In this document: in pieces, positions 1 through 64,000 of the stretch
Layout of the letters: each line of letters begins with the position of its first letter
Position numbering within the stretch: the stretch's first letter is position 1
DNA from: Chloroflexota bacterium
Lineage (GTDB): Bacteria > Chloroflexota > Anaerolineae > Aggregatilineales > Phototrophicaceae
NCBI GenBank assembly: GCA_011523735.1
Contig: WTGB01000165.1
Coordinates: 1 to 64,000 of the forward strand
Direction of reading: 5' to 3'
DNA length: 64,000 bases
Program-made: the position numbers and the translations under genes
Notes under the pieces: model-generated
Database searches by the model: none
The model's input: only the letters and a program-made list of their open reading frames with translations
What the model was told of the DNA's origin: nothing

Positions 1-51
1 CTCGGCGGTTAATTGTTGCGTTGATTTAGCTTTGCCATAGTAGATACTCAT
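1..51 (-). CDS. Start of an unidentified gene (5' end only, runs off the left edge)
   Basis: An ATG at 51-49 on the minus strand opens a frame that stays open to the window edge and gives MSIYYGKAKSTQQLTAE. It begins 34 nt after the stop of the homoaconitase small subunit on the same strand, so it may be the next gene of that operon. The upstream sequence has only a weak purine-rich stretch. Seventeen residues are too few to assign a family; a homoisocitrate dehydrogenase was considered, but its usual N-terminus is not seen. Confidence 0.4.
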   Translation of the reverse strand, partial: MSIYYGKAKSTQQLTAE

Positions 52-85
52 TTTGAGGCGATTGCCCTGTGAGGGAATATAAGGC

Positions 86-577
86 TTAGCTTCGGCGCTG
101 CAAATAGGGAATAATCCCGCCAGCCTCCACAATCTCCCGCACCTGAGGAGGCAAGCTGGGAAACTCAAATGCCTGTCCGCGGCAATACAAGCGACTCTCT
201 TCCAGGTCGATTTCGATCAGGTCGCCAGCGCCAGCCGCCTCGACGATCGCTGGACACTCGATGACCAGCAGACCGCTATTGATGGCGTTGCGATAATAAA
301 TCCGGGCGAAACTAGCCGCGATGACGGCATGAACACCAGCCGCGACCAGGCAAGTCACCGCCTGCTCCCGGCTGCTGCCGTTGCCCCAGTTGCGTCCGGC
401 CAGGATCACATCGCCGGGCTTGACAGCATCCGCGAATTCGGGGTCCAGGTCTTCCAGGGCATGACGCGCCAATGCCGCCGGTTCATGGCTTATCGTGTAG
501 GTGTACTTGCCCGGGAAAATGACATCGGTATTCACATTGTCGCCGTATTTCCACAGGCGATGTGAAGTCCTTGTCAT
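86..577 (-). CDS. lysU: Homoaconitase / 3-isopropylmalate dehydratase small subunit
   Basis: Small (swivel-domain) subunit of the aconitase superfamily, 163 aa, the usual LeuD length. Seen: [16 protein letters not shown] at about residues 11-26, [13 protein letters not shown] at 61-73 (the conserved GSSREQA substrate-binding loop) and [14 protein letters not shown] at about 90-103. Its ATG overlaps the stop of the large subunit as ATGA, so the two are translationally coupled. By sequence alone it could be the leucine-pathway isomerase. The nearby homocitrate synthase and LysW cluster favour homocitrate to homoisocitrate conversion in lysine synthesis. Confidence 0.85.
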
Positions 578-1881
578 GGCGCGCCTCCAACGTCAGCCAG
601 GTCGGCCGGGTGGATGAGTTTTCCCGCCACGCAACTGGCCGCCACCACCGCCGGGTTCGCCAGGTAAATCTCAGCGTCCCGCTCGCCCATGCGGCCGCGG
701 AAGTTACGATTGGCGCTGCTGATGCAGACTTCGCCCGGCGCCAGCACGCCCATGTGATTGCCCATGCAGGGTCCGCAGCCTGGCGTCCCGAGGGTTGCGC
801 CGGCATCGATGAGGTCAGCGATGTACCCGGCTGCGGCGGCATCGCGCAATACTATTGATGATGCCGGAATGACAAGCAAACGCGCCGCCAGTTTCTTGCC
901 GCGAACGACCTCGGCCGCGCTGGCAATATCTTCCAATCGCCCGTTGGTGCAGGTGCCGATGAAACCGACGTCAACGGGCTTCTGCGCTACTGATGAGAGC
1001 GGTTTGACATTGTCCACCGTATGCGGGCAGGACAGCATCGGCTCGATCTCGCTCAGATCAATGTGATACTCGACGGCGTATTTCGCATCGGGATCCGGAT
1101 ACAGCGCGCATTGGTTCAGAAAGTCCAAGCGCTCCCGACTGTCCTGCGGACGCGTCCGCTCAAGACTCTCTTGCAACCAAGCCCAAGTGACCTCGTCCGG
1201 CGCCATGCAAGCATTCTTGGCGCCCATCTCCGCCATCATGTTGGTCAAGACCGCGCGGGAATCCGGCGAGAGCCGCGCCAGACCGTCGCCAGCGAACTCG
1301 ACTGCCATATAGGTCGCGCCGTCGGACGATAGGCTGCCAATAAGATTGATCGTCAAGTCTTTGGCTGTCACACCTTTTTTCAGGCTGCCGCTCAATGCGA
1401 CGCGCATGGTTTCGGGCACACGCAGCCAAAGTTGCCCGGTGGCCCAAAGCGCCGCCACCTCACTGCGTCCGATGCCTGCGCCAAACGCCCCGAGCCAGCC
1501 GCAATGCGGGCTGTGGCTATCGGCGCCCAGCAAAGTCAGGCCCGGACCGATGAGGCCTTCTTCGCAAAGCACCTGATGGCAGATCCCGCGCCCCATCTCG
1601 AAGAAATTGTCGATACTTTGTTCGCGGACGAATTGCCGAATTTCTGCGTGATTCTGCGCGTGTTTTGGCGTCGGCGGCGGCACAGCATGATCCAGGGTGA
1701 TGGCGAGCCTGTCAGGATATTTCACTCTGCCCTGAGGTAACTGCCGGAAAATTGTCGCAATCGCGGCGGTATTATCGTGGCTGAGTACGACATCCGGCTC
1801 GACAATGACAATTTCACCCGGCTTGACGCTGTCGCGGCCGCTGGACTTTGCCAATAGCTTTTCTGTTAACGTCATCGACAT
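574..1881 (-). CDS. lysT: Homoaconitase / 3-isopropylmalate dehydratase large subunit
   Basis: Large catalytic subunit, 435 aa. Ligands expected for the [4Fe-4S] cluster are present: Cys311 in [10 protein letters not shown], and Cys369 and Cys372 in GCGPCMGNH. Substrate-site motifs HD (35-36) and [20 protein letters not shown] (119-138) are intact. The single-subunit core length matches the archaeal/Thermus LeuC-LysT type. The start is the first ATG; a second in-frame ATG lies two codons later and neither has a strong Shine-Dalgarno. It is the first gene of a small operon with the small subunit and is divergent from an MFS gene across a 91-nt spacer. Role in lysine rather than leucine synthesis is inferred from context. 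Confidence 0.87.
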
Positions 1882-1972
1882 AAGACTTTAGCTTTATCTC
1901 CGGTTCAAGCTGGCTGGATTTGCGCGAGTGTCCCTGGTGGAACTCGGCATATCTTAATCTCTGTCGAGCCAA

Positions 1973-3295
1973 ATGTCTGCTAAAATGGCGCCTTGGCAAC
2001 CAGCCGGACAACTAGGCGATATCGTGCTTTCACCTGAGTTAAACAACAAGCTTCGTCACAATGCCGCCGTAAACATTATGGATGGCGCTCTCTTTGGCTT
2101 CGGCATCATGGGCTTGGCATCCTATGTTACCATAATCCCGCTCTTCCTATCCTACCTCACCGAATCGACAGCGCTTATCGGTTTTGTCGCGGCGCTCTTT
2201 CACATCGGCTGGCAAATCCCGCAATTGCTCACCTCAAGTTATGTCGCCGGGCTGGAGCGCTTCAAACCGATGGTGTTGGTGACGACGCTTTTTGAACGAC
2301 TGCCTTTCTTCGGCTTGGCGTTGGTTGCGCTTGCGATTCCGACCATCGGCACCGATGCCGCGCTTATCTTGACTTTGCTTCTGCTCGCGATCCAGTCTCT
2401 CGGCGGCGGTTTCACCGGCACGCCCTGGCAGAGCATGATAAGCAAGATTATGCCCGCCCACCGGCTCGGCACCTTCTTCGGCATACAGTCAGCCTGCGTC
2501 AATCTCTTCGGCGCGGGTGGCGCGCTTCTCGCCAGCCTGATTCTGAAGCGCCTTGATTATCCGGTCAGCTTCTCGCTCCTCTACTTCGTCACGGGCCTCA
2601 GCTTGGTTATCTCTTTCCTCTTTCTTGCCTGGACATACGAAACAAAGAGCGCGTCAAAAGATGTTGTTGAACGGTTGAATTGGTCTGATTTTGGCCGGCG
2701 GCTCCGCCAGATCCTGCATCGGAACTACAATTTTCGTTGGTTCCTCATCGCCCGCAGCCTGACATCGCTCAGTCTGACGGTGATCTCCTTCTACACTATA
2801 TTCGGCATCCGCCGCTTTGATATGTCGCCGGAATTCGTTGGCGTCATGACGAGCGTCCTGCTCCTTGCAAACACGCTGAGCAGCAGCGTCATTGGCTGGA
2901 TCGGCGACCGCTGGGGGCATCGCCGCGTGCTGATAATGGCCAATTTGCTGACCGTGCTGGGGATTGGCATTGCATTGACAGCGCCTGATGCCAGTTGGTT
3001 CTACCTGGTCTTTGCCCTCACTGGCGTCGTCAATGCCACGCAATGGACGACCATAATGACTATCACCGTTCAATTCTGTACCGTAGCGGAGCGTCCTTTT
3101 TACATAGGCATGGCGAATACTTTGATCGCGCCGGTGACGGTCTTCGCGCCGATCATCGGAGGCTGGCTCGTTGATGCCGTCAGTTTTGAATTGACCTTCG
3201 GCATCTTTGCGCTGGCTGGAGCGCTGTCGATTCTGGTTTTTGTCTTTCCGATGGAAGACCCGGGCGGCGCTGTCGGCATCGCCACGGCCGACTAG
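1973..3295 (+). CDS. MFS transporter, substrate unknown
   Basis: A 440-residue polytopic membrane protein with about 12 predicted hydrophobic segments. The cytoplasmic loop motif GWIGDRWGHRRVL in the second half is the MFS loop-2-like signature. It sits alone on the plus strand between the homoaconitase operon (divergent) and homocitrate synthase (convergent). Its TAG stop shares the palindrome CTAG (3292-3295) with the stop of homocitrate synthase. The position inside a lysine locus makes an amino-acid or intermediate transporter possible, but nothing in the sequence identifies the substrate. An alternative ATG lies at 1985. Confidence 0.8.
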   Translation: MSAKMAPWQPAGQLGDIVLSPELNNKLRHNAAVNIMDGALFGFGIMGLASYVTIIPLFLSYLTESTALIGFVAALFHIGWQIPQLLTSSYVAGLERFKPMVLVTTLFERLPFFGLALVALAIPTIGTDAALILTLLLLAIQSLGGGFTGTPWQSMISKIMPAHRLGTFFGIQSACVNLFGAGGALLASLILKRLDYPVSFSLLYFVTGLSLVISFLFLAWTYETKSASKDVVERLNWSDFGRRLRQILHRNYNFRWFLIARSLTSLSLTVISFYTIFGIRRFDMSPEFVGVMTSVLLLANTLSSSVIGWIGDRWGHRRVLIMANLLTVLGIGIALTAPDASWFYLVFALTGVVNATQWTTIMTITVQFCTVAERPFYIGMANTLIAPVTVFAPIIGGWLVDAVSFELTFGIFALAGALSILVFVFPMEDPGGAVGIATAD

Positions 3296-4443
3296 TCATC
3301 CACAGGCAGAATCATCTCGCCCAAAATCCGGTCGACATCATCGACAGTGATCGGCTGTTCATCCGCCAGCGACTTGACCTGTCTGGTCGCCAACTGGAGG
3401 GCATCCTCCTCCAAATCAATGCCCAAGCCGGTTGCTCGGTCGCGAATGGCGCTGCGCCCCACCAGTCGATGCGCGACGTCGATAATCCGCGACATGCCAA
3501 AGTCTTCTGGATTGATCGCCTCATAGGTGATCGGATTGTTGAGCACAGCCTTGGTGTGAACGCCGGCCTTGTGGTGGAAGGCGACCGCGCCGGTGATCGG
3601 TGTGTTGAAGGGGATGTCGATCCCGAGTTTTTCCGCTACCAGGCGCTCGATTTCCGCCAGCAGAGGCAGGTCGTATTTTTCTACCAGCGCCTTGTTATAG
3701 GTATACAAGCGAGCAATCAAGGCGCCCATCGCTGTGATGCCATTGCGCTCGCCGATGCCCAGGACAGTCGTGTCGATATGAGTCGCGCCCGCTTTTAATG
3801 CGCTGAAGGCATTGGCGACGGCGCAACTGCTGTCGTTATGCCCGTGGAATTCGATGTCGCAATTGACCACATCGCGCAGATTGGAAATCATGTTGTAAGT
3901 CTGCAGCGGGTCGGCAATGCCGACGGTATCGGCAACGCCAACACGATCGACACCGGCCAGATCCATCGCGCGGTAGACGGTCATCACGTCAGCGAAATTG
4001 CTGCGGAAAGTATCTTCGGTGCTGAAGCGCGTTTCGACATCGTTTGCCTTGAGGAAGTCGATGACCTTCTGCCCGATTTCGATGACCTGATCCAGGCTCT
4101 TGCCGTGGCTGTATTCGCGCATATAGTTTGATGTGCCAATGTAAACGTCAGCCCCATCAACGCCGCAGTCCACCGCCAGCTTGGCATCGCCCAGGTTGGC
4201 GCGGATGTGGGTCAGCAGCTTGAAACTGCGCGGCATATCGGCGATGGCCTTTATGGCGTTTGCGCTCTGCGGGCTGGCAACCGGCGTTGACAACTCCATA
4301 TATTCGACGCCGAATTGATCCAGCAGCCCGGCAATTTCGCGCTTGTCGTTAATCGTGAAATGCGTGCCGCGGAATTGCTCGCCTTCCCGCAGAGTGGAAT
4401 CGATAAAATGGAATTCGCCTACTGGAATCTCTCGTCTGTGCAT
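3292..4443 (-). CDS. hcs: Homocitrate synthase
   Basis: Condenses acetyl-CoA with 2-oxoglutarate, the committed step of aminoadipate-type lysine synthesis. The protein has 383 aa. Seen: DSTLREGEQF (15-24) carrying the catalytic Arg-Glu of the DRE-TIM barrel family, EFHGHNDSSCAVANAF (198-213) with the metal-binding His-X-His, LGIGERNGI (228-236) and an HKAGVHTKAV block. DSTLREGEQF and the following SPQS resemble Thermus/archaeal homocitrate synthases more than isopropylmalate synthases. It is the last gene of the lysW operon, 18 nt after lysK. Its stop overlaps that of the convergent MFS gene. Confidence 0.92.
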   Translation of the reverse strand: MHRREIPVGEFHFIDSTLREGEQFRGTHFTINDKREIAGLLDQFGVEYMELSTPVASPQSANAIKAIADMPRSFKLLTHIRANLGDAKLAVDCGVDGADVYIGTSNYMREYSHGKSLDQVIEIGQKVIDFLKANDVETRFSTEDTFRSNFADVMTVYRAMDLAGVDRVGVADTVGIADPLQTYNMISNLRDVVNCDIEFHGHNDSSCAVANAFSALKAGATHIDTTVLGIGERNGITAMGALIARLYTYNKALVEKYDLPLLAEIERLVAEKLGIDIPFNTPITGAVAFHHKAGVHTKAVLNNPITYEAINPEDFGMSRIIDVAHRLVGRSAIRDRATGLGIDLEEDALQLATRQVKSLADEQPITVDDVDRILGEMILPVDD

Positions 4444-4461
4444 CGGCTTACCACCAATCTT

Positions 4462-5514
4462 CTAAATGCTCTCGAGCACACGGGTCAAGACGTCTATCGC
4501 CCGTAAATACTCATTCAGGTCGATATGCTCTTGTGGTGTGTGATCGAGCGCTGAATCGCCCGGACCATAAGCCAGGATCGGACAATTCCAGGCCGGTCCA
4601 ACTACGTTCATATCCGATGTGCCGGTCTTGTACACAAAGCGCGGAAGGCCGCCGCTTGCACGAATCGCCCGGCGGAAAACCCGGCTCAATGCGCTGTTGC
4701 GGTCGCCCATGAAGGCTTGCTCAGCGCCACGCGCCGAAACGGCCGCGCCATTTGTCTCCGGAAGTTGCCCAGTTAGGCTTCTGGGATCAATGCCTGGCGG
4801 CAGGCGCAAACCGATAGTCATTTCGGCGACGCCGTTGACGCCATCCTGCCAGGTATTGATGTCGCGCAATGAGGCGTCTAGCCGAGCAAAGATGGAGACC
4901 ATATCTTGATTATATTCTTCGCAGCGCGCGCAGATTGCCTGCCAATAATTGAGGGCGCGTTCTGCTGGGCTGGGCGCATCGCTGGCGCTATGAGCCAAAC
5001 CGCCTTCCCAACGCCAGTCGAGCAGCAGCCGGCCCTTGTAACCCAGCGTGATCCTGTCCCACTGCGATGGCTCGCCGATGATGCAGAAATCTGGCTGGTA
5101 CCGTGTCAGGGCATAACGCGCGCCACGGCTCGTGGCCGCTTCTTCTTCCACCGCGCCGATCACAACCACCTTAACCTCATCTGCCATATGGGCTCGCTGC
5201 GCCGCCGCCGCAAAGGCGCATAAAGGTCCCTTGGCATCTACCGCCCCACGTCCAAAAAGTTTCCGGTCCTCGCAGCGCACTGGTGGAAAACCCGCGAAGG
5301 TATCAATATGACCCAGCAGAACAACTTCCCGTGAGCCGCTGCCCGCGATGCCAACAGCATTCCCCGCATCATCGACGAAGGCATCGTCATATCCATTCCC
5401 GCGCATCCAGTCCGCCAGGAATGCCGCTGCCTCAGCCTCATGGCAAGAGGGGCTGGGAATCGCCATTAAATCGTGCAGCAGCCTCTCGGCGCCGGCGTCG
5501 CTAACCGCAGTCAT
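4462..5514 (-). CDS. lysK: LysW-lysine hydrolase (M20 deacylase)
   Basis: Releases lysine from the LysW carrier in the last step of the pathway. It is an M20-family metallopeptidase, 350 aa. Metal and catalytic residues are visible: GHIDTF (His69, Asp71), GRGAVDAKGP (Asp93), GAVEEEAATS (Glu123/Glu124) and IIGEPSQWD. A C-terminal TGTSDMNV and a late HTPQEH histidine also fit the family. It starts 3 nt after the lysJ stop and precedes homocitrate synthase, so it belongs to one transcript. A plain ArgE/DapE deacylase is the alternative, but the LysW neighbourhood decides. Confidence 0.92.
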   Translation of the reverse strand: MTAVSDAGAERLLHDLMAIPSPSCHEAEAAAFLADWMRGNGYDDAFVDDAGNAVGIAGSGSREVVLLGHIDTFAGFPPVRCEDRKLFGRGAVDAKGPLCAFAAAAQRAHMADEVKVVVIGAVEEEAATSRGARYALTRYQPDFCIIGEPSQWDRITLGYKGRLLLDWRWEGGLAHSASDAPSPAERALNYWQAICARCEEYNQDMVSIFARLDASLRDINTWQDGVNGVAEMTIGLRLPPGIDPRSLTGQLPETNGAAVSARGAEQAFMGDRNSALSRVFRRAIRASGGLPRFVYKTGTSDMNVVGPAWNCPILAYGPGDSALDHTPQEHIDLNEYLRAIDVLTRVLESI

Positions 5515-5517
5515 CGC

Positions 5518-6696
5518 TTAACTCAATACCTCGTCTATGGCGCTGATCACTTTTGTGAGTTCAGCGCGGCTGATGATCAAGGGCGGCAACAAGCGCAATG
5601 TATTCAGCCCGGCCGGCAGCGCCAGCACGCCGCATTCCTGCATCGCCTTCAGGGCAGGCGTCACTCGTCCGCGCAGTTCCAGGCCGACCATCAAACCCCG
5701 TCCCCGGATCGCGCGTACCCCGCGCAAGTTGAGGGCTGCCAACTCATCGAGCAGCCAGCTGCCGTTGGCTTCCGCGCGCTCTACCAGGCTCTCATCTCGG
5801 ATCGTCGTGATCGTGGCGATAGCTGCCGCGCAAGCCAGCGGGTTGCCGCCGAAGGTGCTGCCATGCGTCGCCCGGGCGATCTGCCCATGAGCAGCGCGCC
5901 AGCAGACCGCGCCCATCGGCAAGCCCCCGCCGATAGCTTTCGCCAGCGCCACAATGTCCGGCACGATGCCAGCATGCTCGAAGCCAAACCACTTGCCCGT
6001 CCTGCCGAAGCCAGTCTGTATCTCGTCGATTATCAGCATCGCGCCGGTCTTGTCGCAATGTTGTCGCAGCGCTTGCAGATATTCGATTTCAGCCGGGTGC
6101 ACACCACCTTCGCCTTGCACACTTTCCACCATGACAGCGGCCGTCCCTTCGGCTATCGCCTCGCGCGCCGCCGCGATATTGTTGAAGGCGACATGCTGAA
6201 CACTTGGCAGCCAGTCTTGAAACGGCTTGCGATACTTCGGTGTCCAGGTCATCGAAAGGGCGCCCGTAGTTCGGCCATGAAAAGCGCGTTTAGCCGCTAC
6301 TATTCCACTGCGTCCGGTCAGCAACTTGGCCACCTTGAGCGCGCCTTCGATCGCTTCCGCGCCGCTGTTGCACAAGAAGAAGTGACTCAAGTCGCCTGGT
6401 GTGATGCTGTCCAGCAGAGCAAGCAACTCCGCTCGACGGTCATTGTAGAAAGACTCGTGCAGCGTGACCAAGGTTTGGGCTTGCTCAGAAATTGCGTGGC
6501 TGACTGCTGGATGGCAGTGCCCTAAAGCCGCGACGCCTTGGCCACTCGTGGCATCCAGATAGCGAGTCCCGTTCATGTCCCACACATAGACGCCTTCACC
6601 TCGCACAATCGCAGTCGGCCGTTTGGCATACGCGCCGGAGCCATACTGATCTTCGATCTCGAAAACTGTGCTAGATTCGATCATTTTGTGAACCAT
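5518..6696 (-). CDS. lysJ: LysW-aminoadipate semialdehyde aminotransferase
   Basis: PLP-dependent class III aminotransferase, 392 aa, that converts carrier-bound aminoadipate semialdehyde to carrier-bound lysine. Seen: CNSGAEAIEGALK (109-121, phosphate binding), IIDEIQTGFGRTG (222-234, cofactor Asp) and LAKAIGGGLPMGA with the Schiff-base Lys at about 253. The first ATG is preceded by GAGGGAAC, which supports it over the ATG four codons downstream. It overlaps the lysZ stop by 16 nt. It is a paralogue of argD in the same window. Confidence 0.93.
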   Translation of the reverse strand: MVHKMIESSTVFEIEDQYGSGAYAKRPTAIVRGEGVYVWDMNGTRYLDATSGQGVAALGHCHPAVSHAISEQAQTLVTLHESFYNDRRAELLALLDSITPGDLSHFFLCNSGAEAIEGALKVAKLLTGRSGIVAAKRAFHGRTTGALSMTWTPKYRKPFQDWLPSVQHVAFNNIAAAREAIAEGTAAVMVESVQGEGGVHPAEIEYLQALRQHCDKTGAMLIIDEIQTGFGRTGKWFGFEHAGIVPDIVALAKAIGGGLPMGAVCWRAAHGQIARATHGSTFGGNPLACAAAIATITTIRDESLVERAEANGSWLLDELAALNLRGVRAIRGRGLMVGLELRGRVTPALKAMQECGVLALPAGLNTLRLLPPLIISRAELTKVISAIDEVLS

Positions 6697-7490
6697 GTTC
6701 CCTCGCCCGCAAGCGCCTGAGAGATAGCGTTACGTCCCCTGCCATTAGTGACGATGACACGTTCAACACCTTGTGTCAGGGCTTCCTGAGCCGCCAGAAC
6801 TTTGCGTTTCATCCGCCCCTGCGCCCAATCCAGCGCATCATCTATCTGGCTAAGCTCGACCCCATTGACGAAGCTGTCTTCATCGGGAAACCGACGGTAC
6901 AACCCGCGCACATTGCTCAGAATGACCAGTGTGCCGGCCCCCAAGGCGCCGGCCGCCGCGGCCGCCGCGCGGTCGCCATCGACATTGAGCAAGCCATCTT
7001 CGCTCTTCGCCATCGGCGGCAAAACCGGCACATGCTCGTTCTTGATTGCTTCTTTAAGCGCCGCCAAATCTACACGCCGTATCGTGCCGCTATAGTCATC
7101 CCGCACGACGCGAACCCGCCCATTCACCAGCGCGCGGATCGCCCGCTTGCGGTCTCCATAGAGCGCAACATCTTCTCGGCTGAATCCTCTTGCGCAGATC
7201 CCGCGCAGGTCCAGCGCCGTCACAATGCTGTCATTCACATGCCGCGCCGCGCAAACATAAACATCCCGTACTTCAGGCGGCGTATAACGCGAGCTGTGAC
7301 CGGAGGGAGAGGTTAGTGTCTGCACCTCAATTCCTCGTTCGGCGCAAAGCTGATTCATCGCCGCGCTTACACCATGCACGACAAGGAGTGGACGCTCCAC
7401 TGAGATTCCAGCCAGGTCGTTGCAGGCGGCTGCCATATCCAGCCCCTCGCCGCCGCCTAACTTAACCACCAACAGTTCCTTGCTTGACAT
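6681..7490 (-). CDS. lysZ: LysW-aminoadipate kinase
   Basis: Amino-acid-kinase-fold enzyme, 269 aa, that phosphorylates the carrier-bound alpha-aminoadipate. The N-terminal LVVKLGGGEG and the LLVVHGVSAAMN block are the ArgB/LysZ nucleotide and substrate loops. A longer frame reaches 7547, but the extra 19 residues overlap lysY and look non-coding. The ATG at 7490 has AAAGG about 9 nt upstream and gives the normal MSSKELLVVKLGG N-terminus. It is a paralogue of argB at 44.4 kb. Confidence 0.93.
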   Translation of the reverse strand: MSSKELLVVKLGGGEGLDMAAACNDLAGISVERPLLVVHGVSAAMNQLCAERGIEVQTLTSPSGHSSRYTPPEVRDVYVCAARHVNDSIVTALDLRGICARGFSREDVALYGDRKRAIRALVNGRVRVVRDDYSGTIRRVDLAALKEAIKNEHVPVLPPMAKSEDGLLNVDGDRAAAAAAGALGAGTLVILSNVRGLYRRFPDEDSFVNGVELSQIDDALDWAQGRMKRKVLAAQEALTQGVERVIVTNGRGRNAISQALAGEGTWFTK

Positions 7491-7503
7491 TGCAATTCGG
7501 CCT

Positions 7504-8529
7504 TTATGGATAGATACCGGGAAACTCCAGCCCGGTCGTCTCATCAAATCCGTACATGAGATTCAGCGATTGTACGGCGCTGCCAGCCGCTCCTTTGCCC
7601 AAATTGTCGAGCGCTGCGATGAGCACGAGATGCCGGCCGTCTTCATCCAGTTCGAAACCGATATCGCAGAAATTCGTGCCGGCCACCACCCGCGGTTCCG
7701 GCAGCCGATGCAAGCCGAGCTTGCCGCTGACCAGCCGCACGAAAGGCTCATCGCGATATTGGGCGCGATAAATTCGCCAAATATCTCGTTCGTCCTTGCG
7801 CTCTGTGAGATAGCAGTGCGCCAACAGGTGTACGCCGCGCACCATCTCGATCGCGGTCACGGCAAAATGAATCGGCAGGTCGCAACTCAATACCATCTGG
7901 ACTTCCGCCATGTGCCGGTGCCCAGTCGCCTTGTACGTGCGGACGGCGCCGCTGCGCACAGGATGATGCGAACCCGCATTGCTCTTGTTGCCGCCCTCGG
8001 AGGAACCGACTTTGATCTCAATCATGGCCCGCTCAAGCAAACCCGCGCAAACCAACGGACGCAGCGCGAGATTAACCGCCGTCGCATTGCAGCCGACGCC
8101 GCTGACGAAATCCGCGCCTTGGAGTCGCTCGCGATTGATCTCCGGCAAGCCATACACAAAACGCTCCAGCCAGGTCTCCGCCGGGTGCGCTTCCCCGTAC
8201 CAGCGCTCATAGGCAGCCGCGGAATTGAGCCGGAAATCTGCCGATAGATCGATCAGCTTGCGCGCCAGCCCGGCGTAATGTTCAATATTGCGCGCGACCG
8301 TCCCGTGCGGCAGCGCCAGAATAAGCAGGTCACATTCCCCCAAGGTATCGGGATGGACGAACTTCAACGAGGAGACGCCGCGCATGTTTGGATGCGCGAT
8401 ATGCGCGTAGCGCCCGGCATGTTCGCGGCTCGTGATTTGGGTCACTTCCACCTTTGGATGGAAATGCAGCAGCCGCAGCAATTCGCCGCCGGTGTACCCG
8501 CTGCCGCCGACGATACCCGCCTTTATCAC
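7504..8529 (-). CDS. lysY: LysW-aminoadipyl phosphate reductase
   Basis: NADP-dependent semialdehyde dehydrogenase of the ArgC fold, 341 aa. GIVGGSGYTGGELLRL (5-20) is the Rossmann loop and Cys147 in SGVGCNATAVNL is the catalytic nucleophile. The SEGGNKSNAGSHHPVRSG stretch is the family's substrate region. Its ATG overlaps the lysX stop as ATGA. It is a paralogue of argC at 43.4 kb, from which it differs clearly, so two separate N-acyl pathways coexist here. Confidence 0.93.
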   Translation of the reverse strand: MIKAGIVGGSGYTGGELLRLLHFHPKVEVTQITSREHAGRYAHIAHPNMRGVSSLKFVHPDTLGECDLLILALPHGTVARNIEHYAGLARKLIDLSADFRLNSAAAYERWYGEAHPAETWLERFVYGLPEINRERLQGADFVSGVGCNATAVNLALRPLVCAGLLERAMIEIKVGSSEGGNKSNAGSHHPVRSGAVRTYKATGHRHMAEVQMVLSCDLPIHFAVTAIEMVRGVHLLAHCYLTERKDERDIWRIYRAQYRDEPFVRLVSGKLGLHRLPEPRVVAGTNFCDIGFELDEDGRHLVLIAALDNLGKGAAGSAVQSLNLMYGFDETTGLEFPGIYP

Positions 8530-9404
8530 GCCATAACCTCGATCTGCTGAATGACGAAATCTATAACTTCCTGGGCGATGTCAACACCGGTTGGCTTGCT
8601 GCTATTGCGGAATTCCATCGTGTGATTGATCTCATTGACGACGTAGTTGCCTTGAGCGTCTTCCAGCAGATCAATCGCCAGAATACCACCGCCGACCGCC
8701 TCAGCCGCCCGCAGGCAAATCTCATTCAACTGCTCGGTCACTGGACAGTTCGTCGCCTGTCCACCGCGAGCAGTATTGGTAATCCAATGATTCGATGCCC
8801 GGTAGATGGCGGCAATCGTGCGATCGCCAACCACAAAGGCGCGGATATCACGCCCGGGTTTGTCAACATATTCTTGCACGTAATAAATGTGATGATTGTA
8901 ATCGCCCAGCGTCTGTCGATGTTCAAGGATCGCTTCGGCGCTGTCGCGGTTGTGCACGCGCGCCAACAAGCGGCCCCAGGACCCAGTCACCGGCTTGAGC
9001 ACAGCCGGATATTCGACATCTTCAATCGCCTGCATCGCGCTGTCCGGCGTGAAAGCCACCCGCGTATGCGGCTGCGGGATGCCATGTTGCGTCAAGGCGA
9101 TGCTCGTGCGTAGCTTGTCGCTGCAAATCGCGGCTGTCTCGAAGCTGTTGAAAGTCCGCACTCCCCAGCTGTTGAGCACCGCCAGCGCATACATGCCGCG
9201 CGATGTACTGACGCAGCGCTCGAAGACCAGATCGTAATCGCGCCAGGCGCTGCCTGAGGGCGCCTTCTGCTCGGCGCCTTGCGATATATTAAAGTTCAAT
9301 TCGCGGTCGAGAATGATATCCGGGCTGATATCGCGATTGTTAAATGCGGCGAGGATCAGCTTCTCTTCAGCGCGAATGTGGGTGACAAGCAGGGCGACGC
9401 GCAT
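8526..9404 (-). CDS. lysX: LysW--aminoadipate ligase (ATP-grasp)
   Basis: RimK-like ATP-grasp ligase, 292 aa. It joins the alpha-amino group of alpha-aminoadipate to the C-terminal glutamate of LysW. Seen: the central PAVLKPVTGSWGRL ATP-grasp core, the YVQEYVDKPGRDIRAFVVG strand and VVNEINHTMEFRNSS near the C-terminus with the metal-binding Glu/Asn. It directly follows lysW (5-nt gap) with GGGGAG upstream of the ATG. Because a full ArgB/C/D/J set is present elsewhere in the window, LysX here probably serves lysine only. Confidence 0.94.
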   Translation of the reverse strand: MRVALLVTHIRAEEKLILAAFNNRDISPDIILDRELNFNISQGAEQKAPSGSAWRDYDLVFERCVSTSRGMYALAVLNSWGVRTFNSFETAAICSDKLRTSIALTQHGIPQPHTRVAFTPDSAMQAIEDVEYPAVLKPVTGSWGRLLARVHNRDSAEAILEHRQTLGDYNHHIYYVQEYVDKPGRDIRAFVVGDRTIAAIYRASNHWITNTARGGQATNCPVTEQLNEICLRAAEAVGGGILAIDLLEDAQGNYVVNEINHTMEFRNSSKPTGVDIAQEVIDFVIQQIEVMA

Positions 9405-9409
9405 GCGCT

Positions 9410-9589
9410 TTATTCTCCCCAGTCTTCTTCTATCTCGGGCGCTAGCTCCAGCTCAATCGGCTCCAGGCGCATGATCTCCAGTTCTATGCCGCACTCCGCG
9501 CATGAAACCAGCTCGTTCTCCATCGCATCGGCGGGAATCTCCACATCGGCATCGCATTCCGGGCAGAGCGGTGTTTCGGCTGTCATCAT
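9410..9589 (-). CDS. lysW: LysW amino-group carrier protein
   Basis: Small acidic carrier (59 aa) that protects and presents lysine intermediates. It shows the diagnostic zinc-binding CPECD near the N-terminus and CAECG in the middle. The C-terminus is EEDWGE, whose last Glu is the attachment point for aminoadipate. The start is set by AGGAG 5 nt upstream of ATG 9589; a TTG 18 nt further upstream is less likely because it would bury that ribosome-binding site. It is the first structural gene after the lysine-codon leader and terminator. Confidence 0.95.
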
Positions 9590-9619
9590 CGTTTCTCCTG
9601 TGTTCAAAATCTCACAATC

Positions 9620-9644
9620 AAAAAACCCGCCGTATGGGGCGGGT
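9620..9644 (-). terminator. Intrinsic terminator in the lysW leader
   Basis: On the minus strand ACCCGCC (9644-9638), loop CCATAC, GGCGGGT (9631-9625) form a perfect GC-rich 7-bp stem, followed directly by TTTTTT. It stands 31 nt before the lysW ATG, upstream of the operon rather than downstream of a gene, as an attenuator does. Confidence 0.85.
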
Positions 9645-9716
9645 AAGTGTTCAACTCTATCAGCACAAACAAGCCCATACTCAGCGGGTGCAGGTCTTCT
9701 TGGCCTTCTTGCTTGT
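9632..9716 (-). promoter_or_regulatory. Lysine attenuator: alternative leader pairings
   Basis: Three mutually interfering segments are visible on the minus strand. Segment 1, ACAAGC (9716-9711, codons 4-5 of the leader ORF), can pair with GCTTGT (9674-9669). The adjoining GTATGGG (9680-9674) can pair perfectly with CCCATAC (9638-9632), which includes the loop and part of the 5' arm of the terminator. A ribosome held at the lysine codons (9710-9696) would cover segment 1 and favour the second pairing, which destroys the terminator. The pairings are read directly; the mechanism is inferred and unfolded computationally. Confidence 0.7.
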
Positions 9717-9725
9717 ATTCGTCAT
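9681..9725 (-). CDS. Lysine leader peptide of the lysW operon
   Basis: A 14-codon [17 protein letters not shown], ends 36 nt before the terminator stem. Four of its 14 residues are lysine (AAG AAG GCC AAG AAG), as expected for a leader peptide that senses charged tRNA-Lys. The ATG lacks a good Shine-Dalgarno. An in-frame TTG at 9746, with GGAG 6 nt upstream, would add seven residues and may be the real start. It is too short for standard gene callers. Confidence 0.75.
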
Positions 9726-9831
9726 GCGGTCTGCCGCTTGGACCAATCTTGACTCCAACTTTATCGTCTAAGTCAGGCTTCAACTAGCATAAGTTTGTAC
9801 GAAAAATCAAATTAAACAAATATAATCTTAT

Positions 9832-10689
9832 CTAAAAGCCGAATATCGCGAGGCTGTCGTCCAAAGGCTTAATGTACTTGGCGCCGAAAATTATGAGATG
9901 CACCAGCAGCGGATACAGATTGTAGATATGTCGCCTCAGCTCGTAAAACTCCGATTCTATCGGGATTATCTCCCGATAGGCGCTGAACAGGTCCGCGCCG
10001 AAGCCGTCAAAGAGCATCATATAGGCGAGTTCCATTTCGTTGTGCGCGTAATAGAGGGCCGGATCAATGATGCCCGCCACGTGATCGCCGCGCACAATAA
10101 TGTTCGTTCGCCAAACATCGCCATGTATCAGCGCTGGATAATCTGGCTCGACGAGGTATTCCTCCAAGGCGTCGGCGAATCTCAGCAGGCGAGTTTCAAG
10201 CGCCGATGGCAATTCGCCCGAATCACGCGCCAAGCCAGTCATGTACAGCAGCCGGTTCTCGCGGAAGAACTCTACCCACGATGGCGTCGGCGGGTTAGGT
10301 TGATGCAGGGGACCAATCAGCGTGTCCCGCTCGAGGCCGTAGGCTGGACCGCGGACTTGGTGACATTCCGCCATCAGCCTGCCCAGATGCCGCAAGCTCG
10401 CGGGCCTCAATTCATCCCTACCGGCGATATGCTCCATCAGCAAGAGATCGGGCTCGGCATGTATTACCTGGGGGACCGGCAATTCGCTGCGCTCCCGCAA
10501 AGTGTCCAGCATATACGCTTCTATTGTCAGATCGTGACTGTGTTCGCCAGTCTTCGCGACGAGCGAACTGCCATCCGCGAAATCTACTCGGGTGACCTGG
10601 CTGATTTTGCCGCCTGTGAGCGATTGCAGCCACAGCGGTTCTCGCCGCAGTATCGCGCGGATTCTATCTAAAGTGTTCAGTCTTTGCAT
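9832..10689 (-). CDS. Fructosamine/ketosamine kinase family protein
   Basis: About 285 aa, matching the fructosamine kinase family (deglycation of protein-bound ketosamines) in the APH/kinase fold. Seen: KISQVTRVDFADGSSLVAK near the N-terminus, LIHGDVWRTNIIV (catalytic loop HGDxxxxN), GIIDPALYYAHNEMELAYM and the C-terminal LYNLYPLLVHLIIFG, all characteristic of the family. The ATG at 10689 is given; a TTG five codons upstream is an alternative, and neither has a clear ribosome-binding site. It is transcribed toward the lysW leader and away from rpmF. Confidence 0.85.
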   Translation of the reverse strand: MQRLNTLDRIRAILRREPLWLQSLTGGKISQVTRVDFADGSSLVAKTGEHSHDLTIEAYMLDTLRERSELPVPQVIHAEPDLLLMEHIAGRDELRPASLRHLGRLMAECHQVRGPAYGLERDTLIGPLHQPNPPTPSWVEFFRENRLLYMTGLARDSGELPSALETRLLRFADALEEYLVEPDYPALIHGDVWRTNIIVRGDHVAGIIDPALYYAHNEMELAYMMLFDGFGADLFSAYREIIPIESEFYELRRHIYNLYPLLVHLIIFGAKYIKPLDDSLAIFGF

Positions 10690-10745
10690 CTTGAGAGACG
10701 GCAATTTTCGCCAAGTGCTTAGCCACAGTGCCGACTATACACGGC

Positions 10746-10775
10746 TTGACAGTATTTATGCCCGACCTGTATAAT
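10746..10775 (+). promoter_or_regulatory. Near-perfect sigma-70 promoter for rpmF
   Basis: TTGACA (10746-10751), an 18-bp spacer and TATAAT (10770-10775) match the housekeeping consensus in both hexamers. The predicted transcript starts near 10782, about 40 nt before the rpmF ATG. Confidence 0.9.
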
Positions 10776-10821
10776 GCGCGGATTATGCCCGATAACCAGC
10801 AAGAGTAACAGGAGAAAGACG

Positions 10822-11007
10822 ATGGGCCCCCTCCCAAAGCGGAAAGTCTCCAAATCAAGGCGGAATCGCCGGCGCGCTCATGATGCCTTGACCTTGAACC
10901 ACCTGGTTGAATGCGAAAGCTGCGGCGAGTATCATATCGCGCATCGCGTTTGCCCCAAATGCGGTTCTTATCGCGGTGAGCAGGTCGTTGAGGTCAACGA
11001 GGATTAG
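10822..11007 (+). CDS. rpmF: 50S ribosomal protein L32
   Basis: 61-aa zinc-ribbon ribosomal protein. It begins MGPLPKRKVSKSRRNRRRAH, the standard L32 N-terminus, and carries CESCGEYHIAHRVCPKCG with two CxxC pairs for zinc. The ATG at 10822 follows AGGAG by 8 nt. A frame starting further upstream would include non-coding leader. It is followed by a strong intrinsic terminator and then fabD, the common L32/fatty-acid gene neighbourhood of bacteria. Confidence 0.97.
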   Translation: MGPLPKRKVSKSRRNRRRAHDALTLNHLVECESCGEYHIAHRVCPKCGSYRGEQVVEVNED

Positions 11008-11030
11008 CCCTTGCCGGTCCGCCAGTTGAG

Positions 11031-11059
11031 AACCGTGCCCGCGCCGCACGGTTTTTTTT
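11031..11059 (+). terminator. Intrinsic terminator after rpmF
   Basis: AACCGTGC (11031-11038) and GCACGGTT (11046-11053) form a perfect 8-bp stem with a CCGCGCC loop, and eight T's end at 11059. It separates rpmF from fabD. Confidence 0.93.
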
Positions 11060-11102
11060 GCGCGCATTTTTGATCCGCATGAATAGCCACCGGGAAAGGT
11101 CT

Positions 11103-12053
11103 ATGACAGACTGGAACAGCACCGCCGCAATCTTTCCGGGCCAAGGCTCGCAATTGGTCGGCATGGGCTGGGACTTCGCCCAGCGGTACCCAATCGCGCG
11201 CGAAACCTTTGCCCAAGCGGACGACATTCTCGGCTTCAAGCTGTCACAGATCTGCTGGTATGGTCCTGCCGCGGAGTTGAACCAGACCATCAACACACAG
11301 CCCGCCCTGTACGTCAGCAGCGTGGCGATTTGGCGCGTTCTGCGCGACCAATTGCCAGGGGCGCAACCGGCTTGGGTAGCCGGGCACAGCCTGGGCGAAT
11401 TCAGCGCTCTGACCGCGGCAAATGCGCTTGGCTTTGAGGCGGGAGTGAAGCTGGTCTACGCGCGCGGGCGCTACATGCAGCAAGCCGGCGACCAGAATCC
11501 CGGCGCCATGGCGGCAGTGTTGGCGCTTGAAGCGGCGCAGGTTGAAGACTTGTGTAAGACCGTTGTGGAGGAAACTGGCAGGGTCGTCGTCCTGGCGAAT
11601 GACAATTGCCCGGGGCAAGCCGTGGTCTCCGGCGATATCGCCGCGGTTGATCGCCTGATAGAATTGGCTGCCGCCGCTGGCGCGCGCCGGGCTGTGAAGC
11701 TGTCGGTCAGCGTCGCCGCCCATTCGCCACTGATGGCTTCCGCACTTGAGGGATTCCTGGAAGCGGTGCACGAGACGAACTTCTCGGCGCCAACAATGCC
11801 GGTCTATGGTAATGTAAAAGCGGAGCCGCTGCTGGCCCCGGCCGCCATCCGCAGCGAGCTGGATCTTCAGTTGACGCAATCGGTACGCTGGACCGGTTCG
11901 ATGCGCGCCATCATTGAAGCGGGCGCTCAGACTTTTGTCGAGATCGGCGCTGGCAATGTGCTGACCGGCTTGCTCCGTCGCATCGACCGCTCGAAAGCCC
12001 GCGTCAATCTTGACACGGCGGAAGCGCTGGATACTTTCCTCGCATCGCAATGA
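11103..12053 (+). CDS. fabD: Malonyl-CoA:ACP transacylase
   Basis: Transfers malonyl from CoA to acyl carrier protein at the start of fatty-acid synthesis; 316 aa, the usual length. Seen: FPGQGSQLVGMG at 11-22, the nucleophile Ser96 in AGHSLGEFSAL, and SVAAHSPLM with the catalytic His. The ATG at 11103 is preceded by GGGAAAGG; a longer frame starting at 11058 would begin inside the terminator T-tract. The other fab genes are not in the window. Confidence 0.95.
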   Translation: MTDWNSTAAIFPGQGSQLVGMGWDFAQRYPIARETFAQADDILGFKLSQICWYGPAAELNQTINTQPALYVSSVAIWRVLRDQLPGAQPAWVAGHSLGEFSALTAANALGFEAGVKLVYARGRYMQQAGDQNPGAMAAVLALEAAQVEDLCKTVVEETGRVVVLANDNCPGQAVVSGDIAAVDRLIELAAAAGARRAVKLSVSVAAHSPLMASALEGFLEAVHETNFSAPTMPVYGNVKAEPLLAPAAIRSELDLQLTQSVRWTGSMRAIIEAGAQTFVEIGAGNVLTGLLRRIDRSKARVNLDTAEALDTFLASQ

Positions 12054-12083
12054 CAGTGAATACGGGCGGAGGGAGGCGTTCCC

Positions 12084-12872
12084 ATGTCTGACTTGATCGT
12101 CACTCGCCGCGACGGCGCTGTCTTCGAGGTCATGTTAAACCGCCCGGAACAGCGCAATACCATCAATGATGACATGATGGAGGGAATCTCGGCCGCCTTC
12201 GATGACGCCGAACAGCAATTTTCGCAGGGCGCAAGGGTGGTCATCATCCGCGCGGCGGGCCGCGTATTTTCCTCCGGGATCGATCTCAATCAGTTCCACC
12301 CGCTTGACTCCGGTCTGCAAGATAATCTCTTTCCCTTCACCGCGCGCTACCAAGCGATATTGAATAAGATCGAACGCTGTTCGCTGCCGGTCATCTGTGT
12401 AGTGCAAGGTTACTGCCTGGGCTTGGCGCTGGAGTTGGCTCTCGCTTGCGACTTTCGCATTGCGGCTGAACGCACGAAGCTGGGCTTGCCGGAAGCGCGC
12501 CTCGGCATCATCCCGGATGTCGGCGGCACCGTGCGCCTGGTCAAACTCATTGGACCAGCGCGGGCGAAAGACCTGGTCATGACCGGCAGAAATATTGACT
12601 TGCCCCGGGCGCTGGAATGGGGCTTGGTTGATGCGGTCTACCCGAAAGCTGATCTGGAGCAAGGCGTCGCCGATTATGTTGCAGCGCTGGCAGCAGCGGC
12701 GCCGCTAGCGGTGAGTTATGCCAAACGCGTCATCAACGACATCGTCGATAATCCCCGCGGATTGAATATCGAAGCTTGGGCTCAGGCCCAGCTTTTCCGC
12801 AGCGCCGATTTCCGCAATGCCGTGCAGGCCGTGCTCGACAAGACTTACCCAATAGACTGGGAAGGCAGATGA
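12084..12872 (+). CDS. Enoyl-CoA hydratase/isomerase family protein
   Basis: Crotonase-fold protein of 262 aa. SSGIDLNQF forms part of the oxyanion region. Both catalytic-type glutamates are present, one in GLALELALACDF and one in LPEARLGIIPDVGGT, so hydratase activity is plausible. The substrate is unknown. It starts 30 nt after fabD behind GGAGGGAGGCG and ends 6 nt before the convergent murQ stop. Isomerase or hydrolase members of the superfamily cannot be excluded. Confidence 0.9.
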   Translation: MSDLIVTRRDGAVFEVMLNRPEQRNTINDDMMEGISAAFDDAEQQFSQGARVVIIRAAGRVFSSGIDLNQFHPLDSGLQDNLFPFTARYQAILNKIERCSLPVICVVQGYCLGLALELALACDFRIAAERTKLGLPEARLGIIPDVGGTVRLVKLIGPARAKDLVMTGRNIDLPRALEWGLVDAVYPKADLEQGVADYVAALAAAAPLAVSYAKRVINDIVDNPRGLNIEAWAQAQLFRSADFRNAVQAVLDKTYPIDWEGR

Positions 12873-12878
12873 CGCTCC

Positions 12879-13769
12879 TCAGTCGACATCGCCGATGACG
12901 TCACGGAGCTTGCCATCTGCTGAGTTCAGCAAGTGCCGGGCGCCTTCAGCATCGATGGTTTTCCTTGCCATCACGACCGCAGTCTTGACTTCTTGATCCG
13001 CGGCATTGAGCAGTTGCCTCGCGCGCGCTTCGTCGATGCCGCCCAGCCGTTGAACCAGGTGAATGGCACGCACCATCAGCTTCTGATTGCTAACTTTGAC
13101 GTCAACCATCAGATTGCCGTAGACCTTGCCGAGGCGAATCATTGTCGTCGTGCTTAGCATGTTGAGGATCATCTTCTGGGCGCTGCCGGCTTTCATCCGC
13201 GTCGATCCGCTGATGACCTCCGGTCCCAAATCAACGCTGATGCCGATCTCCGCTAGCTCGGCAATTGCTGAATCCGGATTGCAGGCGATGGCGATGGTGC
13301 GCGCCCCTAGCGTTCGCGCGTATCGTAGCGCGCCGATGACGTAGGGCGTGCGACCACTGGCAGCGATGCCACAGACGACATCTTGCGCCCGCAAACCACG
13401 GTCCCGCAGATCACTCTCAGCCCTCGCCGTATCGTCCTCGGCGCCTTCTACCGCTTGCGTGAATGCCTGCGCTCCACCGGCAATGACACCCTGAATCAGA
13501 TCCGGCGGCGCGCTGAAGGTAGGCACACATTCAGCGGCATCCAGGATGCCTAGTCGGCCGCTGGTCCCCGCGCCAACATAAATCAGCCGTCCGCCTTTTT
13601 TGATGGCACTAACAACGATATCGACCGCCAGAGTAAGTTGTGGCAGAACAGCCTGAACCGCTAGCGCCACCTTGGCATCTTCGGCATTTATGATGGCCAG
13701 TATCTCGCCGGTGGAGAGCTTGTCAATGTGCTGGCTTTTGGGATTGTCCGATTCGGTATTGAGCGTCAT
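12879..13769 (-). CDS. murQ: N-acetylmuramic acid 6-phosphate etherase
   Basis: Cleaves the lactyl ether of MurNAc-6-P to give GlcNAc-6-P during cell-wall recycling. It has 296 aa with a SIS domain: IYVGAGTSGRLGILDAAE, then GIAASGRTPYVIGAL, and EVISGSTRMKAGSAQKM, all diagnostic of MurQ. The C-terminal part is the small helical cap. The ATG at 13769 overlaps the sugar-kinase stop as ATGA; a start seven codons upstream would lie inside that gene. It is last in the recycling operon. Confidence 0.95.
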   Translation of the reverse strand: MTLNTESDNPKSQHIDKLSTGEILAIINAEDAKVALAVQAVLPQLTLAVDIVVSAIKKGGRLIYVGAGTSGRLGILDAAECVPTFSAPPDLIQGVIAGGAQAFTQAVEGAEDDTARAESDLRDRGLRAQDVVCGIAASGRTPYVIGALRYARTLGARTIAIACNPDSAIAELAEIGISVDLGPEVISGSTRMKAGSAQKMILNMLSTTTMIRLGKVYGNLMVDVKVSNQKLMVRAIHLVQRLGGIDEARARQLLNAADQEVKTAVVMARKTIDAEGARHLLNSADGKLRDVIGDVD

Positions 13770-14716
13770 TTTGCCTTTGCTGCGCTCCACTCCATCTTTG
13801 CGAACAAGGCGGCTCCGATGACCGGTGAATACTTGGCGATGGGGCGCTCGGTCAAGCGCAGGCTGCGCGCTACTCTCTGCGAAAGTGCGTTGTCATTATC
13901 GAGCAAACCGCCGGCGAAAGCGATTGGCGCCTGCGGGCATTGTAAGCGCGAGCGCATCAACTCGACCTGGCGGACCAGGTGTTCAGCCGCCAATTCTGTG
14001 ATATCCATTGCCCATTTGCCGCGCATTTCTGCCAGATAGCTGCCATCTGCCGCCATCAGTACAAGTTCTGCCAGGCTAGCTATACGAGCGGCCGGCGCTT
14101 CTTCAGCCCGATAAAGCCAGGCGATCAGTTCGCGAGCTTCGGTCAATCCAAGTGTTTCCAGGCAGACGCGGGCCAGCGGGTCTTTCTGGCTGGGCGCGCC
14201 CTCGTCAAACTGCGCTGTGATGCGGCGCAGCAACTGTAAGCCGATCCAATAGCCGCTGCCTTCATCCCCCAGCAGATAGCCCCAGCCGCCGATCTGCAGG
14301 CCTTTGCCACTCTGCGCGATGCCATACACGGCGCTGCCTGTGCCAGCCAGGAGCAGAATGCCGTGTCGCTGCGCAAGACTGCCAACCAAGGCAATCTCAA
14401 GATCGGAGCTGGGCAAGAACAGACTGCCCGGCAACGCTGGTTTGACCGTTTGGACGAGCCAGTTTTCGCTATGCAAGTTGGAGGCGCCGGCGATGCCGAT
14501 TGCGCAGGCGGCGATATTCTGCGGCTGCAAGCGCGCTTGCTTTAATGCTTCCGCGATGCCCTGCCGAATGGCCGTCTGGGCGGCATCGTGTCCGATTAAG
14601 TTCGGATTGGCTGACTTGCCTGTTATCGAGCAGAGTGGGCGGAGATCGGCCTTGACGACGGCGATGCGAAGTGTACTGCCGCCGCCATCTATGCCCATGA
14701 ACAACGGTTCATTCAT
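13766..14716 (-). CDS. BadF/BcrA-type sugar kinase (probable GlcNAc/MurNAc kinase)
   Basis: 316-aa ASKHA-fold kinase. MGIDGGGSTLRIAVV at the N-terminus is the phosphate-1 loop, LLLAGTGSAVYG is phosphate-2 and GGWGYLLGDEGSGYWIG is typical of GlcNAc kinases of this family. It lies between murQ and the amidase with ATGA overlaps on both sides. Supplying MurNAc-6-P for MurQ is the simplest role, so MurNAc kinase activity is likely, but GlcNAc phosphorylation is equally possible from sequence. Confidence 0.88.
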   Translation of the reverse strand: MNEPLFMGIDGGGSTLRIAVVKADLRPLCSITGKSANPNLIGHDAAQTAIRQGIAEALKQARLQPQNIAACAIGIAGASNLHSENWLVQTVKPALPGSLFLPSSDLEIALVGSLAQRHGILLLAGTGSAVYGIAQSGKGLQIGGWGYLLGDEGSGYWIGLQLLRRITAQFDEGAPSQKDPLARVCLETLGLTEARELIAWLYRAEEAPAARIASLAELVLMAADGSYLAEMRGKWAMDITELAAEHLVRQVELMRSRLQCPQAPIAFAGGLLDNDNALSQRVARSLRLTERPIAKYSPVIGAALFAKMEWSAAKAK

Positions 14717-15912
14717 CGCGCGTCGACCGCCTCGGCGATGATGTCGTGAAAAGCGCGGCGAAAAGCATGGATGCCATCCGCGTGACGGCCGTGATAGACG
14801 CGGTTGGTCAGGACGGCGCAGACAAGTTGGCGCGCGGGATCGATCCAGAGCGAGGTGCCGGTGAAGCCGGTATGCCCGTAGGAATCCGAACTGAAATGCT
14901 CGCCAGCCGAAGAGTCAGCCGCCGCCTTGAGCATCCAGCCCAGCCCAAGCCGGAACTCTCCGCTCATGTGCTGGCGGGTCGCGGAAGCGCGCAAGTCGCC
15001 GCTGATGGATAAACGCGGATCGCCGGAGAGCCATGCTTGACCGAAGCGGGCGACATCAGCAGCATTGGCGAATAGACCGGCGTGACCAGCGATGCCACCG
15101 ACCCCACAAGCGTTTTCATCGTGGACTTCGCCCCAGGCGCGGCGGTAGCGCCAATGATCATCGAGTTCGGTCGGTACGATGTTTGTCCGCGGAATGCCAT
15201 TGACTACCGGATTGTAAGTAAAAGAGGATAGGCTCAAGGGTTGCAGGATGAGCTCCTGCACTGCTTGATCGAGCCGGCCGCCCTGCAAGCGGGCAACAGC
15301 TTCGCCCAGGAGCATGATGCCGAGGTCGGTGTAGCGCACGGTATGCCCGATGGCGCCGGCGAAGGGAAATTCGACCATGGCCGCCAAACCTCTGCGCCAG
15401 CGTTCGGCCGCATACAGCCCGCCCCCTGCCGGTGGCGGTGGCGCTTCGTCTGCCGCTAGCAAATAGACCGAGCGCCAGGGCGGCAAGCCGGAACTATGAG
15501 TCAGCAGATGCCTGAAGCTGACATCGGCGGGCTTGACACTCTCGCCGCGGAATGATTCCTCGACCGGATTAAAGTCTCGGGTATGCGGATCTTGTCCGCT
15601 GCCAATTGCGCGTGGACTAATACGACCGAACTCCGGCAGGACCTGGACCAGAGAGCTATCGAGTGAGACTTTTCCGGCATCGACCAGGACAAGGAAGCTC
15701 GTCTCGACGATAAGCTTGCTGACTGACGCGAGATCAAAGAGAGAGTCTGTGGTGACCTTGTGCTGGCGGGTATCTGGGTCAATCCAGCCCCAAGCATTGT
15801 GAAGGATTATTTCGCCTTGATGTATCACACAGACGCTGAGCGCGGGAAAACTACGCGGCAGGTGCTGCTCAATGAGCCGATTCAAGGCCGGCTGGGCAAA
15901 GGTGGCGCTCAT
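14713..15912 (-). CDS. Serine beta-lactamase-fold hydrolase, AmiE-like muramyl amidase candidate
   Basis: 399 aa of the class-C beta-lactamase/penicillin-binding fold. LASVSK supplies the SxxK nucleophile, RYTDLG the tyrosine motif and GHTGFTGTS the third motif. No signal peptide is visible, so it acts in the cytoplasm. In Bacillus subtilis a protein of this fold (AmiE) sits next to NagZ and MurQ and removes the peptide from MurNAc. The same gene order here makes that the best guess. A general esterase is the alternative. It overlaps nagZ and the kinase as ATGA. Confidence 0.75.
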   Translation of the reverse strand: MSATFAQPALNRLIEQHLPRSFPALSVCVIHQGEIILHNAWGWIDPDTRQHKVTTDSLFDLASVSKLIVETSFLVLVDAGKVSLDSSLVQVLPEFGRISPRAIGSGQDPHTRDFNPVEESFRGESVKPADVSFRHLLTHSSGLPPWRSVYLLAADEAPPPPAGGGLYAAERWRRGLAAMVEFPFAGAIGHTVRYTDLGIMLLGEAVARLQGGRLDQAVQELILQPLSLSSFTYNPVVNGIPRTNIVPTELDDHWRYRRAWGEVHDENACGVGGIAGHAGLFANAADVARFGQAWLSGDPRLSISGDLRASATRQHMSGEFRLGLGWMLKAAADSSAGEHFSSDSYGHTGFTGTSLWIDPARQLVCAVLTNRVYHGRHADGIHAFRRAFHDIIAEAVDAR

Positions 15913-17441
15913 ATCAACGGCACCGTGAGTTCGCCCTTGGGCTGGTAATCGCCGGAAATAGCTTCAACCGCGGCGATCAGCGACGGTCGGCTATCGCCGT
16001 TGCTGCAGATAATCGTATCGGCTCCGGTCAGCAAACCGGCGTCGTAAGGGTTGCGCGCGCAGATCAGGATGACAGCTTTGGCGCGCTCGATGATACATCG
16101 CGCCAACCGCAATTGGGCTGTGTGCATGTGCGCGTTGCGCGTCACGAGGACTACGGTGTCAAAGCCTTCGAGATCTTGTTTCAATATCGCTTTCGTCGGC
16201 GCTCGCGCATCAAGCCTGCGATACATCGCCTGTGGAAAGTGGGATGCCAGTCGCTGGGAAAACAGGCTGGTCGACGACCGATCGACTGCATCCGAAATGC
16301 CTTGGGCGGCAAATTCCAGCGCCAGGATACTTCTGGTCTGTGAGTTGAGGGGCAGCGCAGAACCGCCCTTGACGAGCGCCAGCCCCGCTCGAGCCGCTTT
16401 AAGCGCCAGCGATTGATGCGCATCACAAGCGACTACGTCCAGAGCTGGGGGATCGTCGAGAGCGTAAGTAGCCTTGAGAGCCTGGATGCGCGCTACTGAT
16501 TCATCTATGCGAGCGAGGGGAATCCTGCCCGACTTGACAGCCCGCAGCAGGGCTTGGTAGGCTGCTTTCTGGCGGCGGCGTGAATGAGAATACAGAGGCA
16601 TATCGACACCCGCTTCAACCGCCAGCACCGCTGCTTCGCCGGCGCCAAAGCCAGCGGTGATCGCATTCATTTCCATGCAGTCGGTGCAGACAGCGCGGTC
16701 ATAGCCGAGTTCGTGCCGCAGCAGATTGCTGACGATTCCTGGCGATAGCGTCGCCGGATGCGCCTCATCAAGCCTTTCGTACATCACGTGCGTGAGCATT
16801 ACGCAGGCGACATCGGCATCGATAGCCTCGCGAAACGGGACGAGGTCATATTCATACAGATAGTCCAGCGATCCGGAAACTCTGGCTAAAGCATCGTGAG
16901 TATCGATGACTGTATTGCCGAGCCCGGGAAAATGTTTCACAGTAGCGGCGATGCCAGCGCGCTGAAAGCCGCGAATCTGGGCGGTGACGATTTGACTGAC
17001 CAATTCACGGTCAGCGCCGACAGAGCGCGTGCTCACTGACGGATTATCGGGCTGATGCGCGATATCGGCGACCGGGGCGAAATTCCAGTTGATCCCCAGG
17101 GCCGCCAACTCTCGCCCCAGCGCGAAAGCCATATCTTCCGCGAGTTGACTGTCGCGAGCGGCGCCCAGCGCCATAGCGCCCGGGCTTTCGGTGAAACCCT
17201 CGCGCAGCCTGGCAACGATACCGCCCTCTTGATCAATGCCAACCAGAATTGGGGACGCCGCCGCAGCACGGCACTCATCGATCAGTTGCTTGACCTGTGA
17301 CGGCGATACGACATTGCGAGCGAAGAGATAGATGCCGCCGATACGCCTGCTGGCGAGCCAATCCAAAATGTAGCCAGGCGGGCGGACGCCGTCAAAACCC
17401 ACCATCATCATTTGGCCGATTTTTTCTTCCGGTGTCAGCAT
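15909..17441 (-). CDS. nagZ: Beta-N-acetylglucosaminidase (GH3)
   Basis: Glycoside hydrolase family 3 enzyme, 510 aa, that cuts GlcNAc from MurNAc-containing fragments. KHFPGLGNTVIDTHDAL carries the Asp-His acid/base dyad of NagZ, and RAVCTDCMEM the nucleophile Asp. About 150 residues beyond the barrel resemble the second domain of Gram-positive NagZ. No signal peptide is visible. The ATG at 17441 starts 2 nt after the transporter stop and gives MLTPEEKIGQMMMVGFDG; a longer frame to 17513 lies inside the upstream gene. Confidence 0.92.
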   Translation of the reverse strand: MLTPEEKIGQMMMVGFDGVRPPGYILDWLASRRIGGIYLFARNVVSPSQVKQLIDECRAAAASPILVGIDQEGGIVARLREGFTESPGAMALGAARDSQLAEDMAFALGRELAALGINWNFAPVADIAHQPDNPSVSTRSVGADRELVSQIVTAQIRGFQRAGIAATVKHFPGLGNTVIDTHDALARVSGSLDYLYEYDLVPFREAIDADVACVMLTHVMYERLDEAHPATLSPGIVSNLLRHELGYDRAVCTDCMEMNAITAGFGAGEAAVLAVEAGVDMPLYSHSRRRQKAAYQALLRAVKSGRIPLARIDESVARIQALKATYALDDPPALDVVACDAHQSLALKAARAGLALVKGGSALPLNSQTRSILALEFAAQGISDAVDRSSTSLFSQRLASHFPQAMYRRLDARAPTKAILKQDLEGFDTVVLVTRNAHMHTAQLRLARCIIERAKAVILICARNPYDAGLLTGADTIICSNGDSRPSLIAAVEAISGDYQPKGELTVPLI

Positions 17442-17443
17442 TG

Positions 17444-18634
17444 TTAAGCCTTGCTCAGCAGCACTTTGCCCCGCTTGACTTCCCAACGGATCATGAACTG
17501 GTAAACGAGCCAAGTCAGGAGCGCGCCGACAAATACGAAAAGGCTGATGGATTCCGCGCCGATGTGCTCAGCGAAAATGCCGCCCATCCCGGACAATACA
17601 GCGCCGCCCAAACCGGCGCAGCCAACCTGGAAGCCGATGGCGTTGGCGGCGTGTTCAGATCCGACGCGGCGGTTTGTTTGGAGAATCAGAATGGGGAAGA
17701 TAGCGGCCAAGCCGAAGCCGATGCCGAGAAAGCCGGCGAAGCTCAGCGCGTCATTCAAGTTCAAAAAGAGCAGAAGCGCGCCCAAGAGCGAGGACGTGAA
17801 GCAGATGTTGAGCAAGGTACGGTCGCCCAGGCGCATCGCCAGCAAGCCCATCAGGATGCGCCCGAGGGTGAAACTGCCCCAATAAGCGCTGACCCAGCTG
17901 CTGGCGATCTCCTGAGGAATAGCGCGCCCTTCAATGAGCAGCGTATTCGCTAGTTGACCGGTGCCGATTTCTATGCCGCCATAGAGGAAGAAGAAGAGCA
18001 GGCCGAGCAACACGATTGGCTGGCGCAAGCTTTCCGTCATCGGCGGACCGACGGATTTCGTTTGAACGTCACGCGTATGTATGTGCCACTGTGACAAAGT
18101 GAGCAGAATCACCAGCCCCAACAGCAGTACTATTGCGCCGACGAGAATGTAACTGGATTGCCAGTTTCCGCCCTGATCGAGCACGAAATAAGTCACGACG
18201 GCCGGCGCGATGGTCAGGCCGATACCCCAGGCGGCGTGCAGCCAATTCATTTCCCGCGTGCCGTAATTGGCGGAGACGAAGTTGTTCAAGCCCGCGTCTA
18301 TGGTGCCTTTGCCGATGCTGGCGATAAACGCGACGCCTAGCAAAGCAATCCAGACAGGCGCAAAAGCATAACCGAGCAAGCCGAGCCCCGCGATCGCCAT
18401 GCCGCCCACGAGTACGGGACCGAGGGAAAATCTGCCGATGAGCGAACCACTGAGGAAGGCCGCGATTAAGCCGCCAAGCATGGCAGCCGGCGCCAAAGCC
18501 GCCAACGAATCATGCGAGACGCCGAAGGTCGATTGCATGTAGGTCCAGGCGATGTTTAGCAAGCCGCTGGCAATGCCGATCACGACGAAGATTAGGTAGG
18601 CGACAATGATGGGAAATGCTCTGGTTGGTTTCAA
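17444..18634 (-). CDS. MFS transporter of the muropeptide recycling operon
   Basis: About 396 aa with 12 hydrophobic segments in two halves separated by a charged loop, the MFS layout. It is first in the operon with nagZ, the amidase, the kinase and murQ, so import of wall sugars or muropeptides is the natural inference; the sequence does not identify the substrate. The frame extends to a TTG at 18667, but that codon overlaps the likely -10 box. The TTG at 18634, with GGAG about 12 nt upstream, is preferred. Confidence 0.8.
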   Translation of the reverse strand: MKPTRAFPIIVAYLIFVVIGIASGLLNIAWTYMQSTFGVSHDSLAALAPAAMLGGLIAAFLSGSLIGRFSLGPVLVGGMAIAGLGLLGYAFAPVWIALLGVAFIASIGKGTIDAGLNNFVSANYGTREMNWLHAAWGIGLTIAPAVVTYFVLDQGGNWQSSYILVGAIVLLLGLVILLTLSQWHIHTRDVQTKSVGPPMTESLRQPIVLLGLLFFFLYGGIEIGTGQLANTLLIEGRAIPQEIASSWVSAYWGSFTLGRILMGLLAMRLGDRTLLNICFTSSLLGALLLFLNLNDALSFAGFLGIGFGLAAIFPILILQTNRRVGSEHAANAIGFQVGCAGLGGAVLSGMGGIFAEHIGAESISLFVFVGALLTWLVYQFMIRWEVKRGKVLLSKA

Positions 18635-18666
18635 CTTGGACCGTTGCTCCAGTTTAATTGGGCACA

Positions 18667-18694
18667 ATCATACCCGCCTGGAAACTTGGCGCAA
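18667..18694 (-). promoter_or_regulatory. Likely promoter of the recycling operon
   Basis: On the minus strand TTGCGC (18694-18689), 16 bp, TATGAT (18672-18667). Transcription would start near 18660, which rules out the TTG at 18667 as the transporter start. Confidence 0.5.
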
Positions 18695-18792
18695 TGGTGG
18701 GGTGCTGCTGCCGTCTCACCTTTGTGATGCCAAGGTGACGCTGCTATGTTAGACTTTGGCATATCGAAATCTTAGGAATATCGAGGCACAGG

Positions 18793-19866
18793 ATGCCCGC
18801 GCCGGAGGAGTTGGACCTGATTCAAGTGCGACCCGATGAGCGCTTCGATGAAGCGTGGCTGCATGCCCACTTGCGCGGGAGATTGCCGGGAACGGAGGCG
18901 CCCATGCGCGTCATGCAGTTCGCCGGGGGCAAGGCGAATCTGACCTATCGGCTGCGGTTTGGCGCGGACCAGGAATATGTGCTGCGTCGTCCGCCGCTGG
19001 GACCCTATGCGCCGAGCGCGCATGATATGGGGCGGGAGTATCGGGTGCTTTCGGTCTTGCATCAGGCTTTTGCCCTGGCACCGCGCGCCTATTATTTTTG
19101 CGACGACGAAGCGGTGCTGGGCGCGCCGTTTTTTATCATGGAGCGCCGCCATGGCCTGGTGGTGCGGGGCGAGATGCCCGAGCGCTTCAGTGCTAATCGT
19201 GATGCGCCGCGTCGGATGAGCGAAGCTTTGGTGGATGCGTTGGCAGCTTTCCATGCCGTTGATTACGCCGCCTTGGGCTTGTCGGACTTGGGCAGACCGG
19301 CGGGTTTTGTCAAGCGCCAGGTGCAGGGCTGGAACCGACGCTGGCAGGCGGCCAAGCTGGAGGGCGATACGGATGTAGAGACGATCTATCGCTGGCTGAC
19401 GGACAATTTGCCGGAGAGCGCCTACAACTCGCTGGTGCACAATGATTACAAGCTGGACAATACGATGTATAGCACTGACGATCCGTCGCGGATGGTTGCT
19501 GTTTTCGATTGGGATATGTGCACGCTGGGCGATCCGCTTTCCGATGTGGGCATGTTGCTGACCTATTGGACTCAGCCGGACGATCCGCCGCTGGTCAAGA
19601 CTATTGGGACGATGCCCGAAGCCGGATACGGTTTCTTCAGCCGCGACGAGATTCTCCAGCGGTACGCTGTGCAAAGCGGGCGCGATCTGGCGAATATGCG
19701 CTTTTATCATGTGCTGGGCATCTTTCGCCTGCTGGTGATCTTGCAGCAGATATACCTGCGTTATGTGCGCGGCTTTACGCAAGACAAGCGTTTTGCCCAG
19801 TTGGGGCTTGCGGTGGAAGGGCTGATACAGTGGGCGATCGAGATCATGCGCGGCGAGCGAGGCTAG
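18793..19866 (+). CDS. Phosphotransferase of the APH / ACAD10-like family
   Basis: 357-aa kinase-like protein. GGKANLTYRLRF, then EYVLRRPPLG (ATP-binding Lys/Arg strand), SLVHNDYKLDNTMY (catalytic HNDxxxxN) and AVFDWDMCTLGDPLSDVG (metal-binding DWD) are all present. The RRPP and LGDP motifs match the subgroup related to the kinase domain of eukaryotic ACAD10/11, which acts on hydroxyacyl-CoA; that function is not shown for bacterial members. It stands alone on the plus strand. Its stop overlaps that of the convergent acyltransferase in a shared CTAG. Confidence 0.82.
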   Translation: MPAPEELDLIQVRPDERFDEAWLHAHLRGRLPGTEAPMRVMQFAGGKANLTYRLRFGADQEYVLRRPPLGPYAPSAHDMGREYRVLSVLHQAFALAPRAYYFCDDEAVLGAPFFIMERRHGLVVRGEMPERFSANRDAPRRMSEALVDALAAFHAVDYAALGLSDLGRPAGFVKRQVQGWNRRWQAAKLEGDTDVETIYRWLTDNLPESAYNSLVHNDYKLDNTMYSTDDPSRMVAVFDWDMCTLGDPLSDVGMLLTYWTQPDDPPLVKTIGTMPEAGYGFFSRDEILQRYAVQSGRDLANMRFYHVLGIFRLLVILQQIYLRYVRGFTQDKRFAQLGLAVEGLIQWAIEIMRGERG

Positions 19867-20591
19867 ACAAATTCCAGGCTGTCGCTGGTGGCGTTTTCGA
19901 TGTCGCTGTAATAACCGCGCAAATGAGCGTAGTCGGCGGGGATGGTCAGGGCGAGTTGATACATCGCTTCGCTGATCATCTGGGAGAGTTCCGCGCGGGG
20001 AATGCGTTTGCGTCCGTCGCTGCGGAAGCGAAAGGGCGCCCCGAAGACAACTTTGGCGTAGGCGCGGCGCAAGCTTTTCAGGCGTTGCCGCCAATCCTCG
20101 GCGCCGCAGATCGCAGCCGGCACGATGACGGCATTAGCTTTGGTGGCGATGTAGGCCAAGCCCTCCTTGCCTTGCTGCAAGCCGCCGGTGTGGCGCGTGC
20201 CTTCCGGCGCCATCAACACAAGCTGCTCGCTTTTCAGCAAGGCGATGGTTTGCATGAGCGCCTTGCGGTCGTATTCGCCGCGGCGGATCGGGAAATGGCC
20301 CCATTGACGCAGGAACCAGCCGGCCACCGGTATGCTGAAGTTCTCCGCTTTGGAGAGCGATACCGTGTGGCGGAAGGGAATGCTCACCGTGACGACGATC
20401 GGATCAAGGTAGGAGACATGGTTGATCATCAGGCAGGTCCGGCCCCGGCGCGGGACATTAGGCAGACCCTCGATGTCGACTTTGCAAAAGGCCGGGACGA
20501 CGGCGCGCAAGAGCGGGTGCATCAGGCGGCGGTTTCTGTCGTAGCGCGGTTGCCGGGCGATATATTCTTCTATGCTCAATTCCTGAGACAT
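19863..20591 (-). CDS. plsC: 1-acylglycerol-3-phosphate acyltransferase family
   Basis: About 242 aa of the PlsC family, which esterifies lysophosphatidic acid in membrane lipid synthesis. NHVSYLD carries the HX4D catalytic motif, LMAPEGTRHTGG the EGTR substrate motif, and HFPIRRGEYDRK and IVPAAICG the remaining blocks. The ATG at 20591 is chosen; a GTG three codons upstream is possible. It lies downstream of the pseudouridine synthase on the same strand with an 18-nt gap. Confidence 0.88.
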   Translation of the reverse strand: MSQELSIEEYIARQPRYDRNRRLMHPLLRAVVPAFCKVDIEGLPNVPRRGRTCLMINHVSYLDPIVVTVSIPFRHTVSLSKAENFSIPVAGWFLRQWGHFPIRRGEYDRKALMQTIALLKSEQLVLMAPEGTRHTGGLQQGKEGLAYIATKANAVIVPAAICGAEDWRQRLKSLRRAYAKVVFGAPFRFRSDGRKRIPRAELSQMISEAMYQLALTIPADYAHLRGYYSDIENATSDSLEFV

Positions 20592-20609
20592 TGATGGCAC
20601 CTGGCAAGC

Positions 20610-21383
20610 TCAGCGCTGGGATTTGCGTTTGCGCTCGCGGCGGGCGCGGCGAATGTCATTAAGTTCACGGGCGGGGGTTTGCAGAGCTTGGACTTCGTCT
20701 TCATCGAGCTGATACCAGGCGCCTTTGCGCAGTGTGCCCAAGCCGAGCTGGCCGATGTGCGTGCGAACAAGACGGATAACCGGGTGGCTCAACTGAGCGG
20801 CGACGCGGCGAATTTGCCGCTTGCGCCCTTCGATCATGACGATGCGCAAGACAGTGGAGCGTTTGCTGGATTGCAGGACTCTGACAGAGCAGGCGGCAGT
20901 GCGGCTGCCATCGAGCCAGACACCGCGCTCCCAGCTTTCCATGGTCTGGCGCGACACTTTGCCTTTGACAGTGACCTTGTAAGTCTTGGTGTGTTCGTAG
21001 CGTGGATGGCTTATGCGGTTGGCCAGTTCGCCATCGTTAGTGAGGATGAGCAAGCCTTCGCTATCGGCGTCTAGGCGACCGATGGTGAAGAGGTGGCCCG
21101 GCACATCCACCAGTTCGCGGATTGTCGGTCGCTCGTCGCCCTGGGCTTCGTTGGCGCTGAGAACGCCCTTGGGCTTGTTGACGACGATGTAGAGCGGCTC
21201 GAAGGCGCTGTTGATTCGGACGCCGTCGACCAGGATGACATCTTTGCGCGGATCGGCTTTTGCGCCGAGCGCGATAATTTTGCCATTCACTTGTACACGG
21301 CCCTGGCTGATGATCGCTTCGCAGTGGCGGCGGGAACCGATATCGGCTTGCGCCATGATCTTCTGTACGCGCTCAGTCGGCAC
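20610..21383 (-). CDS. rluB: 23S rRNA pseudouridine synthase (RluB/RsuA family)
   Basis: 257 aa. An N-terminal S4 RNA-binding domain (MAQADIGSRRHCEAIISQGR, about 10-29) is followed by the catalytic domain with GRLDADSEGLLILTNDGEL, which holds the catalytic Asp. The KTYKVTVKG and EGRKRQIRR motifs are family hallmarks. The basic C-terminal tail (RRARRERKRKSQR) is typical. It starts with GTG. RsuA- and RluE-type specificity cannot be distinguished by eye. Confidence 0.92.
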   Translation of the reverse strand: MPTERVQKIMAQADIGSRRHCEAIISQGRVQVNGKIIALGAKADPRKDVILVDGVRINSAFEPLYIVVNKPKGVLSANEAQGDERPTIRELVDVPGHLFTIGRLDADSEGLLILTNDGELANRISHPRYEHTKTYKVTVKGKVSRQTMESWERGVWLDGSRTAACSVRVLQSSKRSTVLRIVMIEGRKRQIRRVAAQLSHPVIRLVRTHIGQLGLGTLRKGAWYQLDEDEVQALQTPARELNDIRRARRERKRKSQR

Positions 21384-21805
21384 GGCGAGTCCTTTCGGCT
21401 TTGGCAGCGCATCACTCTTACACCACTATTATACCGAGAAAGAGTTGTCTGCATTTTTGTCTGGGCAAAGCCAATGCGATTGCCAACTCGCGCGAAATAC
21501 GAAGGACACAGGAGCCATCCTCATAGATTTCGGCAAGAGACCTTGAAAATGATATGTCAGTTTCACATGATTTATTGTCCAATTCATAACCTGATTATGT
21601 CCTTTACACATAATTTACCGTCGACTTTTCGTAAAAATTTGTGTCAGTGATATATTTGTTTAGCGGAAGAGTTGGAATTTCGATTATAAATGATGTGTTT
21701 TCGGATTAGATATTGACCCAAGGATCTGGCGTCCATGGTATTAGGGTAGCAGGATTCTGCTGGGAAGAGGCGACCAAATGTTCTCTTATTGGGAGATTCA
21801 AACAT
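21384..21805 (+). other. 422-nt gene-free, AT-rich spacer
   Basis: No convincing ORF is seen on either strand. A TATAAT-like box on the minus strand (21433-21428) probably serves rluB. AAATGTT (21776-21782) and AACATTT (21801-21807) can form a weak hairpin at the end of the downstream PLP lyase gene. The part between about 21,550 and 21,720 is noticeably AT-richer than its surroundings. Confidence 0.5.
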
Positions 21806-22774
21806 TTAGAGGCCAAAATGCTGCCGCCACTTGTGAATATCCGACAGCGCCACGTTGCCGCCACAGACGATGACGACGATGCTTTCACCCGGCGTCACTG
21901 GTATCTGGCCCGTTGTGAGCGCGGCCAGGCTGCAAGACATAGCCGGCTCGACCAGGAGCTTTTCATTGTCGAGAATGTCTAGCAGGGCGGCGACCGCTTG
22001 GGCATCGGAGACAGCTACAATGTCGGCCGCGTATCGCCGCATTATATCGAAGTGCCTTTCGCCGGGCGCGCGCGCGCCCAGCGTATTGGCGATGGATGTG
22101 ATTGCGGGCAGAGTCGTGATACGGCCTTTGTGGAAACTCTGCGTCATTGAGTCGGCGCCGATGGTTTCGACGCCGAAGATGCGTGTGGCGGGCGATTGAA
22201 GAGCCAACGCCGATGTGATGCCGGCGATAAGACCGCCGCCGCCGATGGAGGCGACTAGCGCGTCTATCTTTGGCAGTTCTTGTGTAATCTCCAAGCCGAT
22301 AGTGGCTTGGCCCGCTATGACTGCGGAATCGTCAAAGGGATGGATGTAGGTCAAGCCATCTTGTTCGGCTGCGGCCAGCGCGCTCTGGTTTGACTCATCC
22401 CAATTCGCGCCCGTCAGTATTGTATCCGCGTGAAAGCTGCTGAAGTCATCGACTTTCGACTGTGGTGTGCTTTCGGGCAGGTAGATGCGAGCGGGGATGT
22501 CAAGCGCTTGGGCGGCGTATGCCACACCGAGGCCGTGATTGCCGCCCGATGCGGTGACGACGCCGATGGCGCGTTGAGCCTCGCTGAGTTGCAGCATGGC
22601 ATTGGAAGCGCCGCGTGTTTTGAAGGAATGAGTGGGATTGAGGATCTCAAGTTTGAGGAAGATATTCGCGCCGAACTTCCGGCTGAAATATTCGGAACGG
22701 ACAAGTGGGGTCGGCGGCGACAAGCGCGCGATGCGTTCGGCGGCGGCAAGAATGTCGGGGAAGGGGATCAGCAT
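21806..22774 (-). CDS. PLP-dependent threonine/serine dehydratase family
   Basis: 322 aa, fold type II PLP enzyme. NPTHSFKTRGASNAM has the Schiff-base Lys, SGGNHGLGVAYAA is the substrate loop, and ASIGGGGLIAGI the phosphate-binding glycine loop. There is no C-terminal ACT/regulatory domain, so it matches catabolic threonine dehydratase or serine racemase size rather than biosynthetic IlvA. It lies 20 nt downstream of a membrane glycosyltransferase, which gives no functional hint. Confidence 0.85.
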   Translation of the reverse strand: MLIPFPDILAAAERIARLSPPTPLVRSEYFSRKFGANIFLKLEILNPTHSFKTRGASNAMLQLSEAQRAIGVVTASGGNHGLGVAYAAQALDIPARIYLPESTPQSKVDDFSSFHADTILTGANWDESNQSALAAAEQDGLTYIHPFDDSAVIAGQATIGLEITQELPKIDALVASIGGGGLIAGITSALALQSPATRIFGVETIGADSMTQSFHKGRITTLPAITSIANTLGARAPGERHFDIMRRYAADIVAVSDAQAVAALLDILDNEKLLVEPAMSCSLAALTTGQIPVTPGESIVVIVCGGNVALSDIHKWRQHFGL

Positions 22775-22794
22775 GTCGCACCTAAATCGCTGGT

Positions 22795-24438
22795 TCAGCG
22801 GTCGGCTGATTTGTCAGTGACGATGAACTGCAGCGGGATGCCAAGGAGCAGGCGGGTTTGGGCGACGAGAGTCGGAAGGGCGACAACGAGCAGGGTCAGG
22901 ACAATCATGAAGGGGATGCTTAGAAGCTCCAGGATGGACTCAGCCAGGGTGTAAGGCGCGACGCGGGGCGGACGAACGCGATAGTCCTGGGCTTGGAAGA
23001 CGACGACCAGTATCAGCATGAGCAAGCCGGAGATGGTCAGCAGTATCCAGGCCGGGTGGCTGGCGGCCAGACCATCGACGATATGCGTCAGCTTATCACT
23101 GGATGCCATGAGTTGATCGACTTTGACGGGCACAATATCGGGGTGGAAGAAGACGGGCAGTTGTGAGCCGACGGTCAGAATAATCCAGCCGGCGCCCGCC
23201 AGGAGAATGTCATGGGCAATGCGAAGCAACAGCTTGAGCGAATTCAGGGAGAATACCTGCGGATTTTCGATGAGTTTGGCAAGCATATAGCCGACTTCTT
23301 TGCTGCCCCAGGCGTGACGAAGAGTTTGGCTATAGCGGTTCTTGATCGATTCAAAGATGTTTGAGCCGGTTGTTGAATCCGCCAGGAAGGGCAGAAAGAT
23401 ATGTTGAATGGATACTTGGCCGCCGGTGGCGAAATAGGCTTTGATGAGCATGTGCCATTCATCGGCGATAACATCGGTATCCCAATTGCCGCTTTGCTCA
23501 AGCAGTTTCAGGCTGAGCGAATAGGAGGACATGGGCATGGCCATCCACCAAGGCGCCGCTAGATAGGCGAGTTCAAAGGCGGTGGCGTAAGTATTGATAA
23601 TGCGCATGAGAGGATTGACCTGCCAGATATTGCCGTGATAGCGAATCGGCGCCTGCCAGAAGGTGCGGTGACGGTCTTCGTTAGTGGCGAAATGGTAGGT
23701 CAGGGCCGCGAAGTGATTTTGGTGCCAGCGGGTATCGGCGTCCATCGTGGTTAGGACGACGTGATCGGTATTCAACAGGAATTCGTCGACGATGTTTTCC
23801 AGGAAGCGGTTGACAGCCCAGGAAAGATTGGCGGATTTGCACTGCATTTCGCCGATGCGTCCGCGCGGGTGTACTGTGAAGTAGACGTTGGCGAAGTTGT
23901 CAGCATATTGGCGGTGCAGGCTCTGCGCCTTCTGATAGCCTTGCGGTTCGGCTGCTTCCATCGCCAGCAAGACAGAGATCTGCGTCTTCGCGTTGTGTTG
24001 CAAGCTGAGTTGATCGAGCGTTTGGGAGAGGATTTTCATCGATTCGTTGTAGTTCGGGATGATGACGAGGTGATGCACATTGTCCCAGTCGAGGGCGGTC
24101 GGGGTTTTGTCGGCGAGATATTTCTCATGCCAGTCGATGGCTTCCCATTTCTTGATTCGGCGGATACCCATGCCGTTGGCTATGCCGGCGAGGAAGAAAC
24201 GAAGCGCCGAATAAGTGGCGAGCATGGCAGCCGTGAGCATCAAGGTCAGGGGGAAGGCGACAGCGCTGGCGATGGATACAAGCAGGGCGAGCCAGGCTAG
24301 GAATCCGGGTATGCCATCCAGTACGCGTTCGGGGATGGGCGGGAGTGGTGCGCCGCCCCAGATTGAACGGCCGACATCGGACGGGCGGGGCGGTCTTGGG
24401 TTGTTCGATGTATAAGGCACTATACTATTTGTCTGCAA
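22795..24438 (-). CDS. Membrane glycosyltransferase family 2 protein
   Basis: 547 aa. Two or three hydrophobic segments near residues 45-85 precede a GT-A domain with HHLVIIPNYNES, LTTMDADTRWHQNHF (DxD-like metal site) and DVIADEWHMLIKAYF (acceptor-site ED/W-like motif). Four further hydrophobic segments follow after about residue 410. This is the layout of processive or polyprenyl-type GT2 enzymes such as cellulose or hyaluronan synthases, but the product is unknown. The longest frame starts with TTG; a GTG six codons downstream is an alternative. Confidence 0.8.
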   Translation of the reverse strand: MQTNSIVPYTSNNPRPPRPSDVGRSIWGGAPLPPIPERVLDGIPGFLAWLALLVSIASAVAFPLTLMLTAAMLATYSALRFFLAGIANGMGIRRIKKWEAIDWHEKYLADKTPTALDWDNVHHLVIIPNYNESMKILSQTLDQLSLQHNAKTQISVLLAMEAAEPQGYQKAQSLHRQYADNFANVYFTVHPRGRIGEMQCKSANLSWAVNRFLENIVDEFLLNTDHVVLTTMDADTRWHQNHFAALTYHFATNEDRHRTFWQAPIRYHGNIWQVNPLMRIINTYATAFELAYLAAPWWMAMPMSSYSLSLKLLEQSGNWDTDVIADEWHMLIKAYFATGGQVSIQHIFLPFLADSTTGSNIFESIKNRYSQTLRHAWGSKEVGYMLAKLIENPQVFSLNSLKLLLRIAHDILLAGAGWIILTVGSQLPVFFHPDIVPVKVDQLMASSDKLTHIVDGLAASHPAWILLTISGLLMLILVVVFQAQDYRVRPPRVAPYTLAESILELLSIPFMIVLTLLVVALPTLVAQTRLLLGIPLQFIVTDKSADR

Positions 24439-24572
24439 GCGCCGCCGGCATGGCGAAAAGCCTGCCCTTTTTGTTCAAGCAAGAAATTGCTAAGGCTAGG
24501 GCGAATTAAAGCATTGCCGCTAGCCAAGGCAATCGCGGTAATCATAACATAGCCGCTCGGCTCTTGGGAGAA

Positions 24573-25763
24573 CTAGCGTTTGCCTTGGCTGCCTTTGAGG
24601 CCGCGCTGGCTGGCGAGTTCAACAAGGTTTGTCTGGTAGTCATAGATATTGCGGCGCTTGACAGCGTGCGCATCAAGAGCGAGCTCTACCAATCTTTCAA
24701 CGAGTTCTGAGCGGGAATAGCCGTCTTCCTGCCACAGATAAAAGGCGAGTGAGCCGGGCATGGTGTTGATCTCGTTGAGATAGACTTCGTCGTTATCCGG
24801 GCGCACGAGGTAGTCAATGCGGGCGATTCCGCGTCCATCAACGGCTTTGAAGGCGCTGACGCTCGTCTGCTTGATTCGCTCTGTCAGTTCGGGGCTGATC
24901 GGCGCCGGGACTAGACGCTCGGCGCTTTTCATGCCTTCGCTGCCGCGGAGGTATTTGTCTTCGTATGACAGGAAGTCGTCCCAGGTGAGGGGTTGTTCAA
25001 GTGTGGATGCTTCGTAGCGGTCGCCATGACCAATGACCGAACAATTGATTTCGATGCTGCTGGTAACAGCAGGTTCGACGAGGATGCGGCGATCGAAGTT
25101 GGCGGCGATATCAATACTGGCGCGGAGGAGTTCCGGGGTATCGGCGCGGCCGATGCCAATGCTGGAGCCTAAAGTGGCGGGCTTAATGAAGAGGGGAAAA
25201 GCCATCCTGTCTTGTATTGCGGCGATGATCGCGTCGGGTTGTTCCAGCCAATGATCGCGGGTAAAGGCATAGTCATCCAGGACGGGCAAATCAGCCTGAC
25301 GAAGTAGCATTTTGGTCATGATCTTATCGTTGGCCAGGGCTGAGCCAAGTGTGGCGCAACCGACGTACGGAATGTCCGCCAGTTCCAAAAGCCCTTGCAG
25401 GCTGCCGTCTTCGCCGTGGGAGCCGTGAAGGGCGGGAAAGATCACATCAATGCGTTTGACTTCACTTTTACTGAAGCGACCAGCCAGTGGATCGAGGATC
25501 AAGCCGTGGTGTCGGGTGTCTGGTGAGAGCAGGCAAGCTTGGACGCCGTCCTGTCGCGCGAGTTCGTTGTCCTGGAAGTTCTGCAGGTTATGCAGTGGCT
25601 CGCCAGTGAACCAGCGTCCATCGCGCGCGATGTAAACCGGCAGGACCTCGTAGCTGTCGGCGGGAAAGGCAGCCATGATCTGGTGCCCGGTGACGATGGA
25701 GACGTCATGTTCGACGCTTCGTCCGCCGAAGATGACCGCGATCGTTTGGCGACGACGGCTCAT
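24573..25763 (-). CDS. ddl: D-alanine--D-alanine ligase
   Basis: 396-aa ATP-grasp ligase forming the peptidoglycan dipeptide. AVIFGGRSVEHDVSIVT near the N-terminus, ALHGSHGEDGSLQGLLEL, FIKPATLGSSIGIG and YLNEINTMPGSLAFYLW (metal ligands and product site) are all intact. It follows murF on the same strand, 86 nt downstream, so the dipeptide and its ligase are encoded together. The C-terminal tail is a little longer than in E. coli Ddl. Confidence 0.95.
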   Translation of the reverse strand: MSRRRQTIAVIFGGRSVEHDVSIVTGHQIMAAFPADSYEVLPVYIARDGRWFTGEPLHNLQNFQDNELARQDGVQACLLSPDTRHHGLILDPLAGRFSKSEVKRIDVIFPALHGSHGEDGSLQGLLELADIPYVGCATLGSALANDKIMTKMLLRQADLPVLDDYAFTRDHWLEQPDAIIAAIQDRMAFPLFIKPATLGSSIGIGRADTPELLRASIDIAANFDRRILVEPAVTSSIEINCSVIGHGDRYEASTLEQPLTWDDFLSYEDKYLRGSEGMKSAERLVPAPISPELTERIKQTSVSAFKAVDGRGIARIDYLVRPDNDEVYLNEINTMPGSLAFYLWQEDGYSRSELVERLVELALDAHAVKRRNIYDYQTNLVELASQRGLKGSQGKR

Positions 25764-25849
25764 TTTTAAGCCTCAGGAGCAAATTGGCGTCTGCCGTACT
25801 ATGCGTGCAAAGCGAGCGTCTGTCAATTATGGCGTGGTTCATCGCGAGA

Positions 25850-27475
25850 TTAGTAAGTATCCGGCAAGTCGTTTAGAAAGAGGACAGTATCACCTGCCTG
25901 GAGATTGTGCTGATACCAACTCACGGCTTCTTGCAGCGTGTCGACCACCTGGATGCGGTCCTGGTCGAAGGTCGTGGATTGGATGGCGGTGAGTATCGGC
26001 GCGGTCTGCGATCTCCCTATAAGAATAATGTCGGTGGCGCGATCGGCGGCCAGCAATCCCAATTTGCGATTTTCAGTTTCATGCAGCTCGCCGAGTTCAA
26101 TCATGCCGGGAGTAATCAAGAGGCGTCGACCGGAATCGTGCATAGCCAGCACGTTAAGAGCGCTGATGGCGCCGGCCGGATTGGCGCTGTAGGCATCGTT
26201 GATGATGGTGATACCGGCAGCAGATGTCTCAGGCACAAGTCGGCTTTCGGCGGGGCGGAGGCTGCGGATGCGCAGGGCGATATCGCGGAGGGGAATGCCC
26301 TCATGGTGGGCGAGGGCAATGCAAAGCAGGAGATTGGTGACGTTGTGCGCGCCAACGATACTAGTGACGATTTGGGCGTTTTCGCCTGAGCTAATATGGC
26401 TTGCCCGGAAGGATATGCCGCTGAGGCTCTCTTCAATGTCGCTAGCGACCCAAGTTATGTCTTGCTCTTGCGCCTGCTCTATCGAGACTTCGCGACTGAC
26501 AGTCAGGCGGGTGGCAGGATAACCAAGGCCAATCATTTCGCGGATGTAGCGATTATCCCAATTGAAAACGGCGATGCCATCAGGCGGGAGGTTTTGTACG
26601 AGTTCGTATTTTGCATTCTTGATGTTTTCCAGACTGCCGAAGCGTTCGAGGTGCTGGGGACCGATTTCTGTAATGATAGCGATATCGGGCGGAGTTAGTT
26701 GGCAGATGCGTTCAATTTCGCCTTTGACATAGGCGCCCATCTCGCTGATAAAGTATTCGGTGCGGTAATCATCCGCCAGGTCGCGGTTGATCGCCAGCGA
26801 GATACCCATCAAGGTGTTGTAACTCTTGGGTGTTGCGTAGGTTTGGTAGTGGACGCTTAGTATATCGCTCAGGAAGCTTTTAGTTGTGGTCTTGCCGTAG
26901 CTGCCGGTTATGCCAATGATTTTTGGATGACTTTGCTGAAGTACGGTTGCAGCCTGCTTTAGATAGCGACTTCGGATCAATGCCTCGACTGGCTGAATCA
27001 GGATGTTGCCGCAGACCAGCCAAAGTGGCGCCAGGATGAAGCAGACGAAGCCAAGTGTGGCGCTGGTGAGTATGTCAATGGCGGGCGAGGCGGTTGCCAG
27101 CAAAGTCTGTGCAGCTGATATGGCGACAAGCGCTACCAGTCCAGAACTGATAAGCAATCGCTTGACACGGCTGGTAAGCACAAGCGGTTTTTTGATTTCC
27201 CGTTTTGTCGGCGGGATGATAGCAACGATGGCCGCGATGCCCGAGATGATATAGGGACGCTGGATAGCCGGTCCCTCGCTAAGCAGGATGCTCAGGACGA
27301 TTCCAATAAGCCAGGCAAGCAGCGGGCGTGCAGGCAGGGCATGCGTACGATGAGCCAGCAGCCAGCGGAGGTATCGTCCGCTCATATATTCTTCGATCTG
27401 ATAGAACTGAGTCTGGCGATGGATGCGCAGCCAGGCGCCTATTAGCCAGATTGTGACAAACACAAGATGGAACAT
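25850..27475 (-). CDS. murF: MurF-like Mur ligase with an N-terminal membrane domain
   Basis: 541 aa. The first about 175 residues contain several hydrophobic segments (starting MFHLVFVTIWLIGAWL) where MurF normally has its UDP-binding domain. The Mur ligase core then follows: IIGITGSYGKTTTKSFLSDIL (P-loop), TEIGPQHLERFG and NDAYSANPAGAISAL (family C-terminal domain). Adjacent ddl strongly suggests it adds D-Ala-D-Ala to the wall precursor, perhaps at the membrane. The missing soluble N-terminal domain leaves substrate recognition uncertain. Confidence 0.82.
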   Translation of the reverse strand: MFHLVFVTIWLIGAWLRIHRQTQFYQIEEYMSGRYLRWLLAHRTHALPARPLLAWLIGIVLSILLSEGPAIQRPYIISGIAAIVAIIPPTKREIKKPLVLTSRVKRLLISSGLVALVAISAAQTLLATASPAIDILTSATLGFVCFILAPLWLVCGNILIQPVEALIRSRYLKQAATVLQQSHPKIIGITGSYGKTTTKSFLSDILSVHYQTYATPKSYNTLMGISLAINRDLADDYRTEYFISEMGAYVKGEIERICQLTPPDIAIITEIGPQHLERFGSLENIKNAKYELVQNLPPDGIAVFNWDNRYIREMIGLGYPATRLTVSREVSIEQAQEQDITWVASDIEESLSGISFRASHISSGENAQIVTSIVGAHNVTNLLLCIALAHHEGIPLRDIALRIRSLRPAESRLVPETSAAGITIINDAYSANPAGAISALNVLAMHDSGRRLLITPGMIELGELHETENRKLGLLAADRATDIILIGRSQTAPILTAIQSTTFDQDRIQVVDTLQEAVSWYQHNLQAGDTVLFLNDLPDTY

Positions 27476-27540
27476 ATCGCTTAACTTTACGTGGTTTCAA
27501 AGGCATTATAGGGTGGATGCAAATCGACAGCAAAACTGTC

Positions 27541-28320
27541 TCAGGCGCTCTTGAATAGCGCGTGCATTATAGACGCGGTCTTATCCGGGAAGTCGAGGTA
27601 GGCGTAATGGCCCGCGGTCTCGTGTACGATGAGAGCGGCGTCGGGCATCGCACTCTCGAGCTTTTTGCCCATCCAAAGCGGCGTGTCCTGGTCTTCATCG
27701 CCCCAGATGAGGATGGTTGGCAGGGAAACGCGCTCGGCGTATGTCAGCAAGTCTTGGTTGACCACATTGATGAGTGTTTGGCGCATGATGGGGCTGGCCT
27801 TGAGGTAATCGGCGGAGCCGTAGCGTAGGTTGTAGGCCTGGCGAAGGCGATCGGAGAGTGCCTTCGCGCCAACGGCAGTCAAGCCTTCGCGGATGTTCTG
27901 ATAGAGCTTAAGTCGTATTCGCTTATGAGGAGGGGGCTGAATTCTGATGCCGGCACTGTTGGAGAGCGCCATTTTCTCGATGCGATTTGTGTGCTCAGCT
28001 CCGAGGATCAGGCCGATCCGTCCGCCGAGCGAGTGGCCGAAGTAGTGCGCTGATTGCAAGTTATGGTGTTCAAGGTAGGCGAGGCAAAAGGTGGCGTAAT
28101 CGAAGATGGTGAAAGCGTTTGGCGGTTCAGCGCTCTCGCCGAAGCCAGGGAGGTCGAGCATATAACATTGATAGCCCAAGCGGCTGAGGCGGAGGGCGAG
28201 GGGCTGCAGCAGATCGATATTTGCAGCCCAGCCGTGAATCATTAGCACGGGCGCGCCGTCGCCGATGATCCGTTCGCGTATGTCGATGCTGTTAATTCGG
28301 ATTTTTGCGTTGTCGGTCAC
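27541..28320 (-). CDS. Alpha/beta hydrolase
   Basis: 259 aa. GHSLGGRIGLILGA has the nucleophile elbow Ser, WGDEDQDTPLW the acid Asp and ETAGHYAYLDFP the catalytic His. MIHGWAAN supplies the oxyanion HG. The GTG start lies 6 nt after the stop of the upstream radical SAM gene. The substrate cannot be guessed. Confidence 0.88.
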   Translation of the reverse strand: MTDNAKIRINSIDIRERIIGDGAPVLMIHGWAANIDLLQPLALRLSRLGYQCYMLDLPGFGESAEPPNAFTIFDYATFCLAYLEHHNLQSAHYFGHSLGGRIGLILGAEHTNRIEKMALSNSAGIRIQPPPHKRIRLKLYQNIREGLTAVGAKALSDRLRQAYNLRYGSADYLKASPIMRQTLINVVNQDLLTYAERVSLPTILIWGDEDQDTPLWMGKKLESAMPDAALIVHETAGHYAYLDFPDKTASIMHALFKSA

Positions 28321-28326
28321 AGTTCG

Positions 28327-30249
28327 CTAGCCGATGGCGCTCAGCGGGATGGCTGCTTGCCGAGCGCGCTGGCGTTCGCTGATGGGCTTGACCGGCGGGC
28401 ATTCCCAAGCCATATCTTCGGTGGTGGAGCGCTCTTTGGCGAACTTGGGCAGGATGCCGCAAGCGAAGCATTTGTCGCGGCAATCAACGCGCGTTTCCCC
28501 CCGCAGGCTCATCAAGTAATCCTCGCGCAGGAATTTCTTGTGGATGCCGACATCAATGTGATCCCAGGGGAAGACCTCGTCAAGGCCGCGTTCACGATGA
28601 TTGTAGAAGTCGGGATCGAGGCGGCACTCGGCGAAGGCTCGCAGCCAATTTTCGTGCTGGTGCTGATCTTGCCAGGCGTCAAATTTGCAGCCCAGCTCCC
28701 AGGCACGGCGGATGACGGAACCAAGACGCCGATCGCCACGGCTGAGCCAGCCTTCAAATTCGCTGTCATCGACATTGTTCCAGCGCAGGTGCATGCCTCC
28801 GCGGCGCAGTTGTCGCTTCAGCATTGCTTGCTTTTTGTTGACACTTTGGCGACTGTCTTGAGGCACCCATTGGAAGGGCGTGTGGGGCTTGGGGATGAAG
28901 GTGCTGACGCCGACATTGAGGGTGGCTTTTTTGCCGAGAATCTTCGTGCCCTCGCGCAAGGTGCGGATGCAAAGGTTGATGATCGCCTGCACATCTTCCA
29001 ATGCTTCTTCGGGATGGCCAATCATGAAGTAGAACTTGATCGTGCGCCAACCGCGGGAGTAGACATCGCGCGCGGTTTGGATGACTTGATCGTCGGGTAC
29101 ATATTTGTTGATGAGATCGCGCATCTTTTCCGTGGCGGCTTCGGGCGCGAAGGTGAAGCCGCTGCGGCGTGTTCCGCCGATTTTTTCGAGCAGATCGGCG
29201 CTCGCGCTTTCGATGCGCAGGCTCGGCAAGCTGAGGCTGAGACCGGCATCACCGTAGATACGATTGACTTCCTCTGCCAGTTCTTTCACCCAGACATAAT
29301 CCGATGAGGAAAGGCTCAACAAGCTGATTTCTTCAAAACCGGTGTATCGTACGATTTCCTCAATGGCTGCCATGATTTCTGGTACGGGGCGTTCGCGAAC
29401 GGGGCGCGTCACCATGCCGGCGTGGCAGAAGCGGCAGCCGCGGGTACAGCCACGCATGATTTCGATTGGAGCCCGGTTATGCACGGTATCGATATTGGGC
29501 ACGATGAACTTGGTGAAAGGTTTGGGCAGGGTGACAACGATGCGTTTCAGCACACGAGCGGGTATGCCCGGTTCCTTGGGCTGGACGGAGCGAATTGTGC
29601 CGTCATCGTAGTATTCCACGTCATAAAAACACGGCACATAGATACCTTGAATCTTGGCGATTTCGCGGAGTTGTTCCCGGCGTGATTTGCCGCGCAGCAT
29701 ATCGACAGCGCGGGCGATCTCAACGATGACTTCTTCCCCCTCGCCGATGACAAAGGCGTCGATGAAGTCGGCCATCGGTTCCGGATTAAAGCAGGCATGC
29801 CCGCCCGCTATAACGAGGGGGTAGCGTTCGTCGCGGTCATCGCTGAGGATTGGCATGCCCGCCAGGTCCAGCAAGTTAATGGCGTTCGTATAGAGTTGCT
29901 CGTATGGCAGGCTGATGCCGAGCAGGTCGAAGTCGCGAATGGGCATTTTGGATTCCAGCGAATAGAGTGGAATCGCAGCCTCGCGCATGATGTTCTCCAT
30001 ATCGATCCAGGGCGAAAAAACGCGTTCGGCGAGCATGTCTGGCTGGAGGTTGACTTGATTGTAAAGGTTCATGATGCCCAGGTTGGACATGCCCAGATCG
30101 TAGATATCGGGGAAAGCCAGGGCAACTTTGATATCGGTCTGGTCCCAGTCTTTTATGACGCTGTTGTATTCCCCGCCGACATAACGTCCGGGTTTTTCCA
30201 CTTGCAAGAGGTAGCGATCTAATCTAGCCTCGATTGATGACGATGGCAT
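28327..30249 (-). CDS. Radical SAM protein, TIGR03960-like
   Basis: 640 aa. An N-terminal region like B12-binding radical SAM proteins (LAFPDIYDLGMSNLGIMNLY) precedes RGCTRGCRFCHAGM, which gives the CxxxCxxC [4Fe-4S] site. The FAPEAATEKMRDLINK and VGVSTFIPKPHTPFQW motifs mark the TIGR03960 group. A C-terminal CRDKCFACGI adds three cysteines. A DUF2344 protein, often fused or adjacent to this group, lies 2.6 kb away on the same strand. The function of the pair is not established; RNA or tRNA modification is a guess from its distribution. Confidence 0.88.
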   Translation of the reverse strand: MPSSSIEARLDRYLLQVEKPGRYVGGEYNSVIKDWDQTDIKVALAFPDIYDLGMSNLGIMNLYNQVNLQPDMLAERVFSPWIDMENIMREAAIPLYSLESKMPIRDFDLLGISLPYEQLYTNAINLLDLAGMPILSDDRDERYPLVIAGGHACFNPEPMADFIDAFVIGEGEEVIVEIARAVDMLRGKSRREQLREIAKIQGIYVPCFYDVEYYDDGTIRSVQPKEPGIPARVLKRIVVTLPKPFTKFIVPNIDTVHNRAPIEIMRGCTRGCRFCHAGMVTRPVRERPVPEIMAAIEEIVRYTGFEEISLLSLSSSDYVWVKELAEEVNRIYGDAGLSLSLPSLRIESASADLLEKIGGTRRSGFTFAPEAATEKMRDLINKYVPDDQVIQTARDVYSRGWRTIKFYFMIGHPEEALEDVQAIINLCIRTLREGTKILGKKATLNVGVSTFIPKPHTPFQWVPQDSRQSVNKKQAMLKRQLRRGGMHLRWNNVDDSEFEGWLSRGDRRLGSVIRRAWELGCKFDAWQDQHQHENWLRAFAECRLDPDFYNHRERGLDEVFPWDHIDVGIHKKFLREDYLMSLRGETRVDCRDKCFACGILPKFAKERSTTEDMAWECPPVKPISERQRARQAAIPLSAIG

Positions 30250-30323
30250 GCCTCGCGCTCCGCAGGGTCAACTTGCGGGTTGGATGGCAGCATTATAACT
30301 GACAAGCGTATTCTTGTATAGCG

Positions 30324-31373
30324 ATGGCCAATTCACTAGGGCGACTCTACGCAATTATCATTGTTCTGCAATTTTGTCTCTCATCGGCGGCGCAAAATGG
30401 CACGATCATACGCGCCGAAAATCTTCGCCATTTGCGGTCAGTTGCAAGAATTAACTTTGCCGATTTCCCCGGCGAGCTGGAGATCGGCTGGTTTGAAGCC
30501 AAGGCCGACGCCAGCGAATTTATTGTGTTTGACGACGCGGGGACCATCTATCGCGTGGGGATGTCTGGCATCTTGGAGAGCTTGGCATACCGCAATAATG
30601 AGGCGCAGGTCTTCTCGCTGATAGACGCGGCCTATGTCGGTGATGTGCCATTCATTCTGTACGTGCTTGACGATGCGTATTTCATCAATGAACAACGGCT
30701 TTCGTCGGATCGAGTTCCCGTCGCTTTGTACGCATTTGACGATATGCTCTTCGTCGAAGCCATTGAGGATGGCGGCGCTGTTGTCTTTCAAGGGTTTTTG
30801 CTGGAAGAGGAGCCGGCGGCGCTGCGGCTCATCAGCAGGAAAGGTTTGCCTGACGCCGGTTCTGACGCGCCAGCTGTACGAATCGGGCGAATTGATTTTC
30901 CTTATGTATTTGTGTCGAATTTGGTGGGTAGCGGTCTTATCATGTATCGATATCCGGGGGCGTTTTCTGTGGAAAATGGGCGTCAATACGATTTGAACGG
31001 AGGCCCGGCCGTGTTTGGAGCAGTGAATGTCGCGGGCAGTCATTTAGCCTGGAGCGATCCGGCATCGGCGCGGCTGAATCTGCTGGACCTGGCGAGCGGC
31101 GAGAATACGGTCGTAGCTGAGTTAGGCGGATCATACGGCCAGTATCATTTGCTGACGGCAGATGCCAGCGCGATCTTGGTCGTCAATTTAGACTTTTCGC
31201 CGGCGGTCGTCGCTTGGGATGTCGAGACCGGCAAGCGACGAGACTTAGGCGCGTATCGAGGCTGTACGCGGATTCCCGACAAGGTGGTATTAAGCGAAGA
31301 CGGTACGGCGCTTATAATCGGCTGTGACACAGGTTTGGATACATGGCGTATAGTGAACGACGAGAAAGGTTGA
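30324..31373 (+). CDS. Secreted beta-propeller-like protein of unknown function
   Basis: 349 aa starting with a signal-peptide-like segment (LYAIIIVLQFCLSSAAQ). The rest is beta-rich with repeated units of about 45 residues ending in Asp/Gly turns, such as FDDAGTIYRVG, LLDLASGENTVVAEL and AWDVETGKRRDLG, resembling WD40/TolB-type propellers. No catalytic motif is seen. It is divergent from the radical SAM gene and 2 nt upstream of a DinB-like gene. Confidence 0.65.
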   Translation: MANSLGRLYAIIIVLQFCLSSAAQNGTIIRAENLRHLRSVARINFADFPGELEIGWFEAKADASEFIVFDDAGTIYRVGMSGILESLAYRNNEAQVFSLIDAAYVGDVPFILYVLDDAYFINEQRLSSDRVPVALYAFDDMLFVEAIEDGGAVVFQGFLLEEEPAALRLISRKGLPDAGSDAPAVRIGRIDFPYVFVSNLVGSGLIMYRYPGAFSVENGRQYDLNGGPAVFGAVNVAGSHLAWSDPASARLNLLDLASGENTVVAELGGSYGQYHLLTADASAILVVNLDFSPAVVAWDVETGKRRDLGAYRGCTRIPDKVVLSEDGTALIIGCDTGLDTWRIVNDEKG

Positions 31374-31375
31374 CG

Positions 31376-31876
31376 ATGGGTAACCATTTGATCAAGACGC
31401 TGTTCGATTATCATTATGGGATGTTTGACAGTATTTGGGCCAGCGTGGCGCAGTTGACGACGGCGCAATTCGTCGAAGAGAATGACTATTCCTTGTGTTC
31501 TGTCCGCAATCACTTGGTGCACTGTATGAATGTCGACGATCGCTGGCTGGCGCGAATACAGGAGCTTAGGCCGCCGGATGTTCTGGATGAGTACGCGTTT
31601 CCAGACCAAGCCTCGGTACGGGCGGAATGGGACGCAATTCGCGAGCGCGTGCTAGCCTATGTCAACAGCTTGACAGATTCCAAATTGGAAGAGTGCGTTC
31701 CGATCGTGATAACGGGGCGGTTCACTGAGCCGCGGCCGACCAATCGGCGCGAAATCTTACTGCATATGGTCAACCACGGTACGGATCACCGGGCGCAGAT
31801 CTTGGCGCGTTTGCATGAATTGGGTGCGTCGACGATGGAGCAAGATCTGATTTTGTATGTGTGGGCGCAGGAATGA
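31376..31876 (+). CDS. DinB-family protein
   Basis: 166-aa four-helix protein of the DinB/YfiT family. The metal-binding histidines appear as FDYHYGMF near the N-terminus, RNHLVHCMNVDDRW in the middle and LLHMVNHGTDHRAQILARL near the C-terminus. The ATG at 31376 follows GAAAGG and the stop of the upstream gene. Members act as thiol-dependent metalloenzymes; this one's substrate is unknown. Confidence 0.88.
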   Translation: MGNHLIKTLFDYHYGMFDSIWASVAQLTTAQFVEENDYSLCSVRNHLVHCMNVDDRWLARIQELRPPDVLDEYAFPDQASVRAEWDAIRERVLAYVNSLTDSKLEECVPIVITGRFTEPRPTNRREILLHMVNHGTDHRAQILARLHELGASTMEQDLILYVWAQE

Positions 31877-31877
31877 A

Positions 31878-32789
31878 TTAGCCGCGGCTGTAGGCCAAGG
31901 CAATTTCGCCGGCGACGCGCGCGTTGTTGACGAGCAGGGCAATGTTGGCTGCCATTGAGGCGCCGTCTGTCAATTCACTTACGCGGCTAAGCACATAGGG
32001 TGTGATGTTCTTGCCAGCTATGCCAGCGGATTCCGCCTCGTTTGTCGCTTGCGTGATTGCCTTTTCCGCGATCTCAGCATTAAGTTCCTTGTCGGATGGT
32101 ACAGGCACGGTGATGAGCAGTCCATGCTTCGCGCCGATTGCGTCGGCAGCGCGGATGATGGCGGCGGCTTCCTCCGGGGATTCGACGCGCTGGTCGACAG
32201 GCAAATTGGTCTGCGCCGAATAGAATGCGGGCAGAACGCTCGTACGGTAACCGAGGACCGGCACGCCGTTCGTTTCGAGGACTTCAAGCGTTAGCGGGAG
32301 ATCGAGAATTGATTTGGCGCCGGAAGAAACAACCGCGACAGGCGTCCGGCCGAACTCAAGCAAATCGGCGGAAACATCGTGGGGCTGGCCGCGATGGACG
32401 CCGCCGATGCCGCCAGTGGCGAAGAACTTAATGCCCGCCATTGCCGCGATGATCATAGTGCCGGCGACTGTCGTGGCGCCGTCTTGGTCCAGGGCGATGG
32501 CAATCGGCAAGTCACGCCGGCTGCATTTGCGGACGCTGTCAGGTGGCGCCTGAGCGAGCGATTTAATTTGGGCAGGCGTAATTCCGACCGCAATCGCGCC
32601 CTTGAGAATGGCAATCGTGGCGGGCAAGGCGCCGGCTTCGCGCACAGCAGCTTCCATAGCCAGTGCGGTTTCTACATTCAGCGGATAGGGCAGCCCGTGG
32701 GTGATGAGAGTAGACTCAAGGGCGACGACAGGCTGATTGTTGTCAAGCGCTTCTTGAATGGGGACGGAAATAGTTGGTTGTACAAGCAT
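31878..32789 (-). CDS. psuG: Pseudouridine-5'-phosphate glycosidase
   Basis: 303 aa. VALESTLITHGLPYPLNVETA, FATGGIGGVHRG and VVSSGAKSILDLPLTLE are signatures of PsuG, which splits pseudouridine 5'-phosphate into uracil and ribose 5-phosphate. YRTSVLPAFYSA and RVSELTDGASMAANIALL complete the family pattern. The ATG at 32789 has GAAAG 8 nt upstream; a GTG two codons earlier is possible. No pseudouridine kinase is nearby. Confidence 0.93.
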   Translation of the reverse strand: MLVQPTISVPIQEALDNNQPVVALESTLITHGLPYPLNVETALAMEAAVREAGALPATIAILKGAIAVGITPAQIKSLAQAPPDSVRKCSRRDLPIAIALDQDGATTVAGTMIIAAMAGIKFFATGGIGGVHRGQPHDVSADLLEFGRTPVAVVSSGAKSILDLPLTLEVLETNGVPVLGYRTSVLPAFYSAQTNLPVDQRVESPEEAAAIIRAADAIGAKHGLLITVPVPSDKELNAEIAEKAITQATNEAESAGIAGKNITPYVLSRVSELTDGASMAANIALLVNNARVAGEIALAYSRG

Positions 32790-32856
32790 TGTCACGACTT
32801 TCGCCGGCTTATTTGCTCTTGCTGACCGGTATTGGTAGTTGGCATTTTGCGCCGCA

Positions 32857-33519
32857 CTAGTCTTGCATAGTGTGCAGGCGAAAACGGTGAACGCTGTGAT
32901 GCAGGTGTTGCAAGCTCATAAGTTCGATTATCTGATCGGGGCGAAGGTTGCCACGATCGCCGACTGACAAGTGGGCAATCAGATCGTCCGAGGGATCTAG
33001 ATAGAGATCAAGTATCAAAGGCCGGATGTCCATGACGCTGCGTTTACGTTTTCTGATTCTATCAACGATTATCGACTCGCGACCCATGATGTCAGCAATC
33101 TTTTGCCGCAGACAAGCTGGATCAATGTCATCGAGAAAGCGGATGCGATACTCGGCGCTATCCACGAGCGAATGCAAGGTAGCGGCGCGGGGGTCGACTT
33201 CGGCGATTGCCTGAATCGTAAGACCTGGAGGCGACACAGCCAGCAATTGGTCACGCAGTTCGGATTCGTCGAAGTTGATGTGTTTGCGCAGGGATATATC
33301 CAGGATTTCGCATTCGCTGGAAATGCCAAGCGGCAGTGGCATAGCCAGTTGAATTCGCGGACGAGTGTTAAAGCCTTGTGTATATAGAATCGGGAGGTCC
33401 GCCCGACGCAGCACACGCTCCCAGATTTTGGCGATGTCCAGATTACTTGTGTATTTTAACGAGCTGGATTTACCGAAAATGATCCGCAGCCGTTGCGCGA
33501 CAGGAGAGATATGGCTCAT
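32857..33519 (-). CDS. DUF2344 / TIGR03936 protein
   Basis: 220 aa. LRIIFGKSSSLKYTSNLDIAKIWERVLRRADLPI and the following GFNTRPRIQLAMPLPLGISSE match the DUF2344 family. These usually occur beside or fused to TIGR03960 radical SAM proteins, as with the one ending at 28,327 here. Function is unknown. It is divergent from small membrane-protein genes. Confidence 0.85.
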   Translation of the reverse strand: MSHISPVAQRLRIIFGKSSSLKYTSNLDIAKIWERVLRRADLPILYTQGFNTRPRIQLAMPLPLGISSECEILDISLRKHINFDESELRDQLLAVSPPGLTIQAIAEVDPRAATLHSLVDSAEYRIRFLDDIDPACLRQKIADIMGRESIIVDRIRKRKRSVMDIRPLILDLYLDPSDDLIAHLSVGDRGNLRPDQIIELMSLQHLHHSVHRFRLHTMQD

Positions 33520-33598
33520 ATGTTCGAGGACCGCCTGGATTGTTGTATGGCGCCAAGGTACAATATTTTATGCGTTGACGCCGTGAGATGGAAGGCGC

Positions 33599-34063
33599 AT
33601 GAGTCAAGGATCCGAAAGGTCTGAACGCGGCTATCGAGAGTTGGAGCGCGCGCAGCGTCGCCGTTTGTGGCTGAGCGTCGTATTACCCTTTGCTTTGGCG
33701 CTGATAGTGGTGGCGGTGTTCATCGGGATAGCGCTGTCGTTGCGTTCGCTTGCCCAGGTGGCGATCCTATCAGATGCGCTTTTGACGCTGCTGGTGCTTT
33801 GTCCTTCGGTGGTCGTTATGTTTCCCGTAGTTATCCTGAGCATTGCGCTGGTGGCGATTGTGAGTCGCTGGCCGGGCAGAACTCGTTCGCCGCTGCGGCG
33901 TATAGAAGGGTGGACGGCGATGGTGGAAAGAAATGCCGAGGGCTGGCTGGGGCAGATAGATGGACAAGTGCTGGATTGGGCGGTGCGGCTGGCGCCCGTG
34001 CGGGAGTTGCTCGGCGCGTTTGACCCGCCGGACGATGCGATAGCAGTTGAGGGAGACGAATGA
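33599..34063 (+). CDS. Small membrane protein, unknown
   Basis: 154 aa with two hydrophobic segments (about residues 25-49 and 62-88), a basic N-terminus and an acidic C-terminal tail. No family recognised. Its stop overlaps the next ATG as ATGA, so the two small membrane proteins are probably co-translated. Confidence 0.7.
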   Translation: MSQGSERSERGYRELERAQRRRLWLSVVLPFALALIVVAVFIGIALSLRSLAQVAILSDALLTLLVLCPSVVVMFPVVILSIALVAIVSRWPGRTRSPLRRIEGWTAMVERNAEGWLGQIDGQVLDWAVRLAPVRELLGAFDPPDDAIAVEGDE

Positions 34064-34335
34064 ACAACTCAGAGAATGGCAATACCAAAGAGAGTTTGCA
34101 GGAGCGAAAGACGCGAATCATCCTTATGGGCGCTGGAATAGGCGCTGTACTTGGGCTGATATCCAGTTATCTCTATGCGCGGGCAGCGGAGGAGCATGGC
34201 GAGACCGAGAGCGGGAATGTGGGCTCGGTATCCACCGGGCAGATATTGGCGGTGTTAGTTGCAGTCATAGGACTGGTGCGGCAGATCGCCGAGCTGGGCA
34301 AGCCGAAGAAAGGCGATAAAAGGGACAAGAAGTAG
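34060..34335 (+). CDS. Small membrane protein, unknown
   Basis: 91 aa: charged N-terminus, a hydrophobic segment near residues 22-42, a second near 60-78 and a highly basic tail (KPKKGDKRDKK). No family recognised. It is coupled to the preceding membrane gene and followed 4 nt later by an SRAP gene. Confidence 0.7.
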   Translation: MNNSENGNTKESLQERKTRIILMGAGIGAVLGLISSYLYARAAEEHGETESGNVGSVSTGQILAVLVAVIGLVRQIAELGKPKKGDKRDKK

Positions 34336-34339
34336 GCTT

Positions 34340-35026
34340 ATGTGCGGGCGATATACATTGACGGCGGACGGCGAGTGGATACAGCTTTCGTTCAACTTGG
34401 AAAGCGTCGATGGCTGGGGGGAACCTCGTTACAACATCGCGCCATCGCAGGAAGTGCCGGTGATTAGCGACCAGGGTCCGCAGGAGCTTTCCTTCATGAA
34501 ATGGGGTTTGGTGCCACCTTGGGCGAAAGATCCGAAGAGCGGCAGTCGCATGATCAATGCCCGCTCGGAAACAGCCGCGGAGAAGCCATCATTCCGCAGG
34601 GCATTTAAACAGCGGCGCTGTTTGATTCCGGCTGATGGCTATTACGAATGGGCGAAGCAAGGCAAGAGAAAGATACCGATGTATATCCGACATGCGGAGC
34701 AGGACATCTTTGCTTTTGCCGGGCTTTGGGAGAGTTGGAGGCAGCCGGACGGCGGCTGGATGAATACTTGCGCGATATTGACGACTGACGCGAACGAGCG
34801 CATTAAGCCGATTCATCATCGTATGGCGGTGATACTTCAGCCGGAAGATTACGCGCTTTGGCTGGCGCCACGGGAATTAATGCCAGATGAGTGGCTGCCC
34901 TTGATGACAGGACCGCAGCCGGATCAGCTTCATGTCTTTGAAGTGTCCACCCAAGTCAATAGCCCGGCAAATGACAATCCAATGCTTATAATGCCAGTAA
35001 ATGCGCAACAACAAATGCTGCTGTGA
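34340..35026 (+). CDS. SRAP domain protein (YedK/HMCES family)
   Basis: 228 aa. MCGRYTLTAD places Cys2 as the nucleophile that crosslinks to abasic sites in single-stranded DNA after removal of Met1. NARSETAAEKPSFR, CLIPADGYYEW (catalytic Glu) and IHHRMAVIL (His) are intact. It is expected to shield abasic sites from cleavage. The neighbours XseA and FtsK also act on DNA, but on the other strand. Confidence 0.95.
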   Translation: MCGRYTLTADGEWIQLSFNLESVDGWGEPRYNIAPSQEVPVISDQGPQELSFMKWGLVPPWAKDPKSGSRMINARSETAAEKPSFRRAFKQRRCLIPADGYYEWAKQGKRKIPMYIRHAEQDIFAFAGLWESWRQPDGGWMNTCAILTTDANERIKPIHHRMAVILQPEDYALWLAPRELMPDEWLPLMTGPQPDQLHVFEVSTQVNSPANDNPMLIMPVNAQQQMLL

Positions 35027-35030
35027 GTAA

Positions 35031-35987
35031 TTAGACAGTCTGCAAAATCGCGAATCCAAGAAATGCCATCGCGGCAATAGCGAGCAGCAGAAGCGCAAAC
35101 GCCAGCATTTTGTAGCCCCGCGACAGGTTTGCATCGGACTCGGTTGGTTTCTTGCTTGGCTTGGAATCTGCCCTTGGCAAAGAACGAAGACACAATTCCG
35201 CCACATACATAGCAGCAGCAGTGGGCGTCGCAGCAACGTAGTCGGCCACGTCGTCGGTCAAGGTATGATCACGGTGGTGACCGATGCCCGTGACGATGTA
35301 TTTCTGGCTGCAGCTGATTGCGCGCAGGACATCGATTTCATCGAAAACTGCGAGATTCTCGTATCTCCCACCACCCCTGATGATGGCTATCACATCGATT
35401 TCGGGGTTGTCGTCGAGTAAGGTAATGCCGTCGACAATGGATTGCTGGGCGCGATTACCTTCCAGATGGACAAATTGCCAGATGAGTGGCGCGAGGACGG
35501 CGCGTTCGCCGGCCGCTTGATAGGTGGTTTCGAAGTCGCCGATGGCGCGGCTGCCGCGGCTTGTGATGAGCCCGATGCGCCGAATATCGTTCGGTACTGG
35601 TTTTCGTCGGGGGGGAAAGAGCCCTTCCGCGCGCAATGTATCGACTGCGCTGATATTGTCGGTTGAGGAATCCATAAGTCGAACATCGAGCACGTTGATT
35701 TGCGCCGCGCTGCGGCTTTCATAGAAATGAATGTCGCCATAGACTTTGATGTCGAGGTGATTCTTGAGGTCAAAGGAAAGGTCGCCGCTCTGTCGTTCGC
35801 GCAGCATGCAGCGGATACTGGAGTTGCCGTCGACAAGGTCGAAGTAGATATGCCCTAGGTCAGACTTGTAGAAGCGATCGATTTTGCCGGAGACCCAAAA
35901 GAAGTGTTCCAGTGTCTCCGCTTCAACGATGCTGCGAAGCATTCGGCTGACCTGGGCAATGCTGCGCTGTTGATGCGGTTCTGTCAT
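35031..35987 (-). CDS. xseA: Short exonuclease VII large-subunit-like protein with C-terminal membrane anchor
   Basis: 318 aa. An N-terminal OB-fold-like region (about 1-105) is followed by the XseA catalytic core: IGLITSRGSRAIGDF, DVIAIIRGGGRYENL, GIGHHRDHTLTDDVADYVAATPTAAA in pieces at about 140-270. Normal XseA continues with a long coiled coil. Here a short charged linker leads to one hydrophobic helix (KMLAFALLLLAIAAMAFLGF). No xseB is seen in the window. The ATG at 35987 is 7 nt after the ftsK stop; a longer frame runs into ftsK. Nuclease activity and membrane location are inferred. Confidence 0.8.
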   Translation of the reverse strand: MTEPHQQRSIAQVSRMLRSIVEAETLEHFFWVSGKIDRFYKSDLGHIYFDLVDGNSSIRCMLRERQSGDLSFDLKNHLDIKVYGDIHFYESRSAAQINVLDVRLMDSSTDNISAVDTLRAEGLFPPRRKPVPNDIRRIGLITSRGSRAIGDFETTYQAAGERAVLAPLIWQFVHLEGNRAQQSIVDGITLLDDNPEIDVIAIIRGGGRYENLAVFDEIDVLRAISCSQKYIVTGIGHHRDHTLTDDVADYVAATPTAAAMYVAELCLRSLPRADSKPSKKPTESDANLSRGYKMLAFALLLLAIAAMAFLGFAILQTV

Positions 35988-35994
35988 GGCAAGC

Positions 35995-38514
35995 TCATGA
36001 GGAATTCGCCCCGCGCTTGTGGTATCGCTCTTGAACGAATTGGAGCGGATCTTGTCCAGGCGGGATGATGACTTTGCGGCTACGTCCACCGCCTGTCTCC
36101 TCGCCCACGACGCCTAAGTCCTCCAAGAGATCCATGATGCGAGCGGCGCGTGGATATCCCAAGCCCAAGCGCCGCTGAATAACCGATGCGGACGCTTCAC
36201 CACTTTGTACAATTAATCTGAGGACATCTTCAAGCATCGGATCAGTGTCGGCGAGGAATTTACGGCGTTGCAAGGCAAGCTCCCACGGTCCTTGCGTGGG
36301 GGCGTCTAGCGCGCGGTCCTGGACCCCTAGTTCCAATTCTCGACGCCAGTGCGCTACGACCTCACGAGAATCTTCTTCGGACACAAAGCAGCCTTGTATA
36401 CGCTGTGGCGCGACGGCATCGGCGGAGAGGAAGAGCATGTCTCCCTTGCCGAGCAGGTCTTCCGCGCCCGTCCGGTCAATGATCACACGCGAGTCGCCAC
36501 CCGAGGCGACAGAAAATGCGATGCGCGAGGGGAAGTTCGCTTTGATCAAGCCGGTGATCACATCCACGCTAGGGCGCTGCGTCGCGATGACAAGGTGTAT
36601 GCCGACGGCGCGCGCCATTTGCGCCAGGCGGGTGATAGCGCGTTCGGTTTCCTCGGCGTTGCGCAGCATCAGGTCGCCGATTTCATCGATCATAATGACG
36701 AGATAGGGCAAGGAAGTGGCAGTGCCAGCGCGCGTGAGTTGTCCTTCGTTATACATCTTGATGTTACGCGCGCCGTGCTTTTCCAACAGCTTGTAACGCC
36801 TGTCCATCTCTTGCGTGCACCAAGCCAGGACGCCTATGATGCGATCCTGCTCAATCTCAACGGGCCCGACAAGGTGTGGTATGTCTTCAAAGCGGGAAAG
36901 CTCCACCATTTTGGGATCGAGCATGACTAGCTGCAAGTGTTCGGGACTGTATTGCATGAGGAGGGCGGTGGCGATGGCTGCCATGCAGACGGATTTCCCC
37001 GAGCCGGTTGTGCCTGCAATCAACAAATGAGGCATCTGTGACAAGTCTAGCGATATTGGCTCACCGGTAACGCTTCGCCCCAGCGGGATAAGCAGCGGCG
37101 CACGTTTGCTGCGCTTATGTTCCTGATAGGTTTCGCTCTCCAATACGTTGCGAAGCGCAACCAGAGCCGGCTCCTTGTTAGGCACTTCGATGCCCATGTA
37201 GTTGGTTCCGGGCACAGGCGTTTCCATGCGAAGGCGCTTGGCCGCGAGCGCCAGTGACAAGTCGCGCGAATATGAAGCGATTTTACTCATGCGTATGCGA
37301 TCGCTGCCATCAGCTTTATGAGGCTGCAAGGCGTATCGCGTCACGGTGGGTCCTACCTGGACATCAACCACTGTCGTTTCGAGGTCGAACTCAAGCAGGG
37401 TGTTTTGGATAAGCATTACGTTGTGCTGGATCTCTTGTTCGTCCGGCATGGTGAGTTCTGCAGATGTCAAACAGTCTAGACCGGGGAGGGACGAGTTCCA
37501 GATTCCGAGGCGCTGCGCGGCTGGCGCTTCATCAGTTGGTGCCAAGTCTCTTGGCTGTGAAGGGAGGGCATCGCTATGTCCGTTTTTCGATGTCTCGACG
37601 GACGGAACTTTTGCAGGCGCCTGAGTGTCGGTCTCGATTGCTGTGTTCTCGCTCCTCTCAAGATTTGTTGGGCGGACTCGCTTGACAGCCTGTGCTGGCG
37701 TAGTGGCACCTTGCCGACTTAATTTGACGTCTTCGGGCAAGTTATCAGGATTTGGGCGGATCCGCATGATTTGTGTGCGGTAGCCGGGCTGTTCGGCAAG
37801 GTGTCGGTATAGATTCTGCGCGTCGCTGCTACTTGACTTCTGCGCGCCTTGCTTTGCCGCTTCGCTGAAGAGCTGCAGCTTTATGCCAAAGCGCGAAAAG
37901 ACCGCAACAAAATGGCGGCGGCGCAATCCGATCGCGAACACAAGACAAATGGCAATTAGCGTAGCAAACAAAACTAGTGCTGGCGCCCGCCCTAGGACTC
38001 TGAAAAGAGGATAACTTAAGCCCCAGCCAATCAGTCCGCCACCTTGACCTGCTCTTGCCAGAGCGCGCAATTCTGTATCGCTGTGCGCGAGATGCAGTAT
38101 TGCCAAGATAGAAAGAAATGCGATTTCCAATGCCAACAAGCGGGAAGACGTGAATGGAATGCGGATACCGACTTTTGGAAGCCAAAGCAAGATGCCGAGT
38201 GTGAACAATGTTGCCGCGGCGAGTATGGCGCCGTCACCAAAGAGTACCGTGAGCATGTCGGCCCAGGTTACGGCGACCAAGGCATCTGAAGCCACGTAAA
38301 GCGAAATGAACGACAGAATGCCAAAGACAATCAATGCAAAACCGACGATTTCATTGATCCAAGGCGGTAGGCTTTCCCTTAGATCCTCCCAGAAGTCGAA
38401 ATCGTAGGTCCTCTCGTCAAGCGGCTTGATAACATCTTCCGCGGAGGAGCTGGGCGGCTCATATCCGATGTCTGCGGCAATCGGTTGCTTTGACTCTAGG
38501 GTTTGCTCTTTCAC
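35995..38514 (-). CDS. ftsK: DNA translocase FtsK/SpoIIIE
   Basis: 839 aa. Four hydrophobic segments (about 55-200) are followed by a linker of about 150 residues and the motor. The motor has LIAGTTGSGKSVCMAAIATA (Walker A), LVMLDPKMVELSRF and YLVIMIDEIGDLM (Walker B). The C-terminal winged-helix gamma domain (SVIQRRLGLGYPRAARIMDLLEDLGVV in part) recognises orienting DNA sequences. It pumps DNA during chromosome segregation at division. The start is GTG. It is co-directional with the xseA-like gene. Confidence 0.96.
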   Translation of the reverse strand: MKEQTLESKQPIAADIGYEPPSSSAEDVIKPLDERTYDFDFWEDLRESLPPWINEIVGFALIVFGILSFISLYVASDALVAVTWADMLTVLFGDGAILAAATLFTLGILLWLPKVGIRIPFTSSRLLALEIAFLSILAILHLAHSDTELRALARAGQGGGLIGWGLSYPLFRVLGRAPALVLFATLIAICLVFAIGLRRRHFVAVFSRFGIKLQLFSEAAKQGAQKSSSSDAQNLYRHLAEQPGYRTQIMRIRPNPDNLPEDVKLSRQGATTPAQAVKRVRPTNLERSENTAIETDTQAPAKVPSVETSKNGHSDALPSQPRDLAPTDEAPAAQRLGIWNSSLPGLDCLTSAELTMPDEQEIQHNVMLIQNTLLEFDLETTVVDVQVGPTVTRYALQPHKADGSDRIRMSKIASYSRDLSLALAAKRLRMETPVPGTNYMGIEVPNKEPALVALRNVLESETYQEHKRSKRAPLLIPLGRSVTGEPISLDLSQMPHLLIAGTTGSGKSVCMAAIATALLMQYSPEHLQLVMLDPKMVELSRFEDIPHLVGPVEIEQDRIIGVLAWCTQEMDRRYKLLEKHGARNIKMYNEGQLTRAGTATSLPYLVIMIDEIGDLMLRNAEETERAITRLAQMARAVGIHLVIATQRPSVDVITGLIKANFPSRIAFSVASGGDSRVIIDRTGAEDLLGKGDMLFLSADAVAPQRIQGCFVSEEDSREVVAHWRRELELGVQDRALDAPTQGPWELALQRRKFLADTDPMLEDVLRLIVQSGEASASVIQRRLGLGYPRAARIMDLLEDLGVVGEETGGGRSRKVIIPPGQDPLQFVQERYHKRGANSS

Positions 38515-38675
38515 TTGTGCTTTCGCGAACTATCTATAAGCTTTGCTGCTTCAAGTATAGTCAGAATAGAAACGGGCGAGGGCGAAAATGGCGGTAAATA
38601 CCATCCACAAACGACGCGAGGTGGCAGCGTGTGGGTACTGATTTGTAAATGTCATGCGGATTGAAGGTACATACT

Positions 38676-40595
38676 CTAGTTACGAATTTCTTGCTCTTGT
38701 TTTAGTATCAGGTCAGTTACGGCTTCGATTGCGACACGCTGCTTGCGGTACAGGTCGGCTTCGCTCATGCTAAGGCGGCGAGCGACCTCACGGACGCGTC
38801 TATTTTCTAGGAAGCGAAGCTGCAGAATGTTGTAGAGTGTCCACTCTGGGCTCACCATATTCCGTTCACCATGGGGCTTCAGTTCGTTGATGGCATCGGC
38901 GAGTTGCTTGCGTAGGGCGTTGACCGGAGTGTCTTCGTCGTTTTGCATCCGTTGTCTTACTATTTTCAAATTGAGCAGGTTGCTTTGCGAAATCCCGGAA
39001 CCGCCCCAATAGTGGCGAAGGGCGGCGCGTACTTGCTCGAAGAGTTCCATACGATCAGGCAACAAATCGATGTTCGGTGTGAGCGCGACTAATTGTCGAT
39101 ACTCGACTTGTTCCGCGCGTGAGCGGGTCATTTGAAACTGCGGCAGCAAGCCTTCTAGCAGATTGTAAATCTCGGCTTGCAGGCGCATGTCGTCGAGACT
39201 GGTTTCGAGGCGGTCTACCAAGGACTGAAAGTGCCCGGTTGGATCCGCGATTTCTTCAGAGATTATGTTGTCCTGGTGGAATAAGCCCAGCACTCCTATG
39301 GTCAGCGCCTGAGTGCCGTTGCTGCTGACTCGGCGGCTCAATAGCGGGAATAGCGCGTAATCTTGCCAGGGTACGTGCGGCGACGCGTCCGAATGATCTG
39401 ACAGTTCCGCGATCTGCTGAAGCAGTGTGGCATTTTGCAGCAGGCTTTCGTCAGCGAAGTCCAAGGCGCCTACCTTGCAGATGAATTCGGGTTGCGTCCG
39501 CTCAAAGCCGATGACAAAGGCGCGGTCGATTCGCAAGTGGTCGCAGATGGATTCTGTGGTCGCCAAGATAAGTTGGGTCAAGTCGTTATGCGTCAAGACG
39601 CGATCGCTCAGTGTTTGCAGTTTGGTGATCTGCGCTTCATCATCGTCACGGTAGATGAAGAATTTCTCAAAGTAGGGCAAAGCCAATGATACGAACCATT
39701 GCCAGAGCAGCACGGCGGCGACGACCCCCGGCGGCGTGAAGGCGTCACTGGAGAGACCCAAGATTCGCGTCGCTTGTGCCGTGAAGTTGATCACAGCCAG
39801 GGCAATCAACCCGGTGGCTGGTCCGCGCAGCAGAAAGTCAAGGAGTTGTTTCTTGACCAAACGGTCGGGAATATCGGATCCAAAGAAGTAAAGTGGATAG
39901 GACAGGAAGAAGAGCATCAAGAAGATGATGATGTTGGCAGTATTGATGACCAACAAGCCGAAAACCGAGAATTCGTCGCCCGGATTCAACAGAACCGAAT
40001 ATGGGAAGATGCCCAGCGCGGGCGTCAAGAAGGCGATCTGCAGGTAGCCCATGCGGCGGGCGGTAGATCGCGTGCGGCAGCGTTTTCGCGCCCTTTGTAC
40101 ATTGTAGAAGGCGAACCCGTTGGCGAGCACGAAGTAGAGCAGATAAACGACGAAAGCCGAGCGGGCCTGGATGCTCAACGATGCCTGCGTGGTTACGAAT
40201 TGCACAAGAGAATCTGAAAAGGCAGCTGCAAGCAGGAAAACTGCGCCGATGAGGTAGAGCAGACGGATGACACGTCGGCGCCTTCCTCGAGAGGGCAAGC
40301 CTGTGGTGGCGAGCAGGGCATCCGAAAGATGGTAGATTGCCGCCGGTATGAATGCGATGCCGAGCCATTGCAGGCGTGATGCGATTTCGTGTTCTGCATT
40401 ATCTGGTCCAAGCGCGATGAATGCATCAGAAACGTAAGCGGCGGTGACACATGCGAGGACGACAGCTGAGGTTTTGGCGACGCGGTTGTTGAGATTCCGC
40501 GTGAGATTGAATAGCAGCAGCGAGACCGCGATGATGGCGTTGCCTGCGGTCAGCGTTTCGTTGACAGTCTGAAGAAGAGCGGTGAGCAATATCAA
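38676..40595 (-). CDS. Multi-pass membrane sensor-like protein with GAF-like and helix-turn-helix-like regions
   Basis: 639 aa. Roughly the first 310 residues hold eight or nine hydrophobic segments resembling the 7TM sensor regions of histidine kinases. A soluble GAF-like region follows (about 320-470), then a helical C-terminal part ending in RVREVARRLSMSEADLYRKQR, which resembles a helix-turn-helix. There is no kinase H-box or ATPase domain, so it may be a membrane-bound regulator that acts without phosphorylation. The longest start is TTG and is uncertain. No family name is recognised. Confidence 0.65.
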   Translation of the reverse strand: MILLTALLQTVNETLTAGNAIIAVSLLLFNLTRNLNNRVAKTSAVVLACVTAAYVSDAFIALGPDNAEHEIASRLQWLGIAFIPAAIYHLSDALLATTGLPSRGRRRRVIRLLYLIGAVFLLAAAFSDSLVQFVTTQASLSIQARSAFVVYLLYFVLANGFAFYNVQRARKRCRTRSTARRMGYLQIAFLTPALGIFPYSVLLNPGDEFSVFGLLVINTANIIIFLMLFFLSYPLYFFGSDIPDRLVKKQLLDFLLRGPATGLIALAVINFTAQATRILGLSSDAFTPPGVVAAVLLWQWFVSLALPYFEKFFIYRDDDEAQITKLQTLSDRVLTHNDLTQLILATTESICDHLRIDRAFVIGFERTQPEFICKVGALDFADESLLQNATLLQQIAELSDHSDASPHVPWQDYALFPLLSRRVSSNGTQALTIGVLGLFHQDNIISEEIADPTGHFQSLVDRLETSLDDMRLQAEIYNLLEGLLPQFQMTRSRAEQVEYRQLVALTPNIDLLPDRMELFEQVRAALRHYWGGSGISQSNLLNLKIVRQRMQNDEDTPVNALRKQLADAINELKPHGERNMVSPEWTLYNILQLRFLENRRVREVARRLSMSEADLYRKQRVAIEAVTDLILKQEQEIRN

Positions 40596-40668
40596 CAGGG
40601 TACCCGTGACGCGACGTTGTGAAAGTTATCAAGTTCTAGTTTAGCAAAAAACGGAAGAGGTATTGAGA

Positions 40669-41232
40669 TCAGACGGACAAGCTGAAGAAGACGGCGATCT
40701 CGCGGTTGGCAAAATGGTGATCGTTAAATCCGCAGAAAGTAAAGCCCAGTGCTTCGGCGAAGAGAATGCAAGGATAGTTGGTGGTGGGGATCTCAAAAAT
40801 GATCTGCCGCAGATCGAATTCACTTGTCCATATCCGCGCGACATGCACGAGGCGAGATCCCAGACTGCGGCGGCGATAAGCGCGGTCAATGACGATATCC
40901 TGCAGGTAGGCGACATGGCTAGTCTCATCTACCCGCAAAGTAATATAGCCTAGCAGGTGATTGGTGGACTTGTCCTGGATCACAACGAAACAAAAGTTGC
41001 TGTGTAAGGCGAGTTCAAGCCTTGCTGGTACCGCAACGTGGCGGGAATCCAGGCGGCGGGGCAAGCGTTGCCTGCGGCAGCTGATCTGAATTTCGTCCGG
41101 GCTGTCCTGGACTGTCATTTGCCAGACGTGCTCAGTTTGAAAGTCACTGTCGAGCGCCAGACAATATGGAATATCCTCTTCGACCGCGTCGCGGAATATG
41201 AGCTGTGAAGGATCAAGCGTCGTATTCTTCAT
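40669..41232 (-). CDS. GNAT-family acetyltransferase
   Basis: 187 aa. LGYITLRVDETSHVAYLQDIVIDRAYRRRSLGSRLV in overlapping pieces forms the GNAT acetyl-CoA motif A (RxxxxGxxL-like, with SLGSRL). The substrate is unknown. The ATG at 41232 follows GGAGGG; the longer frame to 41331 runs into the rpoD terminator. It is downstream of rpoD on the same strand. Confidence 0.8.
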   Translation of the reverse strand: MKNTTLDPSQLIFRDAVEEDIPYCLALDSDFQTEHVWQMTVQDSPDEIQISCRRQRLPRRLDSRHVAVPARLELALHSNFCFVVIQDKSTNHLLGYITLRVDETSHVAYLQDIVIDRAYRRRSLGSRLVHVARIWTSEFDLRQIIFEIPTTNYPCILFAEALGFTFCGFNDHHFANREIAVFFSLSV

Positions 41233-41297
41233 TGGAACCCTCCTCGGCCAGCGGCTACCAATCGGGTGCATGCGCGCCCAGGATATGCGGGCAAAAC

Positions 41298-41332
41298 AAT
41301 GGCTCCGCACACGGCAAGCGCGCGGAGCCATT
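41298..41332 (-). terminator. Intrinsic terminator after rpoD
   Basis: AATGGCTCCGC (41298-41308) and GCGGAGCCATT (41322-41332) are perfect inverted 11-mers with a 13-nt loop. On the minus strand the stem is followed by GTTTTGC. It lies 48 nt after the rpoD stop and before the acetyltransferase. Confidence 0.85.
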
Positions 41333-41379
41333 TCTTGGTCATGGTTTGTCGAATTACCAAGGTCAGCAATTTGCTATGA

Positions 41380-42678
41380 TCATACTTCGTAGAGGTAGTC
41401 CTTGAGAATCACATGAGCGGACGACTGACGAAGGCGGTTTAACGCTTGCGCTTCCAACTGTCGGACACGTTCGCGGGTGACGCCGATCGTCTGGCCAACC
41501 TCCTCCAGCGTATAAACGCGCCCATCCGCCAAACCGTAGCGGAGCCGGAGAATCTGCGCCTCACGAGCCGGCAGTTTGTCAAGTGCCTGTTGCAATTGAA
41601 CGTGCAACAGGTGTGTCGCCACTTCTTCCGACGGCGCTGGGCTATTGCTGTCTTCGACGAAGTCGCCGAAGGTAGAATCGCCTTCATCATCAATTGGCGT
41701 TTCCAGGCTGACGGGACGACGGGAGATTTCGAGCAGGTTCTCCACTTTGTCCGGCGTGGTATCCATACCGTGCGCCAATTCGTCAATCTTGGGTTCGCGG
41801 CCGAGTTCTTGCAGCAATTGCAACTGCACCCGACGCATGCGATTTAACTGATCGCCCATGTGGACGGGAACCCGAATAGTACGCCCTTGATCAGCGACAG
41901 CTCGACTCACGGCTTGCCGAATCCACCAGGTCGCGTAGGTACTGAATTTGTGCCCGCGCTGGTATTCGAATTTGTTGGTGGCGCGAATCAGCCCGATATT
42001 GCCTTCTTGAATCAGATCGAGAAAAGGCACACCGCGGCCGATGTATTTCTTGGCGACGCTGATGACCAGACGGGCATTGGCGCGAATAAGATGTTCTTGC
42101 GCTCTTTCGCCGTCGAGCATCACCTCACGCAAGCCCTGTTCCTCGCTCCAGCTTAGGATCTCGATGTGCACAGTTTCAGCATCTTCCAGGCGCAGGCGCG
42201 CGAATTCAGCAGCTTCCATGCGTTTTGCCAGCATCACCTCTTCTTCAGCTGTCAATAGCGGAACGCGGCCAGCTTCCTTGAGGTAAAGGCCGACGACATC
42301 GTCGGTATCCAGAGCAGCTTGATAGCCAGCGTCGGCGGTCAAGTCTTTTTTGAGGACCTTGAGAAGGGCGTCCCGCTCTTCATCTTCCTCATCATCGGTA
42401 TCGGGGGATAGCGTATCGGTGTGCGGTTTTTCATCCTTGGTTTGGTCGTCAATGTCTTCCCCATCGACCTTTGCGGGGGCCGGGACAACTTCGATGCCGG
42501 CTTCCAGCAAGCTGTCCATGAGGTCGTCGAGCAAAGCCACATCGCCTTCGACATCCGGCAGCAACTCCAGAATGTCACTATAGGTGACGAAACCACTCTC
42601 TCGAGACTTTTGAATCAACCGCTTTTGAATAGCTTCTCGCTGAGTCAAATCCGTTACGTTATCCAAAACTGCTACCAC
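41380..42678 (-). CDS. rpoD: RNA polymerase primary sigma factor
   Basis: 432 aa. An acidic N-terminal part (DDEEDEERD, about 95-103) resembles region 1.1. Region 1.2 begins [20 protein letters not shown]. Region 2 has [27 protein letters not shown] and [13 protein letters not shown] in pieces, with region 4 [20 protein letters not shown] at the C-terminus. This is the housekeeping sigma-70 pattern. It starts with GTG, 7 nt after AAGGAAGG. It is divergent from the arginine operon. Confidence 0.95.
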
Positions 42679-43138
42679 TGATATGCCTTCCTTCTAACTA
42701 TTGACTGACCTTGAGGCACAAATTAAACGCAATCTAATACGAGCCTCACTCGTGAACAAATGAAACCACAAGGCATTATGTCAACTTGCCATATACTGCC
42801 ATTCTGAATGATATACAGCGATCGGCGGCAATGGTCTTGCTGGCTGCGGGATCCGCATTATAGGTCCCAAGGAACGCAACGATGGCAACAGTGAAACTAA
42901 GATGTGGAACGTTCCAAGAAACAATTTAACGCCTATTCAATTACTTGTCAAGTTTTTCACAAACATTGATGATTCGGCACGGAAATCCCCATGAAATGCG
43001 ATTCGACTTTGTGTTCTGCTTGTGTGTGGTGGCTAGCAAGCCGGTCACAATAATAAGTTTTTGAGCTTATACTTGGCAGAAGCCCTCGTACACTTTGCAC
43101 AAGGAAAAAGCAAAACTGCATAAGGTCTAACAGTTTTA
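42679..43138 (+). other. Intergenic region between rpoD and the arginine leader
   Basis: No ORF worth reporting. It holds a perfect TTGACA on the minus strand (42784-42779) that may belong to the rpoD promoter although no good -10 follows, a small hairpin ACGAG/CTCGT (42739-42753) in the rpoD 5' leader, and the palindrome GGAACGTTCC (42906-42915). Confidence 0.5.
42906..42915. repeat. Perfect 10-bp palindrome GGAACGTTCC
   Basis: A self-complementary 10-mer in the long rpoD-arg spacer, flanked by AT-rich DNA. It is a candidate operator, with no known regulator assigned. Confidence 0.35.
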
Positions 43139-43170
43139 TTGACTTAATGCGTCCATTTGACTAGGATAAT
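43139..43170 (+). promoter_or_regulatory. Promoter of the arginine leader and operon
   Basis: TTGACT (43139-43144), 17 bp, TAGGAT (43162-43167), overlapped by GATAAT (43165-43170). A start near 43175-43177 would place the leader ATG (43197) about 20 nt into the transcript and exclude an earlier ATG at 43172. Confidence 0.6.
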
Positions 43171-43196
43171 CATGTCACAAGGGGAACTTGGAAGCG

Positions 43197-43283
43197 ATGT
43201 CACAAGTGCCAGTATCTGTTCCGAAAATCAGGCCCAGGCGTCAAACTCTAATCGAGTTCAGTGTGATGGGTTTGTGTTGCTGA
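43197..43283 (+). CDS. Arginine leader peptide of the arg-car operon
   Basis: A 28-codon ORF whose codons 11-16 read ATC AGG CCC AGG CGT CAA (I-R-P-R-R-Q). Three arginines in four codons lie just before the pairing segments that control a terminator. The ATG has GGAAG very close upstream and AAGGGG about 12 nt upstream, so initiation is plausible but not optimal. The ORF ends at TGA 43281-43283, 30 nt before the terminator stem. It is too short for normal gene calling. Confidence 0.7.
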   Translation: MSQVPVSVPKIRPRRQTLIEFSVMGLCC

Positions 43284-43326
43284 TATGACGATTGATACAA
43301 ACTGGTGAATACGCCCTGATCTCGAT
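43244..43326 (+). promoter_or_regulatory. Arginine attenuator: hairpin 1:2 and antiterminator 2:3
   Basis: ATCGAGTTCAG (43251-43261) pairs with CTGATCTCGAT (43316-43326) at 10 of 11 positions. That consumes the 5' arm and loop of the terminator. The same segment can instead pair locally through AACTC (43244-43248) with GAGTT (43254-43258). AACTC begins 2 nt after the last arginine codon (43239-43241), so a ribosome stalled there would cover it and leave the antiterminator free. Pairing is observed; regulation is inferred. Confidence 0.7.
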
Positions 43327-43345
43327 ATAGCGGTCAGGGTTTTTT
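43314..43345 (+). terminator. Intrinsic terminator upstream of argC
   Basis: CCCTGATC (43314-43321) pairs with GGTCAGGG (43332-43339), including one G-T, with a 10-nt loop, and is followed at once by TTTTTT (43340-43345). It stands 18 nt before the argC start, so it must be regulated for the operon to be expressed. Confidence 0.88.
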
Positions 43346-43363
43346 GTTGGTGGAGGTGATGTG

Positions 43364-44365
43364 ATGAGCAGAATACGAGCGGGGGTATTTGGTGGTTCTG
43401 GGTATGCCGGGCTTGATCTGGTCGAGATTCTTGCCGCGCACTCGCAGATAGATCTGGTTTTTGCCACCTCCAACAGTTACGCTGGCGAACCTGTACCCGA
43501 AACGAATTTGCGCTTCGTGCCATCCATGGATGTTTCGCTGGCTGATGTCGATGTCATCTTCCTCGCCTTGCCGCATAAGGCTTCGGCGGATGTGGCGAAG
43601 ATGGGAGTTGATGCGGGAGTCAAGGTCGTAGATCTTTCAGCGGATCTGCGACTGGATTCGCCCGCAGCATATGAGCGCTCATATCAGACGCCTCATCCGC
43701 AGCCGGATTTACTGCCGACCCCCTATGGATTGCCTGAAATCAATCGCGCCAAGATATGCCAAGCTGATGTCGTGGCGACGCCCGGATGCTATCCGACGAC
43801 GGCATTGCTGGGCTTGTATCCACTGCTGCAATTTGCGGCGATAGAACGAGATGCGCCGATCATTGTCGACGCGAAATCGGGAGTGACAGGCGCCGGGCGG
43901 AAGCCGTCTCTGACGACGCATTTTGCCGAGGTTTATGGCAATCTTATTCCTTATAAAACTGGCCGTTCGCATCGGCATGTTGGCGAACTGGAGCAGGAAA
44001 CGCACAAGCTGGATGAGGAAGTGGGACCTGTAATCTTTTGCCCGCATCTTTTGCCAGTCGACCGCGGTTTGATGGCAAGCATTTATGTGAGTCTGAACAA
44101 TTCCATGACTAGTGACCAGGCGCATGATGCTTACACCGAGGTTTTCGGTAGTGAGGCGCTGGTCGACGTCTTGCCCTTGGGTGAGCAGGCGACGCTCAAG
44201 CATGCCGTGAAGACCAACAAATGCGTGATCAGCATTACACCTGTGCTGGAGCGCTATGTGCACATTACCAGTGTGACGGACAATTTGCGCAAAGGCGCGG
44301 CTAGCCAAGCGGTGCAGAATATGAACCTGATGTTTGGCATTGAAGAGACGCTTGGATTGATCTAG
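43364..44365 (+). CDS. argC: N-acetyl-gamma-glutamyl-phosphate reductase
   Basis: 333 aa; reduces N-acetylglutamyl phosphate in arginine synthesis. GVFGGSGYAGLDLVEIL (7-23) is the NADP loop and Cys142 in VATPGCYPTTALLG is catalytic. KTGRSHRHVGELEQE and the C-terminal KGAASQAVQNMNLMFG are typical. ATG 43364 lies 7 nt after GGAGG; GTG 43361 is too close. It is first in the operon. It differs clearly from lysY. Confidence 0.95.
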   Translation: MSRIRAGVFGGSGYAGLDLVEILAAHSQIDLVFATSNSYAGEPVPETNLRFVPSMDVSLADVDVIFLALPHKASADVAKMGVDAGVKVVDLSADLRLDSPAAYERSYQTPHPQPDLLPTPYGLPEINRAKICQADVVATPGCYPTTALLGLYPLLQFAAIERDAPIIVDAKSGVTGAGRKPSLTTHFAEVYGNLIPYKTGRSHRHVGELEQETHKLDEEVGPVIFCPHLLPVDRGLMASIYVSLNNSMTSDQAHDAYTEVFGSEALVDVLPLGEQATLKHAVKTNKCVISITPVLERYVHITSVTDNLRKGAASQAVQNMNLMFGIEETLGLI

Positions 44366-45123
44366 TGGAAGAGAACATCACAGTCGTCAAGATCTCGGGG
44401 CATTGTCTCGATGATGAGACCTTGCTGTGGCAATTCGCGCGCATCGTGGCACAGCGCGAGGATCGACTGGTCATCGTGCACGGCGGCGGGACTGAGATTA
44501 CGCGACTCCAGCAAAAACTCGGCATTGAGCCGCATTACATCGATGGCTTGCGCGTGACCGATGCCGACTCGTTGGCGCTGGTGGAGATGGTGCTTTGCGG
44601 CTTGGTCAACAAACGGTTGGTGCGATACTTGTTGTCCGCTGGAGTCGATGCGCAGGGCTTATCGGGTGTGGACAGAGGTTTAGTGCGAGCGCGCCAGATG
44701 CGGCATGAATCGGTGGATATGGGCTATACAGGCGAGGTTGAGTCGGTGCGGGGACAGGTTATTTGTGAACTTCTGTCATTCGGTGTGACACCGGTGATTG
44801 CGCCAGTGAGCGGTGGCGCAACCAGCAATTTCAACCTCAATGCCGATCCCGTGACAGGCGCGCTGGCCGCGGCGATTTCTGCGGACGAGGTGGTTTTCAT
44901 TTCTAATGTTGCTGGTGTTATGGTAGATGACCAGCGAGTGACAAGAATGACGCAGTCAGAAGCGGAAGCTCTGATGGAAAGTGGCGAAATCAGTGGCGGC
45001 ATGATACCAAAGGTGGAAACCGCTCTGGATGTTTTGTCGGCCGGTGTGCCGCGGGCTGTGATTACCGATCTTGATGGTTGGGCAAATGGCGACGGCACAG
45101 CTTTTGTTGGAGGAAACAAGTAG
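44365..45123 (+). CDS. argB: Acetylglutamate kinase
   Basis: 252-aa amino acid kinase. VVKISGHCLDDE and VIVHGGGTEITRLQQKLG form the nucleotide and substrate loops, GATSNFNLNADPVTGALAAA is the family core, and GGMIPKVETALDVL the C-terminal block. There is no N-terminal extension of the arginine-sensitive hexameric type, so feedback inhibition is less likely. The GTG start overlaps the argC stop as TAGTG. Confidence 0.94.
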   Translation: MEENITVVKISGHCLDDETLLWQFARIVAQREDRLVIVHGGGTEITRLQQKLGIEPHYIDGLRVTDADSLALVEMVLCGLVNKRLVRYLLSAGVDAQGLSGVDRGLVRARQMRHESVDMGYTGEVESVRGQVICELLSFGVTPVIAPVSGGATSNFNLNADPVTGALAAAISADEVVFISNVAGVMVDDQRVTRMTQSEAEALMESGEISGGMIPKVETALDVLSAGVPRAVITDLDGWANGDGTAFVGGNK

Positions 45124-45132
45124 AGGACGCGT

Positions 45133-46335
45133 ATGTCAATTACAGCGGAAGTAATAAAGAAGGATCAGCAATATAGTGTCCCAGTCGCTGGGCGGCCGGA
45201 TTTCGTATTGGCGCGCGGCGAAGGCGTCACCGTGTACGATGCGGATGACAAAGCCTATACCGATTGGGTGGCTGGCATCGCCGTCAACGCCTTGGGCTAC
45301 GGCGACAAGGAAGTGATGGAGGCAGTGGGCAAGCAGATGAACACTGGCTTGATCCACGTCAGCGGCTTGTATCACACGCAAGCGATGGTCGAGTTGGCGG
45401 AGTTGCTGTGTACGATTTCCTTCGCCGACAAGGTCTACTTCTGCAATAGTGGCGCTGAGGCGAACGAAGGCGCGCTGAAGTTCGCGCGAAAACTGGCATA
45501 CGTCAACGAGAAGCCTAACAAGACGAAGATGGTCAGTTTTACCGAAGCCTTTCATGGGCGGACGATGGGGGCGCTGGCGATCACGCCGAAGGACAAATAT
45601 CAAACGCCTTTCAAGCCAATGGTGCCGGGCGCAGTCGTCGGCGAATTCAACAATATCGAAAGCGCCAAGCAAGTTATTGACGCAGACACAGTCGCTGTAA
45701 TTGTCGAGCCGATCCAAGGCGAAGGCGGCATTAACGTGGCAACAGCTGAATTCTTGCAGGCTTTGCGTCAACTCTGTGATGAACACGAGGCTGTCCTGAT
45801 ATTTGATGAAATACAGTGTGGATTGGGACGCACGGGAGAGCTTTGGGCGCATAGTTTCGCCGGGGTCTCACCGGATATCATGACGCTGGCGAAGCCGCTG
45901 GCCGGCGGATTGCCGATTGGCGCGATCCTAACAACCGACGAGGTGGCGGGCGCGATGAGCCCGGGTGACCATGGCTCAACATTTTCCGGAGGCGCTGTGG
46001 TGATGTGCGCGGCTGAAGTCGTGGTCAAGCGGGTTCTGAGCCCGGGATTCCTGGCGCATGTAAAGGATGTTGGCGATTACCTGCTTGAGCGTTTGTCTGA
46101 AATCAACAGCCCGCATATAAAGGATGTACGCGGACGAGGACTGATAGCAGGCATCGAATTGGATGTGGCGCCGGCTGGCATTGTTCAGGCGGGTTATGAA
46201 CAAGGTCTGCTGCTGGTTAGCTCGGGGACTAACGTGATACGGTTTGTGCCGCCGTTAATCGTGGAGAAATCGCATGTGGACGAGTTGATCGATAAGCTAA
46301 CGTTGATTCTGGAGGGCATTGATGCCGGAGATTAG
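45133..46335 (+). CDS. argD: Acetylornithine aminotransferase
   Basis: 400-aa class III PLP aminotransferase. CNSGAEANEGALKFARK, VIVEPIQGEGGINVA, LIFDEIQCGLGRTG and MTLAKPLAGGLPIGA (Schiff-base Lys) are all present. It lies between argB and argJ and converts N-acetylglutamate semialdehyde to N-acetylornithine. It is a paralogue of lysJ; the two have diverged enough to indicate separate substrates. Confidence 0.94.
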   Translation: MSITAEVIKKDQQYSVPVAGRPDFVLARGEGVTVYDADDKAYTDWVAGIAVNALGYGDKEVMEAVGKQMNTGLIHVSGLYHTQAMVELAELLCTISFADKVYFCNSGAEANEGALKFARKLAYVNEKPNKTKMVSFTEAFHGRTMGALAITPKDKYQTPFKPMVPGAVVGEFNNIESAKQVIDADTVAVIVEPIQGEGGINVATAEFLQALRQLCDEHEAVLIFDEIQCGLGRTGELWAHSFAGVSPDIMTLAKPLAGGLPIGAILTTDEVAGAMSPGDHGSTFSGGAVVMCAAEVVVKRVLSPGFLAHVKDVGDYLLERLSEINSPHIKDVRGRGLIAGIELDVAPAGIVQAGYEQGLLLVSSGTNVIRFVPPLIVEKSHVDELIDKLTLILEGIDAGD

Positions 46336-47551
46336 TTCTACGATTGATTTGGTCGCCGGATTTCAAGTTGCCGGTGTACACGCCGGCTTGAAGAAGGACG
46401 GCGCGCTGGACTTTTCGCTGGTGCTCAGCGAGGTCAATTGCGTGACAGCAGGCGTATTTACGCGCAACAAAGTGAAAGCGGCGCCGGTGCTCTTGGATAT
46501 GGAAAAGCTAGCGCAGAATCCCGAGGAAATCCGGGCGGTCGCGACAAACACCGTTAGCGCGAATGCTTGCACCGGGAAAATCGGCTTGGAGAACGCGCGG
46601 TCGACGGCTGCGATGGTGGCGGCTGAACTGAGCCTATCGGCAGAACAGGTGCTGGTGATGTCGACCGGAGTTATTGGCACTCATCTGCCTATGGACAAGA
46701 TCGCGCGTGGCGTGGAGCTGGCCAGCACAGGTTTGGGCTTGGACTGGCGCGCGACGGCGGCCGCTATCATGACGACTGATACGCGCCCGAAACTCGGTTC
46801 TGTGCAGGTGGAGACTGCTCGCGGCAGCTATCGGATTGCGGGCATCGTCAAAGGCGCCGGCATGATCGCGCCGAATATGGCGACGATGCTCAGTGTGATA
46901 GTGACAGACGCGGGACTGAATTTGGCTGATGCTCAAGACGCGTTGCGGCGGGCAGCTCAGCAGAGTTTCAATCGAATTGTGGTCGATGGTGACACAAGCA
47001 CTAATGATACCGTTCTTATGCTGTCAAATGGGATGAGCGGTGTATCCGTCTCGACCGATGATGAGTTAGGCGAGTTTCAAGATGCGTTAGACGCGTTGAC
47101 CCGATACCTGGCGCAGGAAGTCGTGCGCGATGGCGAAGGTGTGACGAAGTTTGTCACGTTGGATGTAGTCAATGCGGCATCGGAAGTTGATGCGGAGCGT
47201 ATCGGACAGACAATTGGCGCCTCGGTGCTGACGAAGTCGGCATTCTACGGCAGTGACGCTAATTGGGGTCGGATCGTGGCGGCGGCAGGGCGAGCTGGCG
47301 CGGCTTTTGACCCGGACAATACATCCTTGTGGGTGGCAGCTGGTGAGGCGTCCTCGGTTGAAGGTCGCGGACTACAAATATTTGGTGGTGGCATGCCGAC
47401 TGACTATCAGGAAGCGGATGCCGCCGCCATCATGGCGCAACCCTCGATAATGTTCACGCTGGATTGCGGCATCGGCGAATGTCACGCCACCATTTGGACT
47501 TGTGACATCAGCCACGAGTATATTTCAATTAATGGCGACTATCGTTCCTGA
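46322..47551 (+). CDS. argJ: Glutamate N-acetyltransferase / ornithine acetyltransferase
   Basis: 409 aa. AAIMTTDTRPK and the following KGAGMIAPNMATMLSVI mark the ArgJ self-cleavage site (the Thr of AxMATML is the new N-terminal nucleophile). TKSAFYGSDANWGRI is the C-terminal signature. It recycles the acetyl group from N-acetylornithine to glutamate, so the pathway is cyclic. The ATG at 46322 overlaps argD by 14 nt; a TTG one codon earlier is less likely. Confidence 0.94.
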   Translation: MPEISSTIDLVAGFQVAGVHAGLKKDGALDFSLVLSEVNCVTAGVFTRNKVKAAPVLLDMEKLAQNPEEIRAVATNTVSANACTGKIGLENARSTAAMVAAELSLSAEQVLVMSTGVIGTHLPMDKIARGVELASTGLGLDWRATAAAIMTTDTRPKLGSVQVETARGSYRIAGIVKGAGMIAPNMATMLSVIVTDAGLNLADAQDALRRAAQQSFNRIVVDGDTSTNDTVLMLSNGMSGVSVSTDDELGEFQDALDALTRYLAQEVVRDGEGVTKFVTLDVVNAASEVDAERIGQTIGASVLTKSAFYGSDANWGRIVAAAGRAGAAFDPDNTSLWVAAGEASSVEGRGLQIFGGGMPTDYQEADAAAIMAQPSIMFTLDCGIGECHATIWTCDISHEYISINGDYRS

Positions 47552-47565
47552 TTGAGGGGCGGAAA

Positions 47566-48699
<1,134 letters not shown>

Positions 48700-48723
48700 T
48701 GCGCCCGGAGGTGAAAGCGCTCC

Positions 48724-51700
48724 ATGCCAAAACGTAGTGATATCGAAAGCATCATGGTAATCGGCTCGGGCCCGATCATTATTGGCCAGGCTTGCGAGTT
48801 CGATTACAGCGGCGTACAGGCTTGCAAAGCCTTGAAAGCGCAAGGCTATCGCGTCGTTTTGGTCAATTCCAATCCGGCAACGATCATGACTGACCCGCAA
48901 TTTTCCGATGCGACCTATGTGGAGCCGTTGACCGTCGAAATTTGTGAGAAGATCATCGCGAAAGAAAGACCCGATGCCCTGTTGCCAACTGTTGGCGGGC
49001 AGACGGCGCTAAATCTGGCGGTGCAACTCCAAGAATGCGCGGCTTTGGAAAGACATGGCGTCGAGTTGGTTGGCGCGAGCTTGCGGAGCATTCAATTGGC
49101 GGAAGATCGGCAGTTGTTCAATGAGACGATGCGGGAGATCGGCCTTAAGGTACCTGAGAGCAAAGTGGTCAGCAGTGTTGTAGGAGCGCTTGAATTCGCC
49201 ATGCAGATTGGCTATCCCATTTTGATCCGCCCTTCTTTCACGATGGGCGGGGCCGGCGGCGGCGTGGCTTATGATGAAGACGACTTGCGGCGAGTCGCGG
49301 CTAATGGGCTGCGCCAGAGCCCCGTCGGGCAAGTACTTGTGGACAAGAGCTTGCTTGGCTGGAAGGAATACGAACTCGAGCTGATGCGCGATGGGCGAGG
49401 CAATTTTGTCGTCGTCTGCTCGATTGAGAACCTGGATCCTATGGGTGTGCATACTGGCGACAGCATAACCATTGCGCCCGCGCAAACCCTGACCGATAAA
49501 GAGTTGCAACGCTTGCGCAATATGTCGCGGAAGATCTTTGATCGCATCGGCATCACGACTGGCGGGGCGAATGTGCAATTCGCCATCAATCCTGAGAACG
49601 GCGAAGTATACGTCATCGAGATGAATCCACGTGTTTCGCGGTCGTCAGCCTTGGCAAGTAAAGCGACCGGCTTTCCCATCGCGAAGATAGCAGCGCTGGT
49701 CGCGGTGGGTTTTACACTGGATGAGATACCGAACGACATTACCTTGAAGACGCCTGCCAGCTTTGAGCCATCGCTGGATTATCTTGTGGTGAAGATTCCG
49801 CGCTGGGATTTTAAGAAATTCGCTGGCGCGGATCCGGTACTGGGACCGCAAATGAAAGCGGTTGGCGAGGTAATGGCGATCGGGCGGACTTTCCCCGAGG
49901 CTTTGCAGAAAGCTGTGCGCTCGCTTGATATAGGTATAGATGGCTTCGGGGATCATGTTGATTCACGACAGTCGGCGGAAGCTTTGAGTGTCCCAACTGC
50001 GCAGCGGCTGTTTCAGGTTGCTGATGTAATCGCGGAAGGCGTTAACTTCGGCGAAATTGTTGAGAAGACGCATTTTGATCCCTGGTTCGTACAGCAGATG
50101 AGCGATCTCATCAGGACTCATCGCGGAGTTGCCGACGAGGAATTGCAGTTGAGCGATCTCGACGCGGCTGATCTGCTAAAGCTTAAGCAGTTCGGATTTA
50201 GTGATATCGGCATCGGGCGCTTGGTCGGCGAGGATCAGTTTACTGTTCGCGCATATCGCAAGTCTCAGGGCGTGACGGCAAATTTCTATCGCGTAGATAC
50301 TTGCGCGGCGGAGTTTGAAGCCCTAACGCCTTATTTGTACTCGACCTATGAAATAGAGTGTGAGGCGGCGCCAACTGACCGAGCGAAAGTCATGATCCTT
50401 GGCGGGGGACCGAACCGTATAGGGCAGGGCATCGAATTCGACTATTGCTGTGTACATGCATGCTTCGCCTTAAAGGATATGGGTTATGAAACCATCATGG
50501 TCAATTGCAATCCGGAGACGGTCAGCACAGATTATGACACGGCGGATCGGCTCTATTTCGAGCCGCTGACAGCTGAAGATGTCATGAACATCGTTGATCG
50601 CGAGCAGCCCGATGGTGTGCTGGTACAGTTCGGGGGCCAAACGCCGTTGAATATCGCTAATGACTTGCAGCGAATGGGCGCTCCGATATGGGGCACCACT
50701 GTGGACACAATCGACCTGGCTGAGGATCGCGAACGGTTCAACGACTTGATGCGGCGGCTCAATATCTCGCAGCCGGCCGGCGCAACCGTTCGAACGCGAC
50801 TTGAGGCGGCTGAGGCAGCGGAATCAATAGGCTATCCTGTCTTGATTCGACCGAGTTATGTCTTGGGTGGGCGCGGCATGGCGATCGTATTTGATGAGTC
50901 ACAATTGCTTGCTTGGCTGAGCGATAATGTCGAGTGGGGTGGACACCCTGTCCTGATTGACCAGTTTCTCGATGACGCCTATGAAGTCGATGTGGATGCT
51001 TTATGTGATGGGGAGCGGGTGACTATCGGCGGTATCATGCAGCATATTGAAGAGGCAGGTGTACATAGTGGAGATTCCGCCTGTGTGGTGCCGCCCTACA
51101 AGATCAGTTATTTTCATCTGGATATCATCCGAGATTACAGCCGACGCATCGGCATGGCTTTGGGTGTTAAGGGTCTCTTCAATATACAGTTTGCGGTCAA
51201 AGACGATGAAGTGTATGTCTTGGAGGTGAATCCACGGGCGAGCCGCACCGTGCCTTTCATTAGCAAGGCGACCGGGCATCCATTAGCGCGCTATGCAGCG
51301 CAGATAGCCGCGGGAAAATACTTGGCGGAGTTAGGATTTGTGGAAGAACCTGCGGTTGCTGGCTTCTTCATAAAAGAAGCGGTCTTCCCGTTTCAGAAGT
51401 TTCCTGGCGTGGATACGCGACTGGGACCTGAGATGCGTTCCACGGGCGAAGTTATGGGTCACGCGTCGAGCTTTGGGCATGCTTTCGTCAAATCACAGGC
51501 TTCTGCTGGCTTACCTTTGCCGAAAAGTGGCACGGTGTTCATTAGTGTCAATGACTTCGATAAGCCAGTTGTGGCTAAGATCGCGCGCGACTTGGTAAAA
51601 CATGGGTTCGAACTTGTCGCGACTGGTGGCACGGCGCGTTGGCTTAATCAGACGGGGATTAAAGCCGAACGAATCAACAAGTTGTCGGAAGGCAGCCCAC

Positions 51701-51942
51701 ACATCATTGACGCGATGGGCAGCGCTGAAATTGACCTTATCATCAATACACCACGCGGCAGCCAAGCCCATGAGGATGGCGCGGAGATCCGCAGCAAAGC
51801 GTATGCCCTGTCAATTCCTATCGTGACAACTATGAGCGCAGCCGCGGCGACTGTGCAGGGAATCAAGCGCATGAATGAAAAACCGTTAAGCGTACGCAGC
51901 TTGCAAGCGCATTATGCTGCAGCCAAGCCGCTCGGCGCGTAA
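48724..51942 (+). CDS. carB: Carbamoyl-phosphate synthase large subunit
   Basis: 1,072 aa, full length. It contains two homologous ATP-grasp halves: the first begins [21 protein letters not shown], the second [20 protein letters not shown] at about 555. The C-terminal MGS-like domain begins near 935 ([20 protein letters not shown]). [18 protein letters not shown] and [17 protein letters not shown] are the paired ATP-binding loops. It is the last gene of the operon, serving both arginine and pyrimidine synthesis. Confidence 0.97.
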
Positions 51943-51973
51943 CCGACGATAATGCTACTATGCAAACACGCAA

Positions 51974-52013
51974 TAATGAACCTGCTCGGCTATCGCGAAA
52001 CTGCGGTTCATTA
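51974..52013. repeat. Inverted repeat between carB and hpt
   Basis: TAATGAACC (51974-51982) and GGTTCATTA (52005-52013) are perfect inverted 9-mers around 22 nt. No T-tract follows. It may help end the arg-car transcript or bind a regulator of hpt. Confidence 0.5.
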
Positions 52014-52048
52014 AACTCGTAATCGCAACAAGTGGTGAAGGCAGATTC

Positions 52049-52621
52049 ATGATGATGGCGTATGAGAAGTACCTTGCTGAAATCCTCATTGATGAAGCGA
52101 CCTTGCAGGCGAGAATTAAAGAGCTAGGCGCTCAGATTACTCGTGACTACACTGATTGTGAGAGACTGCTCTTGCTTTGTATTTTGAAGGGCGGCGTGAT
52201 GTTTTTGAGCGATCTGTCAAGACATATCCACGTGCCGCACATGATCGACTTTATGGCGGCAAGCAGCTATGGGGTAGGCGCGCGTCAGTCATACGGGTCG
52301 GTGCGTATTGATATGGACCTGCGAATGGACGTGCGGGGCAAGCACGTGCTTGTCGTTGAAGACATCATCGATAGCGGGCATACATTGTCCTTCGTGATAA
52401 AGACGCTGAAAAATCGAGAGCCGGCCAGCCTGAAGCTCTGTGCCCTGCTTAACAAACAAGCCAGGCGTGAAGTCGATATAGAGGTGGATTACATCGGTTT
52501 CGATATCGAGAACAAATACGTATTCGGCTACGGGCTGGACTTGGACGAGCATTTTCGCAATTTGCCGTTCGTCGGCGTCGCGCGGCTGGATGCCTTGACT
52601 GATGAAGGTCCAAGCGCCTAG
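52049..52621 (+). CDS. hpt: Hypoxanthine phosphoribosyltransferase
   Basis: 190-aa purine salvage enzyme. LLLCILKGGVMFLSDLSR, SSYGVGARQSYGSVRI and the PRPP-binding VLVVEDIIDSGHTLSF are all present, as is the C-terminal GYGLDLDEHFRNLPF. AAGG stands 7 nt before the first ATG (two more ATGs follow directly). It overlaps the cca-like gene by 20 nt. Confidence 0.95.
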   Translation: MMMAYEKYLAEILIDEATLQARIKELGAQITRDYTDCERLLLLCILKGGVMFLSDLSRHIHVPHMIDFMAASSYGVGARQSYGSVRIDMDLRMDVRGKHVLVVEDIIDSGHTLSFVIKTLKNREPASLKLCALLNKQARREVDIEVDYIGFDIENKYVFGYGLDLDEHFRNLPFVGVARLDALTDEGPSA

Positions 52622-54011
52622 ATTGGCCTGGACTGAATTTGTCCAGGACCTGTCCACGCTGCTGCGCGATCGAGAGATCCACACACCGCTTTACATCGTT
52701 GGCGGCGCGGTGCGAGATGCCTATTTACGCGGCGCGATCACGGATGTTGATATCGTGGTCGCTGGCGATGCGGTGGGGTTGGCGCGGCGAGTGGCGGACT
52801 GGCTTGACGCCGATATCTATGTCATGGATCGAGAGCGGGGTGTCGCGCGTGTATTGTGTAGCTGGCAAGGCAAGCGGGTCTGCGTCGATTTCGCTCGTTT
52901 GCGCGGGGCTACACTGGAACAGGACTTGCGCGATCGTGACTTTACGATGAACGCGATGGCGGCTGATCTGCTCAAGAACATCGATATATTGATTGACCCG
53001 CTTGGTGGCGCCGCTGATTTGCAACATAAGATATTGCGGCGCTGTTCGGCCCAGGCGATCAAGAATGATCCGATACGAGCTTTGCGCGCAGTTCGTTTGA
53101 GTACACAGTTTCAATTAAAGATTCACCCCGGTACGGCTGCTGACATTCGTGCGGAGGCTGGCGCCTTGAAACAGTGCTCCGGTGAGCGTATAAGAGATGA
53201 GTTTTTCAAGCTCTTAGGTTTGGATCAGGCGGCTCGTGGGCTGCGTGTCCTGCTTCATTTAGGCTTGCTGCAGCAGGTACTGCCGAAGTCTGTAAGGTTC
53301 TCGAAAGGCGAGATGAACGAGGATTTGGCGGGCGCTGCCTGGAGAGCCTCGCTAGCTGGCGTGGAGCGGATGGTCGCGATACTAAAGGCGATCAGCAGCC
53401 GGCGCACCGACAACACGGCGGCCGCGTTTGACCTGGGTATGCTGGTGATCCAACTTGATCGCTTTCGCGTGCCGCTGCAAAGGCATATCGAGCGGGAATA
53501 TGGCGGCGCCCGAAGCCATGCCGAACTGCTGGTTTTGGCGGCGTTGTTGCATGACCGGGAAGAAGTCGATGTTTCGGCACTAAGGCTAAGCGCAAAGGAA
53601 GAACACGGCTTAAATCAGATCGCCGTAAACGCCCGGCTTTTCACCGCGAGAAAATCCTGGTCCGTTCTCGACCGACATCGCTTTTGGTACACCCTTAAGG
53701 AGAGCGGAATTGATGTTATCTTGCTGGCTTTGGCAGAGTACTTGGCGGCGCAAGGCAATGAACTGAAACAGCATGAATGGCTTGCCCAGGTCGAGACCGC
53801 AACTCAGCTACTGAATGCCTACTTTCACCGCTATGACGAAGTTGTAGATCCTCCATTGCTATTCAATGGCAACGAGATTCAGAAACAGTTGCATCTTAAG
53901 CCTGGTCCGTTGGTGGGTGAACTACTGGGCGCTCTGCGTGAGGCGCAGGTTACCGGTGAGGTTCGTTCCACCAGTGATGCGCGTCATTTCCTTAGGCGGC
54001 AGTTGAGGTGA
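52602..54011 (+). CDS. cca: tRNA nucleotidyltransferase / poly(A) polymerase family
   Basis: 469 aa. YIVGGAVRDAYLRGAITDVDIVV has the GG and DxD motifs of class II nucleotidyltransferases (about residues 31-53). RDFTMNAMAADL and DPIRALRAVRLSTQF follow, both standard. The C-terminal part lacks an obvious HD domain. It adds or repairs the 3' CCA of tRNA; a poly(A) polymerase role cannot be excluded. Translation is probably coupled to hpt. Confidence 0.9.
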   Translation: MKVQAPRLAWTEFVQDLSTLLRDREIHTPLYIVGGAVRDAYLRGAITDVDIVVAGDAVGLARRVADWLDADIYVMDRERGVARVLCSWQGKRVCVDFARLRGATLEQDLRDRDFTMNAMAADLLKNIDILIDPLGGAADLQHKILRRCSAQAIKNDPIRALRAVRLSTQFQLKIHPGTAADIRAEAGALKQCSGERIRDEFFKLLGLDQAARGLRVLLHLGLLQQVLPKSVRFSKGEMNEDLAGAAWRASLAGVERMVAILKAISSRRTDNTAAAFDLGMLVIQLDRFRVPLQRHIEREYGGARSHAELLVLAALLHDREEVDVSALRLSAKEEHGLNQIAVNARLFTARKSWSVLDRHRFWYTLKESGIDVILLALAEYLAAQGNELKQHEWLAQVETATQLLNAYFHRYDEVVDPPLLFNGNEIQKQLHLKPGPLVGELLGALREAQVTGEVRSTSDARHFLRRQLR

Positions 54012-54046
54012 AGGACAGTTCAGTCAGGTTATAAAGCACTGTCCTT
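54011..54046. terminator. Inverted repeat at convergent gene ends (bidirectional terminator candidate)
   Basis: AAGGACAGT (54011-54019) and ACTGTCCTT (54038-54046) are perfect inverted 9-mers with an 18-nt loop, spanning the stop codons of cca and rsmD. There is no strong T-tract on either strand. Confidence 0.55.
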
Positions 54047-54622
54047 CCTGGATGCATCTGCGACCTCTGTGAGGCGATAGAATATCAACATCGTGTGACC
54101 ATAACGGCGCCTGTCGTACAGTTCAAAATGCGTGAAGTTGTGGTCGCTTTCGTATTCCTTCGGATCGATCTGTACGATGATGCGGCTTTCGGCTTGATGC
54201 CAATCAGCATTCAAATCAAGTGCCGTAAGCGCCTTGAACCACAGTCCGTGATATTGTGGCGGAGCGACATAAACGAAGTGAAAGTGACGATCGGGCGGTT
54301 TGGCGAGAATCTGAAAGGCGTCCCGCCTAATCGTTTTTGCCCGCGATATCAGACGCGTATGGGCGAGGTTCGCCTGGACAACTTTGATGGCGCGCCCGTT
54401 CAATTCGACGAAGAGCGCGAATTCAGCGCCGCGACTTAGGGCTTCGATTCCGACGCTGCCAGTACCCGCAAATAGGTCGAGGAAGTTTGCGCCCTTGATG
54501 TCACTGCCGATGATGCTGAATAGCGCTTCTTTAGCGCGATCTGTGATTGGACGCGTACTTTCCCCCGGCACAGGCTTGAGCTTCATGCCCCGCGCTTTGC
54601 CGGCGATAACACGCAGTGACAC
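54029..54622 (-). CDS. rsmD: 16S rRNA (guanine966-N2)-methyltransferase
   Basis: 197 aa. MSLRVIAGKARGMKLKPVPG at the N-terminus, NFLDLFAGTGSVGIEALSRGA (SAM-binding motif I) and RPITDRAKEALF identify RsmD. The usual catalytic DPPY tetrad reads VAPPQY here (about 118-123): the Asp is replaced by Ala while PP and an aromatic remain one position later. This could weaken or alter catalysis. It is 2 nt downstream of the UroD-like gene. Confidence 0.87.
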   Translation of the reverse strand: MSLRVIAGKARGMKLKPVPGESTRPITDRAKEALFSIIGSDIKGANFLDLFAGTGSVGIEALSRGAEFALFVELNGRAIKVVQANLAHTRLISRAKTIRRDAFQILAKPPDRHFHFVYVAPPQYHGLWFKALTALDLNADWHQAESRIIVQIDPKEYESDHNFTHFELYDRRRYGHTMLIFYRLTEVADASRKDSAL

Positions 54623-54624
54623 GT

Positions 54625-55617
54625 CTAGGCTGATCCTTCCACACTGCTGCGGACGGCGCGGATATTCGAGATTGGGGTATTGATGAAGCCGCTGCCGCTG
54701 CCGGACAAGATGAATTTTCGTGATTCGCTTTGGTTGATGGCGTCGCGGACTACCGAACTCAGTAGCGCCGGGGTGCCGCGCAGCAGATCGTCGTGTGCGT
54801 TCAAGCCGCCGCAGACCGCAAAGCTGAACAGGCTTTTGGCTTTGGCAAGTTCGTCAGCGCTAGTACGTGTATCCCAGTTTAGTGCCTGGATTGGCAAGTC
54901 AGCAAATAGGGTCAGCATCGGCGACAGACCGCCCACCTGGATGATATTCAGCCACCAATGTTCTGGCAGGTCATCAAGGATGTCTTGGATATGCGGCAAA
55001 ACATGGGCAGCGTATTCCACTTCTGACATGACATCGTGGCTGGCAAATTCGATGACGAGGAATATCCCGGCGACACCGGGAACCTTCCGCAGCGCTTCGA
55101 GAAAACGCTTGGTGCTCTCCGAGAGTTGATTCAAGCCGCTGCGGAGGCGGTCTGGACGGACGCGCATATCCCTCAGCGCCTTCTGCCTACCAGCCATTTG
55201 CGCAGCTTGTATGAGCGGGCTGTAAACCGTTTGTAGGATGGGCGCCGTATCGGCCTGAAGAGCTTGGCTGATCAGTCGCAGGCATTGAATTTGCTGCAAC
55301 AGAGCGCCGCGCTCCGGGGAAAGCGGACGGAGCTCCGTCCAGGCGAGCGAGCGACTTATGATTCGCTTCTTGATGTCTCGACTGCCTTGCGCATGACCTT
55401 CCCATGCGTCTTGAACGCCATAATCGACGACCTGAAAATTCCGCGAAGGCATAACCCGTACGAAATCCCAATTGTAGTCGTGCTGGAAATCGATCGTGGA
55501 GCGAGCTAGATCTGCGTATCGTTGATCATCGCCTGGCCAATGCCGCCAGAGCGCGACAGGCACACGATCAACCGGCTCTCCGGCGATTGCGCGCTCGAGG
55601 CGTTGACGCTTGTGCAT
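54625..55617 (-). CDS. Uroporphyrinogen decarboxylase-fold protein
   Basis: 330 aa. RLERAIAGEPVDRVPVALWRHWPGDD is the UroD/MtaA-family N-terminus, and ALNWDTRTSADELAKAKSLF and CGGLNAHDDLLRG are typical barrel segments. Some expected heme-pathway residues are not obvious and no other heme genes are nearby. It may therefore be a UroD-like methyltransferase-type protein rather than HemE. Confidence 0.78.
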   Translation of the reverse strand: MHKRQRLERAIAGEPVDRVPVALWRHWPGDDQRYADLARSTIDFQHDYNWDFVRVMPSRNFQVVDYGVQDAWEGHAQGSRDIKKRIISRSLAWTELRPLSPERGALLQQIQCLRLISQALQADTAPILQTVYSPLIQAAQMAGRQKALRDMRVRPDRLRSGLNQLSESTKRFLEALRKVPGVAGIFLVIEFASHDVMSEVEYAAHVLPHIQDILDDLPEHWWLNIIQVGGLSPMLTLFADLPIQALNWDTRTSADELAKAKSLFSFAVCGGLNAHDDLLRGTPALLSSVVRDAINQSESRKFILSGSGSGFINTPISNIRAVRSSVEGSA

Positions 55618-55625
55618 GGCGCCGG

Positions 55626-55985
55626 TTACGATGCTGTTGCGCCCACATCCTCGAGACGTTGCGACAACATACGCGTCAACATCATGTACCGATCGTCGAA
55701 GTTAGTCTCGAGGTCATTGTCGCCGAGGTTCCCTTCGGTTTGCGAGGTTGTCTTGACAGCAGAAAGCGCGCTCTCAGTTTTTTCAAGCGCCTGCCTAAAG
55801 GCATCAGCCGCAGCGCCGAGATTACCCGATGCTTTGTGCGCCAAGCCCAAGCCATACAAGGCGTCGACATTATCAGGATTAGCCGAAATGACGCTGTCGA
55901 ATATGCGAATTGCGCCATCGTTATCGCCTTCGCGATGTAGACGCCATGCCTGTCCGACCCTTTCTACCGATGCCATTGAGGACAT
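55626..55985 (-). CDS. Short TPR protein
   Basis: 119 aa. One clear TPR pair: ERVGQAWRLHREGDNDGAIRIFDSVISANPDN and VDALYGLGLAHKASGNLGAAADAFRQALE, in overlapping 34-residue units. The ATG at 55985 follows GAAGGAG at 5 nt. It is upstream of the UroD-like gene on the same strand. Partner unknown. Confidence 0.75.
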   Translation of the reverse strand: MSSMASVERVGQAWRLHREGDNDGAIRIFDSVISANPDNVDALYGLGLAHKASGNLGAAADAFRQALEKTESALSAVKTTSQTEGNLGDNDLETNFDDRYMMLTRMLSQRLEDVGATAS

Positions 55986-56199
55986 GATTACTCCTTCGTC
56001 TGCACTGGCCGCCTCATGAAGTTGCCGAGCAAAGCCTCTCGAGTTGCGCGACACAAACACTATTGTACCTCAAAGATGGCAGACCGCTACTGCTTGCGAG
56101 CGGTCGTAGAGCAAGCGTCGGTCGCGGTTTATCTTGTCTTGTCTGGTCGGTAAGCCGATGTTATGCTTCCGCATTGACCAAGATTCAATTCTCATCAAC

Positions 56200-56664
56200 A
56201 TGCGCATTCGAATGGCCAAAGAAATGGACCTCGGGGCCGCAGCTCAGCTTTGGTTTGAGCGGATTGCTCTCTTGCGAGAATCTGACGCGAACACTGTGCT
56301 TCTGCCTGATGCGATTTATGTCTGGCAGCAGCAAGCGAAGCATTGGATCGATGATGATGGCTATGCTTTTTTCATAGCGGAATCTGATGGAAAGCTGGCA
56401 GGCATTCTCGTGGTCAGCATAAAGGATAATGTGCCTTGGCTGTATCCGCCGCGCTTGGGTGAAATTGTAGAGATGGTTTTGGATTTGCATCGTCCGCATA
56501 GCAGATTGGCCGGCGCGTTGCTAGAGCGGGCTGCCGCCTGGTTTCGGGCGAATGACCTAGCCATCTTGGAAGTACAGCCGCCGGCGCACTATCCAGTTGA
56601 AGAGACTTTTTGGCGGGCGCAAGGCGGCAATTCGCGATCGCACAAGTTCTGGCTGAAATTATGA
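56200..56664 (+). CDS. GNAT-family acetyltransferase
   Basis: 154 aa. MRIRMAKEMDLGAAAQLW is the usual GNAT start, with FFIAESDGKLAGILVVSI and HSRLAGALLERAAAWFRAND forming the acetyl-CoA motif (degenerate R/QxxGxG/A). It is coupled to a second acetyltransferase by an ATGA overlap. Substrate unknown. The start is chosen for the normal family N-terminus; an upstream frame to 56134 looks non-coding. Confidence 0.75.
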   Translation: MRIRMAKEMDLGAAAQLWFERIALLRESDANTVLLPDAIYVWQQQAKHWIDDDGYAFFIAESDGKLAGILVVSIKDNVPWLYPPRLGEIVEMVLDLHRPHSRLAGALLERAAAWFRANDLAILEVQPPAHYPVEETFWRAQGGNSRSHKFWLKL

Positions 56665-57143
56665 TACGGCTGGCTCTCGAGACTGATGCCGAGCGCATCG
56701 GCAAGTTGTGGACAGAGATGGTGCTATACCACCATCAATTCGACGACACTACATTCCGAGCGGCTGAGAATGGCGCGGCTTTGTATTCGCGCAGTATTCG
56801 AGATCGTCTTCAGGATCCAAAGGCTCGGATCCTGGTCGTGGAGAAAAGAGGCGAAATAGTGGGCTATGTGAGCGGCGTTATCGCTGACATAACAACTGAA
56901 ATGTTTGAGCCACTGCGCTGCGGACTTCTCTCTGATATCTATATTTCTGAGGCATATCGGCGCCAAGGCTTGGGTCGGCAGCTTGTTGAACGACTCTGCC
57001 TTTGGTTTCGTCATCAGGACGTAACGCATTTCGAATGGCATGTGAGCGCGAGAAACCGAGCAGCGCTGGCCTTCTGGCAAGCAATCGGTGGTGAAACGAC
57101 CATTCTGCGTATGCGAGCGCAAATATCGGGGAGGGGGTCATGA
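56661..57143 (+). CDS. GNAT-family acetyltransferase
   Basis: 160 aa. MIRLALETDAERIGKLW at the N-terminus, LSDIYISEAYRRQGLGRQLVERL with the RRQGLG acetyl-CoA loop (about 102-107), then HVSARNRAALAFWQAIGG. A well-preserved GNAT domain. ATGA overlaps link it to the preceding acetyltransferase and to the following editing protein. Confidence 0.85.
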   Translation: MIRLALETDAERIGKLWTEMVLYHHQFDDTTFRAAENGAALYSRSIRDRLQDPKARILVVEKRGEIVGYVSGVIADITTEMFEPLRCGLLSDIYISEAYRRQGLGRQLVERLCLWFRHQDVTHFEWHVSARNRAALAFWQAIGGETTILRMRAQISGRGS

Positions 57144-57847
57144 CCGAATTGTTGTACCTTGAAGACAGCTACCTCAAGGATTTTGTCGCCAGGGTAGTCG
57201 GGCATGATGTGGATCAAAACGGTGTTTTGCTAGACCGCAGCGCCTTCTATCCCGGTGGCGGTGGGCAGCAGCCCGATCAGGGTACGTTGCGAGCTGACGA
57301 TTCACAATTTGTTGTGACTACGGTTCGGCGCGGCAATGTGCACATTGTTGACGGTGATTTGCCTCCGTTGGGCAGCGAGGTACGCGGCTCAATCAACTGG
57401 GAGCGGCGATACAAGATCATGCGGACGCACACGGCGATGCACATACTTTGTGGCGTCATCTGGCGTGATTATCAGGCGAGCGTCACTGGAGGAAATATGG
57501 ATATTCTCAGCGGACGAATGGACTTTGAGTTTGAGCGTTTGGCGCCAGAGGTGGTCAGCATTGTTGAAGAAAGAATCAACCTTGAAGTTGCTTCGGAGCG
57601 GGAAGTACGGACAAAGATACTTCCGCGAGAAGAAGCCTTCGAAATTCCGGATCTGATACGGACAAAGATCAACCTCTTGCCGGAAAGCATCAAAGAAGTG
57701 CGAACGGTCGAGATCGTGGGCTTGGACCTGCAGGCTGACGGTGGCACGCACGTGGCCAATACGCGGGAAGTCGGCACGATCAAGATTGCGAAATACAAGA
57801 GCAAAGGCGGCATCAACAAGCGGCTTTATGTGGAGCTATCAGATTGA
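57140..57847 (+). CDS. AlaX-type alanyl-tRNA editing protein
   Basis: 235 aa. FYPGGGGQQPDQGTL and MRTHTAMHILCGV (HxxxH zinc site) match AlaX, a free-standing relative of the AlaRS editing domain that removes serine or glycine wrongly attached to tRNA-Ala. The second zinc motif reads LQADGGTHVANTREVG. The Cys usual at the position before GGTH in AlaRS is Asp here, while the His is kept. The ATGA overlap couples it to the acetyltransferase. Confidence 0.88.
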   Translation: MTELLYLEDSYLKDFVARVVGHDVDQNGVLLDRSAFYPGGGGQQPDQGTLRADDSQFVVTTVRRGNVHIVDGDLPPLGSEVRGSINWERRYKIMRTHTAMHILCGVIWRDYQASVTGGNMDILSGRMDFEFERLAPEVVSIVEERINLEVASEREVRTKILPREEAFEIPDLIRTKINLLPESIKEVRTVEIVGLDLQADGGTHVANTREVGTIKIAKYKSKGGINKRLYVELSD

Positions 57848-58548
57848 TGCGCTATTTGCATCCTGTTCAAGCGCATGAGACTTTCGTGGCGAGTGGTGAA
57901 TACCGATTTGTCAAAGATGGTCAGGCTTTAGACAAGTCAGAAACCTGGACGATACACGAGCATCCTGATGGTGGACGATTCATCCGCGTAGATGTCGATG
58001 CGCGGCGCGCCGAAGGCAAGTCAATTCTCCTTGAAGCGCTCCAGGGCAGTGATGGCGGGTTGGAACGCCTTGACCTCCGTTACGAGAATGCGCGGTTTGA
58101 AGGTGGAATCAAGGATTTGCGCGCGAGCTATCAAGTGACCGAATCTATGCTGCAAGTTGGTTACAACATGAATGGCGCTGGCCGTCAATATACGGAAATT
58201 GAGTTGCCGCCTGAAGTGCTGATTGACATCCCTTTGCTCGTCTTTAGAGGTTCGGCCATCCAGGCGATGGCAGAGGAGAACACTCGGTATCGACCTATAT
58301 TCGTACCGATGTACGAACATGCACAGCTATTTCCCGGCACATTGAGAATGGTTGAAGCCCCTGTTGACTTCGCCGGAGAAGATGCTGTGATTCTTGGCAA
58401 GCGACAGATTTGCGTTCGGCGCTATACGTATCGAAACCAGGCGGTAGTCTATTGGATAGACCGGCACGGCGTGGTCATCAAACGCGCCAACGCATTCAAA
58501 CAGCAAGAAATCGTCGTGAAGATAAGTAATTATGCGATGCCGTCCTAG
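57847..58548 (+). CDS. Conserved-looking protein of unknown function
   Basis: 233 aa, soluble, beta-rich, no signal peptide or recognised domain. Features are a QAHETFVASGEYRF start, many acidic patches and IDRHGVVIKRAN near the end. The ATG overlaps the AlaX stop as TGATG, so it is in the same transcript. Confidence 0.65.
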   Translation: MRYLHPVQAHETFVASGEYRFVKDGQALDKSETWTIHEHPDGGRFIRVDVDARRAEGKSILLEALQGSDGGLERLDLRYENARFEGGIKDLRASYQVTESMLQVGYNMNGAGRQYTEIELPPEVLIDIPLLVFRGSAIQAMAEENTRYRPIFVPMYEHAQLFPGTLRMVEAPVDFAGEDAVILGKRQICVRRYTYRNQAVVYWIDRHGVVIKRANAFKQQEIVVKISNYAMPS

Positions 58549-58607
58549 CAAGACAGCTATGGGTGTAGTTATTGCGCGCTGTTTCGCATTGCTTAGAGTT
58601 ATCGGAA

Positions 58608-59600
58608 ATGCTCAAGCGATTTGAGATATTTTTGGGACCCCGACGCTTTCGAGCGTTCATAGCCTTGCTAGCGGTCACCGGCTTGGTCAGCCTTGTTCTT
58701 AATGCTGTTTCTAGCGAGTCAGAAACCGTTGCTGCGATACAGACGATTCTGCTCCTCGTATTTGTCGTCGGCGCTGCATATTTAATTTTAGGACGCTTGC
58801 CCGGCGAGGAGCGGAAACGCTGGCTGGCGGTGATTTTGCCGTCGCTCCTGGTTATGATCGTCGGTTCTGTTGCGATGCCGGCGCTGACCGGCGTATTTGT
58901 CGGCGCAAGTCTAGGCTGGATCGTGGCCGGCATCTTTATTTTCCGCAACATCGGCGGACCGAAGAACTACAAGACAGCGGTCAAGGCGATGCGCAAAGGT
59001 GACTACCGGCGAGCAATCGCAGCAATGTCCGCGCAGATCAAGGAACAGCCAACAAGCGCCGAACACTATCGTTTCCGGGCTGAGTTGTACCGGCTATCGG
59101 GCGATCTGAAGTCGGCAAGCCTAGATTATCGTCGAATGATCGAAATAGACGCCAACTCCGCTGTAGCGCATAATGGCTTGGCCGAGGTTGAGTTGCAAGC
59201 AGAGCGCTATCCGGAAGCGCGGCGTGCGGCGGAACAGGCGCATAAGTTAGCGCCCGAAGAATGGGTGGCGGCTTATAACTTGGGCATGATAGATGATCGG
59301 CTGCAAGACAATGAAGCTGTCGTCCGCCATTTGACGACGGCGCTTGAACTGAAGATACCTGATTCTCGACACCGGCTATTGACGCATTTATACTTGTGGC
59401 GCGCGCACAGGCGGTTGTCTGATGATGGCGCAGCGGAGAATGCTTTAGCGGCGCTGAGAAAAGAGCGAGCTGGCCTGGAAGAGTGGCAGGTAATAATGAG
59501 CGCCAAGGAAGCGCAGGCTTTGCGTGAAGTCCTAAACGAAGACGTAGAGCAGGCGCGTCAACTCATAGAGCGCGAACCTGTCGAAGCGAAAGTATCCTAA
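58608..59600 (+). CDS. Membrane-anchored TPR protein
   Basis: 330 aa. Four hydrophobic segments in the first 125 residues are followed by three to four TPR units, such as AVKAMRKGDYRRAIAAMSAQIKEQP and AAYNLGMIDDRLQDNEAVVRHL. First of three neighbouring genes with the same layout. Scaffolding at the membrane is likely; partner unknown. Confidence 0.75.
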   Translation: MLKRFEIFLGPRRFRAFIALLAVTGLVSLVLNAVSSESETVAAIQTILLLVFVVGAAYLILGRLPGEERKRWLAVILPSLLVMIVGSVAMPALTGVFVGASLGWIVAGIFIFRNIGGPKNYKTAVKAMRKGDYRRAIAAMSAQIKEQPTSAEHYRFRAELYRLSGDLKSASLDYRRMIEIDANSAVAHNGLAEVELQAERYPEARRAAEQAHKLAPEEWVAAYNLGMIDDRLQDNEAVVRHLTTALELKIPDSRHRLLTHLYLWRAHRRLSDDGAAENALAALRKERAGLEEWQVIMSAKEAQALREVLNEDVEQARQLIEREPVEAKVS

Positions 59601-59610
59601 AGGTGCTGTA

Positions 59611-60498
59611 GTGTCGATTCGCCGGCGGATAGCCTGGATTGCAGTTTTTGTCTCCGTTGCAGTCGGGGCCTTGGGTTTTCTCGTCTTCATACTTGGTGTG
59701 TTCATTGAGTTGGCAGATGGCATAACCCAGCCCCTTGATCCATACATTTCGCCAGTAATGCAAATGTCACTTGCGGGTCTATGCTTGTCGGCAACGATGA
59801 TCTTGCTCGGTTTTCTGCTCGTCGGTATCTTGCTGGCACGGCAGTCAAGGCGCTATGGGGCGGGTTATGGCGAAGCGTATCAACTAATTCAGCGGATGCA
59901 ATTCCCGCAGGCGATTCAATTGCTGGAGCGAGTCTTGGCTGGTGGAAAGATCACGCCGGATTTGCTAATGCTGCTCACAAGCGCTTATGCCTATAACGGA
60001 CAACTGGCGAAGGCGCAGGAGACGGCTGATCGCGCCGTACAGATGTTCCCGGGCGATGCCGGCGCCTATATGACGCTGGCAAACGGTTACCGCATGCAAG
60101 CGAGCTACGGCGAGGCCGCAATCGCCTTGCAGACGGCGGCACAGCTTTCCCCGACGCAACCAATCATCTGGGCGGAGCTGGGTTTTGTGCAGCAATTATC
60201 CGGCGAGCATGATTCTGCCATAGAATCTTTCAAGCACGCGGCGCTCTACTCGATGCCTTCAATGTATGCTGTGCGTGTGAATTACTACCTGTCACGTCAC
60301 TATCATAAGGTAGGCGAGCGGGAAAATGCGCAGCATGCTACTGAGCGGATGATCGCTTCAAAGCACGGCTTGCAAGCCTGGAAGTCGACCTTGCGTGCCC
60401 TGGAAGGCACAGCTTACGGCAGTCTGCTTCACTACGAGATCGAAAAGATTGAAGACGTAATTGCCGAGAAGCAAGCTAAGAGAAAGAACAGCGAATGA
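59611..60498 (+). CDS. Membrane-anchored TPR protein
   Basis: 295 aa, GTG start. Two hydrophobic segments (about 8-33 and 48-75) are followed by TPR units including MFPGDAGAYMTLANGYRMQASYGEAAIALQ in part. It lies 10 nt after the previous TPR gene and overlaps the next as ATGA. Confidence 0.75.
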   Translation: MSIRRRIAWIAVFVSVAVGALGFLVFILGVFIELADGITQPLDPYISPVMQMSLAGLCLSATMILLGFLLVGILLARQSRRYGAGYGEAYQLIQRMQFPQAIQLLERVLAGGKITPDLLMLLTSAYAYNGQLAKAQETADRAVQMFPGDAGAYMTLANGYRMQASYGEAAIALQTAAQLSPTQPIIWAELGFVQQLSGEHDSAIESFKHAALYSMPSMYAVRVNYYLSRHYHKVGERENAQHATERMIASKHGLQAWKSTLRALEGTAYGSLLHYEIEKIEDVIAEKQAKRKNSE

Positions 60499-61319
60499 TC
60501 ATCATGCGTGATTTGGCGCGGAGCTTGTCCCAATGGGACGGGCACGCCAAATTCGCGCTGGTACTGGCTTTAAGTTTGCTAATACTCCTAGTCGCTCTGG
60601 GATTTGGCGGTCCGCGAGAGATTCAGTTGCCGGCGCGCCTCGGCGCCTTTGGTCTTTTGGTGACGTTGCAAGTCCTCTTTCTCTGGGCGAACAGGCGTGA
60701 TATCTCACCATATCATCAGGCGCAAGCGTATTTTATCGCCGGAGATTATCAGACAGCGCGCTCAATACTCGAAGGCATACCGGAGTCTTCGCGTGTTTCC
60801 GTCGATGCGCTGGTTCTGCTGGGAAACTGCTACCGGCATCTTGGCCGCTATGAGAAGAGCCGCGCAGCGCTTGGGCGAGCATTGGAGATCAAACCTGATC
60901 ACCATCTGGCGCTCTTTAGCCGGGGAAAGCTTGATCTCGTTGCAGGCGAATATATTGGCGCTGCTGAAATGATACTGAAGTCACTGGACGCGGGCGCGCC
61001 CAAAATCGTCCGATTTGAGTTAGGACAGGCTTACTTTCTACACGGCGATTACAAACGAGCAATGTCTCAACTGAATGCCGTCTGTACAGACTTAGCGGAC
61101 GACCTGCCGCAGAAGCTGTTGATTTGTCATTATCTTAATCGCATGGGTGAGTCTGGGCGCCCTAGCACGGATTTGACGCGCGCTGGGATAGATCATTGGC
61201 GCGAGGAAGCGAAAAAGTATAACACCACACCCTATGGTGAAGCGATACGGCTCGCAGTTGATGAACTGGACGCCTTTCTAGCGGGCAACATAGGCGTGAA
61301 CCTCGGGCGGCAACGTTAG
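60495..61319 (+). CDS. Membrane-anchored TPR protein
   Basis: 274 aa. Two hydrophobic segments (about 16-36 and 46-66), then TPR units such as AQAYFIAGDYQTARSILEGIP and LLGNCYRHLGRYEKSRAALGRALE. Third of the tandem trio; probably arose by duplication of its neighbours. An alternative ATG lies three codons downstream. Confidence 0.75.
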   Translation: MIIMRDLARSLSQWDGHAKFALVLALSLLILLVALGFGGPREIQLPARLGAFGLLVTLQVLFLWANRRDISPYHQAQAYFIAGDYQTARSILEGIPESSRVSVDALVLLGNCYRHLGRYEKSRAALGRALEIKPDHHLALFSRGKLDLVAGEYIGAAEMILKSLDAGAPKIVRFELGQAYFLHGDYKRAMSQLNAVCTDLADDLPQKLLICHYLNRMGESGRPSTDLTRAGIDHWREEAKKYNTTPYGEAIRLAVDELDAFLAGNIGVNLGRQR

Positions 61320-61349
61320 TTGATGATTGATTCTACCCTTTCGTAATAA
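61320..61349 (+). promoter_or_regulatory. Possible promoter of the ileS leader
   Basis: TTGATG (61320-61325), 18 bp, TAATAA (61344-61349). A start near 61356 would give an ileS 5' leader of about 185 nt. Confidence 0.4.
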
Positions 61350-61416
61350 TGCGAACTACGTCATAATTCCAACGGATTTGTACCCTGGATAGGGCAACAA
61401 ACAAGGAGGTGCTTAC

Positions 61417-61503
61417 GTGGTGTCACATGCAGATGTGTACACACCGCGGGTCATTGTTGCTTTGATACGACGGACTCAGGAATCTAGCGGAATCCGAGCA
61501 TAG
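61417..61503 (+). CDS. Isoleucine-containing leader peptide of ileS
   Basis: A 28-codon ORF beginning GTG GTG, 7 nt after AAGGAGG (61403-61409), a strong ribosome-binding site. Codons 12-20 read R-V-I-V-A-L-I-R-R, with Ile codons ATT (61453) and ATA (61465) and a third, ATC, at 61492. It ends with TAG at 61501-61503, 37 nt before the ileS ATG. Such a good initiation site on a tiny ORF ahead of an aminoacyl-tRNA synthetase points to a stalling leader. Confidence 0.75.
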   Translation: MVSHADVYTPRVIVALIRRTQESSGIRA

Positions 61504-61522
61504 CGCATTTGTATCAAGGCAA
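61457..61522 (+). promoter_or_regulatory. Stem sequestering the ileS ribosome-binding region
   Basis: TTGCTTTGATAC (61457-61468, inside the leader codons) pairs over 12 bp, with a single G-T, with GTATCAAGGCAA (61511-61522). The second arm contains AAGG and touches the ATG at 61522; three G-T pairs could extend it over GGAG (61524-61527). The 42-nt loop has its own CGGACTC/GAATCCG hairpin (6 of 7 bp). A ribosome paused at ATT 61453 or ATA 61465 would cover the first arm and expose the ileS start. No T-tract is present, so control would be translational. Confidence 0.7.
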
Positions 61523-61539
61523 TGGAGAAATCGCGACCC

Positions 61540-64000
61540 ATGTTTAGAGAAGTAGACTCGCAAGTTAACCGTGAAGTTATCAATCGGCTGGAGCAACAGC
61601 AGCTTGATTTCTGGCGCTTCAACCGCGTATTTGAACGCACGATCGAAGGCCGTGAAGACGCGCCACGTTATGTGTTTTACGAGGGTCCACCCACCGCAAA
61701 TGGCACACCAGGCAGCCATCACGTTATGTCGCGTGCCTTCAAAGATATGTTTCCACGCTATAAGGTGATGCGCGGCTATTATTGTTTGCGGCGCGGCGGC
61801 TGGGATACCCATGGGCTGCCAGTCGAAATTGAAGTGCAAAAGGAACTTGGTTTCGAGACCAAGGCGCAGATCGAAGAATATGGCGTGGCGCGATTCAACG
61901 CGATGTGCCGCGCGAACGTCTTCCGCCACATTAATGAATGGGAAAAACTGACGGAACGCACCGCATTCTGGGTCAATCTTGATGATGCCTATGTGACATT
62001 CTCGAACGACTATATCGAAAGCGTTTGGTGGATCCTAAAGCAGTTCTGGAATAAGGGCTTGCTTTACCGTGGCTACAAGGTCGTGCCTTACAGTCCCTCG
62101 TCGGGTACGCCACTTAGCAGTCACGAGGTGGCGCAAGGCTACAAGACAATCGTCGACCCCAGCATTTATGTACGCTTTCCGGTGCAGGGCAAGCCGGGTG
62201 TGTATTTTCTGGCGTGGACGACTACACCTTGGACGCTGCCAGCCAATGCCGCGCTAGCGGTTGGCGAAGACGTCAGCTATGTCCAGGTCAAGGGACCTTC
62301 AATGGACGGTGAAGGCGTCGAGCAACTTATCCTCGCGGAAGCCCTGATGGACAAGGTGTTGTCCGAGCCGGAAGCATATAAGGTCGTTAACCGCCTGAAG
62401 GGTAGGGAGCTTGTAGGTTGGCGGTATAAGCCACTTTACACCTTTCTTCCGGTTGAGCAGGATTATGCCTACGTTGTGGCGGCGGACTACGTCAGCGTAC
62501 AAGACGGCACGGGCATTGTGCATACAGCGCCGGCTTATGGCGTTGACGATCTGGCGACCGGGCGCAAGCACGATTTGCCTGTTTTGATCACGGTTGATGA
62601 GACAGGCTGCTTTGTCGATGCGGTTTCGAACTTTCGTGGCATGTGGTTCAAGGATGCGGACAGGCACATCATCAACGACCTGATCGAACGGGGCTTGATG
62701 TATCGTCACGAAAAGTATGAACATACTTATCCCCATAACTGGCGTGATGGCTCGCCCTTGATGTACTTTGCGCGGGAAACCTGGTTCATCGACACGTTGA
62801 AATATAAACAACAGATGATCGACCTCAACAAGACGATCAAATGGGTGCCCGAGCACGTTCGGGATGGTCGCTTCGGCAATTGGCTCGAAGATCTCAAGGA
62901 ATGGTCGCTTGGTCGGGAGCGTTATTGGGGAACGCCGCTGCCAGTTTGGGTAGACGACAAGACCGGTGAAATGATTTGCGTCGGCAGCGTCGAAGAATTG
63001 AGTGAGCTTTCCGGACGAGATCTCAGCGACCTGGATTTGCACCGTCCGTATGTCGATGAAGTGACGTTTGAGAACCCGAATGGCGAAGGCGGTACCATGC
63101 GCCGTGTGCCCGAGGTCATTGATGTCTGGTTCGATAGCGGCGCGATGCAGGTTGCGCAGTGGGCTTATCCTCACCAGAACCGTGACATCCTGGAGGAGCA
63201 ACATCCGGCGGACTATATTTGTGAAGCCGTTGATCAAACTCGCGGCTGGTTTTACAGTTTGCATGCGATCGCGGCTATGCTCTTCGAGACGGTCGCCTTT
63301 GAGAATGTGATTTGTCTCGGGCATATTCTCGACGAGCAGGGCCAGAAAATGTCAAAGAGCAAAGGCAATGCCATTGATCCCTGGCTGGTCCTGGAGCAAT
63401 ACGGCGCCGATGCCTTCCGCTGGTACATGTATACATCGGGTCCCGCAGGAGATTCGCGACGCTTCTCGCTGAATGCGGTCGGCGACGTCATCAAGAAATT
63501 CTGGTCAACGCTGTGGAATACCTATAGTTTCTTCGTAACCTACGCCAATATCGATAGCTGGACGCCCCAATCTGCTGCGCCAGCGCCGGCGGATAGAGAC
63601 TTGCTCGATCAGTGGCTGCTTGCGGAATTGCATTCTCTGATCAAGGATGTGACCGTCGCCTTTGAAGATTATGACGCGGTCAATGCGACGCGTCCTATCG
63701 AAGATTTTGTCGAGCGTCTGAGTAATTGGTACGTGCGACTGAGTCGGGACCGCTTTTGGAAAAGCGAGATCGACGACAACAAACTATCGGCTTATGCGAC
63801 ACTGTACGAAACCTTGACGACATTGGCGAAACTCCTGGCGCCAACGATGCCGTTCTTGAGCGAGGCGCTGTATCGCAATCTGGTCACTGAACAGGACAGT
63901 TCACAAGCCGAAAGCGTACATCTTTCGCAGTGGCCGGCGGTCGATGATTCACTGTTGGATACAGAACTAATCGCTGAAATGGCGCTGATCCGGCGGCTAG
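61540..64000 (+). CDS. ileS: Isoleucyl-tRNA synthetase, type 2 (partial, runs off the right edge)
   Basis: 820 residues are visible. FYEGPPTANGTPGSHH, GWDTHGLPVEIEVQKELG, DYIESVWWILKQFW and SSHEVAQGYK match the eukaryote-like type-2 IleRS rather than the E. coli type. The first class I signature is G58-S59-H60-H61 instead of H-X-G-H. KMSKS is intact at residues 603-607 (63346-63360), and the editing domain lies between them. ATG 61540 gives the usual MFREVDSQV start, with GGAG 12 nt upstream. An in-frame ATG at 61522 is an alternative. The anticodon-binding end is cut off. Confidence 0.95.
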   Translation, partial: MFREVDSQVNREVINRLEQQQLDFWRFNRVFERTIEGREDAPRYVFYEGPPTANGTPGSHHVMSRAFKDMFPRYKVMRGYYCLRRGGWDTHGLPVEIEVQKELGFETKAQIEEYGVARFNAMCRANVFRHINEWEKLTERTAFWVNLDDAYVTFSNDYIESVWWILKQFWNKGLLYRGYKVVPYSPSSGTPLSSHEVAQGYKTIVDPSIYVRFPVQGKPGVYFLAWTTTPWTLPANAALAVGEDVSYVQVKGPSMDGEGVEQLILAEALMDKVLSEPEAYKVVNRLKGRELVGWRYKPLYTFLPVEQDYAYVVAADYVSVQDGTGIVHTAPAYGVDDLATGRKHDLPVLITVDETGCFVDAVSNFRGMWFKDADRHIINDLIERGLMYRHEKYEHTYPHNWRDGSPLMYFARETWFIDTLKYKQQMIDLNKTIKWVPEHVRDGRFGNWLEDLKEWSLGRERYWGTPLPVWVDDKTGEMICVGSVEELSELSGRDLSDLDLHRPYVDEVTFENPNGEGGTMRRVPEVIDVWFDSGAMQVAQWAYPHQNRDILEEQHPADYICEAVDQTRGWFYSLHAIAAMLFETVAFENVICLGHILDEQGQKMSKSKGNAIDPWLVLEQYGADAFRWYMYTSGPAGDSRRFSLNAVGDVIKKFWSTLWNTYSFFVTYANIDSWTPQSAAPAPADRDLLDQWLLAELHSLIKDVTVAFEDYDAVNATRPIEDFVERLSNWYVRLSRDRFWKSEIDDNKLSAYATLYETLTTLAKLLAPTMPFLSEALYRNLVTEQDSSQAESVHLSQWPAVDDSLLDTELIAEMALIRRL

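Follow-up and report, generated by a model that had tools for sequence, protein, structure and literature searches.

How a bacterium of the Anaerolineae (Chloroflexota) adjusts transcription of its LysW-dependent lysine operon, and what a short lysine-rich open reading frame (ORF) followed by a terminator does in front of this operon, are the questions raised by the locus analyzed here. In the window, by which we denote the whole 64-kb stretch of DNA under analysis, the operon runs on the minus strand, as do all features described below unless stated otherwise. Its first structural gene, lysW, occupies 9410–9589, with the first ATG at 9589–9587 and a ribosome-binding site AGGAG at 9599–9595. 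The product matched NF041070 at 1.9e-19 (69.5 of 75 bits) and TIGR01206 at 7.6e-14 (51.3 of 53.2 bits), just under the curated cut-offs, and we call it LysW because of its carboxy-terminal EEDWGE and its place in the right operon. It is followed by lysX (8526–9404; TIGR02144, 331 bits at a cut-off of 275.6) and by the rest of the operon between 3292 and 8529, comprising lysY (argC-like), lysZ, lysJ, lysK and a homocitrate synthase gene (3292–4443), all assigned by NCBIfam models, which also detected hacA/hacB farther on from the operon (1881–86; hacA at 574–1881). Together, family models identified lysW, lysX, lysZ, lysK and the homocitrate synthase, and the presence of the latter indicates that the operon makes lysine and not arginine. 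The plus strand of the lysine cluster carries, between the homocitrate synthase gene and hacA, a gene for an MFS-type transporter (1973–3295), possibly of lysine or a related compound.

Upstream of lysW, the 14-codon ORF with four AAG codons reported in a preliminary description of this DNA was located at 9725–9681, extending from ATG 9725–9723 to TGA 9683–9681, with the lysine codons, all AAG, at 9710–9708, 9707–9705, 9701–9699 and 9698–9696. A short ORF carrying consecutive codons for the end product thus precedes the corresponding biosynthetic operon, the arrangement expected of an amino-acid attenuator. An intrinsic terminator, likewise expected of such a system, lies between this ORF and lysW (9644–9620), and the same element is seen in relatives. 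It consists of ACCCGCC (9644–9638), the loop CCATAC (9637–9632) and GGCGGGT (9631–9625), agreeing with the perfect 7-bp stem and six T's noted previously; six of the seven pairs are G–C, and the first T of the T run (9625–9620) falls within the stem. The Shine–Dalgarno sequence before the leader ATG at 9725 is weak (9726–9750), where a weak GGCA about 10 nt upstream recurs in much of the genus. Farther upstream, the genus alignment revealed two conserved blocks, TTTTTCGTACAAA and GATAAAGT, within 9755–9807 that are putatively promoter-like; the window sequence showed no good −35 element by these blocks.

The terminator (segments 3:4) overlaps a second possible pairing, delineated from the fold and from covariation. 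Segment 2 (GTATGGGC; 9673–9680), the 5′ strand of the putative antiterminator, follows directly after the stop codon, and segment 3 (GCCCCATAC; 9632–9640), its 3′ strand, overlaps the 5′ arm and the loop of the terminator. The alternative pairing of 7 bp proposed initially, 9680–9674 with 9638–9632 (GTATGGG/CCCATAC), is real and perfect, but its size had been understated. The best fold of 9690–9617, with a z value of −3.15 that was equalled by 2 of 200 shuffles, lengthens the helix by GGGC:GCCC over a bulged C (GTATGGGC with GCCC(C)ATAC) and also pairs ACCCGC (9689–9684) with GCGGGT (9630–9625), the 3′ arm of the terminator. The competing structure therefore occupies this 3′ arm too. The ACCCGC stretch, located within the leader ORF, repeats the sequence of the terminator 5′ arm, and the genus keeps its ACCC.

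To relate these structures to translation, we mimicked the ribosome by a 27-nt stretch held single-stranded, a calculation that describes equilibrium folding with an assumed footprint and not kinetics. A ribosome with its A site on the stop codon gave a predicted probability of 1.00 for the terminator of the window leader, whereas at lysine codons 1–4 the values were 0.02, 0.00, 0.00 and 0.72, reaching 1.00 at every later codon. Across 33 genus members, the median terminator probability rose from 0.03 at the third lysine to 0.97 at the fourth, and 26 of the 33 leaders switched. The model thus predicts the geometry of an attenuator, in which a ribosome at the stop codon would permit the terminator and one at the regulatory codons the antiterminator. 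The lysine run accordingly occupies the final codons at which a stalled ribosome would still keep the terminator from forming, and stalling at the fourth lysine codon is itself predicted to result in termination. For the ribosome-free window leader, the predicted occupancy of the terminator is just 8%, as it is outcompeted by a longer hairpin that shares its 3′ arm and likewise ends at the T run.

We compared regions upstream of lysW from 34 genomes of the genus (window included) with 42 further distinct family leaders, 15 leaders of families f3/f8 and 18 of families f2/f7; the copies named here are from Anaerolineae and Chloroflexi metagenome-assembled genomes. An automatic scan yielded a lysine ORF plus terminator in 33/34 genus members, 40/42 other family leaders, 15/15 of f3/f8 and 4/18 of f2/f7, the latter indicating that the element is not universal among LysW operons. 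The sole genus miss, L028, carries the element too and had escaped the scan due to a wrongly chosen lysW start, so that leader ORF and terminator are present in 34 of the 34 sampled genus genomes, and the alignment of relatives that had been proposed as a check turned out in favour of the element. Counted from the stop, lysine codons occupy positions −9, −8, −6 and −5 throughout the 33 profiled genus members, except for one K-to-T change, and the two lysine pairs are separated by Ala or Val. Outside these residues the peptide is variable, both in sequence and in length (11 to 19 residues). At the first two lysine positions, AAG and AAA occur in a ratio of 28 to 5, a synonymous variation indicating that the amino acid is what is kept.

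Further lysine leaders were observed in other Anaerolineae families (L182, L186, L197, L207, L219, L225, L226, L228). Within f7, L057 and L067 are diverged candidates, their peptides ending in KTGGKKTSF and KKGGKKTTPL before the stop and followed by a GAAGGG-type terminator, and several other f7 leaders are blank. A scan of 30 LysX loci (25 from other Chloroflexota classes, 5 from Anaerolineae), reaching at most 1.5 kb upstream, a range too short to catch a leader when the first gene lies far away, gave no match for 27 loci and none that was convincing outside Anaerolineae. The three loci with matches were L250 (Anaerolineae), exhibiting a tandem pair, and L254 and L258, both weak; Thermomicrobium roseum had no lysine leader match before lysX.

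The same leaders allowed us to assess the competing pairings by covariation. A helix of 5–12 bp between the stop-codon region and the terminator 5′ arm plus loop is found in 81 of 84 type A leaders, in 53 sequence forms. Across genera, pairing 2:3 amounted to −15.5 kcal/mol with its own partner compared with −11.8 kcal/mol after swapping partners, with 0 of 5000 permutations as good, so the antiterminator covaries in relatives as the preliminary description had anticipated. Partner-swap permutations leave phylogeny in; the control pairing 1:3 has the same phylogeny and therefore serves as a safeguard, and with 1164 of 5000 permutations as good it showed no excess within its own leader. Similarly, the four pairs adjoining the GGG:CCC core were formed in 123 of 184 cells, in a crude register, against 93 on average and at most 112 after shuffling. 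Inside the genus the 2:3 signal was weak (115/5000 permutations as good), as expected from the little variation there. Segment 1 (AGCAAGAAGGCC; 9702–9713), which contains lysine codons, can pair with 9676–9661 in the region after the stop, in the manner of the 1:2 protector stem of classical attenuators; this 1:2 pairing covaries outside the genus (0/5000 swaps as good), whereas covariation inside the genus was not supported (4806/5000). The 2:3 data point to an antiterminator that excludes the terminator and has been maintained through compensatory exchanges, as would be characteristic of an amino-acid attenuator.

Several controls address whether such an arrangement could arise by chance. 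On both strands of the 64 kb, only one lysine-run ORF has a terminator 10–120 nt downstream, namely this element, and a narrow pattern for further genome copies (Ala or Gly in the middle) gave seven KKxKK sites with a terminator at the window's only. Dinucleotide-shuffled leader regions contained a lysine ORF plus terminator in 0 of 1090 cases, and none of the other amino acids exceeded 5/34 in the genus in the same scan. Arginine scored in 13/42 other family leaders and 10/15 of f3/f8, matches that we tentatively ascribe to mixed KR/RR stretches, for instance the WRR ends of the second-type peptides described below. A chance ORF or chance terminator is ruled out by the window scan, the shuffles and the other-amino-acid control. 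A related explanation is that the terminator merely ends the kinase-like gene upstream of the leader (9832–10704), which lies on the same strand and stops 187 nt before it, the short ORF being there by coincidence. This is extremely unlikely, since the KKxKK ORF persists together with the terminator in genera whose upstream sequence differs, lysine stands out from the other 19 amino acids, the shuffles gave no lysine leader, and the antiterminator covaries.

Taken together, the element very probably acts by ribosome-mediated transcription attenuation, with lysyl-tRNA as the sensed signal and the LysW-dependent (alpha-aminoadipate) lysine operon as the target. The basis for this assignment is the sequence elements, their conservation and covariation, and a predicted folding that switches with the ribosome position. 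With ample charged tRNA-Lys, the ribosome would pass KKAKK to the UGA at 9683–9681 and cover segment 2 (9680–9673), upon which the terminator (9644–9625) would form and RNA polymerase would stop near 9620, before lysW. With lysine in short supply, the ribosome would wait at a lysine codon and leave segment 2 free to pair with segment 3 (9640–9632); this pairing would block the terminator, and the operon would be transcribed. We infer that the ORF is translated, that ribosomes stall upon lysine starvation and that termination and read-through take place in the cell. The attenuator architecture claimed at the outset, for which folding with a masked stretch had been suggested, is corroborated by the footprint folding that switches at the lysine codons, by the kept ORF and terminator and by the covarying antiterminator.

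Lysine genes serve as the textbook example of control by riboswitches, with lysine operons of other phyla using the L-box, which speaks for an RNA binding lysine directly with merely incidental lysine codons. The L-box (RF00168) likewise confers lysine-responsive premature termination on lysine genes, but by direct metabolite binding. It had no match in the whole genome, whereas four control genomes do match, and no Rfam family reached its gathering score within the window, so neither an L-box nor a T-box was matched there. Moreover, conservation maintains a run of lysine codons in frame, which change synonymously, and not an aptamer core, leaving a riboswitch with next to no likelihood. The attenuator reading has a further competitor, in which the leader peptide slows or stalls the ribosome through its lysine-rich nascent chain or another signal that is not specific for tRNA-Lys charging; leader ORFs able to sense other signals are exemplified by the Salmonella mgtCBR leader (PMC3641672). 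The lysine residue precedes lysine genes across families, in runs that differ in form (KKAKK, KKKQSKK, KQSKK) and so fit codon counting better than a single arrest peptide. We thus consider a nascent-chain effect very unlikely and retain attenuation by lysyl-tRNA.

Outside the genus, most family leaders as well as those of f3/f8 contain two lysine attenuators in series before lysW (e.g. L037, L041, L046, L047, L074), as viewed in the 480 nt upstream of lysW. The strict scan counted tandems in 22/42 other family leaders and 12/15 of f3/f8, with more detected by eye. In L041, the first attenuator encodes MTSIIITIILSKKAKKTKPK, followed by a stop and the terminator AACCTGCC-CGAAA-GGCAGGTT, and the second encodes MKQIKKSTTLSG, again followed by a stop, with the terminator CGCCGTCCAG-ATTTGAC-CTGGACGGCG. 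For this second type, the end of the ORF together with the stop codon (TCTGGATAG) constitutes the antiterminator strand, with 0 of 5000 permutations as good for its 2:3 pairing. Equilibrium folding with the ribosome footprint does not switch for the second type, for which a kinetic model would be needed. The window itself has one attenuator only. On balance, we favour a class-wide Anaerolineae family of lysine attenuators on LysW operons that would be ancestrally tandem, with a KKAKK type first and, after it, a type ending in RSG before the stop, whose stop-codon region acts as antiterminator strand. Both would read lysine and so render the control by tRNA-Lys charging multiplicative or sharper, and the genus of the window would have kept the first only. 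Of all the features described here, this class-wide tandem arrangement is the likeliest to be new.

The window's element resembles the trp, his, thr, leu, ilv and phe attenuators of Proteobacteria and Actinobacteria in its short ORF rich in codons of the regulated amino acid, its overlapping 2:3 and 3:4 pairings, to which a 1:2 pairing may add, and the terminator before the first structural gene. It differs from them in being lysine specific, in its occurrence in Chloroflexota and in an antiterminator strand that starts right after the stop codon, by which a ribosome at the stop codon would represent the terminating state. Tsubouchi et al. reportedly described in 2005 (J Biol Chem) a leader-peptide attenuation of the Thermus thermophilus lysine gene cluster; likened by this description, that leader would match the window's in attenuating an alpha-aminoadipate operon, in a different phylum. 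In addition, a plasmid-borne lys operon of Deinococcus sp. NW-56 (L231:145–246) exhibits a KK leader, MTALATASKKPTAPPG followed by a stop, and a strong terminator before lysS, whereas the leader of the window precedes lysW. A limited literature search for a lysine leader peptide found no report. The initial suggestion that the locus may be new therefore has to be narrowed: in view of the Thermus report and the Deinococcus leader the mechanism is known, and it is this member that is new.

Leader-peptide attenuators have been placed in Proteobacteria, Actinobacteria and some Firmicutes (PMC1262725, PMC2965389). According to a 2010 survey, such systems were known only in Proteobacteria and Actinobacteria before its own Firmicutes additions (PMC2965389), and given this taxonomic range the Chloroflexota case, well supported by comparison, widens that of the mechanism. 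In Salmonella mgtCBR, tandem attenuators also combine two short leader ORFs in one leader, as in the relatives of the window (PMC3641672). They sense ATP and proline, whereas both leaders of the relatives carry lysine runs; the only tandem case that we found in the literature thus senses two different signals (PMC3641672), and the tandem lysine attenuators of the relatives offer a natural test of the effect of doubling an attenuator. Short lysine ORFs that currently escape annotation can be recognized with the help of this element, and the leaders could perhaps tell lysine from arginine LysW operons. Our analysis suggests that a whole Chloroflexota lineage possessing the LysW pathway relies on tRNA charging, as read by the ribosome, and not on a riboswitch.
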